Source: Thermodesulfobacteriota bacterium
GTDB lineage: Bacteria > Desulfobacterota > Deferrisomatia > Deferrisomatales > JACRMM01
Assembly (NCBI GenBank): GCA_040756475.1
Contig: JBFLZB010000014.1
Coordinates: forward strand, 1 to 44,048
Direction of reading: 5' to 3'
Length of the DNA stretch: 44,048 nt
Both the position numbers and the translations under genes were made by a program. This document shows, piece after piece, positions 1 through 44,048 of the stretch. The notes beneath the pieces were generated by a model. The model made no database searches and was not told the DNA's origin. It worked only from the letters and a program-made list of their open reading frames with translations. How positions within the stretch are numbered: the stretch's first letter is position 1; every line of letters begins with the position of its first letter.

Positions 1-1073
1 ACCAGCGCGACGACCCCCAGCACCCCCGCGATCCCGAAACCCGGGAGGATGAAGACCTCCACCGCCAGGAGCACGATGCCGGCGACCGCCAGGAGAAGCT
101 CCTCCCACCCGGCCAGCTGCACCAGCCAGTGGCCCCAGAAGAAGAGGGCAAGACTCGCGATCCCGATGGTACCCGGCACCCCGAACCCGGGGGTGCGGAT
201 CTCCAGGAGGATTCCCAGTATCCCCAGGCTCATGAGGAGCGAGCTCACCGTGGGGTGTGTGAGAAACCGAACCAGGTTCTCGGCCCAGGTGGGCGAGGGC
301 CGGCGCACTTCGGCGCCCGAAAGGTCCAGCCGGGCGAGAAGATCGGCCAGGGAGTCCACCCGAAAATCCGCCACGCCGTGGGCGAGCGCCTCCTCGGTGG
401 TGAGGGTCAGGAGCTTGCCCTTCTCCACGAGCTCGGGCACCTCCACGTCGGCGTCCACCATGGCCTCGGCGATGAGGGGCGGCCTGCCCCGGCTCTCGGC
501 CGTGGCGCGAAACTCCTTGCGCACGTACGATACGGTCTTCTCCGCCACCGGCGGGGCCTCTGCCCCCGGGGCCCCTACCGCCACCGGGGTCGCGGCGCCG
601 ATGGTCGACCCCCCGGCCATGGCGATCTTCTCGGTCGCTAGAGCAATGAGGGCGCCGGCCGAGATGGCCCGGTGGTTGATGAACGCCACGGTGGGCAGAC
701 GCGCCTCCAGGAGCGCGTCGCGGATCAGCACCGCGGCGTCGAGCCGGCCGCCGAAGGTGTTGATCTCGAGGATGACCGCCGACGCGTCTTCTGCCCCGGC
801 TTGGGCCAGGACCCGGTTCAGGAAGGGCGCCAGACCCAGGTCGATGACGCCTTCCACGGGCGCGACGTAGACGACCGGCCGCCTGGCTGCCCGGGCAGGA
901 GTTTCCTGGGCAGAGCTCTCGGGGGGCGGCCCGGGAGCCTCGTCCGCAGCGCGCACTGCTCCCAGGAGCGCCAGAAGGGCCCCCGCGCAAGCGAGCACGG
1001 CAAAGAACCGCAGCCGGGAGACGGCTGAATGGCCCGTCGCCCTGCCCCCACGCCTCGTCCCTCGGTCATCCAT
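1..1073 (-). CDS. nfeD: NfeD-family membrane serine protease, C-terminus cut by window edge
   Basis: This is a ClpP-fold membrane serine protease of the NfeD1b type, which in other bacteria is paired with a stomatin/slipin gene. The frame stays open from the ATG at 1073 to the window edge, giving about 357 residues; the family is usually 430-460, so the C-terminal OB-fold domain lies outside. A basic N-terminus and hydrophobic segment (about residues 21-43) form a signal peptide. The catalytic serine is S138 in ISAGAL, and K179 lies 41 residues on, the same spacing as the Ser97/Lys138 dyad known for the archaeal homologue PH1510. Hydrophobic segments follow from about residue 285. An AAGGGGG ribosome binding site precedes the ATG, which rules out the overlapping ATG at 1069 in another frame. 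A slipin gene just beyond the left edge is expected from the family but cannot be seen. Confidence 0.9.
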   Translation of the reverse strand, partial: MDDRGTRRGGRATGHSAVSRLRFFAVLACAGALLALLGAVRAADEAPGPPPESSAQETPARAARRPVVYVAPVEGVIDLGLAPFLNRVLAQAGAEDASAVILEINTFGGRLDAAVLIRDALLEARLPTVAFINHRAISAGALIALATEKIAMAGGSTIGAATPVAVGAPGAEAPPVAEKTVSYVRKEFRATAESRGRPPLIAEAMVDADVEVPELVEKGKLLTLTTEEALAHGVADFRVDSLADLLARLDLSGAEVRRPSPTWAENLVRFLTHPTVSSLLMSLGILGILLEIRTPGFGVPGTIGIASLALFFWGHWLVQLAGWEELLLAVAGIVLLAVEVFILPGFGIAGVLGVVAL

Positions 1074-1099
1074 TGGTGCCCCCTTGCCGTGCGTCTTCC

Positions 1100-1128
1100 C
1101 CCCGCAGGCGGCACGGCCGCCTGCGGGG
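1100..1128. promoter_or_regulatory. 12-bp perfect hairpin upstream of nfeD
   Basis: CCCCGCAGGCGG (1100-1111) pairs perfectly with CCGCCTGCGGGG (1117-1128) around a 5-nt loop. It lies 27 bp upstream of the nfeD start, so it is in the leader if transcription starts further out. There is no T-run on the nfeD strand. It could be a leader structure or a terminator facing the other way. Confidence 0.5.
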
Positions 1129-1261
1129 TTCCTGCGATTTGCACAAGGGCCATGACGAAGGGGCCCGAGCGAAGGATTCTCTCACGGGGCCCCGGCCGAG
1201 GCAAATCGTCGGGGCGCGTGCCGCACTGGAAAACGGGGAAAGATGCGGGTGCCGGTTTGCC

Positions 1262-1290
1262 TTGACGACGCAATTCAGAACGCCTACCAT
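1262..1290 (+). promoter_or_regulatory. Sigma-70-type promoter for the 58-residue small protein
   Basis: TTGACG (1262-1267) and TACCAT (1285-1290) are separated by 17 bp, an ideal spacing. The stretch that follows, about 1290-1325, is locally AT-rich in an otherwise GC-rich region. The small gene starts about 54 bp downstream of the -10 box. The match is by eye only. Confidence 0.45.
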
Positions 1291-1343
1291 GTACTCGTAT
1301 TCTTTTTCACTATCTCACATGTGGTCAGACCGGAGGAAGCACC

Positions 1344-1520
1344 ATGACCCGCGAGTACACCGCCTACCTGGCCGAGAAGTTTCTGCGCGACTACCGAGTG
1401 CAGTCGGTGGAGAAGAGACTGGCCTTCGACGCCTGGGCCGACCGGCAGGGTTTCGGGCCCGACGCAAAGCGGCGGCTGTGGCGGGAAGTCAAGACCCTGT
1501 CTCGCAGCCAGGCCGCCTGA
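1344..1520 (+). CDS. Small conserved-looking protein, 58 residues, unknown function
   Basis: I do not recognise this protein. It begins with ATG preceded by a strong GGAGGAAG ribosome binding site with 5-nt spacing and ends in TGA. The product is highly charged and looks helical, with basic patches (RDYRVQSVEKRL, KRRLWREVK) and no signal peptide or membrane segment. Its size and charge would suit a small nucleic-acid- or protein-binding factor, but that is only an inference. It stands alone between the divergent nfeD and the convergent methyltransferase gene, and a good sigma-70 promoter precedes it. The ribosome binding site, the promoter and the codon use favour a real gene over a chance frame. 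Confidence 0.65.
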   Translation: MTREYTAYLAEKFLRDYRVQSVEKRLAFDAWADRQGFGPDAKRRLWREVKTLSRSQAA

Positions 1521-1544
1521 GACCACTCCCGACCCGCCAACCCC

Positions 1545-2381
1545 TCACGCGGGGAAACCCATCTCCCGGCGCACGGCGGCGTAGTCTGCCGAGTAGTCGC
1601 CGGAGGCGGTACGCACCACCAGGGGGGCTTCTTCCACAGTGGAGGCGCCTGCGCCCCGCGCGGCGCAGAACAACGTGATCAGGCTTTCCCTGCCTTCGCG
1701 AAACGCCACCGGGCGGTACCGCAGCCGGGAAAGCCCCGCGGCGCGAGCCGCCTCCAGGCTGGTCTCCCGGTAGCGGGTGGCGTGAACCCACACCACGAGT
1801 CCGTCCGCGGCCAGGTGCCCCTCGGCGACCCGGAGGTAGTCGCGCACCCCACCCCGGTCCTCGAACCGGCAGGGGCCCCGCTGGGCCGCGCTGCTGCGCC
1901 GCCCTTCCCCCGGGGCCAGGTAGGGCGGGCTCCCGGTGACGAGCTCGAACCGCTCCCCGGGGCCCAGGATGCCAGGGCAGCGAAGATCCCCCTGGCGCAC
2001 CTCGGCCCGATCCTGGACTCCGTTGTACCGCAGGCTGCGCCGGGCCAGGGCAGCGCTCTCCTCCTGGGCCTCCACCCCCACCAGACGCAGGCCGGGGAAG
2101 CGCCAGAGCAGCAGCAGCCCCACCGAGCCGACCCCGCACCCCAGGTCCAGACCGGCCTGGGGCGGCTTGTGCCCTCGGAGCACCGCGCGCGCGGCGTACC
2201 AGGCCGTGAGGAGGTCGTCGGTAGAGTAGCGGTGTCCGCTTCGAAGCTGGAAGATCCGCCAGTGCCCGCTCAGGCAGTCCAGGGTCTCGCCGGGACCCGG
2301 CACGGCCCCGGCATCGCCGGCCCCCGGGGGAACGGGGCCGGGGGGCACCCACCCGGCGGGCCTCCTACGCATGAAACCCAT
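1545..2381 (-). CDS. TrmN6/YfiC-like class I SAM-dependent N6-adenine methyltransferase
   Basis: The product looks like the tRNA1(Val) A37 N6-methyltransferase group. The start of the core (SGHRYSTDDLLTAW) matches the family opening, in which a bound-substrate loop precedes the Rossmann fold. SAM motif I is LDLGCGVGSVGLLL. The catalytic motif IV reads SPPY where many members have NPPY, so exact specificity is uncertain. The length (about 278 residues) is near the family's 240-260 plus a proline-rich N-terminal tail. The start is unclear: in-frame ATGs lie at 2405, 2381 and 2372, and a GTG at 2348 is preceded by AGGAGG. The true protein may lack the Pro/Gly-rich tail. It is convergent with the small protein gene at 1344. 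Confidence 0.75.
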   Translation of the reverse strand: MGFMRRRPAGWVPPGPVPPGAGDAGAVPGPGETLDCLSGHWRIFQLRSGHRYSTDDLLTAWYAARAVLRGHKPPQAGLDLGCGVGSVGLLLLWRFPGLRLVGVEAQEESAALARRSLRYNGVQDRAEVRQGDLRCPGILGPGERFELVTGSPPYLAPGEGRRSSAAQRGPCRFEDRGGVRDYLRVAEGHLAADGLVVWVHATRYRETSLEAARAAGLSRLRYRPVAFREGRESLITLFCAARGAGASTVEEAPLVVRTASGDYSADYAAVRREMGFPA

Positions 2382-2584
2382 CGAGCCCCACGAACCCGAG
2401 AGCATACAAGGGCCGCGCCAGATCCCCCGCCCCCCGGAAGGGTACGGGAGTCATCCCCACGGTGGCGGCAGGTCCTTCCATGGGCCCAGGGTACGGCGGG
2501 GCCGGAGGCGAGGGCAAGAGCCCCTTGCGTGCCCTGGCCCGCCGCCCTGTTCCCAGCGAGGCTTGCGCCTCGGACCACCGAGAC

Positions 2585-2690
2585 GGGACCATCCCTTTCG
2601 CTGTCCGCCGATCGAGATCGAAATCGCGTTCGAAGGCGGGGGCGATTTCGATACCGATACCGATAGCGATACCGATTTCGATGTGGACTG
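2585..2690. repeat. Hexamer hairpin repeat, copy 1 (GATACC family)
   Basis: Most of the 480-bp gap between the methyltransferase gene and the next gene holds no credible coding frame. Its core is a run of CGATAC/CGATTT hexamers (about 2642-2685). The arm ATCGAAATCGC (2617-2627) pairs with GCGATTTCGAT (2642-2652), an 11-bp perfect stem. The left flank CCCTTTCGCT is shared with the copy near 42.75 kb. Confidence 0.75.
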
Positions 2691-2886
2691 TGCGTGCTGC
2701 ACCCCGGGGCCCCTTGCCGTCCCTCGGAGTACCATCTGCACACCGGACTCCTGGTTCAGGATCCCGGGTCCCCGAGGATCCCCGAGCCGGACTCCCGCCG
2801 GTTCCGGTGCGGCGGCGCCGCGAGGGGGGTCGAACCGGGAGCTCGGATCGGTTAGTATGCCAGCGACTCCCACGAGGGAGGTTCCC

Positions 2887-3396
2887 ATGAAGAACGGCGG
2901 ACGGTGTCCCTGCGGGAGAGTGCACCCTTCCCCGGCCGAGCAGGGGCTTTGCCGGCGCCGGGCGGCCTGCCGCGAGGCCGGGAGGGCGTTGACGTTCTGC
3001 CTGGTCTTCGCCGAGGAGTGCCGGGAACGGGGGGTCCGTCCTCCCCGGGTGCGCCTGGCCGAGCCCCCCGCCGCCCTGGCCCTGCCCGGCAGGAAGCCCA
3101 ACCCCTGGCGGGAGTCCCTGGTGTGGTTCGGCGGCAGCGCGGCGGAGGATCTCCTCTTCGGAGAGCGGCTCCAGCCCGGGCCCCACTCCCAGGAGGACTG
3201 GCGACGCGCGGAGCGGTGCCTGCGGTCGATCGGCCGGTATGAGCTGGCCCGCGACGCCTTTCTCGTGGTTCGGGATCTGTTGGAGCACCATCGAAGAGCC
3301 CTGGATGCCGTCGTGCAGGCCCTGGAGATGCAGGGAGAGCTCGCCGGCGAACAGGTGTGGACCCTCGTCGAAGACAACCCGCCGCAGCGTCCCTGA
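2887..3396 (+). CDS. Stand-alone M41 (FtsH peptidase)-like protein lacking the zinc-binding histidines
   Basis: The 169-residue product resembles the peptidase domain of FtsH without the AAA domain. Residues 26-36 (AACREAGRALT) line up with the M41 motif YHEAGHALV, but both zinc-ligand histidines are arginine (R29-E-A-G-R33). The next block, FGGSAAEDLLFGE, closely matches the FtsH GGRAAEELVFGE helix, and the C-terminal part (ARDAF..LLEHHRRALDAVVQAL) matches the M41 terminal helices. The segment between them is shortened. The N-terminus has a C7-x-C9-x3-H13-x8-C22-x5-C28 cluster that could bind a metal. No membrane segment is present. It is therefore probably not an active protease; a scaffold or regulatory role is inference. 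The start follows GGGAGGTTCCC, and a 27-bp gap leads to the next gene, so the two may form an operon. Confidence 0.6.
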   Translation: MKNGGRCPCGRVHPSPAEQGLCRRRAACREAGRALTFCLVFAEECRERGVRPPRVRLAEPPAALALPGRKPNPWRESLVWFGGSAAEDLLFGERLQPGPHSQEDWRRAERCLRSIGRYELARDAFLVVRDLLEHHRRALDAVVQALEMQGELAGEQVWTLVEDNPPQRP

Positions 3397-3423
3397 CGCG
3401 CGGTGCAGAGAAAGGAGAGCCCC

Positions 3424-3795
3424 ATGGGCGCAGAGGACCAGCCAGAGCAGCTCGAGATTCGGGTGGATCGCGGCAACCTGTTTCGCGAAGAGACCTTTAC
3501 CGACCTCAAGGTTGCGTCGATTCGGCGGCTCACGCCGGTACTCCCCGACGGCTCCCCGGACCTGGGCCGCAAGGCGGCGTTCTTGGGGGAAAGCCAGCTC
3601 ATGTCGCCCGCCGGGCCGATTCCCATCCAGTGCCCGATCGAAGCCGCGACCCTGGAGGAGGCCATCGACCGGTTTCCCCAAGCCCTGAGCCGCGCCGTGG
3701 AGGAGATGCTGTCGGCCGCGGAGGAGCTGCGGCGCCAGGAGATGACCCGTATCGTCATCCCTGGCCGCGAGGCGGGGAGCCGCCTGAAGCTGTAG
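3424..3795 (+). CDS. Conserved cytoplasmic protein of unknown function (123 residues)
   Basis: I recognise this only as a conserved small-protein type found in anaerobic Desulfobacterota-like genomes, with no known function. It is soluble, with no signal peptide or membrane segment. The N-terminal half looks like beta strands (FTDLKVASIRRLTPV, then LMSPAGPIPIQCPI). The C-terminal half is an acidic amphipathic helix (EEAIDRFPQALSRAVEEMLSAAEEL) and ends in a basic tail. The start is fixed by AAAGGAGAG seven bases before the ATG. It probably shares a transcript with the M41-like gene. An adjacent role with that protein is possible but untested. Confidence 0.6.
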   Translation: MGAEDQPEQLEIRVDRGNLFREETFTDLKVASIRRLTPVLPDGSPDLGRKAAFLGESQLMSPAGPIPIQCPIEAATLEEAIDRFPQALSRAVEEMLSAAEELRRQEMTRIVIPGREAGSRLKL

Positions 3796-3853
3796 GCGAC
3801 GGGTTTTCGGTCCTTGGTTTTTCACGACCTCGTTTTCGGAGACGTGTGACGGC

Positions 3854-5212
3854 ATGGCGCGAAGCGGCTTTCGGATCTGGCCCCTGTTCCTCGTCTTCTT
3901 TCTCGCGGCGGCCGGCGCTGGGGGGTATCTCGCGTGGCGCCAGAAGGCCCCGGGGCCCGCGGCGCACTTCCTCCCTGTGCCGCGGTACCTGGGCAAGGCG
4001 ACCCCCCTGGCGCTGGAGCTCCGGGCGGCCCGCGGCGGTCTGGCAGGCGTTGAGGTACGGATCGTCCAGGGCGGAGCCGACGCGGTCGTCTTCTCCCGAA
4101 CCTTCCCGGGAGCGCCCTTCGATCAGCGGGTGGAGTTTCGCGTGGAGCCCGCCGCCCTCGGGCTCAAGGAAGGAGAGGCGGTCCTCCGAGTGTTCGCGTG
4201 GGATGCCTTCTGGAGGCCCCTGGCCCGGGACGGGCTCGCCCTCGCCCAGCCGGTCACGGTGGACACGACTCCGCCCCCCCTGGAGGTGCTCTCCTTTACG
4301 CGGTACCTGGACCAGGGAGGGAGCGGCGTGGCGGTGCTGCGCGCGCCGGATGCTTCATGGGCGGGTGTGGCCGCGGGCGGCCTGGAGCAGCCGGCCTTCC
4401 CCGTGGAAGGAGCCCCGCCCGGCGTGCTGGTGGCGCTCTTCGCCCTACCCTGGAACCAACCGGCCCCCTTCCCGCTGACCGCGGTCGCCCGGGACGAAGC
4501 CGGCAACACCGCGACCCGGGCCATCGCGGCCGAGATCCGCCCCAAACGCTTCCCCACCGACACCATCGAGCTTCGGGCCGACTTCATGTCTCGGGCGGTG
4601 GCCGAGCTCCTGCCCCAGCGCAACGTCTCGACCCAGGAGGAGCTCCTGGAGGCGTTCCTCGTGGTGAACCGGGACCTGCGGCGCCAGGCCGCCGAGGCCA
4701 CCGGCCGACTGGGACGCTCGACCCAGGCCGCAGCCCTGTGGAGCGGCGCTTTCCTGCAGCCGCCCAACACCAAGGTCTTCGCCAACTTCGCGGAGACGCG
4801 CCTGTACCGTTGGGGGGGCAAGGAGGTGGACCGGCAGGTCCACCTGGGCTACGACCTGGCGTCGGTACAGCGCGCCCCGGTGCCCGCCGCCAACGGGGGA
4901 ACGGTGGTCTTCACCGGTCCCCTCACGATCTACGGCAACACTGTGGTGCTCGACCACGGCCTGGGGCTCCAGACCCTGTATGGCCACCTCTCGTCCATCG
5001 ACGTCCAGGAGGGGAGCCGGGTGCAGAAGGCGCAGGTGCTGGGCCGCACCGGCACCACCGGCCTCGCCGTGGGGGACCACCTCCACTACGAGGTGCTCCT
5101 CCACGGCCAGCCCGTCACGCCGGTGGAGTGGTGGGACGGCAAGTGGATCCGGGACCGGGTCGCCGGCCCCCTGCGCGACGCCGGGCTGGGGCACCTGGTG
5201 GAGGGCTCTTGA
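3854..5212 (+). CDS. Membrane-anchored M23-family peptidoglycan endopeptidase
   Basis: This 452-residue protein has an N-terminal membrane anchor (about residues 8-28). A long periplasmic region follows, and then a LytM/M23 zinc metallopeptidase domain (about residues 320-435). The zinc ligands and catalytic residues are visible: H330-x3-D334 in HLGYD, and H409-x-H411 in HLHYE. The intact motifs predict an active endopeptidase cutting peptide cross-links in the cell wall, or an activator of amidases; the family does both. The middle region (residues 35-235) has beta-rich segments resembling Ig-like repeats (VTVDTTPPPLEV, AVARDEAGNTATR). The ATG follows a weak purine stretch (GGAGACGTGTGACGGC). 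No partner gene is evident nearby. Confidence 0.88.
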   Translation: MARSGFRIWPLFLVFFLAAAGAGGYLAWRQKAPGPAAHFLPVPRYLGKATPLALELRAARGGLAGVEVRIVQGGADAVVFSRTFPGAPFDQRVEFRVEPAALGLKEGEAVLRVFAWDAFWRPLARDGLALAQPVTVDTTPPPLEVLSFTRYLDQGGSGVAVLRAPDASWAGVAAGGLEQPAFPVEGAPPGVLVALFALPWNQPAPFPLTAVARDEAGNTATRAIAAEIRPKRFPTDTIELRADFMSRAVAELLPQRNVSTQEELLEAFLVVNRDLRRQAAEATGRLGRSTQAAALWSGAFLQPPNTKVFANFAETRLYRWGGKEVDRQVHLGYDLASVQRAPVPAANGGTVVFTGPLTIYGNTVVLDHGLGLQTLYGHLSSIDVQEGSRVQKAQVLGRTGTTGLAVGDHLHYEVLLHGQPVTPVEWWDGKWIRDRVAGPLRDAGLGHLVEGS

Positions 5213-5276
5213 CCCCCCTTCCCGTTTGGGATTGGGGGTGGGATGGGGGCCGGTATACGGCGGGGCCGGGGGCGCA

Positions 5277-5360
5277 GGGGCGCACAGCGTGCGCCCGCCC
5301 CGACGGAGGACGACGGCCGCCCCCATGGCAGGCGCACGGCTGTGCGCCCCTACGGGTGAC
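5277..5360. repeat. GCGCACAGC inverted-repeat element, copy 1
   Basis: GGGGCGCACAGCGTGCGCCC on the left is mirrored by GGCGCACGGCTGTGCGCCCC on the right, about 30 nt apart. The right side continues into CCCCTACGGGTGA, a flank shared with the other copies at 17.5 and 44.0 kb. The element fills much of the 288-bp gap between the M23 gene and the next gene; I see no coding frame in the gap. Confidence 0.7.
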
Positions 5361-5500
5361 GCAACCGTACCGCCGCGTGCTTGGGCTCGACGGGCAGGAG
5401 CGACGCCAACCCACACGGATCGAAACAGGACCGACCACGCGGGCGCCCTCTCCCCAGACCCGTCTGCCGGGGGGAGAGGGGATTCAAGGTAGGGGGGCCG

Positions 5501-6277
5501 CTATGGGCGGAAGAGCTCCGAGAGGAACACCTTCATGTGCTCCCAGGATCTCCGGTCGGCCTTTTCCTCGTAGACCGCACCCGGCAGGGTGCCGTCGGCG
5601 GCCGGGTTGGAGAAACTGTGCTGGGCCCCCCCGTAGAAGACCATCTGCCAGTCGGCGCCTCCCCGGCGCATCTCTTCCTGGAACGCCGCGATGTCGGCCG
5701 CCGGGATGAAGGGGTCGTCGGCCCCGTGGAGCACGAGCACCTTGGGCTTCACCCCCGCCGTAGCCTCGGGCTGGGCCGTCTTGAGCCCACCGTGGAAGCT
5801 CACCACCCCCTTGACGGGCGCGCTGATCCGGGCGAGCTCCAGCACGGTGGTTCCCCCGAAGCAGTACCCCACCGCGACGACCCGATCCCGGTCCACCAGG
5901 GCATGGGCCCGCAGCTGGTCGAGCCCCGCCTGGGCCCGGGCTCGCAGCAGGGTCTGGTCCTGCCAGAACACCCCTGCCAGGTGCTGGGCCCCCTGGGCGT
6001 CGTCGGCCCGCTTGCCCTTGCCGTAGATATCGGCGGCGAACGCCACGTAGCCCATGCGGGCGAGCTGCTCGGTGCGCGAGCGGGTGTAGTCGTTGAGGCC
6101 GTACCACTCGTGGACCACGAGAATGCCCGGGCGCTTGCCGGCCAGCGCGTCATCGTAGGCCAGATAACCTTCGAGCACCTCGTCCCCGTGCCGGTACTCC
6201 ACGGGGGCGGCGACCAGGGCGGAGAGGGCGGGAACGGCGAGCAGGGTCAGCAGGGCGGCACACACCAGGCGTCTCAT
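5501..6277 (-). CDS. Secreted dienelactone-hydrolase-family protein
   Basis: This 258-residue alpha/beta hydrolase belongs to the dienelactone hydrolase (DLH) family. It has a cleavable-looking signal peptide (MRRLVCAALLTLLAVPALSA). The catalytic triad is C139 in GYCFGG, an aspartate in GADDPF (residues 187/188) and H220 in GAQHSF. DLH enzymes hydrolyse lactones and esters; the natural substrate here is unknown. A periplasmic location is inferred from the signal peptide. The start is fixed by CGGAGGTCGCC before the ATG; a longer in-frame extension upstream lacks a ribosome binding site and would bury the signal peptide. The gene appears to stand alone on the minus strand. Confidence 0.85.
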   Translation of the reverse strand: MRRLVCAALLTLLAVPALSALVAAPVEYRHGDEVLEGYLAYDDALAGKRPGILVVHEWYGLNDYTRSRTEQLARMGYVAFAADIYGKGKRADDAQGAQHLAGVFWQDQTLLRARAQAGLDQLRAHALVDRDRVVAVGYCFGGTTVLELARISAPVKGVVSFHGGLKTAQPEATAGVKPKVLVLHGADDPFIPAADIAAFQEEMRRGGADWQMVFYGGAQHSFSNPAADGTLPGAVYEEKADRRSWEHMKVFLSELFRP

Positions 6278-6360
6278 GGCGACCTCCGAAAGGAATGGGG
6301 TTCGCGCCAGGGTAGCGCACGCCCCCGGGAGGGCAAGGAAGGCTCGGCAGCGGCATTTCG

Positions 6361-6497
6361 CCTCCCGCTTCACGCCTCACGCTTGGTGTGGTGTTCTGGT
6401 TCATGCCGCTGTGCGAAAACACTGGGACCTATGGGACGCATGGGACCTATGGGAAAAACCCCGTCACCCTTCACTCGTCACCCGTCACGCTTCACCT
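6361..6497. repeat. Heptamer (GTGA) and nonamer (GGGACCTAT) repeat cluster at the cbiA 3' end
   Basis: Three arrays fill the gap between cbiA and the dienelactone hydrolase gene. 6423-6454 is a nonamer array (GGGACCTAT, GGGACGCAT, GGGACCTAT, GGGA). 6461-6497, read on the minus strand, is five heptamers each ending in GTGA, and the first supplies the cbiA stop codon. A shorter heptamer pair lies at about 6366-6384. I see no gene in the gap. Confidence 0.75.
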
Positions 6498-7847
6498 CAA
6501 CCCAAACAGGCGCAGCGCAAACTCGGGGTTCGAGGCGAAGTGCAGGTGCACGTACCCGCCCAGGGTCGCCCCCAGGGCGTACCCCTCGGGGGGCAGCTCT
6601 TCCCCCCGGGCAGTCCGCACCAGGTAGACCCGGGGAACTGCGGCGGGCATGTCCTCCACGTGGGAGTAGTGAAACTCGTGGCCCCGGGCCCGCTGCCCCT
6701 CCAGTGCAGGAACGCCTCGCACCTCGATCTCCCGATATCCCAGGCGGAAGCGCTCGCCCCGCATCCGGGCCACGGTCGGGAAGATCCCCGCCATGGGATG
6801 GCGCCGTCCCTCCAGATCCACCAATCCCTCGCACAGGGCCATGAAGCCCCCGCACTCGGCGTAGATGGGGACCCCCCGACAGTGGAGCTCCCGTGCCCCG
6901 CTCCGAAACGCCTCGTTGCCGCCCAGGGCCTTCGCCCGGAGCTCCGGGTACCCGCCCCCCAGGTAGAGCCCGTCGAGACCCGGGGGCACGCCGTCGCCTT
7001 CGGCGGGCCGAAACCACACCAGCTCCGCCCCCCCATCGGCCAGGAGGGCGAGGTTCTCCTCATAGTAGAAGCAAAATGCGGCGTCCCGGGCCACCCCGAT
7101 CCGCCTGGGAGCCCGGGGTCGGGGGCGTGGAGCCGGGCGTTCGCCGACCTGGGGCGCGCACGTTGCCCCCGTGGCGTCGAGGAGCGCCCCGAGGTCCAGG
7201 TGGTCCTCCGCGAGGCGGGCCAGGCGCGCCTCCATGTCCGGGGGGAGGTCGGCGTCCTCGGGGGTCACGAGGCCCAGGTGCCTCTCGGGCAGCGCAGCGG
7301 ACTCCTCCCGGGGCACCGCCCCGAAGGAGCGGGGCAGGCCCCGGTCCTCCAGGGCGTCGTCGAGGATGCGGCGGTGGGAAGGGCTCCCCACCCGGTTCCA
7401 GATCACCCCGGCCAGGCGTACCCGAGGGTCGAAGCTGGCAAACCCGTGGACCAGAGCGGCCGCGCTCCGGGCCATGGCCCGAGCGTCCACCACCAGCACG
7501 ACCGGGAGGCCCAGCAGGGCAGCCAGGTCGGCGCTGGAACCGTCGGGCCGGCGGCCGTCCACGCCGTCGAAGAGTCCCATGACCCCCTCCACCACGGCCA
7601 CGTCGGCCGTGCAGGCGGCCCGGGCGAAGATGCTCCGGTTGGCTTCCGGGGGGATCATCCACGTGTCCAGGTTGTGGGACGGCCGGCCGCACAGCCTGCG
7701 GTGGTGGGATGGATCGAGGTAGTCGGGGCCTACCTTGAAGGGCTGCACCGCGAGCCCGCGGCGCCCCAGGGCCGCCAGCAGCGCCAGCGTCACGGTGGTC
7801 TTGCCTGCGCCCGAGTGGGGCGCCGCCACCAGGAAGGCGCTCCTCAT
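6492..7847 (-). CDS. cbiA: Cobyrinate a,c-diamide synthase
   Basis: The enzyme amidates the a and c side chains of cobyrinic acid using glutamine and ATP in cobamide biosynthesis. The 451-residue length is typical. The N-terminal P-loop ATPase domain starts with APHSGAGKTTVTLALL, followed by the family segment FKVGPDYLDPSHH. The C-terminal half is a class I glutamine-amidotransferase-like domain with GGGYPELRA and the nucleophile region YAECGGFMALCEGL, where the cysteine is intact. Its ATG overlaps the stop codon of the acylphosphatase gene by 4 nt (ATGA), indicating translational coupling. Other cobamide genes are not in the window. The last codons run into a heptamer repeat that provides the TGA. 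Confidence 0.93.
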   Translation of the reverse strand: MRSAFLVAAPHSGAGKTTVTLALLAALGRRGLAVQPFKVGPDYLDPSHHRRLCGRPSHNLDTWMIPPEANRSIFARAACTADVAVVEGVMGLFDGVDGRRPDGSSADLAALLGLPVVLVVDARAMARSAAALVHGFASFDPRVRLAGVIWNRVGSPSHRRILDDALEDRGLPRSFGAVPREESAALPERHLGLVTPEDADLPPDMEARLARLAEDHLDLGALLDATGATCAPQVGERPAPRPRPRAPRRIGVARDAAFCFYYEENLALLADGGAELVWFRPAEGDGVPPGLDGLYLGGGYPELRAKALGGNEAFRSGARELHCRGVPIYAECGGFMALCEGLVDLEGRRHPMAGIFPTVARMRGERFRLGYREIEVRGVPALEGQRARGHEFHYSHVEDMPAAVPRVYLVRTARGEELPPEGYALGATLGGYVHLHFASNPEFALRLFGLR

Positions 7848-8125
7848 CGGTCGTAGCGGATGGAAAAGGCGCCCTCCCCCACGGGCTCCTCCCAGATGAC
7901 GTCGCAGTGATCCACCCGGGCTCCCGGCGGGCCGGTGCGGCACCAGGCAACGGCCTCCTCGACCCGCTCCCGGGGCCCCTCGAACACCGCCTCCACCCCC
8001 CCGTCCACCAGGTTGCGGACCCACCCGGCAAGCCCCAGGCCTCGGGCGACGTCCCGAGTGGACGCCCGAAACCACACCCCCTGGACGAGTCCGTCCACCA
8101 TCACCCGCGCCCGCACGGCGTTCAC
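7844..8125 (-). CDS. acyP: Acylphosphatase
   Basis: This 93-residue enzyme hydrolyses carboxyl-phosphate bonds such as acetyl phosphate. The family signature GLVQGVWFRASTRDVA carries the catalytic arginine, and the catalytic asparagine is in GWVRNLVDG; FEGP follows as expected. I chose the GTG start because it overlaps the upstream stop codon as GTGA and gives the normal family length. The gene sits between the DUF4911 gene and cbiA with 4-nt overlaps on both sides. The link to cobamide synthesis is positional only. Confidence 0.93.
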   Translation of the reverse strand: MNAVRARVMVDGLVQGVWFRASTRDVARGLGLAGWVRNLVDGGVEAVFEGPRERVEEAVAWCRTGPPGARVDHCDVIWEEPVGEGAFSIRYDR

Positions 8126-8364
8126 GGAAGGCCCTCCCCCCAGCGCTCCGTCACCAGGGGCATCTCGGCGGCGAGGGCGCCGAGGACTCCTTCCAGCTCG
8201 CTGCGCAGCCCGGCGCTCGTCAGAAGGCGCACCCGGCCCAGACCGCCCGGAAGGGTCGTGGCGACACAAAGCCCCTCGTAGGCTTCCAGCGTGTAGCGCA
8301 GGCGCACGAGGTCCGGCACCGGCACGCGGCAGACCACCCACACCTCCCCCGCGTCCGGGGCCAT
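8122..8364 (-). CDS. DUF4911-like small protein
   Basis: This 80-residue protein resembles the DUF4911 family, whose function is unknown. The signature region is VPVPDLVRLRYTLEAYEGLCVATTLPGG, split here by eye into an RLRYTLEAYEGL helix and a following strand. No signal peptide or membrane segment is present. The ATG is fixed by AAGGAGGGACCC; a longer in-frame ATG at 8394 lacks such a site. It is the first gene of the three-gene operon with acyP and cbiA, and its TGA overlaps the acyP GTG. A ligand-binding or regulatory role for the fold is only a guess. Confidence 0.65.
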   Translation of the reverse strand: MAPDAGEVWVVCRVPVPDLVRLRYTLEAYEGLCVATTLPGGLGRVRLLTSAGLRSELEGVLGALAAEMPLVTERWGEGLP

Positions 8365-8464
8365 GGGTCCCTCCTTTCCCGCCTGCAAGGGCAAGCCGCG
8401 TGTCTACCACACGGCACACCGCACCACAAGGAAGGCGTGCGTCCAGGAACCACCCGCTTTCTTC

Positions 8465-8502
8465 GGACCACCCGGGGCCGCGGTCCGGGCCGCGGGTGGT
8501 CC
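8465..8502. promoter_or_regulatory. Inverted repeat between divergent genes
   Basis: GGACCACCCG (8465-8474) is perfectly complementary to CGGGTGGTCC (8493-8502), with an 18-nt GC-rich loop that can pair further. It lies in the 215-bp region between the DUF4911 gene and the hydrolase at 8580. It may be an operator, or a leader hairpin for the hydrolase mRNA. The strand of action cannot be decided. Confidence 0.4.
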
Positions 8503-8579
8503 TCTTCGGGCGGCCCCTGGTATCCTATCCCCTCGTCGCCCGGGCACACGAAGGGATCTCGACGCGAAAGGAGGATCGA

Positions 8580-9356
8580 GTGGGCGAGCAACAGCACCCC
8601 CAGGCTCGGGAATCCGGCAACCCGCAAGGGCGCGCCCTGGTGCTGGTCCACGGGGCCGGGGGCGACCGGAAGCTGTGGGGAACCGTGGACCGCCGATTGC
8701 GCGCCGCGGGAATCCCGAGCCTGGCCCTCGATCTGCCCGGCCACGGCCGGGCGCCGGGGCCGGGGCGCGACTCGGTGGGTGCCTATGCGGACTTCCTGGA
8801 GACCGCCCTGGGCCAGGGGGGGATCGGCGAGTACGCAGTGGCCGGGCACTCCCTGGGAGGAGCCGTCGCCCTGACCCTTGCGGTGCGAGAGCCCCCTGGT
8901 CTACGGGGGATCGCGGCGGTCTCCACCGGCGCCCGCCTCCCCGTGGACCCCAGGATCCTCAAGGGGACGCTCGCCGCGTTTTCGTGCACCGTGGAGAACC
9001 TGGCTCGGTTCTGCTTCGCCCGGGGCACCGCCGAGGAGCTGCTGCGCGAGGCGGCCCGCACCATGGCCGCTCCCGGACCGGAGGTGGTGCACGGCGACTT
9101 CGTGGCCTGCGCCAACTACGGGCTCTCGGACCGGGAGCTGGCGGGCATCGGGGTGCCGGCCGAGGTGGTATGCGGCGACATCGACGTGCTCACCCCGCTC
9201 CCCCTCTCCCAGGAGTTGGCCGCCAAGATCCCCGGAGCCCAGCTCACCCGCATCCCGGGCTGCGGACACATGCCGCTCCTGGAAGCGCCCGAAGCCCTCG
9301 CGGACGCCCTCGCACGCCTGTGGTACCGCTGCTTCGGGGAGGAGACTTCCCCATGA
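8580..9356 (+). CDS. Alpha/beta-fold hydrolase
   Basis: This 258-residue soluble alpha/beta hydrolase has an oxyanion-hole motif VHGAGGD, the nucleophile S91 in GHSLGG, an acid in CGDIDVLTP and the histidine in GCGHMPLLEAP. The pattern is that of the lipase/esterase-like group, and the substrate cannot be inferred. The GTG start is chosen from the strong AAAGGAGGATCGA site directly upstream; the frame upstream of it is open but has no such site. Its TGA overlaps the ATG of the DUF1614 gene by 4 nt, so the two are probably translated together. Confidence 0.88.
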   Translation: MGEQQHPQARESGNPQGRALVLVHGAGGDRKLWGTVDRRLRAAGIPSLALDLPGHGRAPGPGRDSVGAYADFLETALGQGGIGEYAVAGHSLGGAVALTLAVREPPGLRGIAAVSTGARLPVDPRILKGTLAAFSCTVENLARFCFARGTAEELLREAARTMAAPGPEVVHGDFVACANYGLSDRELAGIGVPAEVVCGDIDVLTPLPLSQELAAKIPGAQLTRIPGCGHMPLLEAPEALADALARLWYRCFGEETSP

Positions 9357-10021
9357 TCCACTTTCCTTTCGCCCTGGCCTTCTCCCTGGTCCTGGCCGGG
9401 CTCCTCGCCTTCGCGTTCGCCCTGGTGCAGGTGGGGCTCCTGGGCGCCGCCTTCGAGCGGCTGGGGCTCGCTCCGGGGGTCGTCCCCCTGGTGCTCCTGG
9501 CGAGCCTCCTGGGAAGCGGGATCAACATCCCGGTGCGGCGGCTCGCCGGCCCCTGCCGGCCGGTTCAGGGGCACCTGCTGGGCCTGCCCTCCCGGTTCCG
9601 CCTGCGGGACCCGGGGTGCCGCACCCAAACCCTGCTCGCCGTAAACCTGGGGGGAGCAGTCATCCCTTCTCTCCTGTCCCTGTACCTCCTCGGCCACGCC
9701 CTGAACCCCGTGGGCTACCTGCTCGCGACCGCCGCCGTAACCTGGGTGGTGCACCGGCTCGCCCGCCCCGTCCCCGGGTTCGGCATCGCGGTCCCCCTGT
9801 TCATCCCGCCGCTGGCCGCCGCTGCGGCGGCGCTACTCCTGGCGCCCGGTGAATCGGCCGCGGCGGCCTATGTGGCGGGCACCCTGGGGTGCCTGCTGGG
9901 GGCCGACCTCCTGCATCTGCGGCAGATCCCCATTCTGGGGGCCCCGGTGGCCTCCATCGGTGGAGCCGGCACCTTCGACGGGGTCTTCCTCACGGGAATT
10001 CTCGCGGTCTTCCTCGCCTGA
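9353..10021 (+). CDS. DUF1614 integral membrane protein
   Basis: The 222-residue product has about six hydrophobic segments. It carries the features of DUF1614 membrane proteins: LLGSGINIPV after the first two segments, and GGAGTFDGVFLTGILAV near the C-terminus. No function is known for the family. The start overlaps the hydrolase stop codon as ATGA. The conserved NIP and GAGTFDG motifs lie at membrane boundaries, which would suit a transporter or membrane enzyme, but this is inference. Confidence 0.82.
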   Translation: MIHFPFALAFSLVLAGLLAFAFALVQVGLLGAAFERLGLAPGVVPLVLLASLLGSGINIPVRRLAGPCRPVQGHLLGLPSRFRLRDPGCRTQTLLAVNLGGAVIPSLLSLYLLGHALNPVGYLLATAAVTWVVHRLARPVPGFGIAVPLFIPPLAAAAAALLLAPGESAAAAYVAGTLGCLLGADLLHLRQIPILGAPVASIGGAGTFDGVFLTGILAVFLA

Positions 10022-10101
10022 CCGATCCTGACCCCGCGCACGGCGGTGCGGCGCGCGACGGGTCCTTCCGGTGCCTGGACGACCCGACCGGTGGGACGTG
10101 G

Positions 10102-10127
10102 CGCCTTCTGGCACCGCACAGAAGGCG
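10102..10127 (+). terminator. Possible terminator after the hydrolase-DUF1614 pair
   Basis: CGCCTTCTG (10102-10110) and CAGAAGGCG (10119-10127) form a perfect 9-bp stem with an 8-nt loop, 80 bp after the DUF1614 stop. There is no T-run, so rho-independent activity would be weak. Confidence 0.35.
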
Positions 10128-10149
10128 AGTCACAGGACCTTGCGGACGG

Positions 10150-10178
10150 TTGTTCCCGGACCCCTCCTCCCCTATCAT
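10150..10178 (+). promoter_or_regulatory. Candidate promoter for the SNF2 helicase gene
   Basis: TTGTTC (10150-10155) and TATCAT (10173-10178) are 17 bp apart. The -10 box overlaps an ATG at 10177 that could otherwise be taken as the gene start, which favours the ATG at 10219. Confidence 0.4.
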
Positions 10179-10218
10179 GGGCGGTTGGCCCGACCCGCTC
10201 CCCAGTTCCCAGGGCACC

Positions 10219-13200
10219 ATGGAACCCACCTGGACCCATCCCCGCGACATCCTGGCGTCCTTCGAGCGCACCGCCCCGGCGGAGGAGCGCAGCCGGGGGG
10301 CCGCCCTCTGGCAGGAACGCCGCGTCCGCCTCACCGACGAAGGGAGGATGACGGGGCGCCTGCACCTGACGGGCACGGTAGCCGACAGCGGGGGAACAAT
10401 GCACCGGGTCTCGGTCTCGGTGCTCCCGACCCGGCTCGAGGCCCGCTGCGACTGCTCCGGAAGCGGCTGGCCCTGCGCCCACGTGCTCGCCCTGGTCCGA
10501 AACTGGGCCGAGGGCGAAGGTGCCCTCCGGGCCCGTAGCCGGCAGTGGCGGCCCCTCCTCCAAGCGCTCGCGCCCACCCGTGCCCTGCGCCTGCCGCTGC
10601 CAGGCCAGGACGTGGTGATCCACTGGCTCGACCTGCGGCGCGAGGGAGGGGCTTCGTGGACCCTGGTGCTCTCCTGGCGGCTCCATCGATTCACGAGCCG
10701 CGGCATCGGCCGGGGGCGCATCCTGACCCGGGACCGGCTCACCCAGGCCCCCCCGGCCTGCCTAACCCGGGAAGACGAGGCGGTGGTGGCCGCCCTGGGG
10801 AGCCCTGGGGTTGCCCCAGACCCGCTGCGCCCGCCGGCCCAGGGCGCGGTAGAGGTGGGGCCGGACCGGGCGGACCGGGTCCTGCGGGCCCTGAGCCGGG
10901 CCGGCGAGGTGCGCTGGGTCGCGGACGGCGCGCCCGCCGCCGTCTCCACGCGGCCGGTGACCCTCGCCCTGGGGCTGGAACCCACGGGCACCGGCCTGGA
11001 ACTGCGCCTGGGGTGGCGCGAGCTGGACGGTGCTGCCTGGGAACCCGCCCATCTGCGGGTCGTGGCCTCCGTGCCCCCCTGGGTGGAGGATGCAGGAGAG
11101 GTACGGCCGGTCCTCGGTCCCGAGGACTCCGAGGCGTTGGCCTCGCTGGCCGAGCGGCGTCTCCACGTGCCCGAGGCGGACTTCCCGGTCTTCTTCGGGA
11201 GCACGGTGCCCGAGCTCGAGAGCCGGGGCGTGGTCGTGGACTCCCCGGACCTGGGGGATCGGTCCTTTCTGGTCCGAGAGGCCGCGGCTCCCCGGCTCTA
11301 CCTCTCGGAAGAGGGCGGAGCCCTGGTGGCGACCCTGCGGTTTGGTTACGGGGACTTCGAGGTGGCGGCCGAGAACCCCGAGCCCGTGCTCCGGGTGGGC
11401 ACGGGCGGTGAGCGCACCCTGCTGCGGCGCGACCTGGAGGCCGAGTTCCGGTGTGCGGTGCGGTTGCGTACCCTGGGATTCGCGGCCGTGGAGCCCGGGC
11501 GGTTCGAGATCGCAGGCGACGCGGCCCTGGACTTCGTCCACCGGGACCTGGAAGACCTGAGCCGCGAGTGGGCGGTCTTCGGCCGCGACGGTCTCAAGCG
11601 CCACCGGGTCACCCCGGCAGGCCCGGCCCTGCGGATTCGCCTCTCGGCGGGGGTGGACTGGCTGGATCTGGACCTGGAGGCCGAAGCGGGCGGGGAGACC
11701 CTGCCGAGCCAGGACCTGCTGCGCGCCCTGAAGCGGGGCGGCCGATACGTGCGCCTGGGCAACGGCGCCCACGCCCTGCTCCCCGAAGACTGGGGGCGCC
11801 GGGTGGGCTCCGCCCTGGAGACCCTGGGGACCCGGGGCCGGCGGCTCCCCCTGCACCTGGCCCCCGTGGTCCAGGAACTCCTCGAGGGGGCCGACGGCTG
11901 GGAGGTGGTGGGGCGGCCGGCTTGGGAGCAGGTGACCGCTGCCCTGGCAGGAGGGGACGGCGAACCCGGGGGCGCACCCCCCGACCCCGTACCGGCGGGC
12001 CTTCGCGCCACCCTGCGCCCCTACCAGGTGGAGGGGTACCGGTGGCTGCGGCGCCTCGGGCGGCTGGGGCTCGGAAGCATCCTGGCCGACGACATGGGGC
12101 TGGGAAAGACCGTACAGGCCCTGGCCCTGCTGCTGGCCGAAGCCGAACAGGGCCGGGGGCCGACCCTGGTGGTTGCGCCCACTTCGGTGGTGCCCAACTG
12201 GGAGGCCGAGGCCGCCCGGTTTGCCCCGTCGCTCCGGGTGGTGCGCTACCACGGGGCCGAGCGCCGGGAGCGCGCGGCGGACCTGGGGGCGTGCGACCTG
12301 GCGGTCACGAGCTACGCCATCCTGCGCCGCGATGGGGCGCAACTCGGGCAGATCGCTTGGAACTACGTGATCCTCGACGAGGCCCAGGCCATCAAGAACG
12401 CCGCCACCCAGACGGCGAGGGCCGCGGAAGCCCTCGGGAGCCGGTGCCGGCTGGCGCTGACCGGCACCCCCCTGGAGAACCACCTGGGAGAGCTGTGGAG
12501 CCACTTCCACTTCCTGGCTCCGGGCCTGCTGGGCACCGAGAGGGCGTTCGCGCGGCGCTTTGCCCGGCCGATCCTCCGGGGCGACGAAGCTGCCCGAGAA
12601 GCGCTGCGGCACCGCATCCGGCCCTTTCTGCTCCGGCGCCTCAAGTCCGAGGTGGCCCGGGACCTCCCCGAAAAGGTGGAGAGCGTGCTCCTGTGCGAGA
12701 TGGGGGAGGAGCAGGAGAGGCTCTACCGCACCCTGCTCCGGGCCAGTCGCGACCGGGTGCTCCGGGAGGTGCGGGAGCAGGGCATCTCCAGGGCTCGCTT
12801 CTCCGTGCTGGAGGCGCTCCTGCGCCTGCGTCAGGCGTGCAGCGTGCCCGCCATTCTGCCGGGGGGCGTCGGCGAGGGAATCCCCTCGGCCAAGCTCGAC
12901 CTCCTGCGCGAGTTCGTCGCCGAGGTGGTGGAGGAAGGCCATCGGGTCCTCCTGTTCAGCCAATTCGTCAAGGTTCTGGGCGTGCTGCGCCAGTGGCTCG
13001 AGGAAGCGGGAATCGCCCACCTGTACATGGACGGCCACACCCGGGACCGGGAAGAGCGGGTGCGCCGGTTCCAGGAGGACGACTCCGTCAAGGTATTCCT
13101 CGTGAGCCTCAAGGCCGGGGGCACGGGGCTCAACCTCACCGGCGCCGACTACGTCATCCTGGCCGATCCCTGGTGGAACCCGGCCGTGGAGACCCAGGCC

Positions 13201-13395
13201 ACCGACCGCACCCACCGCATCGGCCAGACCCGAAAGGTCTTCGCCTACAAGCTCATCACGAAGGGCACGGTGGAAGAGAAGGTGCTCGCCCTCCAGGAGC
13301 GCAAACGCCGCCTCACCGACGATCTGGTCCGCTCCGAGCGGGCCTGGGCGGAAACTCTCTCTCCCGAGGACCTGGAGGCCCTGTTCGAGGAATGA
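10219..13395 (+). CDS. SWIM zinc-finger SNF2-family DNA-dependent ATPase
   Basis: This roughly 1058-residue protein has the architecture of bacterial SWI2/SNF2 ATPases. An N-terminal SWIM zinc finger (CDCSGSGWPCAH, from about residue 77) is followed by a long middle region and then the helicase core. Core motifs include Walker A in DDMGLGKT (about residue 625), DEAQAIK (motif II), TGTPLENHLGELWS (motif III), LFSQF, and the C-terminal motifs LKAGGTGLNLT and THRIGQTRKV. It would translocate on double-stranded DNA to remodel protein-DNA or RNA polymerase complexes, as for RapA-like relatives. I chose ATG 10219 over 10177 because a promoter -10 box overlaps the earlier one. Its TGA overlaps the ATG of the next gene. 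Confidence 0.93.
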   Translation: MEPTWTHPRDILASFERTAPAEERSRGAALWQERRVRLTDEGRMTGRLHLTGTVADSGGTMHRVSVSVLPTRLEARCDCSGSGWPCAHVLALVRNWAEGEGALRARSRQWRPLLQALAPTRALRLPLPGQDVVIHWLDLRREGGASWTLVLSWRLHRFTSRGIGRGRILTRDRLTQAPPACLTREDEAVVAALGSPGVAPDPLRPPAQGAVEVGPDRADRVLRALSRAGEVRWVADGAPAAVSTRPVTLALGLEPTGTGLELRLGWRELDGAAWEPAHLRVVASVPPWVEDAGEVRPVLGPEDSEALASLAERRLHVPEADFPVFFGSTVPELESRGVVVDSPDLGDRSFLVREAAAPRLYLSEEGGALVATLRFGYGDFEVAAENPEPVLRVGTGGERTLLRRDLEAEFRCAVRLRTLGFAAVEPGRFEIAGDAALDFVHRDLEDLSREWAVFGRDGLKRHRVTPAGPALRIRLSAGVDWLDLDLEAEAGGETLPSQDLLRALKRGGRYVRLGNGAHALLPEDWGRRVGSALETLGTRGRRLPLHLAPVVQELLEGADGWEVVGRPAWEQVTAALAGGDGEPGGAPPDPVPAGLRATLRPYQVEGYRWLRRLGRLGLGSILADDMGLGKTVQALALLLAEAEQGRGPTLVVAPTSVVPNWEAEAARFAPSLRVVRYHGAERRERAADLGACDLAVTSYAILRRDGAQLGQIAWNYVILDEAQAIKNAATQTARAAEALGSRCRLALTGTPLENHLGELWSHFHFLAPGLLGTERAFARRFARPILRGDEAAREALRHRIRPFLLRRLKSEVARDLPEKVESVLLCEMGEEQERLYRTLLRASRDRVLREVREQGISRARFSVLEALLRLRQACSVPAILPGGVGEGIPSAKLDLLREFVAEVVEEGHRVLLFSQFVKVLGVLRQWLEEAGIAHLYMDGHTRDREERVRRFQEDDSVKVFLVSLKAGGTGLNLTGADYVILADPWWNPAVETQATDRTHRIGQTRKVFAYKLITKGTVEEKVLALQERKRRLTDDLVRSERAWAETLSPEDLEALFEE

Positions 13396-14030
13396 GCCGC
13401 CCCCCCAGCCACCCCGCGACGATGGGCCCCCCCACACCCCGGCGGCGCACGCGTTCCCTCCGGGGATGGAGGGCCTGGGTGCTCTGGCTTGCCCTGGCGG
13501 CGGCCACCCCCGCCGGTGCGACGGGCGCCGAGACGTACCTCACGGTCTTCGGGGGCATGGCCTCCAAGGGCGACATCTGGCAGACGACGGGCTTCAAAGC
13601 CGGGGCCTTCGAGAGCTACCTTGCGGGCGTCGCCCTCGCCCGCACCGTGGCCCGGCACGGGGAGTGGGCGCGCTGGGAGGCGGAGGTGCAGGCAGTCAAG
13701 CACATGGGCATGCAAACCCACCTGGAGGGCGTGGGCCTGGTGCTCCTGCGCTGGCGCGCCTTCCCGTGGGGCAGGTACCTGCCCACCAGCCTGGCGGTGG
13801 GTGACGGCCTCTCCTACTGCACCCGGGAGCCCGAGGTGGAGATCCGGCGACAGGGGCGCTCGACCCGCCTTCTCAACTACCTGCTCTTCGAGATCACCGT
13901 GGCCCTGCCCGGGGCAGAGCGGTGGAGCCTCTCGCTGCGCCAGCACCACCGCTCGGGCATCTTCGGAATCTTCGACGGCATGCACGGGGGCTCGGACTTC
14001 TGGGTCGCCGGAGTGCGCCGGGAGTTCTGA
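13392..14030 (+). CDS. PagL-like outer-membrane lipid A deacylase / acyloxyacyl hydrolase-type barrel
   Basis: The 212-residue product has a twin-arginine-rich N-terminus ([11 protein letters not shown]) followed by a signal sequence ending near ATPAGATGA. Amphipathic beta strands and a C-terminal phenylalanine suggest an outer-membrane barrel. Near the C-terminus [12 protein letters not shown] matches the HxSNAG-type segment of PagL, in which His and Ser two residues apart are catalytic. PagL removes the 3-O acyl chain from lipid A. The asparagine of the PagL motif is missing here, so the assignment is at superfamily level. The ATG overlaps the helicase stop codon by 4 nt; that coupling of a DNA ATPase with an envelope enzyme is odd. 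Translation may start at the second ATG (13422). Confidence 0.5.
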
Positions 14031-14155
14031 CTGGGCTGACCGTCGGGCGCGACGGGTGGGCCGTCTCCGGCGGACTCGCGTTCCGGCGGGCTTGCCCAGC
14101 CGGGCCGCTCTTCCGTATCCTTTCCCCCCCAACACCCCCCTCCGGAGGGCCATCC

Positions 14156-14347
14156 ATGGACTGCACCCAGAAAGCCAATGCCGCCAACTGCCCGTGCACC
14201 TACACGTCGTGCAGCAAGCGGGGCGCCTGCTGCCAGTGCGTGGCCTACCACCGGTCCCGCAACGAGATGGTGGCGTGCTACTTCACCCCGGAAGCCGAAC
14301 GCACCTATGACCGCTCCATGAGGGCCTTTCTCGCCCAGCACCGGTAG
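14156..14347 (+). CDS. Cysteine-rich DUF6485 protein
   Basis: This 63-residue protein has nine cysteines, in an order typical of DUF6485: [20 protein letters not shown] and an isolated cysteine in VACYF. The C-terminal segment [10 protein letters not shown] is also family-like. The cysteines probably bind a metal such as zinc or an iron-sulfur cluster, but no function has been shown for the family to my knowledge. There is no signal peptide. The ATG follows CGGAGGGCCATCC. The gene stands alone and is followed by hairpins that could terminate it. Confidence 0.8.
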
Positions 14348-14373
14348 CCACACCCTCCCTCGCGTCTGCCCTC

Positions 14374-14433
14374 GGGGGGCTTCGCCCCCGCCCGAGCGCC
14401 GGCCCTCCCCCGGAACCGGGCGCCTTCCGGGGG
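14374..14433 (+). terminator. Tandem terminator-like hairpins after the DUF6485 gene
   Basis: The first is a GGGGGC/GCCCCC hairpin at 14375-14389. The second pairs CCCCCGGAA (14407-14415) with TTCCGGGGG (14425-14433) and is followed by GGTTCTT. Together they follow the DUF6485 stop by 30-80 bp. Confidence 0.5.
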
Positions 14434-14474
14434 GGTTCTTCCGATTGTGTCCCGTTTCGCCTAATGCTCCCGGT

Positions 14475-14488
14475 ATATCGTCCGATAT
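14475..14488. promoter_or_regulatory. Small palindrome, possible operator
   Basis: ATATCG and CGATAT are separated by 2 bp in a short AT-rich patch 110 bp upstream of the haem-domain protein gene. The symmetry could reflect a regulator site, but there is no second copy to support it. Confidence 0.25.
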
Positions 14489-14549
14489 GGACGGAAGAAG
14501 GTTTGGGCGCCCTAGGGGGGCGGCGCCCGTTTCCGCGTCCCCTGTGACC

Positions 14550-14580
14550 GCGGAGGCACGGCTCCGGGCCGTGCCTCCGC
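14550..14580 (+). promoter_or_regulatory. 12-bp perfect hairpin just upstream of the start codon at 14600
   Basis: GCGGAGGCACGG (14550-14561) pairs with CCGTGCCTCCGC (14569-14580) around a 7-nt loop. The 3' side ends 19 nt before the ATG of the haem-domain gene, so in mRNA the stem would sit beside the ribosome binding region. No T-run follows, so a leader element is as likely as a terminator. Confidence 0.5.
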
Positions 14581-14599
14581 CACCGTCTTCGCGAGAGCC

Positions 14600-17077
14600 A
14601 TGGTCCGCCGCTGGGTCCTCGCCGCCTTCTGCATGCTGGCTCCGGGGCTGTTGCCCGGGGGCGCGCTCGGCCAAGAGCGCGCCTTGGAGCTCCAGATGTC
14701 CGCGGAGCTGCTGCAGCGGCTCGTCTCCGAGTCCCGCACCCCCGAGAGCGAGGCGGCCCGCAGCGAGATCCTCAATCAGAACCCGGGGCTCCAGGACCTG
14801 GAGGTGGGGCGCCAGGGGGACCGGCTGACCCTGACCTTCGTGCCGCGGGAACACGGCGCTCCCCCGCGGCTCTACCTCGCCGGCACCCGGCGCGACTTCC
14901 TCCTCCTGGCCATGGCGGAGAACCCCGCCGACGTCTTCTCCCGCCTGAGCGCGCTGGACCCGGAGATCCGGTTCGCGCAGGCCCGGCGGTCCGCCCAGCA
15001 GCTGACCCTGACCCTGGGATACCGGGTGCGGAAGATCGAGGCCCCCCGGCCCCCGCAGCCGGCCGCCCGCGATCCGGGCCGCCGCAACGGAGGGGCGGGC
15101 GCGGCCGTCTACGAGGCCGCGCGGGGCAACGAGAAGGCCCTGGAGACCTACCTGGAGAGCTTCCCGGGGGGAAGCCACGCGGCCGCAGCGGAGCAGGAGC
15201 TGCAAGCCCTGCGGACCTCGCGCATGCAGGCGGAGTACGAGGCGGCGCTGGCATCCGGAGACCCGGAAGCCATCCAGGCCTTCATGGCCCTCTGGGGAAG
15301 CGGCACCCGGGTCGGCGGCACCGGCCGGGAGGTCCGCCTCCAGGTACAGGGGCCCACCGGCCCGTTCGCCTCCGCTCCGGCGCCTGCCGCCGCGAGCGCG
15401 CCGCCCGCTGCGCAGGCCCCCGCCCCCCCGGAACCCCCTGCGCCCTCCCTCCCCTCGGCCGAGGAGCGCGCCGAAGGGCCCTACCGCGCCGCCCTGGCCC
15501 AGGGCACCCTCGAGGCCCTGTCGCAGTTCGTGGCCGCCTTCCCCGACGCGCCCCAGCGGGCGGCCGCCGCGCAGCGCATCGAGGAGCTGCGGGAAGAGGC
15601 CGCTTTCCGGCTCGCCGTGGAGAAGAACACGGTGAACGCCTACCAAGGGTTTCTCGCCATCTTCCCCTCTTCCGGGCGGCGTGCAGAGGTGCAGGCGCGC
15701 ATCCAGGCGCTGGAAGCCGAGCACCAGAAGGCCGAGATCGAGCGCAAGGCGAGCGCCGCGGCGCAGAGCGCCCAACAGGCGCAACACGAGCAGCGCCGCC
15801 GTGCCTTCGACGAGGTTCGGCGCCTCGACGCTCCGGAGGGGTACCGCATCTTCGTGGCCACCTACCCGGGGACCCCGGAAGTGCAGCAGGTAGAAAAGCG
15901 CCTCAAGGAGCTGGAAGCCGACGACGAGGCCTTTGCCCGGGCGCGCTCCTCCGAGCAGGCCCTGGAGCGCTACCTCGCCGAGCGCCCTCAGGGCCGCCAC
16001 GCCCGGGAGGCGCGAGAGCGCGTCGCCCAACTCCAAAGCGCCCGCATGGACGCGGATTTCCTGGCAGCCCGGACAGCCGGGACCCCAGAGGCTTACCGGG
16101 CCTTCCTTTCCCGCTGGCCCAACGGCCCTCGAACCCAGGAGGCCAGGGCCGGGATCGAGGCAGCCGAGAGAGCCGCCGCCGAGAGGGCCGCCGCCCAGAG
16201 GGCGGCCGCCGCCAGCGCCGCGGCCGCGGCCCCCGACCCTGTCCAGCAACCCGTGCCCGAGCCAGCCCCGGAGCCCACCCCACCCCCGCCCCTGCGCCTT
16301 GCCGTGCGCCGGGTGGCGGCGGGACCGGAGCTGGCGGCGTCGCCCCAGGACGCCGCCTGGCACTCGGCCCAGGCGATCGAGATCCCGCTGCAGGGGCCCG
16401 CCGGCAACCCCCGGAAGGTTCGCCTGAGAGCGGTTCACGACGGAACGTCGGTCTACCTGCTGGCCGAGTGGGCCGACCCGAGCCGCGACGACGCCTACCG
16501 GCCCTGGCTCTGGGACCCGGCGGCCGCCAACTACCACCAGACCGGGCAGCTCGACGATGCCTTCTCGGTGCTCCTGTACCGGGAGGGGTCTGCGTCGAGC
16601 GCCTGCATGCTGGAGGGTCAGGAGGTGGACGCCGATCTGTGGCTCTGGCGCGCCGCATGGGGCGGCCTCTCGTCCCTGGCGGACGACGGCCGTCTGCGGG
16701 TGAGCCGCAACCGCATCCCCCAGGCCAACCCGTACCCGGTCCGCTCCGGACAGGGACAGGTCTGGATTCGCCAGGATTGGGACGAAGGCACGCCCGGGTG
16801 GTCCCTCTTCATCCCGGTGGGACGTAGCGCCGACACGGTCCCGAGCTACCGGGCCGCTCGCCCCAAGGGAAGCCGGGGAGACGTGGCGGCCTTGGGGTCG
16901 TGGAGCGACGGGCGGTGGACCGTGACCTTCCGCCGGGCCCTCGACACGGGGCACCCCGACGACGTCCCCCTGGTCCCCGGCGCCAGCCTGCTGGCGAGCT
17001 TTGCCGCCTACGACAAGGCCGACCGCGCCAACCACGCCTCCAGCCCCCCCGTCCACCTGGACGTACAGGGCCCCTGA
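14600..17077 (+). CDS. Secreted repeat protein with C-terminal ethylbenzene-dehydrogenase-type haem-binding domain
   Basis: This 825-residue protein has a signal peptide (residues 1-27, cleavage near ALGQ). Residues 165-535 contain several repeats of about 40 residues with the pattern AYxxFLxxYPxGxxxxxAxxRxxxL, forming a TPR-like helical stack interrupted by an Ala/Pro-rich linker. Residues 563-820 match the family of the gamma subunit of ethylbenzene dehydrogenase (EB_dh), which binds haem b in DMSO-reductase-type enzymes: VRLRAVHDGTSVYLLAEWAD, then DDAFSVLLY, then a terminal strand. No molybdenum or iron-sulfur partner genes are adjacent. It lies next to the cytochrome cluster, so an electron-carrier role on a protein scaffold is inferred. 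The ATG has only a weak upstream GAGAG. A MITE begins directly after the stop codon. Confidence 0.78.
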   Translation: MVRRWVLAAFCMLAPGLLPGGALGQERALELQMSAELLQRLVSESRTPESEAARSEILNQNPGLQDLEVGRQGDRLTLTFVPREHGAPPRLYLAGTRRDFLLLAMAENPADVFSRLSALDPEIRFAQARRSAQQLTLTLGYRVRKIEAPRPPQPAARDPGRRNGGAGAAVYEAARGNEKALETYLESFPGGSHAAAAEQELQALRTSRMQAEYEAALASGDPEAIQAFMALWGSGTRVGGTGREVRLQVQGPTGPFASAPAPAAASAPPAAQAPAPPEPPAPSLPSAEERAEGPYRAALAQGTLEALSQFVAAFPDAPQRAAAAQRIEELREEAAFRLAVEKNTVNAYQGFLAIFPSSGRRAEVQARIQALEAEHQKAEIERKASAAAQSAQQAQHEQRRRAFDEVRRLDAPEGYRIFVATYPGTPEVQQVEKRLKELEADDEAFARARSSEQALERYLAERPQGRHAREARERVAQLQSARMDADFLAARTAGTPEAYRAFLSRWPNGPRTQEARAGIEAAERAAAERAAAQRAAAASAAAAAPDPVQQPVPEPAPEPTPPPPLRLAVRRVAAGPELAASPQDAAWHSAQAIEIPLQGPAGNPRKVRLRAVHDGTSVYLLAEWADPSRDDAYRPWLWDPAAANYHQTGQLDDAFSVLLYREGSASSACMLEGQEVDADLWLWRAAWGGLSSLADDGRLRVSRNRIPQANPYPVRSGQGQVWIRQDWDEGTPGWSLFIPVGRSADTVPSYRAARPKGSRGDVAALGSWSDGRWTVTFRRALDTGHPDDVPLVPGASLLASFAAYDKADRANHASSPPVHLDVQGP

Positions 17078-17220
17078 GAGCCTGTGAAAGAATCGTCGCG
17101 AGCAGACCGGAGTGCGAGGCGCGCATGAGCGAACGACAAGACATATCAAGTAGATAGGCGAGGAGTGAGCGAGTGCGCAACGAAGCAATCCGGTCGCGCA
17201 GCAGATTATTTCACAGGCTC
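17078..17220. mobile_element. 143-bp MITE with 17-bp terminal inverted repeats
   Basis: The ends GAGCCTGTGAAAGAATC (17078-17094) and GATTATTTCACAGGCTC (17204-17220) are inverted repeats matching at 16 of 17 positions. The element is flanked by TGA on both sides (17075-17077 and 17221-17223), consistent with a 3-bp target duplication of TNA type, as known for several IS5-family subgroups. The left TGA is the stop codon of the haem-domain gene. The interior is less GC-rich than its surroundings and partly self-complementary. No transposase frame fits in it, so it would need a transposase in trans. Confidence 0.8.
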
Positions 17221-17259
17221 TGAGCCCTCCTCCCGGCGGGAAGCCGGATAGGCCCCCCC

Positions 17260-17360
17260 GTTCGTTCCGATCGCTATCGGTATCGGTATCGCAATCGGGG
17301 TTGATTTCGATTTCGATTTCGATCCCGATCCCGATCCCGATCCCGATACCGATGGCGATG
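17260..17360. repeat. Hexamer hairpin repeat, copy 2 (GATACC family)
   Basis: The left arm (about 17269-17300) is a GGTATC-type run and the right arm (about 17301-17355) runs GATTTC, GATCCC, GATACC, so the halves are inverted relative to each other. The right flank reads CGATGGGGACCGGGAG, which is the reverse complement of the left flank of copy 3. The gap from 17221 to 17772 holds this, an inverted-repeat relic, copy 3 and a terminator, with no credible gene. Confidence 0.75.
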
Positions 17361-17492
17361 GGGACCGGGAGGCCGGGAGGCCGGGAACTTCGCGAAGACC
17401 CGTGACACCGCCCACCGCAACCACGGCCACGACCGGAAACCGGAGGGCGGTGCCCACCCCACCGCTGCGGCACGACACAGGGGGGCGGGAGG

Positions 17493-17530
17493 CATAGGGG
17501 GGCACGGCTGTGCGCCCCTACGGGTAAGCC
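17493..17530. repeat. GCGCACAGC inverted-repeat element, partial copy 2
   Basis: TAGGGGGGCACGGC and TGTGCGCCCCTACGGGTAAG form a compact version of the element. The right flank CCCCTACGGGT is shared with the copies at 5.3 kb and 44.0 kb. Confidence 0.6.
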
Positions 17531-17609
17531 AGCCGGACACGCGAGCCCTGGGACTCGACAGTCCGGCGCGACGCGCAGAGGCCGCGGCAGGAATCAGGGG
17601 CAAGGCAGG

Positions 17610-17690
17610 GGTCTCCCGGTCCCCATCGATACCGATTTCGATATCGGTATCGGGATCGCTATCGACCCCGACTCGGACCCCGGAGCCCGA
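17610..17690. repeat. Hexamer hairpin repeat, copy 3 (GATACC family)
   Basis: CGATACCGAT (17627-17636) pairs with ATCGGTATCG (17643-17652), a perfect 10-bp stem with a TTCGAT loop. The left flank CTCCCGGTCCCCATCG is shared with copy 2 on the opposite strand. Confidence 0.75.
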
Positions 17691-17706
17691 ATCCGGCCCC
17701 CCCAAT

Positions 17707-17737
17707 CGAGAGAGGCCCCAACAGGGGGCCTCTCTCG
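17707..17737 (-). terminator. Rho-independent-type terminator of the cytochrome operon
   Basis: CGAGAGAGGCCCC and GGGGCCTCTCTCG form a perfect 13-bp stem with a 5-nt loop, 36 bp after the stop codon of the last operon gene. The T-run (TTT) lies on the plus side, so the hairpin may act in both directions; on the minus strand the tail is weak. Confidence 0.6.
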
Positions 17738-17772
17738 TTTCACGAACCCAACGTCCGCCGGAGACCGCCGCG

Positions 17773-18708
17773 TCAGCGGTTGGCCTGGAGCACCTCGAAG
17801 GGAATCCGAAGTCCCAGGGCCAGGGCCTCCTGGAGATCGACGAGGAAGTCCACCTTCTTTGCCTCGGCAATCGGGATGTTCGCCGCCCGCTCTCCCTTGA
17901 GGAGCCGTGCGGCCAGGGCGGCGCCGTCGTCGATCATGGCCTCGGCGTTGGCCGCCAGGGACAGGACGATCCCGCTTCCCTTCAGGCCGGGCGACTGGGT
18001 GACCAGGGGCCTGCCCAGGCGCTCCAGGTCGAACCCCAGCACCTGGGGATCGCACCCCCAGCCCACGTGGACGAACTGGGCGGGGGAGAAGGTCCGGGCC
18101 AGCTGGCCCGCGGATGCCCCGGACGCGTTGGCGACGATGAGCTGGAAGTCGCGGCTGCTGGCCACGGCCTGGACGTCTCGCAGTTGGGCCGCGCCGTCGT
18201 CGTCGTCGGAGCACTGGAGGAACCCCACCGTCTCCAGGGGTGCCGTCTTGTGCATGTTCTCGTAGAGCAGGGGCACGGAGGTCCGGCAGGAGAGCCCCGT
18301 GACGTTGTTCCCCATCCAGGCCGGCCGGTCCGGGCGCCCGCCGGTGGGGTCGTACCCCGCCAGGAGGACGATGGGCACCTTGTTGGTTGCCTCCGCCGCG
18401 TCCTGGGCGGCGCACGTGCCGAAGACCACGAGCACTCCCACGCCGTGGGCCAGGAGCTTCCGTACGCTGTTGATCCGGGAGACCTTGTCGCACGTGGGGG
18501 TGAGCACGTGCACCTCGGCGGACGAACCGTGCGCCTTGAGTCGCGCCGCAAAGGGGTCTCGCACCTCCCGGCCGAACCCGCTGCCCTTGAAGACCACGAG
18601 CCCGACGCTCGCCGACGCCCCCGCGTCCTTTGCCGGCAGGAAGGAAGCGCCCACCAGGGCGGCAGCCAGGAGGAGGACGGCACCTACGGCCTTCGAGACG
18701 GGAGACAT
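17773..18708 (-). CDS. Orphan periplasmic ABC-type substrate-binding protein with five cysteines
   Basis: The 311-residue product has a signal peptide (residues 1-31) and resembles the ABC_sub_bind group of periplasmic binding proteins, with a LivJ-like two-lobe fold (GLVVFKGSGFGREVRD at the start, LLAHGVGVLVVFGT, then a hinge and GLRIPFEVL at the end). No ATPase or permease gene is next to it. It has five mature cysteines (in PTCDK, GTCAAQ, LSCRTS, LQCSD and WGCDPQ), unusual for such proteins, but no CxxCH motif. It starts 4 nt after the porin stop and is the last gene of the cytochrome operon, so it may bind a ligand or redox partner of the conduit. That role is inference. Confidence 0.7.
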   Translation of the reverse strand: MSPVSKAVGAVLLLAAALVGASFLPAKDAGASASVGLVVFKGSGFGREVRDPFAARLKAHGSSAEVHVLTPTCDKVSRINSVRKLLAHGVGVLVVFGTCAAQDAAEATNKVPIVLLAGYDPTGGRPDRPAWMGNNVTGLSCRTSVPLLYENMHKTAPLETVGFLQCSDDDDGAAQLRDVQAVASSRDFQLIVANASGASAGQLARTFSPAQFVHVGWGCDPQVLGFDLERLGRPLVTQSPGLKGSGIVLSLAANAEAMIDDGAALAARLLKGERAANIPIAEAKKVDFLVDLQEALALGLRIPFEVLQANR

Positions 18709-18712
18709 GGCG

Positions 18713-20710
18713 TCACCACCTCTTGCTCAGGATGAGTCTGCCCTCGATCACGTCCTCGTCGTCCTCGGGAAAGGCTCCGTCCTGGCGATAGGCGCTGCGG
18801 GCGAAGCGGCTGGCGAGCCCCCACCCGCTCTGCCACTCATACCCCAGGTCTACCCCCAGGTCCCACTGGCGCGCGTCGAACTGCGAGAACGCCCCAAGAT
18901 CCCCGAAGCCCGCCGAGGACGTCTCGAAGGAGCCCTCCGCCCGCAGGATGGCGAGCTGGGCCCGCAGGGTCAGCCGCTCCACCGGTTCCCAATCGGCGAA
19001 CACCCCGTACTGGGTCCCCACCGCCTCGTAGGGGGCGCTGCGGTCCACCTGCAGGGTGACGCCCCCGGCGCTCGCGTCCACCGGGGCCTTGACCTCGTTG
19101 CGGAACCGGGCCACGAACCCTCCCACCGAGAAGGCGGCCACCGGGGTGACCGTGAGGCTCGCCTGGGCCACGGTGCGGTCCTCGTCCCGGTCGAAGTCGT
19201 CGTTCTCGGCGCGCACGTCGAGCCAACTGCCGTTGAAGTTGAGGAACCACCAGGGCTGTACGCTGGCCCACGCCTGCCACGTGCGGGCCTCGGTGGGCGC
19301 CGTGGGGAGCCCCTGCTCGTCGTCGGTCCGGAGCATGCCGTAGGAACCGCGCAGGGTCACGCCGCGCACGGGCCGGTAGTGGGCGCTCGCCTTCCACTCG
19401 GTCTTTCGGGAGTCGGCGGGAAGCCCGAAGCCGTCCCCCTGGGTGCGCACCTGCTCGGTGCGGACCGCGTCTCCCCGGAGGGTGAGGCGAGAGAGGGGCC
19501 GCACGCTCACCTGGGCCGCGTAGCGGTTTTCCTCGAGCTCGTACTCCACCGGGAGCCCGGCGCCGGCGCGCAGGGCCTGGGCGTCGGCGCTCCCCACGTC
19601 GTCGGCCTTGTGGGTGCGGCGAAACTTCAGCGCCGCGCTCAGCCAGGACCAGGGGGCCCACCCCAGGTCTGCGTCGCCCCGGTAGTAGTTGCGGGCCACG
19701 TCCACGTCCTCGTTGGTCACGCGGCCCATGTGGAGGCCGGCCGACGCGGTCACCTGCCCGGTCTGGGTGGTGCTCACCCGCACCCGGTGCTCCCAAGCCC
19801 GGGCGTCGGGGTAGGTGTTGTGGGCCGAGATCCCTCCCGGCGTCACTCCGGTGATGGGCCCGAACACGTGCTCCGGGTCCGCCTCGTCGTTGCGGAACTG
19901 GGTGAAGTTGTACGCATAGGACGCCATGCCGTAGCCCGCGTGGGCGTCGACACCCCCCTCGATCTCGGCCGTGGTGTGGTCGAGCTCGCGCTTGCGGGAG
20001 ATGTTGTGGCAGTTGGTGGTGCAGTTCTCGTCCAGGAAGGTCAGCTGGGAATCCCCCTCCACCGCGAACCGGCGGGCCGTGACCCGCACGTGGGCCGGGT
20101 ACACGCCCGGCCCCACCCGCAGGTTGACCGTCTGCTCGCTCACCTCCTTGCGGTAGTCTCCCCGGGGGTTTTGGTCGTCGGCGAAGAAGAGCGGCGGCGC
20201 CTCGCCCGTGGAGGGGGGCAGCGCCACGTTCTCCTCGTTGTGGGGAAACCCCTGGGAGGTAACGGAGCCCATCACCAGGTTCTTGTAGCGCACGTCCACC
20301 CGGGCCCCGTGGTCGGTTCCCCCCAGGTACTCGCCCGTGGCGTGGAGGCGGCCCCAACCCGGGTCGCGGTGGTAGAGGTCGAAGTACCCCTCCGGGTGCG
20401 ACTCCAGCTTCTCGTAGGGCCGCAGGGTCTGCCCGCCGCCGTCCTCCTGGCGGTACAGGTACCCGGCCCCCACGGCCGCCTCGGTCTCGGCGCGCTGCTT
20501 GTGACACTGGGTGCAGTCTCCCTTGATCTCCTGGGCCAGGAGCTCGTAGCGGTCGGTGGTCCCGTGGATCTCCACGAACTCCTCGACCGACAGGGTGCCC
20601 CGGTAGTCCGTCCGGACCTGGGCAGCCGCGGGGACCGCCCACAGGGCGAGGGCCAGGGCGAGGGCGGCGGGCACGAGCGCGGCCGGCGAGGGATGGCGAT
20701 GGCGTTTCAT
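18713..20710 (-). CDS. MtrB/PioB-like outer-membrane porin with two haem-type motifs
   Basis: The 665-residue product has a signal peptide (residues 1-30, cleavage near PAAAQ), a long series of alternating amphipathic strands and a C-terminal aromatic residue (KRW), as in outer-membrane barrels. It fits the MtrB/PioB porins that sheathe a periplasmic multihaem cytochrome. Unlike Shewanella MtrB, which has only a CxxC, the plug region here carries CTQCH (C66-H70) and CTTNCH (C230-H235), so it may itself carry c-type haem. It lies 33 bp downstream of the decahaem gene in the same operon. The ATG follows CAGGAGGACCCG. The haem motifs suggest electrons could pass through the barrel wall or plug; this is inferred. 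Confidence 0.8.
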   Translation of the reverse strand: MKRHRHPSPAALVPAALALALALWAVPAAAQVRTDYRGTLSVEEFVEIHGTTDRYELLAQEIKGDCTQCHKQRAETEAAVGAGYLYRQEDGGGQTLRPYEKLESHPEGYFDLYHRDPGWGRLHATGEYLGGTDHGARVDVRYKNLVMGSVTSQGFPHNEENVALPPSTGEAPPLFFADDQNPRGDYRKEVSEQTVNLRVGPGVYPAHVRVTARRFAVEGDSQLTFLDENCTTNCHNISRKRELDHTTAEIEGGVDAHAGYGMASYAYNFTQFRNDEADPEHVFGPITGVTPGGISAHNTYPDARAWEHRVRVSTTQTGQVTASAGLHMGRVTNEDVDVARNYYRGDADLGWAPWSWLSAALKFRRTHKADDVGSADAQALRAGAGLPVEYELEENRYAAQVSVRPLSRLTLRGDAVRTEQVRTQGDGFGLPADSRKTEWKASAHYRPVRGVTLRGSYGMLRTDDEQGLPTAPTEARTWQAWASVQPWWFLNFNGSWLDVRAENDDFDRDEDRTVAQASLTVTPVAAFSVGGFVARFRNEVKAPVDASAGGVTLQVDRSAPYEAVGTQYGVFADWEPVERLTLRAQLAILRAEGSFETSSAGFGDLGAFSQFDARQWDLGVDLGYEWQSGWGLASRFARSAYRQDGAFPEDDEDVIEGRLILSKRW

Positions 20711-20743
20711 CGGGTCCTCCTGACGATGGCCAAGGTCCGAGCA

Positions 20744-21718
20744 CTACTTGAGGAACGCGCTGCCCGGAAGGGTGGACTGGATATCCGTTCCGTGAATCTG
20801 GGAGTGGCATGTGGTGCACCGGGTGAAGAAGGCCGCCTTGCGGGCCGTGCCGTCCTGGGGAGAGGCGTGGCCCGCGTGGCACTGGAGGCAGAGGAACGGG
20901 TCCTGGAGCGTGAGCAGATCCCGGAAAGGCGACCCGTGGGGCCGATGACAGGTGGTGCAGCCGTTGGTCCCGCCGCCGTGCTCGAAGAGGGCGGGCGCCG
21001 CCTGGGCCGCGTGGCACTTGAAGCACAGGGTCTCGGCGTCGGTCGTTACCAGCATGGCGTCCGAGGCACTCCCGTGGGGCTCGTGGCAGGTGACGCAGGT
21101 GAGCTTTCCTTCCCGGATGGGGTGGCGGGAGAAGTAGGCCGTCTCGGCCTCCACGTCGGCGTGGCAGGCAAAGCACGTCTCTGCGATCTGCTTCCCGGAA
21201 GGCTTCTGCTCGATGCCCTGGTGGAGCTTGTGGCAGTCGGGGCAGCTGACCCCCGCCGCCGCGTGGGCCCCGCCGGCCCAGCCCTGGAGCGCGGTCTCGC
21301 TCATGGCGGTGTGGCACTTGAGGCATTGCAGGGAGCGGGCACCCGCGGGCAGCTCGGACAGCCTCACGAACTGGGTGGTGTCGCAGGCCTTGTCCTGGGC
21401 GGCGTTCTCGATGGCCAGGCTTCCCGCCCCGTGGCAGGTCTCGCAGTCGAAGAGCGGCAGGTTCCTGTCCTGGGAGAGCTGCTGGCCGTGGACGCTGCGC
21501 TCCAGGTACGCGGCGAGTCCGTCGTGCACGTGGCAGGCCGCCAGGCAGTTGGTCTGGCCCACGTAGTCGGCTTCGATCGGTCCCACCAGCATCCTCTCGT
21601 ACTCCTGCTGGGAGAAGATGGGGTGGCCCTGCCGCAAGGCGGCGCACGCCGCAAACAGGGGAACCGCCGCCCCGAGGACCAGGACCAGGCGAACGGTGGC
21701 GCGTCCTCGCTTCTTCAT
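20744..21718 (-). CDS. Decahaem c-type cytochrome lipoprotein, MtrA/DmsE-like
   Basis: This 324-residue protein has a lipobox LFAAC with the lipid-carrying cysteine at C25, so it is probably anchored in a membrane rather than soluble as Shewanella MtrA is. I count nine CxxCH motifs (CETCH, CLKCH, CPDCH, CFACH, CVTCH, CFKCH, CTTCH, CLQCH, CTTCH) and one CLAACH (C-x3-C-H), giving ten haem sites. Paired haem segments such as HEPHGS and HRPHGS are typical of the DmsE/MtrA group. I use the ATG at 21718, before MKKRGR; a longer in-frame extension upstream has no ribosome binding site. The gene is the first of the operon and is divergent from the 14-haem gene. Confidence 0.9.
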   Translation of the reverse strand: MKKRGRATVRLVLVLGAAVPLFAACAALRQGHPIFSQQEYERMLVGPIEADYVGQTNCLAACHVHDGLAAYLERSVHGQQLSQDRNLPLFDCETCHGAGSLAIENAAQDKACDTTQFVRLSELPAGARSLQCLKCHTAMSETALQGWAGGAHAAAGVSCPDCHKLHQGIEQKPSGKQIAETCFACHADVEAETAYFSRHPIREGKLTCVTCHEPHGSASDAMLVTTDAETLCFKCHAAQAAPALFEHGGGTNGCTTCHRPHGSPFRDLLTLQDPFLCLQCHAGHASPQDGTARKAAFFTRCTTCHSQIHGTDIQSTLPGSAFLK

Positions 21719-22016
21719 CTCATCGCTCCTCTGGGAGAGGGAGAAGGCCGGCGTCTGCCGTGGGCCCCGCGGGGCCGCCCCGATGCCCGACGGCTCAGTG
21801 AGCATCTATCGGCGAAGACGCTGCCGAGGTTTAGGCGAGAACGCACGAAAGGTGAAACATCTCCCCGGGAGCACAATGTCTTCCCGATCATCTCAAGTTT
21901 GCGCAGCGGATATCCGATCGGTTGTCCCCGTGGGTCGCGGTGCCGGACCCCGGTCTGGCCCCCTTTCGGCCCCGCCCACGGCTGGCGACGCAGCAGACCT
22001 GCCCGAGGAGGAAGAG
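21719..22016. promoter_or_regulatory. Divergent promoter region of the two cytochrome transcription units
   Basis: Both cytochrome units must be driven from this 298-bp region. The most visible element is the palindrome CGGATATCCG (21907-21916), followed by ATCGG, which could be an operator. I could not find convincing -35/-10 or -24/-12 boxes by eye. Confidence 0.4.
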
Positions 22017-24335
22017 ATGAAGAGCGCACAGTGGATGACGCCGGCGATCCTTCTCGCCGGCCTGGCCCTTCTGGCCACCGGCTGCGGAGAAGGCGGCAAG
22101 GAGTCGCCCCACCGGGGCCGCACCGCCGCCGAGGCGGCGGGCCGCGAGCTGGGCTCCGACGCCAGCGGCGCCGCGTACGTGGGGGCGGACCTGTGCCTGG
22201 GGTGCCACCTGGACGAGGCGGCCGCGTGCAGCTCGTGCCACCCGCAGCACCAGCTTTGGCCGGAGGCTGTCGCAGCCTATCTGGAGAGCCGGCACGCCCA
22301 CGGCGCCGGGCGCATGGACGCGTCTGCCGAGACGGCGAGCTGCCGGCTCGCCTGCCACGACCCCGTGGGCGACGGAGCCTTCCTCGAAGACCGGCCCGAC
22401 CTGGAAGGCCCCGTGCCCGCCGCGGGGCTCGCCGCCGTGGGTTGCGAAGCCTGCCACGGGGGCGGCGCCGGCCATTTCGGCCGGGGGCCCCTGCCCGACC
22501 CGAGGCCCGGCGCCGGCGTGTGCGGGCGCTGCCACGACAACCTCTCGGGGCTCCACGCGGCGGACCACCCGGAGGGTATGCGGATCTGGGGCGCCTACCA
22601 GGCCTCGCCCCACGCCCGGTCCCTGAACCCCGAGCGGCACAACGTGCCGGGCTCCGCCTCCCTGGTGCAGGCCCGGTGCGCCCGGTGCCACACGGACGAG
22701 GGGACCAAGCTCTACCGCAACGTGGGAGGCACGTTCCCCGAGGCCGCCACGCTCGCAGCGGCGCCGCCGCTGGAGAGCCCCAGCGTCATCCAGTGCCGCA
22801 CCTGCCACGACGCCCACAATCCCGGGCAGCTCCTGGTGGACGCGGAGGAGAACCAGGCGGGGGCCGTGGTGGCCTCGGCCGAGTACCGCACGTGCAGCCA
22901 CTGCCACCCGCCGGAAAACGCCAACTCGGGTGAGATGAACCCCGGCATGTGGTCGGGCGGCACCGTCGGGGTGGGCACCTTCAACCCCGACCGCATCATC
23001 TACGACACCCACTTCGACGACCCGGCCACGCCCGAGATCGAGGGCTACAACCTGAAGGCCGCGAGCGCGCGCACCTGCCGGGACTGCCACGACGTACACG
23101 CCGCAGACCCCACCATCCACCGTCAGTGGGCCCGGTCGGGGCACGGGGGAAGGATCGGAGCCGTCAAGGCCGCAGCAAGGGCCGAAAACCAGGGCGAAGG
23201 CGCCGACGTGGCCATTCGGACCGCCGGGCTCTCCAAGGCGAACGCGTACCCCTGGACGGGCTATCCCTGGAAGGACGGGGTGGGCCCATGGGCCATGGAC
23301 CTCAAGCCCTGCCAGCGCTGCCACACGGCCACGGGCTTTGCGAACTTCGCGACGGATCCGTCGCGCTACTCGGCAGCCCGGAACGATTATTCCTACTTGG
23401 CGGGCGCCCAGCAGGAGATCCTGTACTGCTGGGGATGCCACTCCGACAGCGCGGGGGGCCTGCGCACCCCCGGCCCGATCCCGTTCACCTATCCGGGAGT
23501 GCCTGCGGGCGCCTATCCGGACGTGGCCGGCTCCAACCTGTGCCTGGGCTGCCACACGGGCCTGGCGAGCGGCCGCGCCATTCGAGCCCAGACCGGGTTG
23601 GGCAACCTAGGGGCCTCCGGTGTCCTGCCCCACTACCTGCTCGCGGGCGGGGTGCTCTTCGGGGGCACGGGCGAGACGCCCGGGCTCGGCTACGAGTTCC
23701 CCGGAAGGGAGTACGTGCTGCCCGCCACGGAAAGGCACTACCAGATCGGGCGGCCCGGCCTGGTCGACACGCCCACCGGCAGCCAGGGCCCGTGCGTGGG
23801 CTGCCACTTCAGCTCGGCGGAGCCCCACACCCTGGCCGCCGCGCGCCACGATCCGGTCACCGGCGCCGTCTTCGCGATCGAGAGCCAGGCGTGCGCGGCC
23901 TGCCACCAGGTGGTGCCCGGGCTCGGGGACTTCCGCCTCACGCCCCAGATCCTCGAGGGCAAGCGCGCCGGCTTCCTGGCGGCCGTGGCCGTCCTGAAGG
24001 AGCTCCTGTGGAGCCAGGGGTACGGAGTCCAGGACGACTGGCCCTACTTCACCCGGACGAACTGGGGAGAAGACGACGAGGCGGGCCGCAACACCCTGGG
24101 CGCAGCCTTCAACTTCGCGCTCCTGAGCCACGAGCCCGGCGCCTACGTGCACAACCCGTACTACGCAAAGCAGCTGCTCTACGACACCATCGACTGGGTA
24201 GCCAACGGCGCCCTGGACCACGGCGTCTTGAGCGCGATCCAGACCCTGCCGGCGAGCCCCAGCTTCTCCGGGAGCTTTGCCGAGCACTACAGCCCGGCGG
24301 CGGCCATCCAGTACCTGGTGGACCTGGGCCGGTAG
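22017..24335 (+). CDS. 14-haem c-type cytochrome lipoprotein
   Basis: This 772-residue lipoprotein has a lipobox LATGC (C23). I count thirteen CxxCH motifs (CLGCH, CSSCH, CEACH, CGRCH, CARCH, CRTCH, CSHCH, CRDCH, CQRCH, CWGCH, CLGCH, CVGCH, CAACH) and one C-x3-C-H (CRLACH), so fourteen probable haems. The haem spacing is loose, as in surface cytochromes such as the Omc proteins. The ATG follows GAGGAGGAAGAG. It is divergent from the decahaem-porin operon and probably forms the outer or inner electron partner of the conduit; the side of the membrane cannot be told from sequence. The C-terminal 120 residues have no haem and are not recognised. Confidence 0.88.
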   Translation: MKSAQWMTPAILLAGLALLATGCGEGGKESPHRGRTAAEAAGRELGSDASGAAYVGADLCLGCHLDEAAACSSCHPQHQLWPEAVAAYLESRHAHGAGRMDASAETASCRLACHDPVGDGAFLEDRPDLEGPVPAAGLAAVGCEACHGGGAGHFGRGPLPDPRPGAGVCGRCHDNLSGLHAADHPEGMRIWGAYQASPHARSLNPERHNVPGSASLVQARCARCHTDEGTKLYRNVGGTFPEAATLAAAPPLESPSVIQCRTCHDAHNPGQLLVDAEENQAGAVVASAEYRTCSHCHPPENANSGEMNPGMWSGGTVGVGTFNPDRIIYDTHFDDPATPEIEGYNLKAASARTCRDCHDVHAADPTIHRQWARSGHGGRIGAVKAAARAENQGEGADVAIRTAGLSKANAYPWTGYPWKDGVGPWAMDLKPCQRCHTATGFANFATDPSRYSAARNDYSYLAGAQQEILYCWGCHSDSAGGLRTPGPIPFTYPGVPAGAYPDVAGSNLCLGCHTGLASGRAIRAQTGLGNLGASGVLPHYLLAGGVLFGGTGETPGLGYEFPGREYVLPATERHYQIGRPGLVDTPTGSQGPCVGCHFSSAEPHTLAAARHDPVTGAVFAIESQACAACHQVVPGLGDFRLTPQILEGKRAGFLAAVAVLKELLWSQGYGVQDDWPYFTRTNWGEDDEAGRNTLGAAFNFALLSHEPGAYVHNPYYAKQLLYDTIDWVANGALDHGVLSAIQTLPASPSFSGSFAEHYSPAAAIQYLVDLGR

Positions 24336-24359
24336 CCGACTCGCTGCCGGGATGCGTCC

Positions 24360-24388
24360 GGAGCCCTGCCGCCCTGCGGCGGGGCTCC
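24360..24388 (+). terminator. Terminator after the 14-haem cytochrome gene
   Basis: GGAGCCCTGCCGC and GCGGCGGGGCTCC form a 13-bp stem with one G.U pair and a 3-nt loop, 25 bp after the stop codon. The tail is GCGCGTTTGG, so the T-run is poor. Confidence 0.55.
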
Positions 24389-24464
24389 GGCGCGTTTGGC
24401 CTTCCCGGTCACCCCGCCCTTCGCTACACTGCCACCTCCCTCCTCCCCCACCCTGGAAGACCCC

Positions 24465-26714
24465 GTGCCTCGAGACCTCGCGTCCCTCCTCGCCCAGGAG
24501 CTGCAACTGCGCCTCCCCCAGGTTCGGGCGGTCGTCGAGCTCCTGGGCTCCGGCGCCACCATCCCGTTCGTGGCCCGTTACCGCAAGGAGGCCACGGGGA
24601 GCCTGGACGAGGTGCAGATCGCCGCGGTGTGGGACCGGTACGGCTACCTCAGGGAGCTGGAGGACCGCAAGGAAACGGTAAAGGCCGCGGCGCAGGGCCA
24701 GGGCAAGCTCACCGAGGATCTTGGAGCCCGGATCGACGCCTGTCTCACCAAGCAGGAGCTCGAGGACCTCTACCTCCCGTTTCGGCCCAAGCGCCGCACC
24801 CGGGCCGACGCGGCTCGGGAAAAGGGCCTCGAGCCCCTGGCGCTCCGGGCCCTGGCTCAGGAGGACGTGGCGGGAGCCCTGCCGGAGCTCGCCGCACCGT
24901 TCGTAAACCGGGAGGCCGGCCTGGAAACTCCCGAGGACTGCCTCGCCGAAGCTGCCTACATCGTGGCCGAGACCGTGGCCCACGATCCCGCGGCCCGAGC
25001 CGAGGCGCGCGCGCTGACCGCCTCGAAGGGACGGCTGCGCAGCGCGGTCCTGCCCGAGAAGGTCGGCGAGCGCACCAAGTTCGAGGCCTACTACGACTTC
25101 GGCGAAGCCGCGGCCACGGTGCCTTCCCACCGGGTCCTGGCCGTGCGCCGGGGCGAGGAGGAGGGGGTGCTCCGGGTCTGGATCGATGCCCCCGAAGAGG
25201 AGATCCTCGGCCGCCTGGCGCGCCGCACCGTCATCAACCCCCGCTCGGTCTGGCGCGACTACCTCCTGGCCGCGGTGGGAGACGCCTACCGGCGCCTGCT
25301 CGCCCCCTCCATCGAGATCGACGTGCGGGTGGAGCTCAAGGAACGGGCCGACGAGGCCGCCATCGAGGTCTTCGCCCAGAACCTGCGCCACCTGCTCCTG
25401 GAGAGCCCGGCCGGGCGAGAGCCCGTGCTCGCCATCGACCCGGGCTTTCGTACCGGCTGCAAGGTGGTGATCCTCTCCGAGCTCGGGGACCTGCTGGAGT
25501 GGCGCCCCATCTACCCCCATCCCCCCCAAGGCCGAGCACAGGAGGCGCGCGCCGTGCTCGCAGACCTCATCGGCCGCCACCGGCCCGCCTTCGCCGTGGT
25601 GGGCAACGGCACCGCGGGCCGGGAGACCGAGGCCCTGGTGGCCGCACTCCTCGTGGAGCACCCGGAGTGGGGCTGCCGCTGCCTCACCGTCTCCGAGGCG
25701 GGGGCGAGCGTGTACTCGGCCTCGGAGGTGGCGCGAGAGGAGCTGCCGGAGCTCGACGTCTCGGTGCGCGGCGCGGTAAGCATCGGACGCCGGTTCCAGG
25801 ACCCCCTGGCCGAGCTCGTGAAGATCGACCCCAAGTCCATCGGGGTGGGGCAGTACCAGCACGACGTGAGCCAGCCCCGGCTGCGCAGGGCCCTGGACCG
25901 GGTGGTGGAGTCCTGCGTGAACGCCGTGGGAGTAGACGTCAACACCGCCAGCCCCTCCCTCCTGCGCCACGTGGCCGGGGTGGGGGAGGGCCTGGCGAGG
26001 AACATCGTGGCGTACCGCCAGGAGCGGGGGGCCTTTCGGACCCGTCGCGACCTGAAGGAGGTACCCCGCCTGGGACCCAGGGCCTTCGAGCAGGCCGCCG
26101 GGTTTCTTCGGATTCCGGGGGGCGAGAACCCCCTCGACGCCTCGGCCGTGCATCCCGAGCGCTACCCGGTGGTGGAGCAGATGGCTCGGGACCTGGGGGT
26201 GGCGGTCTCGGCCCTGGTGGGCCATGCGGACCTGGCGCAACGCCTGGACCCGGCCCGGTACGTGGCGGGAAACCTGGGCCTGCCCACCGTGCGCGACATC
26301 CTGGAGGAGCTCAAGAAGCCCGGGCGCGACCCCCGGCGGGAGTTCGCCCCGGTGCGCTTCGACGAGCGGGTGCAGGAGATGGGCGACCTCTCGGAGGGCA
26401 TGGTGCTCCCGGGCGTCGTCACCAACGTGACCCACTTCGGGGCGTTCGTGGACGTGGGGGTGCACGAGGACGGTCTGGTCCACGTCTCGGAGCTTGCCGA
26501 CCGGTTCGTGAAGGACCCGGCCGAGGTGGTGAGCGTGGGGCAGCGGGTGCAGGCGCGCGTCCTCGCCGTGGACCTGGAGCGAAAGCGCATCTCCCTCTCG
26601 CTCAAGAGCCCGGGGGCCGGGCGCCAAGAGCCGAGGAGGGAACGGTCCCAGCCCCGCCCTGGCGCCGAGGATTGGAAGACAAGGCTCTCCTCCCGGTTTC
26701 GGACGAGCGGGTGA
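24465..26714 (+). CDS. tex: Tex-family RNA-binding transcription accessory protein
   Basis: Tex proteins are conserved cytoplasmic nucleic-acid-binding factors related to Spt6. All domains are present in order: the N-terminal helical region with IPFVARYRKEATGSLDE, the YqgF/RNaseH-like domain near residue 322 (VLAIDPGFRTGCKV), the HhH region (NTASPSLLRHVAGVG), and an S1 RNA-binding domain from about residue 640 (GVVTNVTHFGAFVDVGVHEDGLVH). The length of 749 residues is normal. The GTG start is chosen because family proteins begin just before this point; the upstream CTGGAAG is a weak site. The stop codon lies in GGGTGACGGG, a heptamer-repeat-like sequence that continues into a CAAC heptamer array. 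Confidence 0.95.
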   Translation: MPRDLASLLAQELQLRLPQVRAVVELLGSGATIPFVARYRKEATGSLDEVQIAAVWDRYGYLRELEDRKETVKAAAQGQGKLTEDLGARIDACLTKQELEDLYLPFRPKRRTRADAAREKGLEPLALRALAQEDVAGALPELAAPFVNREAGLETPEDCLAEAAYIVAETVAHDPAARAEARALTASKGRLRSAVLPEKVGERTKFEAYYDFGEAAATVPSHRVLAVRRGEEEGVLRVWIDAPEEEILGRLARRTVINPRSVWRDYLLAAVGDAYRRLLAPSIEIDVRVELKERADEAAIEVFAQNLRHLLLESPAGREPVLAIDPGFRTGCKVVILSELGDLLEWRPIYPHPPQGRAQEARAVLADLIGRHRPAFAVVGNGTAGRETEALVAALLVEHPEWGCRCLTVSEAGASVYSASEVAREELPELDVSVRGAVSIGRRFQDPLAELVKIDPKSIGVGQYQHDVSQPRLRRALDRVVESCVNAVGVDVNTASPSLLRHVAGVGEGLARNIVAYRQERGAFRTRRDLKEVPRLGPRAFEQAAGFLRIPGGENPLDASAVHPERYPVVEQMARDLGVAVSALVGHADLAQRLDPARYVAGNLGLPTVRDILEELKKPGRDPRREFAPVRFDERVQEMGDLSEGMVLPGVVTNVTHFGAFVDVGVHEDGLVHVSELADRFVKDPAEVVSVGQRVQARVLAVDLERKRISLSLKSPGAGRQEPRRERSQPRPGAEDWKTRLSSRFRTSG

Positions 26715-26721
26715 CGGGCCC

Positions 26722-26756
26722 CAACGGACAACGTGCAACAGGCAACCGCCAACCGG
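26722..26756. repeat. CAAC heptamer array
   Basis: Five consecutive heptamers each begin with CAAC (CAACGGA, CAACGTG, CAACAGG, CAACCGC, CAACCGG). A similar seven-unit array lies at 36431-36479. Between tex and the ferritin gene there is nothing else apart from the ferritin leader. Confidence 0.8.
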
Positions 26757-26846
26757 CGCCTGCCCTGGACGTGCCGAGATTCGGTGTTAGATTCGTCGCC
26801 CACGCGGCCCTCACCGGGCCCCCACCGGGACGCACAGGAGGACCCC

Positions 26847-27356
26847 ATGCTGAGCAAGAAGCTGCAAGACGCCCTGAACGAGCAGATGAAGAACGAGTTC
26901 TACTCGGGCTATCTCTACAAAGGGATGCAGGCGTACTTCGAGGGCGAGGAGCTCAAGGGGTTCGCCACCTGGTTCAAGGTCCAGACCCTGGAGGAGCTCT
27001 CCCACGGGGAGAAGTTCTTCAACTTCATCAACGAGGCGGGCGGCAAGGCCGAGCTGCGGCCGCTCGACGCCGTGAAGGCCGAGTACAACTCGCCCCTGGA
27101 GGCCTTCGAGGCGGCCCTGAAGCACGAGCAGTTCGTGACCTCGCGGATCAACGACCTCATGGATCTCGCCCGCAAGGAGAGCAACCACGCGGCCCAGATC
27201 TTCCTCCAGTGGTTCGTCACCGAGCAGGTGGAAGAGGAGGCGAGCGCCACGGGCTACGTCAAGAAGCTCAAGATGGTGAAGGGAGACGGCCGGGGAATCC
27301 TCCTCCTGGACCAGGAGGCCGGCCAGCGGGTCTTCACGCCGCCTCCCGGCCTGTGA
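26847..27356 (+). CDS. ftnA: Ferritin, FtnA-type non-haem iron-storage protein
   Basis: The 169-residue product aligns well with bacterial FtnA over its whole length (LNEQMKNEFYSGYLY, LEELSHGEKFF, LKHEQFVTSRIN, LQWFVTEQVEEE). The ferroxidase ligands are visible: E17, the E..H of EELSH, E in KHEQ and E/Q in TEQVEEE. It would oxidise ferrous iron and store it as a mineral core in a 24-subunit shell in the cytoplasm. The ATG follows a strong CAGGAGGACCCC. It is monocistronic, bounded by its own terminator. Iron storage fits a cell with many haem proteins. Confidence 0.95.
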   Translation: MLSKKLQDALNEQMKNEFYSGYLYKGMQAYFEGEELKGFATWFKVQTLEELSHGEKFFNFINEAGGKAELRPLDAVKAEYNSPLEAFEAALKHEQFVTSRINDLMDLARKESNHAAQIFLQWFVTEQVEEEASATGYVKKLKMVKGDGRGILLLDQEAGQRVFTPPPGL

Positions 27357-27376
27357 GGCCCGCGCAGGCGTTCCCG

Positions 27377-27405
27377 AAAGGGCCCGGCGACCCCGGGCCT
27401 TTTCT
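27377..27405 (+). terminator. Rho-independent terminator of ferritin
   Basis: AAAGG and CCCGG, with a one-base bulge, pair with CCGGGCCTTT, followed by TTTTCTGTT. It lies 20 bp after the stop codon and is the best terminator in the window. Confidence 0.75.
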
Positions 27406-27469
27406 GTTACCATGAAGCGCGTGCAGGCTGCTTTTTCAGCAGCCTCCCGACCCGACCCTGGGGTACACC

Positions 27470-29776
27470 GTGACGCGCCAGCCCTGCGCCAGAGCGCCCC
27501 GTCGCACCCGCTGCGAGGCCCTCCCGGCCCTCGATGCCCGGGAGTGGCGCGCGGTGCTCGACGCCGTGAACGACCCCATCTTCGTCCACGACGCCGCCAC
27601 CGGCGACATCCTCGAAGCGAACCGAGCTGCGTGCGAGCTCTACGGGTGGTCGCGGGAGGAGCTTCGCACCCTCGCCATGGCCGACCTGAGCAGCGGGGCG
27701 CCCCCCTGCACCCAGGAGGACGCGGCAGGCTGGGTGCGCCGGGCGGCGGAAGTCGGGCCGCAACGCTTCGAGTGGGTAGCCCGCCACAGGGACGGCCGGC
27801 GCTTCTGGGCCGAGGTCAGCCTGCGTCGCGTGGACGTGGGGGGCAGGCCGCGGGTGGTGGCCAGTGTGCGCGACATCACCGCGCGCAAGGGGGCCGAGGC
27901 CTCCCTGCGGGTGAGCGAGCAGCGCTACCAGAACGCGTTTCGGGAGGCCGGCATCGGCATGGCGATGTGCGCACCCGACGGACGGTTCCTCCAGGTCAAC
28001 CGCGCCCTGTGCGAGATGCTGGGATACTGCGAGGACGCGCTCGACGGCGTCTCGGTGCTCGACGTGACCCACCCGGAAGACCGGGAGGCCAGCCGAGAGC
28101 ACCTGGAGCGCCTGCTCGGGGGAGAGCTCGGCAGTTACCGGTTCGAGAAGCGGTATCTCACCCGGGGCGGGGAGACCCGCTGGGGCTCGGTGGTCGTCAC
28201 CCTGGTTCGAGACGTCGCGGGGGCCCCCCTGCACACGGTGAGCCAGATCCAGGACATCACCGAGCGCCGGCGAGCAGAAGAGGCCTTGCGGGAGAGCGAG
28301 CGAAAGTACCGGACCCTCCTGGAGACCACGGGCACGGGCTTCGTCATCGCCGACCTGGACGGACGCATCCTCGACGCCAACGCCGAGTACGTGCGGCTTG
28401 CGGGTCACCGGTCCCTCGGCGAGATCCGGGGCCGCAGCGCCCTGGAGTGGACCGCGCCCCACGACCGGGAGCGAAACGCCGCCGCCATCGCCGAGTGCCT
28501 GTCCCAGGGGAAGCTGCGCAACTTCTCGGTGGACTACGTGGACGCCCAGGGCCGGCCGACGCCGCTCGAGATCAACGCCAGCGCCCTCGAGACCGCCCAG
28601 GGGCCGCGCATCCTGGGTCTGTGCCAGGACGTCTCCCAGCGCCGGGCCGCGGAGGAGGCGAGGGCGGCCCTGGAGCGGGAGCTCCACCGCAGCCACGCCC
28701 TGGAGGCGGTGGGGCGCCTGGCGGGGGGCGTCGCCCACGACTTCAACAACATCCTGGGAAGCATCCTGGGGTCGGTGTACGTGGCGCGCATGGAAGGGGG
28801 CTGGGAGGGGTCGGCCGCGGCGGAGCTCGGCCGCATCGAGACCCTGTGCAAGCGGGGGGGCGAGCTGACGCGGCAGCTCCTCACGGTGGCGCGGCGCCCC
28901 CCGGGGCAGGAAGAGGCGCTCGACGTGAGCCGTCAGGTGGGGGAAGTGCGCCAGCTCCTCGAGCGCACCCTGCCCCGGGACATCCGGCTGGAGGTGGAAT
29001 CGGAAGAAGGGCTCCCCGCCGTGCGGGCAGACCGCGCCGGGGTCACCGCGGTGCTCCTCAGCCTGGCCCTCAACGCCCGAGATGCCATGCCCGCGGGGGG
29101 CCTGCTCCGGATGCGCGCCCGCCGGCGCCAGGAGAAGAGTGGCGAGGAGTGGGTGCACCTGGAGGTCGCCGACTCGGGCCCCGGTATCCCCGAGCACCTG
29201 CGCGACCGGCTGTTCGAACCCTTCGTCACCACCAAGGCCATCGGGAAGGGCATGGGCCTGGGGCTCTCCACGGCCCGGGCGGCGGTGCAGGGCTGGGGCG
29301 GCGACATACGGGTGGACTCGGCCCCCGGCCGGGGGAGCACCTTCACGGTGCGCCTGCCGGCGTGGAGCGGGGACCGGGGCGGCGAGAGCCCGAAGAGCCG
29401 CTCCCACCCCCTCACCACGGCTCCCCTCCTGGTGGTGGAGGACGAGGAAGGGGTCGCCCGGCTCATGACCCTGACCCTGGAGGCACAGGGCTACATCACG
29501 GTACAGGCCGCCACCGGCGTCGAGGCGCTGGAACGGATGCGAGAGCGGCGCGGCGCCTTCGGCCTGGTCATTCTCGACCTCGTCCTGCCCGAGCTCAGGG
29601 GCGAGCAGGTGTACCGCGTGCTCCGCGGGCTGACCCCCGAGGTGCCCGTGCTCGTGGTGTCGGGCCGGGAGGACCTGGCCAAGGCCCTGGCTCCCTGCGG
29701 CCCGACCCTCGTCAAGCCGTTCTCCGCCGAAGAGTTTCTCGACGCCGTCGCCCGCGCGCTGCGCTCCGGCGCCTGA
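27470..29776 (+). CDS. Hybrid sensor histidine kinase: three PAS domains, HisKA/HATPase and receiver
   Basis: The 768-residue protein has no membrane segment, so it senses an internal signal. Three PAS/PAC units (about residues 25-145, 150-270, 280-400) precede the kinase core. The phosphoaccepting H423 lies in GGVAHDFNN, a motif typical of the HisKA group with a receiver partner. The ATP-binding boxes are intact (N box LNARDAMPAGG, G1 DSGPGIP, F box LFEPFVTTK, G2 GKGMGLGLS). A C-terminal receiver domain carries D703 in LVILDLVLPE and the conserved lysine in LVKPFS. No output regulator gene is adjacent, so phosphate would pass to an unlinked histidine phosphotransferase or regulator. The GTG start is preceded by a weak GGGG; it could start a little further in. 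Confidence 0.92.
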   Translation: MTRQPCARAPRRTRCEALPALDAREWRAVLDAVNDPIFVHDAATGDILEANRAACELYGWSREELRTLAMADLSSGAPPCTQEDAAGWVRRAAEVGPQRFEWVARHRDGRRFWAEVSLRRVDVGGRPRVVASVRDITARKGAEASLRVSEQRYQNAFREAGIGMAMCAPDGRFLQVNRALCEMLGYCEDALDGVSVLDVTHPEDREASREHLERLLGGELGSYRFEKRYLTRGGETRWGSVVVTLVRDVAGAPLHTVSQIQDITERRRAEEALRESERKYRTLLETTGTGFVIADLDGRILDANAEYVRLAGHRSLGEIRGRSALEWTAPHDRERNAAAIAECLSQGKLRNFSVDYVDAQGRPTPLEINASALETAQGPRILGLCQDVSQRRAAEEARAALERELHRSHALEAVGRLAGGVAHDFNNILGSILGSVYVARMEGGWEGSAAAELGRIETLCKRGGELTRQLLTVARRPPGQEEALDVSRQVGEVRQLLERTLPRDIRLEVESEEGLPAVRADRAGVTAVLLSLALNARDAMPAGGLLRMRARRRQEKSGEEWVHLEVADSGPGIPEHLRDRLFEPFVTTKAIGKGMGLGLSTARAAVQGWGGDIRVDSAPGRGSTFTVRLPAWSGDRGGESPKSRSHPLTTAPLLVVEDEEGVARLMTLTLEAQGYITVQAATGVEALERMRERRGAFGLVILDLVLPELRGEQVYRVLRGLTPEVPVLVVSGREDLAKALAPCGPTLVKPFSAEEFLDAVARALRSGA

Positions 29777-29810
29777 GGCGCGGCAGATTCCCTTGCTCCG
29801 AGAGGCATCC

Positions 29811-32800
29811 ATGCCAAGGGCTTCCCTACTCCCTTTCCTGGCGGCCCTGATGTGGGCCGCGCCGGCCGGCGCCGCCGCAACCGTGCACCACGCGCTGGCC
29901 GTGGACCTCGACCCCGCCGCCCAACGCCTCCGAGCGGAGGCGACGGTCACCATCCCCGAGGCCCTGGTTGCATCGGAGGGGGGTTCTGTGGTGTTTCGCC
30001 TCCATCCGGCCCTGGCGGTGGCCGTCACGACCCCCGGGGCGGCGCTGGAGCCCGCTGCCGGTCCGGTGGGGGCAGGCTCCGCCTACCGGGTCCGCCTTCC
30101 CCCCGGGGTGCGCACCTTCGGCCTGCGCTACGAGGGGAAGATCCACGACCCCCTCTCGGAAGAGAAGGATTACGCCCGGGGGTTTCGACAGACCTCGGGG
30201 CTGGTGGCCGAAGAGGGCGCGTTCCTCTCGGGAGCCACCCTCTGGGTGCCCCAGGTGGGCTCGGAGCTCGTCACCTTTTCCCTCGAGGTTCGCCTGCCCC
30301 CGGGGTGGGACGCGGTGAGCCAGGGCCGGCGAACCCTCCACGAGCGCCGCCCCGACGGCACCCGGGTGCGCTGGGAGGAAGAAGCTCCCCAGGACGAGAT
30401 CTACCTGATCGCCGGACCCTTTACCGAAACCTCCCGCACCGCCGGGCCGGTGGAGGTCCAGGTCTTCCTCCGGGCCCCCGACCCGGCCCTGGCGGCCCGG
30501 TACCTGGAGGTGGGCGGCCAGTACCTGGCCATGTACTCCCGGCTGTTGGGCCCTTACCCCTACGCCAAGTTCGCCCTGGTGGAGAACTTCTGGGACACGG
30601 GCTACGGCATGCCCTCCTTCACCTTGCTGGGCTCCCGGATCATCCGGTTCCCCTTCATCCTCCACTCCTCGTACCCCCACGAGATCCTCCACAACTGGTG
30701 GGGCAACGGGGTGTACGTGGACTACGCCTCGGGCAACTGGAGCGAGGGGCTCACGGCCTACCTGGCGGACCACCTGGTGCAGGAGGGGCGCGGCCAGGGG
30801 GCCGAGTATCGCCAGTCCACCCTCCAGAAGTATGCCGACTACGCCGCCCGGGAGCGGGATTTTCCCCTGCGGGAGTTCCGGGGCCGCCACAGCTCGGCCA
30901 GCGAGGCGGTGGGGTACGGCAAGAGCCTCCTGTTCTACCACATGCTCCGACGGCAGCTCGGGGACGAGGCCTTCGTCCGGGGGCTGCGGGGTTTCTACAG
31001 CGGGAACAAGTTCCGGGCGGCCACCTTCGACGACCTGCGCCTGGCGCTGGAGGTGGCGTCGGGCAGGGACCTCCGGGACGAGTTTGCCCAGTGGGTGGAC
31101 CGGGCCGGGGCGCCGGTGCTCGCCCTGGGGGAGTCCACCGCGGAGCCCGCGCCCGCACCCACACCCGCAGATGCCGGGTGGACGCTTCGCCTCCGGCTCG
31201 ACCAGATCCAGGAGGCCCCCCCCTATCGGCTCCGGGTACCGGTGGCCGTGACCCTGGAGGGACGGACCGAGGTCCACAGGACCGTGGTGGAGGCCCACGA
31301 CAAGCACGGGATCGCCGAGATCCCGCTCCCCGCCCGGCCGCTGCGGATCGACGTGGACCCGGAGTTCGACCTCTTCCGGCGCCTGGACCCGGCCGAGCTC
31401 CCCCCGGCCCTGAGCGGCGGGTTCGGGGCCGAGAGGGTGCTCGCACTCCTGCCGTCGGCCGGCCCGCCCGCGCTGCTGGCTGCCTACCGGGAGCTCGCCC
31501 GGGGATGGGCGCGGTCCCAGGCGGGGCAGTGGGAAATCGCCGAGGACCGGGACGTGGCGTCCCTTCCCCCGGACCGGGCGGTGTGGCTCCTGGGCTGGGA
31601 AAACCGCCACCTCCCCGCCCTGGCCGAGGCCCTGCGCCCCTACGGCGCCACCGTGGGCTCCGGCGGCGCCGTCTGGCCCGGCGCCGAGGTCGAACGGGGG
31701 CAAGGCTCGGTCGTCCTCACGGCGCGCCACCCCGGGGACCCATCCCTCACGGTGAGCCTGGTGGCTACCGAAAACCCCGCGGCCATCCCGGGGCTGGGGC
31801 GCAAGCTGCCCCACTACCACAAGTACAGCTACCTGGCCTTCGAGGGCGACGAGCCCGACAACACCCACAAGGGCCGCTGGCCCGTGGTGGGCTCCCCCCT
31901 CACCGGGGCGCTGCTGCCCGGACCCCTCCCGGAGGCGGGCTCCCTGCCCCCCCGGGAGCCCCTGGCCCGGCTTCCCCCGGCCTTTTCCGCCGAGCGGATG
32001 GGCGAGACCGTCCGGGCCCTGGCCGGCCCGGCCCTGGAGGGCCGGGGCTTCGGGAGCCCCGGCCTGGAGCAGGCCGCCCAGCTCATCGCGGAGCGGTTCC
32101 GCGCCGCGGGGCTCGCCCCCGGAGGCGACGGGGGGTCCTACTTCCAGTCCTTCCGGGCCCGGGGAGGAGACCCCGAAGGGGAGGCAGCGCTGCGCAACGT
32201 CATCGGGGTCCTGCCGGGCACCCGGGCCGAGTGGTCCGGCCAGAGCGTGGTGCTCGGGGCCCACTACGACCACCTGGGCCGGGGCTGGCCGCCGGGCCGG
32301 GCCGAAGACCGCGGCCGGGTCCACCCCGGGGCGGACGACAACGCCAGCGGGGTGGCGGTGCTCCTGGAGCTCGCCGGGGCCCTGGGGCCCGGTTCGGACG
32401 GGGCCTGGCGCCCCGAGCGCACCGTGGTCTTCGCCGCCTTCGCGGGGGAGGAGGCGGGCCGCCTGGGCTCCCGCCACTACGTGGCGGCCGAGGGCCCGCA
32501 CCCGGCCTCCCGGGCCACGGCCATGGTCAACCTGGATACCGTGGGGCGCCTGGGCTCGGGGAAGCTCCTGGTGCTGGGGGCCGGCACCGCCCGGGAGTGG
32601 GTCCACATCTTCAACGGCGCGGGCTTCGTCACCGGCGTGCCCCTGGAGGTGGTGAGCCGGGATCCGGGGGGGAGTGACCAGGTGAGCTTTCACGAAGCGG
32701 GCATCCCCGCCGTGCAGCTCTTCACGGGCCCCCACCTGGACTACCACCGGCCCACCGACACCCCGGACCGGGTCGACGGGGACGGCCTGGTCCGGGTTGC

Positions 32801-33176
32801 CTCCGTCGTCAAAGAGGTGCTGGAATATCTGGCCGGGCGCGCCGACCCGCTCACGAGCACCCTGCCCGGGGTTGGGGGCGCGGGGGGCTCCCTCGGGGAA
32901 GCCGAGGGCCGGCGCAAGGTCTACCTGGGCACCGTTCCCGATTTCGTACACGAGGGACCGGGAGTGCGGCTCTCCGACGTGGCCCCGGGCTCCCCCGTGG
33001 AGCGGGCGGGCCTGCGCCCCGGCGACGTGATCCTGGTCCTGGGGGAGACCCCCGTGGGGTCCCTCTCCGACTACTCCCGGGCGCTCAAGGTCCTGGCCCC
33101 CGGCGACGAGGTACGGGTGCGCTACCTGCGCGACGGCGAGCCGCGGGAGGCGGCAGCCCGGGTGGAGGAGAGGTAA
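29811..33176 (+). CDS. Secreted fusion of M1-type aminopeptidase, M28 peptidase and PDZ domain
   Basis: This 1121-residue protein has a signal peptide (residues 1-22). The M1-like domain carries HEILH at about residue 290 with its third ligand in NWSEG, 17 residues after the second histidine, one shorter than the classical HExxH-x18-E. The M28 domain has all its metal ligands: AHYDHLG (residue 818 on), GADDNASG, GEEAG, LDTVG and DYHRPTD. A PDZ domain follows from about residue 1038 (VAPGSPVERAGLRPGDVILV). Two zinc peptidases and a substrate-binding module in one chain suggest a periplasmic peptide-degrading machine. It lies 34 bp downstream of the kinase gene, with no clear terminator between. 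I chose ATG 29811; a TTG at 29793 is possible. Confidence 0.9.
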   Translation: MPRASLLPFLAALMWAAPAGAAATVHHALAVDLDPAAQRLRAEATVTIPEALVASEGGSVVFRLHPALAVAVTTPGAALEPAAGPVGAGSAYRVRLPPGVRTFGLRYEGKIHDPLSEEKDYARGFRQTSGLVAEEGAFLSGATLWVPQVGSELVTFSLEVRLPPGWDAVSQGRRTLHERRPDGTRVRWEEEAPQDEIYLIAGPFTETSRTAGPVEVQVFLRAPDPALAARYLEVGGQYLAMYSRLLGPYPYAKFALVENFWDTGYGMPSFTLLGSRIIRFPFILHSSYPHEILHNWWGNGVYVDYASGNWSEGLTAYLADHLVQEGRGQGAEYRQSTLQKYADYAARERDFPLREFRGRHSSASEAVGYGKSLLFYHMLRRQLGDEAFVRGLRGFYSGNKFRAATFDDLRLALEVASGRDLRDEFAQWVDRAGAPVLALGESTAEPAPAPTPADAGWTLRLRLDQIQEAPPYRLRVPVAVTLEGRTEVHRTVVEAHDKHGIAEIPLPARPLRIDVDPEFDLFRRLDPAELPPALSGGFGAERVLALLPSAGPPALLAAYRELARGWARSQAGQWEIAEDRDVASLPPDRAVWLLGWENRHLPALAEALRPYGATVGSGGAVWPGAEVERGQGSVVLTARHPGDPSLTVSLVATENPAAIPGLGRKLPHYHKYSYLAFEGDEPDNTHKGRWPVVGSPLTGALLPGPLPEAGSLPPREPLARLPPAFSAERMGETVRALAGPALEGRGFGSPGLEQAAQLIAERFRAAGLAPGGDGGSYFQSFRARGGDPEGEAALRNVIGVLPGTRAEWSGQSVVLGAHYDHLGRGWPPGRAEDRGRVHPGADDNASGVAVLLELAGALGPGSDGAWRPERTVVFAAFAGEEAGRLGSRHYVAAEGPHPASRATAMVNLDTVGRLGSGKLLVLGAGTAREWVHIFNGAGFVTGVPLEVVSRDPGGSDQVSFHEAGIPAVQLFTGPHLDYHRPTDTPDRVDGDGLVRVASVVKEVLEYLAGRADPLTSTLPGVGGAGGSLGEAEGRRKVYLGTVPDFVHEGPGVRLSDVAPGSPVERAGLRPGDVILVLGETPVGSLSDYSRALKVLAPGDEVRVRYLRDGEPREAAARVEER

Positions 33177-33204
33177 GGGGCGCCTGGTCCGAGATCCCAA
33201 CGCC

Positions 33205-33242
33205 TCCCATAGGTCCCCTACGTCCCATAGGTCCCATCGTCC
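33205..33242. repeat. Nonamer array (CCCATAGGT)
   Basis: CCCATAGGT, CCCCTACGT, CCCATAGGT and CCCATCGT follow one another. Reversed, these match the GGGACCTAT nonamers at 6423-6454. It sits in the 90-bp gap between the M1-M28 gene and the MuiA-like gene. Confidence 0.75.
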
Positions 33243-33266
33243 ACCAGAACGCAAAGGAGGCTCCCG

Positions 33267-34925
33267 GTGCACACAAGCGCAAAGGTGGCAATCGCCGCAG
33301 CGGTAGGGCTCCTGCTGGGGGCGGCCCAGGCCTATGCCGCCGACCTCTCGGCCCCCGGTCGCATCACCGCGGTCACGGTCTTTCCCGACCGTGCCCTGGT
33401 GACCCGGACGGTGGAGGTGGACGTGCCGGAGGGGGACTCGGTCGTGACGGTTCCGGGCCTTCCGGCCGGGCTCCTGGAGGACTCCCTGCGGGTGGAGGGC
33501 GCAGCCGACGTCCCCCTGGTGATCGGCTCCCTGGAGAGCCGCCGGGTCTTCGCCGAGGAGCTCGTGGGGGACCGGGAGCGGACCCTCGCCGCCGAACTGC
33601 AAGGCCTCAGGGACGAAGAGCGCGCCTGGGCCGACCGGACGCGGGCCCTCCAGACCCAGCTCGCCTTCATCCAGGCCCTGGGCAAGAAGCTCCCCGAGCG
33701 CCTCGACGCGGAGCTCCTCCACGGCCGCGCGGAGCCCGGCTCCTGGAAAGAGGCCTGGACCGCCGTGGGCTCCGGCGCGGCCGAGACCTACGCCGCGATC
33801 CAGGAGGCCGAGGGGCGCCAGCGGGAAGTCGCCGAGAAGATCCGCAAGGTACAGCAGGAGCTCGACCAGGTGGCCACGGACCGCCGGGAGGAAGTCCGCG
33901 CCCGGGTCAACCTGAGCGCCCCGCGCCCCGGCCGGGCCACCCTCTCCCTCTCCTACCAGGTCGGGGGCGCGGCCTGGTGGCCCGCCTACGACGCGCGCCT
34001 GGCCACGGAGGAGGGCGTGGTGCACCTCGCCCAGCTCGCCCAGGTGCGCCAGAGCACCGGGGAGGACTGGACCGGGGTGGCCCTGACCCTCTCCACCGCC
34101 CGGCCCGCCCTGGGGGCCCAGGTGCCCGAGCTTCCTCCCTGGTACATCGACATCCTCCAGGTGCGCCCCCTGGCCCGTGCCAAGGCCGCGCCCACGCTTG
34201 CCGAGGGCGCCGCGCGCCTGGAGATGGATACCCTTGCCGCACCCGCCGCCGCGCCAGCGCCTTTGCGCGCCGAGCGGGCCCAGGCGGAGGTGGTGGCCGG
34301 TGAGTTCGCCGCCGCCTACCGCATCCCGGGGCCCGCCAGCGTGCCCGCCGACAGCCAGCCCCACCAGTTCGCGGTGGGCAGCCGGGCCCTGCCTGCCCGC
34401 ATCTCGGTGCGGGCCGTGCCCAAGGCAGAGCCCCTCGGCTACCTCCTGGCCAAGGCGACCTTCGAGGGGGAAGCGGCGCTCCTGCCCGGCCAGGTGTCCC
34501 TCTTTCGGGGAGACGCCTACATCGGGAAGGTGGCCCTGCCGCTGACCCGGCCCGGGGAGGAGGTGGAGCTCTCCTTCGGCGCAGACGACCGGGTGCGGAT
34601 CGCCTACGCCTTCGACACGGGGGAGCGGTCGCGCAAGGGGATCTTCGAGAAGCGCCGCAGGGAGGAGCGGCGCTACCGCATCGAGGTGACCAACCACCAC
34701 GGCCGCCCCCTGGACGTGGCCGTGTGGGATCAGCTCCCGGTCCCCCAGGACGAGCGCATCCAGGTGGAGCTCCTCCCCGACTCCACCCCACCCACCGAGC
34801 GCGACCCCGAGGGGCTGCGGGGCGTGGTGGTGTGGCGCCGCACCTACCCGCCGGACGAGAAAGTCCGTATCCTCTTCGGCTACGCCGTAAGCTATCCGGA
34901 GGGGGAGCAGGTTCCGGGGTTCTAG
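33267..34925 (+). CDS. MuiA-family (DUF4139) protein, secreted
   Basis: This 552-residue protein is of the mucoidy-inhibitor A type. It has a signal peptide (residues 1-24, cleavage at AYAAD). A DUF4140-like N-terminal part with beta strands (ITAVTVFPDRALVTRTVEV) and a coiled-coil segment (residues 100-205) precede the DUF4139 domain (VGGAAWWPAYDARL, then the LFRGDAYIGK and NHHGRPLDVAVWDQ regions). Function is unknown in this family beyond effects on mucoid growth in other bacteria. The GTG start is supported by AAAGGAGGCTCCCG. It may be co-transcribed with the preceding peptidase and the following kinase, with short gaps on both sides. Confidence 0.85.
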   Translation: MHTSAKVAIAAAVGLLLGAAQAYAADLSAPGRITAVTVFPDRALVTRTVEVDVPEGDSVVTVPGLPAGLLEDSLRVEGAADVPLVIGSLESRRVFAEELVGDRERTLAAELQGLRDEERAWADRTRALQTQLAFIQALGKKLPERLDAELLHGRAEPGSWKEAWTAVGSGAAETYAAIQEAEGRQREVAEKIRKVQQELDQVATDRREEVRARVNLSAPRPGRATLSLSYQVGGAAWWPAYDARLATEEGVVHLAQLAQVRQSTGEDWTGVALTLSTARPALGAQVPELPPWYIDILQVRPLARAKAAPTLAEGAARLEMDTLAAPAAAPAPLRAERAQAEVVAGEFAAAYRIPGPASVPADSQPHQFAVGSRALPARISVRAVPKAEPLGYLLAKATFEGEAALLPGQVSLFRGDAYIGKVALPLTRPGEEVELSFGADDRVRIAYAFDTGERSRKGIFEKRRREERRYRIEVTNHHGRPLDVAVWDQLPVPQDERIQVELLPDSTPPTERDPEGLRGVVVWRRTYPPDEKVRILFGYAVSYPEGEQVPGF

Positions 34926-34955
34926 GACCTTCGAGAGCTGGGGAGGAGCATCGAG

Positions 34956-36380
34956 ATGCCGCACAAACTGCGAAACGCCCTGGGAGCACACCTCTTCGAC
35001 CAGGCTTCGGACCCGGTCTTCGTGCTCGATCCCGCCGGTACGTTTCTCGACATCAACCGCGCCGCAGCCCGCTACCTGGGCCGGCCCGCCGAACACATCC
35101 TGGGCCGGTCGGTGGCCGAGATCTTCCCTGCGGAGCACGCGGCCGAGCACCTGGAGGTGATCCGCCGGGTGGTGGCCACCGGCGAGCCCTTCCTGGAAGA
35201 GCGGCCCACCGCCATCGGCGGCGAGACCTTCTTCTTTCAGTACGCCGTGCACCGGCTCGAGGGGGAGGACGGCGCGCCCCTCGGGGTGCTCGGGATGGTG
35301 CGCGACGTGACGAGCCTGGTGGCCCTGGAGCGCCGCTACGCCGAGCTCTACGACAAGGCTACCGACGCCCTCTTCGGCATCGACCGGGAGGGCCGCATCC
35401 GGGTGCTCAACCGCCAGGCGGAGGAGATGTCGGGGTACAGCCGCGACCTGGTGGAGAGCCTGCACTTCTCGGAGGTGATCGCCCCGGAGGAGGTGGGGCG
35501 GCTCAAGCGGTACTTCGAAGACCGGCTCGCGGGGCGCGAGGCCCCCACCGAGTATGAAGTGCGCTACCTCCACGCCACGGGGGAAGAGCGCTGGGCCGAG
35601 GTCCACGTCTCGCGCCATTCCACAGTGCAGGACACGTTCCAGGCCTCGATTCGCGACGTCACCGCCCGCAAGCGCCTCGAGGCGCTGCGCAGCGAGTTCC
35701 TCCACATGGTCAGCCACGACGTGAAGAACCCCCTGACCGTGATCCAGGGGTTCGCCACCGCCATGGCCTCGGGTGCCTACGGAGAACCCAGCGCCGAGCA
35801 GGCGGAGGCCCTGGGGCGCATCGTGGAAGCGAGCCGCCGGGTTCGCCACCTCATGGATCAGTTCCTCCTGGCCGAACGGCTCGACGCCGAGGGAGCCTGG
35901 TCTGCGGAGCTCGGCACCGTCGGGGCCTCCCTGGATGCGGCGGTCTGCGCCTTCCAAGCCGAAGCCGCGGCCCGGAACGTCCGCGTGGAGGTGAACGCAG
36001 GCGAAGCGCGGGGTCTGCACGTGGCCGACGGTACCGCGGTACGGCACATCCTCGAGAACCTCCTCTCCAACGCCCTCAAGTTCACCCCGCCGGGTGGCCG
36101 CGTCACGGTGCGGGCCCTCCACGACCCCGGGGAGCTGCGCCTCGAAGTGGAAGACACGGGACCCGGCATCCCCGAGGCGGAGCTCGGGCGCGTCTTCGAG
36201 CGCTTCTTCCGAGGCTCGGCTAGCCGCGGGTCCCCCGGCTCCGGCCTGGGCCTCCACATCGTGAGGCGCCTCGCGGATCTGTGCGGCGGCCGGGTCGCCG
36301 TTGCCAGCCAGCCCGGCGAAGGCACCCGCTTCACCGTCTCGCTACCGCTGGGAGCCGAGGGACGGGTGCGTGACGGGTGA
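34956..36380 (+). CDS. Cytosolic PAS-PAS sensor histidine kinase
   Basis: The 474-residue kinase has two PAS domains (about residues 14-120 and 128-245) and no membrane segment. H254 is the phosphoacceptor in MVSHDVKNPL. The ATPase domain has intact boxes (ENLLSNALKF, DTGPGIP, RVFERFFRG, SGLGLHI). No receiver or output gene is adjacent. The ATG follows GGGGAGGAGCATCGAG, 30 bp after the MuiA-like gene. The last codons, RVRDG, and the TGA stop lie in the heptamer sequence GTGCGTGACGGGTGA, so the very end of the protein is repeat-derived. Confidence 0.93.
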   Translation: MPHKLRNALGAHLFDQASDPVFVLDPAGTFLDINRAAARYLGRPAEHILGRSVAEIFPAEHAAEHLEVIRRVVATGEPFLEERPTAIGGETFFFQYAVHRLEGEDGAPLGVLGMVRDVTSLVALERRYAELYDKATDALFGIDREGRIRVLNRQAEEMSGYSRDLVESLHFSEVIAPEEVGRLKRYFEDRLAGREAPTEYEVRYLHATGEERWAEVHVSRHSTVQDTFQASIRDVTARKRLEALRSEFLHMVSHDVKNPLTVIQGFATAMASGAYGEPSAEQAEALGRIVEASRRVRHLMDQFLLAERLDAEGAWSAELGTVGASLDAAVCAFQAEAAARNVRVEVNAGEARGLHVADGTAVRHILENLLSNALKFTPPGGRVTVRALHDPGELRLEVEDTGPGIPEAELGRVFERFFRGSASRGSPGSGLGLHIVRRLADLCGGRVAVASQPGEGTRFTVSLPLGAEGRVRDG

Positions 36381-36479
36381 CGAGCCGGATCGGACCGATC
36401 GGTCGAATCCGTCGGATCGGTCGACAGCCCCAACACGCAACCCGCAACTTGCAAAGTGCAACCAGCAACCCGCAAAGGA
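36371..36479. repeat. Heptamer and nonamer arrays at the end of the PAS kinase gene
   Basis: TGACGGGTGA (36371-36380) is the GTGA heptamer also found at the cbiA end. Next is a nonamer array (36387-36424: GGATCGGAC, CGATCGGTC, GAATCCGTC, GGATCGGTC). Then come seven heptamers starting with CAA/CAAC (36431-36479), the last of which supplies the AAAGGA ribosome binding site of the next gene. Confidence 0.75.
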
Positions 36480-36485
36480 TCTTCC

Positions 36486-36881
36486 ATGTCCGACGAGCTG
36501 ACGAAAAAGACGGCCGACACCGCCAGGCTCTACTTCGAAGGGGTAACGGGCGAGCGCCCCTACGAGCTGTGGCGCTCCTTCGACAAGGGACTCGCCCGGG
36601 ACCTCTCCGTCTTCATCACGGGGCAGATGTACGCTCGGGAGGTCATCCCCCATCCCGTGCGCCAGATGGTCACGGTCGCGGCGCTGACCGTGCTCGAACG
36701 CACCGAGGAGCTCGAGCTCCACCTCCAGGCGGCCCTCAACGTGGGGGTGAAGCCCCGGGAGCTGGCCGAGGTCGTCTTCCAGACCGCGGTCTACGGAGGC
36801 GTTCCCGCCATGAACCAGGGCCTCAAGGCCCTGCGCCGGGTTCTGGAGCAGCGGGGCCTGTGGCCCCTGCCGGCGCAGTAG
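36486..36881 (+). CDS. Carboxymuconolactone-decarboxylase-family protein without the redox cysteine
   Basis: This 131-residue cytoplasmic protein belongs to the CMD/AhpD-like family. The helix VRQMVTVAALTVLERTEELELHLQAALN has the family's glutamate and histidine, but no cysteine occurs anywhere in the protein, so peroxidase activity of the AhpD type (CxxC) is excluded. A gamma-CMD-like decarboxylase or other role remains. The ATG follows AAAGGATCTTCC, which is supplied by the preceding repeat. It appears to be a single gene. Confidence 0.8.
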   Translation: MSDELTKKTADTARLYFEGVTGERPYELWRSFDKGLARDLSVFITGQMYAREVIPHPVRQMVTVAALTVLERTEELELHLQAALNVGVKPRELAEVVFQTAVYGGVPAMNQGLKALRRVLEQRGLWPLPAQ

Positions 36882-36946
36882 GACGAAACGAGGGCAACGT
36901 CTCCGGATGGCCACGAAGGGAGATCAAGACCACAACCTCTGAGGCC

Positions 36947-36973
36947 GCGAAAGAACACAAGGAGCGCAAAGAA
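36947..36973. repeat. Nonamer array (CGCAAAGAA)
   Basis: GCGAAAGAA, CACAAGGAG and CGCAAAGAA are consecutive 9-nt units. They lie between the CMD-like gene and the PFL gene, in a gap with no coding frame. Confidence 0.55.
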
Positions 36974-37084
36974 AGGCCGAGAACTTCTCTGGGTTTGTGA
37001 CCGCGTCGGCGGGAGCTGGGACATGCACGCCATGGTGGCAAACCGCCTCTCCCGTCTGCCTGGTTCCCCGCGCACAGGAGCCCC

Positions 37085-38449
37085 ATGAAGTTTACCAGCG
37101 AAGAGATCCTCGAAACCGTCGGGATGATCGCCGACGACAACCTCGACATCCGTACCGTCACCCTGGGGGTCTCCCTGTGGGACTGCTCCGACCCGGACTC
37201 GAGGGCCTGCGGGCGCAAGATCCGGGAGAAGATCCTGCGCCGGGCGGAGAGGCTCGCCCCGGTGGCCCGGGAGATCGAGAGCACCTACGGCATCCCTATC
37301 GTGAACACCCGGGTGAGCCTGACGCCCCTGGCCCTGGTGGTGCCCTCTGCCGAGAAGGAGGCGTTCTTGGAGGCGGCCCGGCAGGTGGACGCGGCGGCGG
37401 CCGAGGTGGGGGTGAACTTCGTCGGGGGCTTCACGGCCCTGGTGCCCAAGGGGGCGACGGCGGTGGACCGGGCGCTGCTGGCGGCCATTCCCCAGGCCCT
37501 CTCGACAACCGAGCGCCTGTGCGCCTCCGTGGTCGTGGCTTCCACCCGGGCGGGCATCAATCTGGACGCCTGCCGGAAGCTGGGGGAGATCCTGAAGGAA
37601 ACCGCAGCCCGCACGGCCGACCGTGACGGCATCGGGTGCGCCAAGCTCGTGGTCTTCGCCAACGCCGTGGAGGACAACCCCTTCATGGCCGGGGCGTTCT
37701 ACGGGCCGGGAGAGCCCGAGTCGGCGATCCTCGTGGGGGTGAGCGGCCCCGGGGCGGTGCGCCGGGCGCTGGAGGCGCTGCCGGGTGACGCGGACCTCGG
37801 CCAGGTGGCCGAGGCCATCAAGAAGACCGCCTTCAAGATCACCCGCATGGGCGAGCTCGTGGGGCGCCAGATGGCCCGCCGGCTGGGGGTGGAGTTCGGC
37901 ATCCTGGATCTTTCGCTGGCGCCCACGCCGGCCGAGGGGGACAGCGTGGGCCAGATCCTGGAGGCCATGGGGCTGGCCCGGCCCGGGGCGCCGGGCTCCA
38001 CCGCGGCCCTCATGCTCCTCAACGACGCGGTGAAGAAGGGCGGGGCGTTCGCCTCCTCCTCGGTGGGCGGCCTCTCGGGGGCCTTCATCCCGGTGAGCGA
38101 GGATGCTTCCATGATCCGGGCCGCCGCCGAGGGGGCCCTGACCCTGGAGAAGCTCGAAGCCCTCACCAGCGTGTGCTCCGTGGGCCTCGACATGGTGGCG
38201 GTGCCGGGCGACACCCCGCCCGAGACCCTGGCCGCCATCCTCGCCGACGAAATGGCCATCGGGGTCGCCAACGCAAAGACCACCGCGGTGCGAATCATCC
38301 CCGCGCCGGGCAAGCGCGCCGGGGACCGGGTGCACTTCGGGGGCCTGCTGGGGGAGGCGCCGGTCATGCCCGTCAATCCCACCCCCTGCGCCGCCTTCAT
38401 CCGCCGCGGCGGCCGCATCCCGGCCCCCCTCCAGGGGCTGCGCAATTGA
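37085..38449 (+). CDS. PFL/UPF0210 (DUF711) family protein
   Basis: The 454-residue protein is a full-length member of the UPF0210/DUF711 family, structurally related to pyruvate formate lyase but without a known reaction. Recognisable blocks include [31 protein letters not shown]-like [10 protein letters not shown], and [14 protein letters not shown]. In many genomes it follows a small ACT-domain gene; here there is none. No glycyl-radical motif or metal-binding cluster is evident. The ATG follows ACAGGAGCCCC. The gene appears to stand alone, with a terminator 20 bp downstream. Confidence 0.9.
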
Positions 38450-38468
38450 TCGTGGGCCGTTCTCGGCC

Positions 38469-38494
38469 GGGCTCCCGGCGGGGCCCGGGAGCCC
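38469..38494 (+). terminator. Terminator of the PFL-family gene
   Basis: GGGCTCCCGG (38469-38478) pairs with CCGGGAGCCC (38485-38494), a perfect 10-bp stem followed by TTGCG. The tail is short. Confidence 0.55.
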
Positions 38495-38660
38495 TTGCGC
38501 TCCGCCCCGTAATCCGCGATGTTCGGAGGCCGCGTAGCCGAGGGATCCAGCGCGCCGAGCCTCACCGGTTTCGGCCTCGCTGCCGCGGATCGGTCGAGGC
38601 GGCATGGGGCTGCGCTCCAGGACTCCCGGACCCCGCCCCCAAGATTTGGCGGTGGATCGT

Positions 38661-38704
38661 GGGGAGCCCCCCGCCTTGACGCTCCCGCGGGGCTCCCCTA
38701 GAAT
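38661..38704 (+). promoter_or_regulatory. znu promoter with an inverted repeat around the -35 box
   Basis: TTGACG (38676-38681) and TAGAAT (38699-38704) are 17 bp apart, the best sigma-70 promoter in the window. The perfect 10-bp inverted repeat GGGGAGCCCC (38661-38670) and GGGGCTCCCC (38689-38698) flanks the -35 box, so a bound repressor would cover the promoter. Zur is the family expected for zinc operons, though this repeat is not the AT-rich Zur box known elsewhere. Confidence 0.65.
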
Positions 38705-38745
38705 CCGTGAAACCTTGTGATTTCGGGCAAAGCGAGGGGGTTGCC

Positions 38746-39666
38746 ATGTGGCGCGCGCTCATCTTCCTGTGGTGTCTCCTGGTCCCGGCTTCGGCGTTGG
38801 CATCCAACGCGGTACGGGTCGTCACCACCCTGCCCGACCTGGCGGACTGGGTGCGACAGATTGGAGGCTCCCAGGTGGACGTGCGAAGCCTCCTCCAGGG
38901 GTTCGAAGACCCCCACACCTACGAGCCCCGGGTGGGCGACGTGAAGGCCCTGGCAGGCGCCCGGGTGTTGGTAAAGGTGGGGCTCGGCCTCGAGGAGTGG
39001 CTCGACGGGCTCCTGGAGAACGCCCGAAACAGCGAGCTCCTGGTGGTGGAAGCCTCCCGGGGGGTGAAGGTCCTGGGGGACGAGGAGGCCGGGCACGAAG
39101 ACGAAAAGGACCACGGGCACCGCCGTGGGCACGACCACGGGCATCCCCAAGGCAACCCCCACGTGTGGCTCGATCCGGCCAACGCCGCCCTCATGTGCCG
39201 CAATATCGCCCGGGCCCTGGAAGTGGCCGACCCCGTCGCCCAGGACGCGTACCAGAAGGGGCTCAGCGCGTACCTGCTGCGCCTTGAGGCTGCGCTGGCG
39301 GGCTTCCGGGAGGAAGTGCAGACCCTGGAGGACCGCCGCTTTCTCTCGTACCACGCCTCCTGGCCCTACTTTGCCCGCAGTCTCGGCCTCGAGGAGGTAG
39401 GGGCGGTTACCCGGGTGCCCGGCCAGGAGCCCTCGGCCAAGGCCCTGGCCTCCCTGATCTCGCGCATTCGGGAGGAGCAGATCCGGGTACTGGTCACCGA
39501 GCCCCAGCTCTCCTCCAAGATCCCGGACCTCCTGGCCCAGGAGACCGGAATCCGGGTCGTAACCCTCTCGACCCTCCTGGGCACGGGCCCGGCGCCGGAC
39601 TACCTGGGGCTCTTCGAGACCAACGCCCGCACCCTGATCCAGGCGCTCCAGGAGTCCTCCCGGTGA
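38746..39666 (+). CDS. znuA: Zinc ABC transporter periplasmic binding protein, ZnuA-like
   Basis: This 306-residue cluster A-I solute-binding protein has a signal peptide (residues 1-20). Its metal ligands are in EDPHTYEP, NPHVWLD and SYHASWPYF. The histidine- and acid-rich loop (residues 115-135, EDEKDHGHRRGHDHGH) is typical of zinc rather than manganese carriers. The start is the ATG after GCGAGGGGGTTGCC, since the longer in-frame start lies near the promoter -10. It leads an operon of znuA, znuC, znuB and an FAD oxidase gene. Confidence 0.9.
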   Translation: MWRALIFLWCLLVPASALASNAVRVVTTLPDLADWVRQIGGSQVDVRSLLQGFEDPHTYEPRVGDVKALAGARVLVKVGLGLEEWLDGLLENARNSELLVVEASRGVKVLGDEEAGHEDEKDHGHRRGHDHGHPQGNPHVWLDPANAALMCRNIARALEVADPVAQDAYQKGLSAYLLRLEAALAGFREEVQTLEDRRFLSYHASWPYFARSLGLEEVGAVTRVPGQEPSAKALASLISRIREEQIRVLVTEPQLSSKIPDLLAQETGIRVVTLSTLLGTGPAPDYLGLFETNARTLIQALQESSR

Positions 39667-40466
39667 AGCCCCTGCCCTTCGGGGCGCCCACCGCCATCCG
39701 GTTCGAAGGGGTGACCCTCTCCTACGGGGCGACGCCCGCCCTGGCCGACGTCTCCCTCGACGTGCCCGAGGGCGCCTTCCTGGGGGTCATCGGCCCCAAC
39801 GGGTCGGGCAAGACGTCGCTGCTCAAGGGCGTGCTGGGCATCCTCGCCCCCAGCCGGGGCCGCATCCACGTGGGAGACCTGTGCTGCCACCAGCTGCGCA
39901 AGGTGCGCCTCGACATCGGGTACGTGCCCCAGGGGGGGCGGGTGGACCGCTTCTTCCCCGCGAAGGTTCTCGACGTGGTCCTCATGGGGCTCTACCCCCG
40001 GCTGGGCCTCCTGCGCCGGCCCGGCCGGGCGGAACGGGAGAAGTCCCTGGAGGCCCTGGCGTCGGTGGGGGTCGCCGACCTGGCCCGCCGCCCGATCGGC
40101 CACCTCTCGGGGGGCCAGCTCCAGCGGGTCTTCATCGCCCGGGCCCTGGTGCGGGATCCCCGGATCCTGCTGCTCGACGAGCCCTCCACGGGCCTCGACG
40201 TGCGCAGCCAGGCCTCGGTAATGGAGCTCATCCACCGCACCCATCGGGAGCGGCGGCTCACCACGCTCCTGGTGACCCACGACGTGAACCTCGTCTACCC
40301 CTTCCTGGACCTCGTGCTCGCGGTCAACCGCCGGGTCTTCGCCTACGGCCCCCCGGGGGAAGCACTGGTCAAGGAGGTGCTCGACGAGATGTACGGCGTC
40401 ACGGTCCACGTGCACGAGGCCCACGGCCGGCCCTTCGTCATCCCGGGAGACGTGCACCGTGCTTGA
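39663..40466 (+). CDS. znuC: Zinc ABC transporter ATP-binding protein, ZnuC-like
   Basis: The 267-residue ATPase has Walker A GPNGSGKTS, the signature HLSGGQLQR, Walker B ILLLDEPSTGLD and the switch histidine in VTHDVN. The first residues (MKPLPFGAPTAIRF) precede the family start. The GTG overlaps the znuA TGA as GTGA. The C-terminus is histidine-rich (VHVHEAHGRPF), as in zinc systems. Confidence 0.92.
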   Translation: MKPLPFGAPTAIRFEGVTLSYGATPALADVSLDVPEGAFLGVIGPNGSGKTSLLKGVLGILAPSRGRIHVGDLCCHQLRKVRLDIGYVPQGGRVDRFFPAKVLDVVLMGLYPRLGLLRRPGRAEREKSLEALASVGVADLARRPIGHLSGGQLQRVFIARALVRDPRILLLDEPSTGLDVRSQASVMELIHRTHRERRLTTLLVTHDVNLVYPFLDLVLAVNRRVFAYGPPGEALVKEVLDEMYGVTVHVHEAHGRPFVIPGDVHRA

Positions 40467-41271
40467 GATGTTCGACTTCGCCTTCGTGCGGCGGGCGCTC
40501 CTGGCGAGCCTCCTGGTGGGAACCTCGTGCTCCCTGGTGGGGGTATACGTCGTGCTCCGGGGCCTTGCCTTCATCGGGGCGGGCATCTCCCACGCCGCCT
40601 TCGGCGGGGTGGCCCTGGGGTTCCTCCTGGGGTGGAACCCGCTGCTCACCGCCGTGGGATTTTGTCTGGGGACCTCGGGGGCGATCCACGCCACGAGCCA
40701 CGCGGGAAAGATCCGGATGGACGCCTCCATCGGCATCTTCTACGCCCTCACCATGGCGCTGGGCATCCTGTTCGTGGGGCTCATGAAGCGCTACGACGCG
40801 CGGCTCTATGGCTACCTCTTCGGGAACATCCTCTCGGTCACCCGCACCGATCTCTTCATCATCGCCGCGCTCACGGTGGCGGTGGCGGCCACCGTGGCCC
40901 TTTTCTTCAAGGAGTTCCAGCTCCTGTCCTTCGACGCCGAGATGGCCGAGGCCCTGGGGCTGCCCGCCGCCAAGCTCTCCTTCGTGATGCTGCTCCTGAT
41001 CAGCCTGACCATCGTCCTGTCCCTCAATGCCGTGGGGGTGATGCTGGTATTCGCCCTCATCGTCACCCCGGCGTCGGCCGCCTACCAGCTCACCTACGAC
41101 TACCGGGCCTTGTTCGTACTCTCGGTCTTCTTCGGCAACCTGTCGTGCTTTCTGGGGCTCGTGCTCTCCTACGCCCTCGACGTGCCCTCGGGCGCCACCA
41201 TCGTGCTCACCGCCACGGCGCTCTTCTTTGCATGCCTGGCCTTGTCTCCCAAACGGCGGGCACCCGGATGA
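40459..41271 (+). CDS. znuB: Zinc ABC transporter permease, ZnuB-like
   Basis: The 270-residue permease has about eight hydrophobic segments with the family motifs GISHAAFGG and VGVMLVFALIVTPASAA. Its GTG lies within the end of znuC, an 8-nt overlap, so translation is coupled. The final TGA overlaps the FAD oxidase ATG. Confidence 0.92.
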   Translation: MLEMFDFAFVRRALLASLLVGTSCSLVGVYVVLRGLAFIGAGISHAAFGGVALGFLLGWNPLLTAVGFCLGTSGAIHATSHAGKIRMDASIGIFYALTMALGILFVGLMKRYDARLYGYLFGNILSVTRTDLFIIAALTVAVAATVALFFKEFQLLSFDAEMAEALGLPAAKLSFVMLLLISLTIVLSLNAVGVMLVFALIVTPASAAYQLTYDYRALFVLSVFFGNLSCFLGLVLSYALDVPSGATIVLTATALFFACLALSPKRRAPG

Positions 41272-42677
41272 CCGGAAGCGAAGCGCCGGCGTCGCGCCCC
41301 CTCAAGGATGCCGACTTCCGCGTCCTGGGGCTGGTGTTTCCGCGGGAGCGCCTTTCCCGGGGGGCGTCCGTGCTGGATCTCCACAGCCGCGACGAATCCT
41401 TTCACGAGCCCCGACGGCCCGAGGCCGTGGCCTGGCCCGTGGACGCGGGCGAGGTGAGCCGCGCCCTGGAGTGGGCCTACGAGCGCGAGATCCCCGTGAC
41501 GGCCCGGGGTGCGGGAACGGGAGTCGAAGGGGGCGCCATCCCCATGGCCGGCGGGCTCGTGCTCGACTTCGCCCGGATGAACCGGGTGCTCGACATCCGG
41601 CCCGAGGACTTCCTGGTGGTGGCCGAGCCCGGGGTCCTCTACACCGACCTGAACACCGAGCTCCAGCGCCTGCACACCGGGCTCTTCTTCCCGCCGGACC
41701 CCGGGGCCTCGGCGAGCCTCGGGGGCATGGTGGCCACCAACGCCTCGGGCATCCGCACGGTGCGCTACGGCTCGACCCACCGGTACGTGAAGCGCCTGGA
41801 AGTGGCCCTGGCCGACGGGCGGCGGGCCGAGGTGGGCACCCTGGCCCACAAGTCTTCTTCCGGCTACGACGTGACGGGGCTCTTCGTGGGCAGCGAGGGC
41901 ACCCTGGGGGTCTTCACCCGCATCACCCTGGAGCTCGCCCCCCTGCCCCCCGAGGTGATGACCGCGCTGGCCGCCTTTCCCGACGCCGGCTCCGCCACCC
42001 GGGCGGTCACCGCGGTGATGGCTTCGGGGCTCGGGCCGGCGGCCTGCGAGTTCCTCGACGAGGTGACCGTGGGCACGGTAGAGGCGGCAGGCCGGCTGGG
42101 GCTTGCGCCCCACCCCCTCCTCTTTCTCGAGTTCCACGGCTCCAGCTCGAGCGGCCTCGCCGCCGACGTGAGCCTGGTGGAGGAGGCGTGCCGGGCCGAG
42201 GGGGCGCTCACCTTCGACGCGGGCGTGGGCCCCGACGAGCGGGCGCGCCTGTGGGACGCGCGCCACCGGGCCTACCACACCATCCGGGAGGCACATCCCG
42301 GCCGGGCGATCCTCATCGTGGACGCGGCCGTGCCCCGCAGCCGGTACCCGGAGCTTGCCGCGCGAGCCCGGGAAGCCGTGGACCGCCGGGGCCTGACGGG
42401 GTACATTTTCGGCCACGCAGGAGACGGAAACCTCCACTGTCTCATCCTGGAACCCCGGGAGCCGGGTGCCGCCCGGGATGCCGTGCACGAGGCCAACGCC
42501 GAGATCGTGGAGGCCGCCCTCGCCCTGGGCGGCACCGCTACCGGGGAGCACGGGGTCGGCGTGGGCAAGCGCAAGTTCCTGGCCCGGGAGCACGGCGCCG
42601 GCCTCGACCTGATGCGCCTGGTCAAGCACAGCCTCGATCCGAGGGGAATCCTGAACCCGGGCAAGGTGCTTCCCTGA
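41268..42677 (+). CDS. GlcD-type FAD-linked oxidase (D-lactate/glycolate dehydrogenase-like)
   Basis: This 469-residue flavoprotein has an FAD-binding PCMH domain (GAGTGVEGGAIP, VVAEPGVLYTDLN, PPDPGASASLGGM) and the C-terminal domain of the family with GHAGDGNLH and GEHGVGVGKR. It should oxidise a 2-hydroxy acid such as D-lactate or glycolate. It lacks the iron-sulfur (GlcF-like) region of larger fusions. Its ATG overlaps the znuB stop codon, so it is translated as part of the zinc operon, which is an unexpected association. Whether it is regulated by zinc is inferred from the shared transcript. Confidence 0.9.
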   Translation: MTGSEAPASRPLKDADFRVLGLVFPRERLSRGASVLDLHSRDESFHEPRRPEAVAWPVDAGEVSRALEWAYEREIPVTARGAGTGVEGGAIPMAGGLVLDFARMNRVLDIRPEDFLVVAEPGVLYTDLNTELQRLHTGLFFPPDPGASASLGGMVATNASGIRTVRYGSTHRYVKRLEVALADGRRAEVGTLAHKSSSGYDVTGLFVGSEGTLGVFTRITLELAPLPPEVMTALAAFPDAGSATRAVTAVMASGLGPAACEFLDEVTVGTVEAAGRLGLAPHPLLFLEFHGSSSSGLAADVSLVEEACRAEGALTFDAGVGPDERARLWDARHRAYHTIREAHPGRAILIVDAAVPRSRYPELAARAREAVDRRGLTGYIFGHAGDGNLHCLILEPREPGAARDAVHEANAEIVEAALALGGTATGEHGVGVGKRKFLAREHGAGLDLMRLVKHSLDPRGILNPGKVLP

Positions 42678-42750
42678 CGGGGACGGTGGGAAACGAGACG
42701 TCGCCTCGGCGCGCCGGCGCAAGATGGGCCCCTTTCGCTCACCCCCGACC

Positions 42751-42812
42751 GAAATCGGTATCGGTATCGGGTTCGGGTTCGATGTCGATACCGATACCGA
42801 TAGGGCGCAGCG
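42751..42812. repeat. Hexamer hairpin repeat, copy 4 (GATACC family)
   Basis: ATCGGTATCGGTATCG (42754-42769) is the perfect inverse of CGATACCGATACCGAT (42786-42801): a 16-bp stem with a 16-nt loop. The flank CCCCTTTCGCT (42730-42740) resembles that of copy 1. It fills most of the gap between the FAD oxidase gene and the OmpA gene. Confidence 0.85.
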
Positions 42813-42870
42813 GGGCGACAAGGTTTACGATGGCAGATCTTCGGGGAGGCCTCAGTCAGGGAGGAACGAG

Positions 42871-43530
42871 ATGAACAGGTGGATCGGCACAGGAGCAGCG
42901 GTGACACTCGTGTTCACGATGGCGGGATGCGCCACCATGGAGACCAAGACCGGCCAGGGAGCGGTGGTGGGCACCGCCGCCGGGGCCGCCGTGGGGGCCG
43001 GGCTGGGGCAGGCCATCGGCAAGGACACCAAGTCCACCCTGATCGGCGCCGCCATCGGGGCCGCGGCCGGGGGCCTCACGGGCGCCGCGGTGGGCAACTA
43101 CATGGACCGGCAGGAGAAGGCCCTGCGCGAAGCCCTGGCCCAGTCCGAGGCCGCGAGCATCCGCCGCGAGATGGACGTGCTGTCGGTGACCTTCAAGGGC
43201 GACGTGAGCTTCGACCTGAACTCCGCCGCCCTCAAGCCCGGGGCCCAGACCGAGGTGGCCCGGGTGGCGGGGGTCCTCAACCAGTACCCCCAGACGACCC
43301 TGCTCGTGGCAGGGCACACCGACAGCACCGGAGCCGAGGACTACAACCAGAAGCTCTCCGAGCGGCGGGCGGAGTCCGTGAAGAACGCCCTGGTGGGGCA
43401 CGGGGTCGCCCCGGGGCGCATTGCCACCGTGGGCTACGGCCCGTCCCAGCCCGTGGCCGACAACGCCACCCCCGAGGGGCGCCAGCTCAACCGCCGGGTG
43501 GAAATCCGCATCATGCCCCAGCAGGGCTGA
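42871..43530 (+). CDS. OmpA-family lipoprotein with glycine-zipper segment
   Basis: This 219-residue lipoprotein has a lipobox TMAGC (C20). A glycine-zipper segment (residues 28-72, alternating small residues as in YMGG/Gly-zipper proteins) is followed by a C-terminal OmpA/peptidoglycan-binding domain: VSFDLNSAALKP, VAGHTDSTGAEDYNQKLSERR and NRRVEIRI. It would tether the outer membrane to the cell wall. The ATG follows CAGGGAGGAACGAG. It probably has its own promoter downstream of the repeat and may be co-transcribed with yhbY. Confidence 0.93.
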   Translation: MNRWIGTGAAVTLVFTMAGCATMETKTGQGAVVGTAAGAAVGAGLGQAIGKDTKSTLIGAAIGAAAGGLTGAAVGNYMDRQEKALREALAQSEAASIRREMDVLSVTFKGDVSFDLNSAALKPGAQTEVARVAGVLNQYPQTTLLVAGHTDSTGAEDYNQKLSERRAESVKNALVGHGVAPGRIATVGYGPSQPVADNATPEGRQLNRRVEIRIMPQQG

Positions 43531-43541
43531 AAGGGTTCCCC

Positions 43542-43865
43542 GTGGACGAAGCGGCCCCATCCCGGCTCCCGGTCCTCACGGGCAGACAGGCCCGGGCCCT
43601 GCGGGCCCGCGGCCACGGCCTCGAACCCCTGGTGACCGTGGGCAAGGAAGGGGTCACCGGCGGCGTTGTAGACTCCCTGGAGGCCAACCTCGCCGCCCAC
43701 GAGCTCGTGAAGGTCCGCATCGCCCAGGGCTGCGGTGCCGACCGCCGCGAAGTGGCGGCGGCGCTCGCCGCCGGCACCCGCGCGGCCGTCGCCCAGGTGC
43801 TCGGCCGCACGGTCCTCCTCTTCCGCCCCGGGTCCGAGCATCCCGAAACACCGGTCCCGTCGTAG
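43542..43865 (+). CDS. yhbY: YhbY-family (CRM domain) RNA-binding protein
   Basis: The 107-residue protein is a stand-alone CRM domain, associated in other bacteria with ribosome assembly. Typical features are the start LTGRQARALRARGH, the GKEGVT loop, the AHELVKVRI strand and LGRTVLLFRP. I chose the GTG preceded by AAGGGTTCCCC, 11 bp after the OmpA gene; earlier in-frame starts lie inside that gene. No other ribosome-assembly gene is nearby. Confidence 0.9.
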   Translation: MDEAAPSRLPVLTGRQARALRARGHGLEPLVTVGKEGVTGGVVDSLEANLAAHELVKVRIAQGCGADRREVAAALAAGTRAAVAQVLGRTVLLFRPGSEHPETPVPS

Positions 43866-43967
43866 AGCACAGGAGGGCGCCTATGCGGGCGCTGCCCCCC
43901 CTCGTCTGGCTCTCTTCCGGATCGTGAGGGTGGACCCGCTGGGGAGCGAACCCCGGCGTCTGGGCGC

Positions 43968-44048
43968 GTAGGGGCGCACAGCGTGCGCCCGGAGGGTTGG
44001 GGGTGGGCCCGAGGGCGGGCGCACGCTGTGCGCCCCTACGGGTGAAAC
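43968..44048. repeat. GCGCACAGC inverted-repeat element, copy 3 (cut by window edge)
   Basis: The segment GTAGGGGCGCACAGC... at 43968-43990 and its exact reverse complement at 44017-44039 form a perfect 23-bp inverted repeat with a 26-nt loop. The right flank GGGTGAAAC matches the CGGGTGA of copy 1. The region from 43866 to the window edge contains no gene. Confidence 0.8.

Follow-up and report, generated by a model that had tools for sequence, protein, structure and literature searches.

The window, by which is meant the whole 44,048-nucleotide stretch of Thermodesulfobacteriota bacterium DNA analysed, encodes on its reverse strand an operon of three genes: a decahaem lipoprotein of the MtrA/DmsE/OmcK type (20744-21718(-), 324 aa, starting at the ATG at 21718), an MtrB-like outer-membrane porin (18713-20710(-), 665 aa) and a periplasmic binding protein of family PF04392 (17773-18708(-), 311 aa). 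The intergenic gaps are 33 and 4 bp, and a strong hairpin lies 3' of the binding-protein gene. Divergent from the operon is the gene of a 14-haem lipoprotein with an MtrC/MtrF-like domain (22017-24335(+), 772 aa), and the third-codon-position GC of the block genes is 0.91-0.94. The original prediction had placed a decahaem lipoprotein, a porin with two haem-type motifs and a binding protein in one operon, with a 14-haem lipoprotein gene divergent from it, and all of these parts were found; its span of 17773-24335 was accurate, but the cytochrome starts lie inside the longest open reading frames and the second porin motif is CX3CH.

An exported protein with a C-terminal ethylbenzene-dehydrogenase-type (haem b) domain (PF09459, 71 bits) is encoded at 14600-17077(+), on the same ~10-kb segment (14348-24395) as the conduit block. 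This segment is absent from a genome of the same family (G001), in which ~110 bp separate the two flanking genes and the 14600-17077(+) gene is missing at the matching site. No homologue of the haem b-domain protein was found beside the 80 related clusters described below, and its tie to the conduit is unproven. Mis-binning of the contig is ruled out by the adjoining Tex gene, 73-74% identical to those of genomes of the same order, and is also contradicted by the preserved Tex-ferritin-kinase synteny and by a ~150-bp repeat of the segment that recurs on the genome's other contigs with 79-99% identity.

The decahaem lipoprotein possesses nine CXXCH motifs and one CX3CH motif (CLAACH, the first haem), and its predicted lipobox is LFAA followed by C25, the codon of which is at 21644-21646(-). 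It scored 221 bits against TIGR03508 (curated cut-off 192.2) and has the ten motifs expected of that family, scored 209.8 bits against NF041028 (GSU2203/OmcK), under the curated cut-off of 325, and matched 6r2q chain A (MtrA, although the chain is listed under another molecule name) with an E-value of 1.3e-36. Alignment of the decahaem identified 80 relatives; none emerged when named genomes were scanned with the porin as a single protein. The operon is kept in 81 related clusters from two phyla (Geobacterales, Desulfuromonadales and Nitrospirota), and the gene order of the original prediction is thereby found in related genomes. The first haem is CX3CH and the lipobox cysteine is present in 81 of 81 decahaems of this OmcK-related family, in which the predicted lipobox is the rule. 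The 14-haem lipoprotein has a lipobox of LATG followed by C23, 13 CXXCH motifs and one CX3CH motif, and a match of 55.9 bits to PF22113; it is the probable surface terminal of the conduit, and in the sister cluster L086 its homologue sits after a chemoreceptor gene. ResB cytochrome-maturation proteins and many multihaem cytochromes are also encoded by the source genome.

The porin matched PF11854 with 26.9 bits (gathering cut-off 23) and NF041027 with 64.9 bits, under the curated cut-off of 350, and aligned to a profile of the OmcL family with probability 100 and an E-value of 5e-51 (hhalign). No TIGR03509 match is listed for it, and 13 of 56 relatives match that family. An AlphaFold2 model of the porin polypeptide alone, with neither haem nor partner protein, has a pLDDT of 87.6 and 26 barrel strands as counted from the DSSP string. 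Its top match in the PDB is MtrB (6r2q_B: Z 24.4, rmsd 3.5 over 554 residues), the next having Z 16.9; the link to MtrB came from this fold search only, as phmmer gave no match among PDB sequences. The porin thus models as an MtrB-like 26-strand barrel.

All four cysteines of the mature porin lie within the two haem-type motifs. When the mature residues were shuffled 20,000 times, CX2CH arose 10 times, CX3CH nine times, and both together never. The second motif, CTTNCH (residues 230-235, 20006-20023(-)), is located by the model topology in an extracellular loop that joins strands 7 and 8, and aligns (hhalign) with the CXXCH of OmcL-family porins, the spacing being CX3CH rather than CX2CH. That CXXCH is invariant in all 14 aligned porins of the OmcL (GSU2204) family. 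Among the 77 related porins the loop motif occurs as CX2-5CH in 20, including 4/4 of the window's clade and 16/17 of a Desulfuromonadales clade. It is missing from the other 57, and was lost at least twice and throughout the Geobacterales and Nitrospirota clades. These data indicate that CTTNCH is an ancestral motif kept in part of the porin family, and its repeated loss shows that the conduit can do without it.

The porin cysteines may alternatively carry no haem, in which case the system would be an ordinary OmcKL/MtrAB conduit whose loop motif has a structural role, binds metal or is a vestige on its way to being lost, and whose first motif is a thiol or disulfide site that corresponds to the N-terminal CxxC of MtrB. 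This is rather unlikely, although the operons of the 57 porins that lack the loop motif are still intact. The loop motif always ends in CH after a spacing of CX2, CX3 or, once, CX5, a variability likened to that of c-type cytochromes, and the histidine after the second cysteine is kept in 19 of 19 aligned porins with the motif and is invariant in the 14 OmcL-family porins; retention of this histidine while the spacing varies is easier to reconcile with haem than with a fixed CxxC site. Motif-bearing porins also have hardly any other cysteine, and attachment of haem is the default expectation for a CXXCH exported by a cytochrome-rich cell. A candidate distal ligand, to judge from conservation, is His157 (20240-20242(-)), the first histidine of a loop HNxxH, at a place where histidine is invariant in the 14 OmcL-family porins. 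The second histidine of HNxxH, present in 18 of 19 aligned porins with the loop motif, is Asn161 in the window porin, and the loss of one candidate distal ligand favours the haem-free alternative. A loop histidine co-occurs with the motif, being found in 18 of 19 porins that have it versus 8 of 57 that lack it, counts that ignore relatedness. On balance, covalent haem at CTTNCH is slightly favoured.

The first motif, CTQCH (residues 66-70, 20501-20515(-)), lies immediately ahead of strand 1, in an inserted periplasmic tail at the N-terminus, where the model's pLDDT is <50. CTQCH had been put forward as the motif whose conservation should be sought among porin homologues, but it is present in no other aligned porin and is unique to the source genome; CTTNCH is the partly conserved one. 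In the register of the structural match, CTQCH falls roughly at the place of the N-terminal C42xxC45 of MtrB, of which C42 is required although it carries no haem (PMC12175506), and this too favours haem-free cysteines. A covalent haem at CTQCH is less likely than not. The word "Selenoprotein" in the name of NF041027 was considered as an argument against haem at the CXXCH, but the single TGA-bearing member inspected has its TGA well away from the motif, which makes the label irrelevant to the haem question.

The binding protein scored 50.8 bits against PF04392 (cut-off 25.9), and its profile matches include the solved binding proteins 3lkv, 6hni and 3lft. The original prediction called it an orphan; it is instead a conserved partner, a PF04392 gene following the porin gene in 63 of 71 related clusters. 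In the 56 clusters with room for a further gene, the next gene encodes a chemoreceptor or kinase in 20 and a response regulator in 29 (together 49/56), and these conserved neighbours point to a sensor. One group of downstream proteins (cluster 7) was at first taken for histidine kinases, but among 26 proteins scanned from clusters 7 and 27, Pfam identifies 23 chemoreceptors and three kinases. No chemoreceptor or regulator gene adjoins the binding-protein gene of the window itself, and a sensor role is a plausible assignment made with some reserve. It is unlikely that the protein is a true nutrient-uptake component of the tryptophan/aromatic type, co-transcribed by chance: its PF04392/TrpX-type family and solved relatives do bind ligands, but there are no permease or ATPase genes in or beside the window operon, and the position after the porin, followed by a chemoreceptor/kinase or receiver, is maintained across two phyla. 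Moreover, an ABC ATPase gene of the Geobacterales sits upstream, before the decahaem gene, and such a gene occurs at a greater upstream distance in three loci of Desulfuromonadales, but is absent from the window's clade and from Nitrospirota.

That the block encodes a trans-outer-membrane electron conduit, as originally proposed, is very probable and well supported by the MtrA/OmcK-type decahaem and the MtrB-fold porin; the genes, predicted fold, homology, conservation and synteny are what the analysis establishes. For electron flow, haem in the porin and the sensor role, we infer the following arrangement, with moderate confidence as the best overall explanation: a porin conduit plugged by a lipid-anchored decahaem, with a probable extra haem at its outer mouth and a sensor partner. 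A lipid would tether the decahaem to the outer membrane's inner leaflet, the cytochrome would be plugged into the 26-strand barrel, and electrons would exit through its last haem to the divergently encoded 14-haem surface lipoprotein. At the barrel's outer mouth CTTNCH would probably bear one covalent haem, forming an outward relay, and CTQCH may be either a second haem site at the periplasmic mouth or a thiol site like the CxxC of MtrB. The binding protein would serve no transporter, but would sense a periplasmic ligand and, in relatives, pass the signal to a chemoreceptor or signalling protein.

Electrons might instead pass inward, as they do through PioAB and MtoAB, supplied by Fe(II), an electrode or a partner cell. 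Direction is not set by sequence, the relatives include Nitrospirota, and in PioAB a porin and a decahaem of this kind perform iron oxidation (PMC6831781). However, the closest studied relatives, Geobacter and Desulfuromonas, are mainly reducers. Transcripts of GSU2203 and GSU2204 are elevated on iron oxides (PMC4070692), and an inward conduit appears improbable.

The standard view of the MtrB-type barrel is of an insulating sheath and nothing more. The conserved CX2-5CH site in one extracellular loop, which OmcL porins share and sister clades have lost, offers a natural test of whether such a sheath can also carry electrons. Conservation of an operon that unites the conduit with a binding protein and a chemoreceptor or receiver suggests that cells may couple a given extracellular acceptor route to taxis or regulation. 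A bolder proposal, to which we give little credence as yet, is a whole conduit family with a dedicated sensor made up of the binding protein and a chemoreceptor or receiver; in part of this family the MtrB-type barrel would itself be a cytochrome bearing covalent haem at the outer mouth, the window porin adding a second haem at the periplasmic mouth such that the wire is longer at both ends.

Several known systems resemble that of the window in part. The window shares with MtrAB, DmsEF and PioAB of Shewanella and Rhodopseudomonas a DmsE/MtrA-type decahaem, the 26-strand MtrB fold and, presumably, plug-in-barrel assembly, but differs in the predicted lipid anchor of the decahaem, the haem-type motifs in the porin and the binding protein in the operon; MtrAB proper has a decahaem with no anchor and a porin with no haem motif, whereas the window has a predicted lipobox and two motifs. 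Cyc2 is a fused cytochrome-porin that has no separate decahaem plug. Compared by description only, it has haem attached to the porin polypeptide (PMC8406198), as is proposed for the window. The Ext and OmbB-OmaB-OmcB systems of G. sulfurreducens each combine a porin, a periplasmic cytochrome and an outer lipoprotein (PMC6148476), which according to the literature belong to cytochrome and porin families other than those of the window. The porin-like GM18_3465 of Geobacter sp. M18, published in 2014 with ten haem motifs predicted in its loops (PMC4245776), likewise compared by description only, embodies the idea of a haem-bearing outer-membrane porin, in contrast to the single conserved loop motif of the window porin. 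This protein, the CXXCH of the OmcL-family porins and the universal lipobox cysteine of the decahaems leave without support the original premise that known systems pair haem-free porins with soluble MtrA-type subunits. No report of the conserved operon of conduit genes, binding protein and chemoreceptor or receiver was found in the literature searched; the name OmcL, where a text search matched it in PMC12977616, is an acronym for something unrelated. OmcK-OmcL (GSU2203-GSU2204) of G. sulfurreducens, also found in Hot-Seep-1, is closest: its decahaem lipoprotein gene adjoins that of an MtrB-like porin with CXXCH at the homologous extracellular-loop site. The window proteins differ in falling under both curated cut-offs, in the CX3CH first haem, in the PF04392 binding protein as third gene and in the extra N-terminal CTQCH. 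Both types of system occur on one contig of another genome (G072), and by sequence relationship that of the window is a divergent sister of OmcK-OmcL, and so has a precedent.

On the minus strand of the contig, genes for a decahaem lipoprotein (20744-21718), an MtrB-like porin (18713-20710) and a PF04392 binding protein (17773-18708) follow one another at spacings of 33 and 4 bp, with a strong hairpin 3' of the last gene of the operon; the 772-residue 14-haem lipoprotein (22017-24335) is divergent on the plus strand. All four genes are real and were described correctly in the original prediction. The decahaem has nine CXXCH motifs, a CX3CH first haem motif (CLAACH) and a lipobox (LFAA followed by C25); the 14-haem protein has 13 CXXCH motifs, one CX3CH and an MtrC/MtrF-like domain. 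The porin contains four cysteines in all, in CTQCH (66-70) and CTTNCH (230-235). When the mature porin was shuffled 20,000 times, CX2CH arose 10 times, CX3CH 9 times and both together never.

Scanning the decahaem alignment against named genomes identified 80 related loci in Geobacterales, Desulfuromonadales and Nitrospirota. Nine CXXCH and one CX3CH occur in all 80 related decahaems, a family signature, and the lipobox cysteine is present in all 81 (74 pass the strict lipobox pattern). In the decahaem tree, the window's sequence has a long branch and groups with three MAG sequences (bin47, bin582 and bin676; support 100/99). The decahaem scores above the TIGR03508 (DmsE family) cut-off and also matches MtrA of the Mtr complex. 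Its match to NF041028 (GSU2203) scores under the curated cut-off, as does the porin's to its best named family, NF041027 ("GSU2204 family CXXCH-containing (seleno)protein"). GSU2203 is OmcK (PMC4070692), and OmcK-OmcL has been described as a porin:cytochrome conduit of Geobacter and Hot-Seep-1 (PMC10553843); from these two papers we read GSU2204 as OmcL. Profile-profile comparison of 56 porins of the window's family with 14 OmcL-family porins gave probability 100 (E 5e-51). Because of this homology and the scores below the curated cut-offs, the sequences identify the window's system as a sister of OmcKL, outside its curated membership. The OmcL-family porin of locus L166 (G056 C87) has an in-frame TGA about 300 codons past its CTPCH, possibly a selenocysteine site or a frameshift.

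An AlphaFold2 model of the porin (56-sequence alignment; mean pLDDT 87.6) has 26 barrel strands, counted in the DSSP string, and MtrB (6r2q_B) is its best-scoring hit in the PDB (Z 24.4; 554 residues aligned at rmsd 3.5; runner-up Z 16.9). In the list of PDB sequences, chain 6r2q_A, which matches MtrA, bears the name cystathionine beta-synthase; the entry seems to be mislabelled. MtrB, too, is a barrel of 26 strands, in which the periplasmic turns are tight and the extracellular loops long (PMC7198977). Carried over to the model, this rule assigns CTTNCH (mature 200-205) to the predicted extracellular loop that joins strands 7 and 8 and CTQCH (mature 36-40) to an N-terminal tail, modelled with low confidence, directly ahead of strand 1. 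The alignment register (43 against 48) sets CTQCH close to the N-terminal CxxC of MtrB, which is not resolved in the MtrB crystal structure, and we infer that the two are equivalent. In MtrB, iron reduction is lost in C42A but not in C45A (PMC12175506).

The two motifs differ in conservation. CTQCH, whose conservation the original prediction left to be checked, is not conserved: it lies in an insertion that the three nearest relatives of the window lack, and an N-terminal CxxC is absent from every other porin of the set. At the CTTNCH site, C-x(2-5)-C-H is found in 20 of 77 porins, comprising the window's clade (4/4) and a Desulfuromonadales clade (16/17), and in none from Geobacterales or Nitrospirota. 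The profile alignment places CTTNCH over the OmcL CXXCH, and since OmcL porins have a motif in the same place, this one is probably ancestral, having been lost at least twice and again recently in locus L143. The histidine after its second cysteine is invariant. An adjacent HNxxH or xNxxH loop retains its second histidine in 18 of 19 aligned carriers and in only 8 of 57 other porins (Fisher p 2e-10, a statistic that ignores relatedness). The exception is the window, with HNEEN; it retains the first histidine, the one invariant in OmcL porins, and with the second missing its site may be weaker or rely on a different ligand.

The gene order recurs in related genomes, as the original prediction had proposed to ask: the PF04392 gene directly follows the porin gene in 63 of the 71 clusters with enough sequence past the porin. 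In the 56 with enough sequence beyond it, the next gene is of chemoreceptor/kinase type in 20 and a response regulator in 29; 23 of 26 chemoreceptor/kinase proteins match the MCP signalling domain, and three are histidine kinases. Solved structural relatives of the binding protein are ligand-binding proteins. A role in uptake is less likely than one as a periplasmic sensor, given the signalling neighbours and the lack of transporter genes in the window's operon. No chemoreceptor or regulator gene adjoins the window's binding-protein gene; the genome has about twenty chemoreceptor genes. In some Nitrospirota clusters (L163:11717-13744, L116 and L142), genes located past that of the binding protein encode signalling proteins, probably the three histidine kinases; the one sequence inspected, from L163, carries the haem-type motif CTGCH towards its N terminus, in a part that is probably periplasmic.

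The only strong homologue of the 14-haem lipoprotein near the 80 clusters is in bin47 (L086), directly after genes for a decahaem, porin, binding protein and chemoreceptor, a placement which supports the 14-haem protein as the putative surface terminal of this conduit. It belongs to a segment (14348-24395) that also contains the conduit and a plus-strand gene (14600-17077) for an exported protein of 825 residues, whose long middle part is repetitive and whose C-terminal part is a haem-b domain of the ethylbenzene-dehydrogenase/DMSO-reductase type; none of the 80 related conduits has a homologue of this protein alongside. In G001, of the same family, the two genes flanking the segment are only about 110 bp apart, so the segment was either lost in that line or gained in the window's. 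Wide absence across the order (neither decahaem, at E 1e-20, nor porin in eleven genomes searched) favours gain. Synteny of the neighbouring genes, together with a shared repeat family, shows that the contig is correctly binned. At the segment's left edge is a small cysteine-rich protein (14138-14347), 80% identical in G001, where it is next to a Tex gene. A MITE-like element of ~145 bp (17077-17221; inverted ends AGAGCCTGTGAAA) has about eleven more near-full copies on other contigs (79-99% identity), and a short array of six-base units (CGATCC/CGATTT; 17295-17353) between two operons yields long spurious ORFs.

Most likely, the decahaem would be seated in the porin barrel, its lipid anchoring it to the outer membrane's inner leaflet, and would carry electrons from periplasm to surface. 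Any CTTNCH haem would be positioned at the barrel's outer mouth, with the last haem of the decahaem on one side and the 14-haem protein on the other. We infer the electron direction, the porin haem attachment and the sensor role. The open-access literature searched contained no family with a conserved binding protein and chemoreceptor or receiver, no MtrB-type barrel with the porin motif assigned to one of its extracellular loops, and no porin with motifs on both faces. Geobacter sp. H2geo (G072) holds both an OmcK-OmcL pair (L071:4909-8166) and a member of the window's family, ~65 kb apart. Two features originally thought to depart from known systems are shared with them: the lipobox is already present in OmcK-type decahaems such as that of L071, and known porins do not all lack haem-type motifs, which are present in OmcL and in GM18_3465 (PMC4245776). 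The decahaems themselves differ, those of OmcK-type outliers such as L071 having ten CXXCH motifs, whereas those of the window's family have nine CXXCH and one CX3CH.
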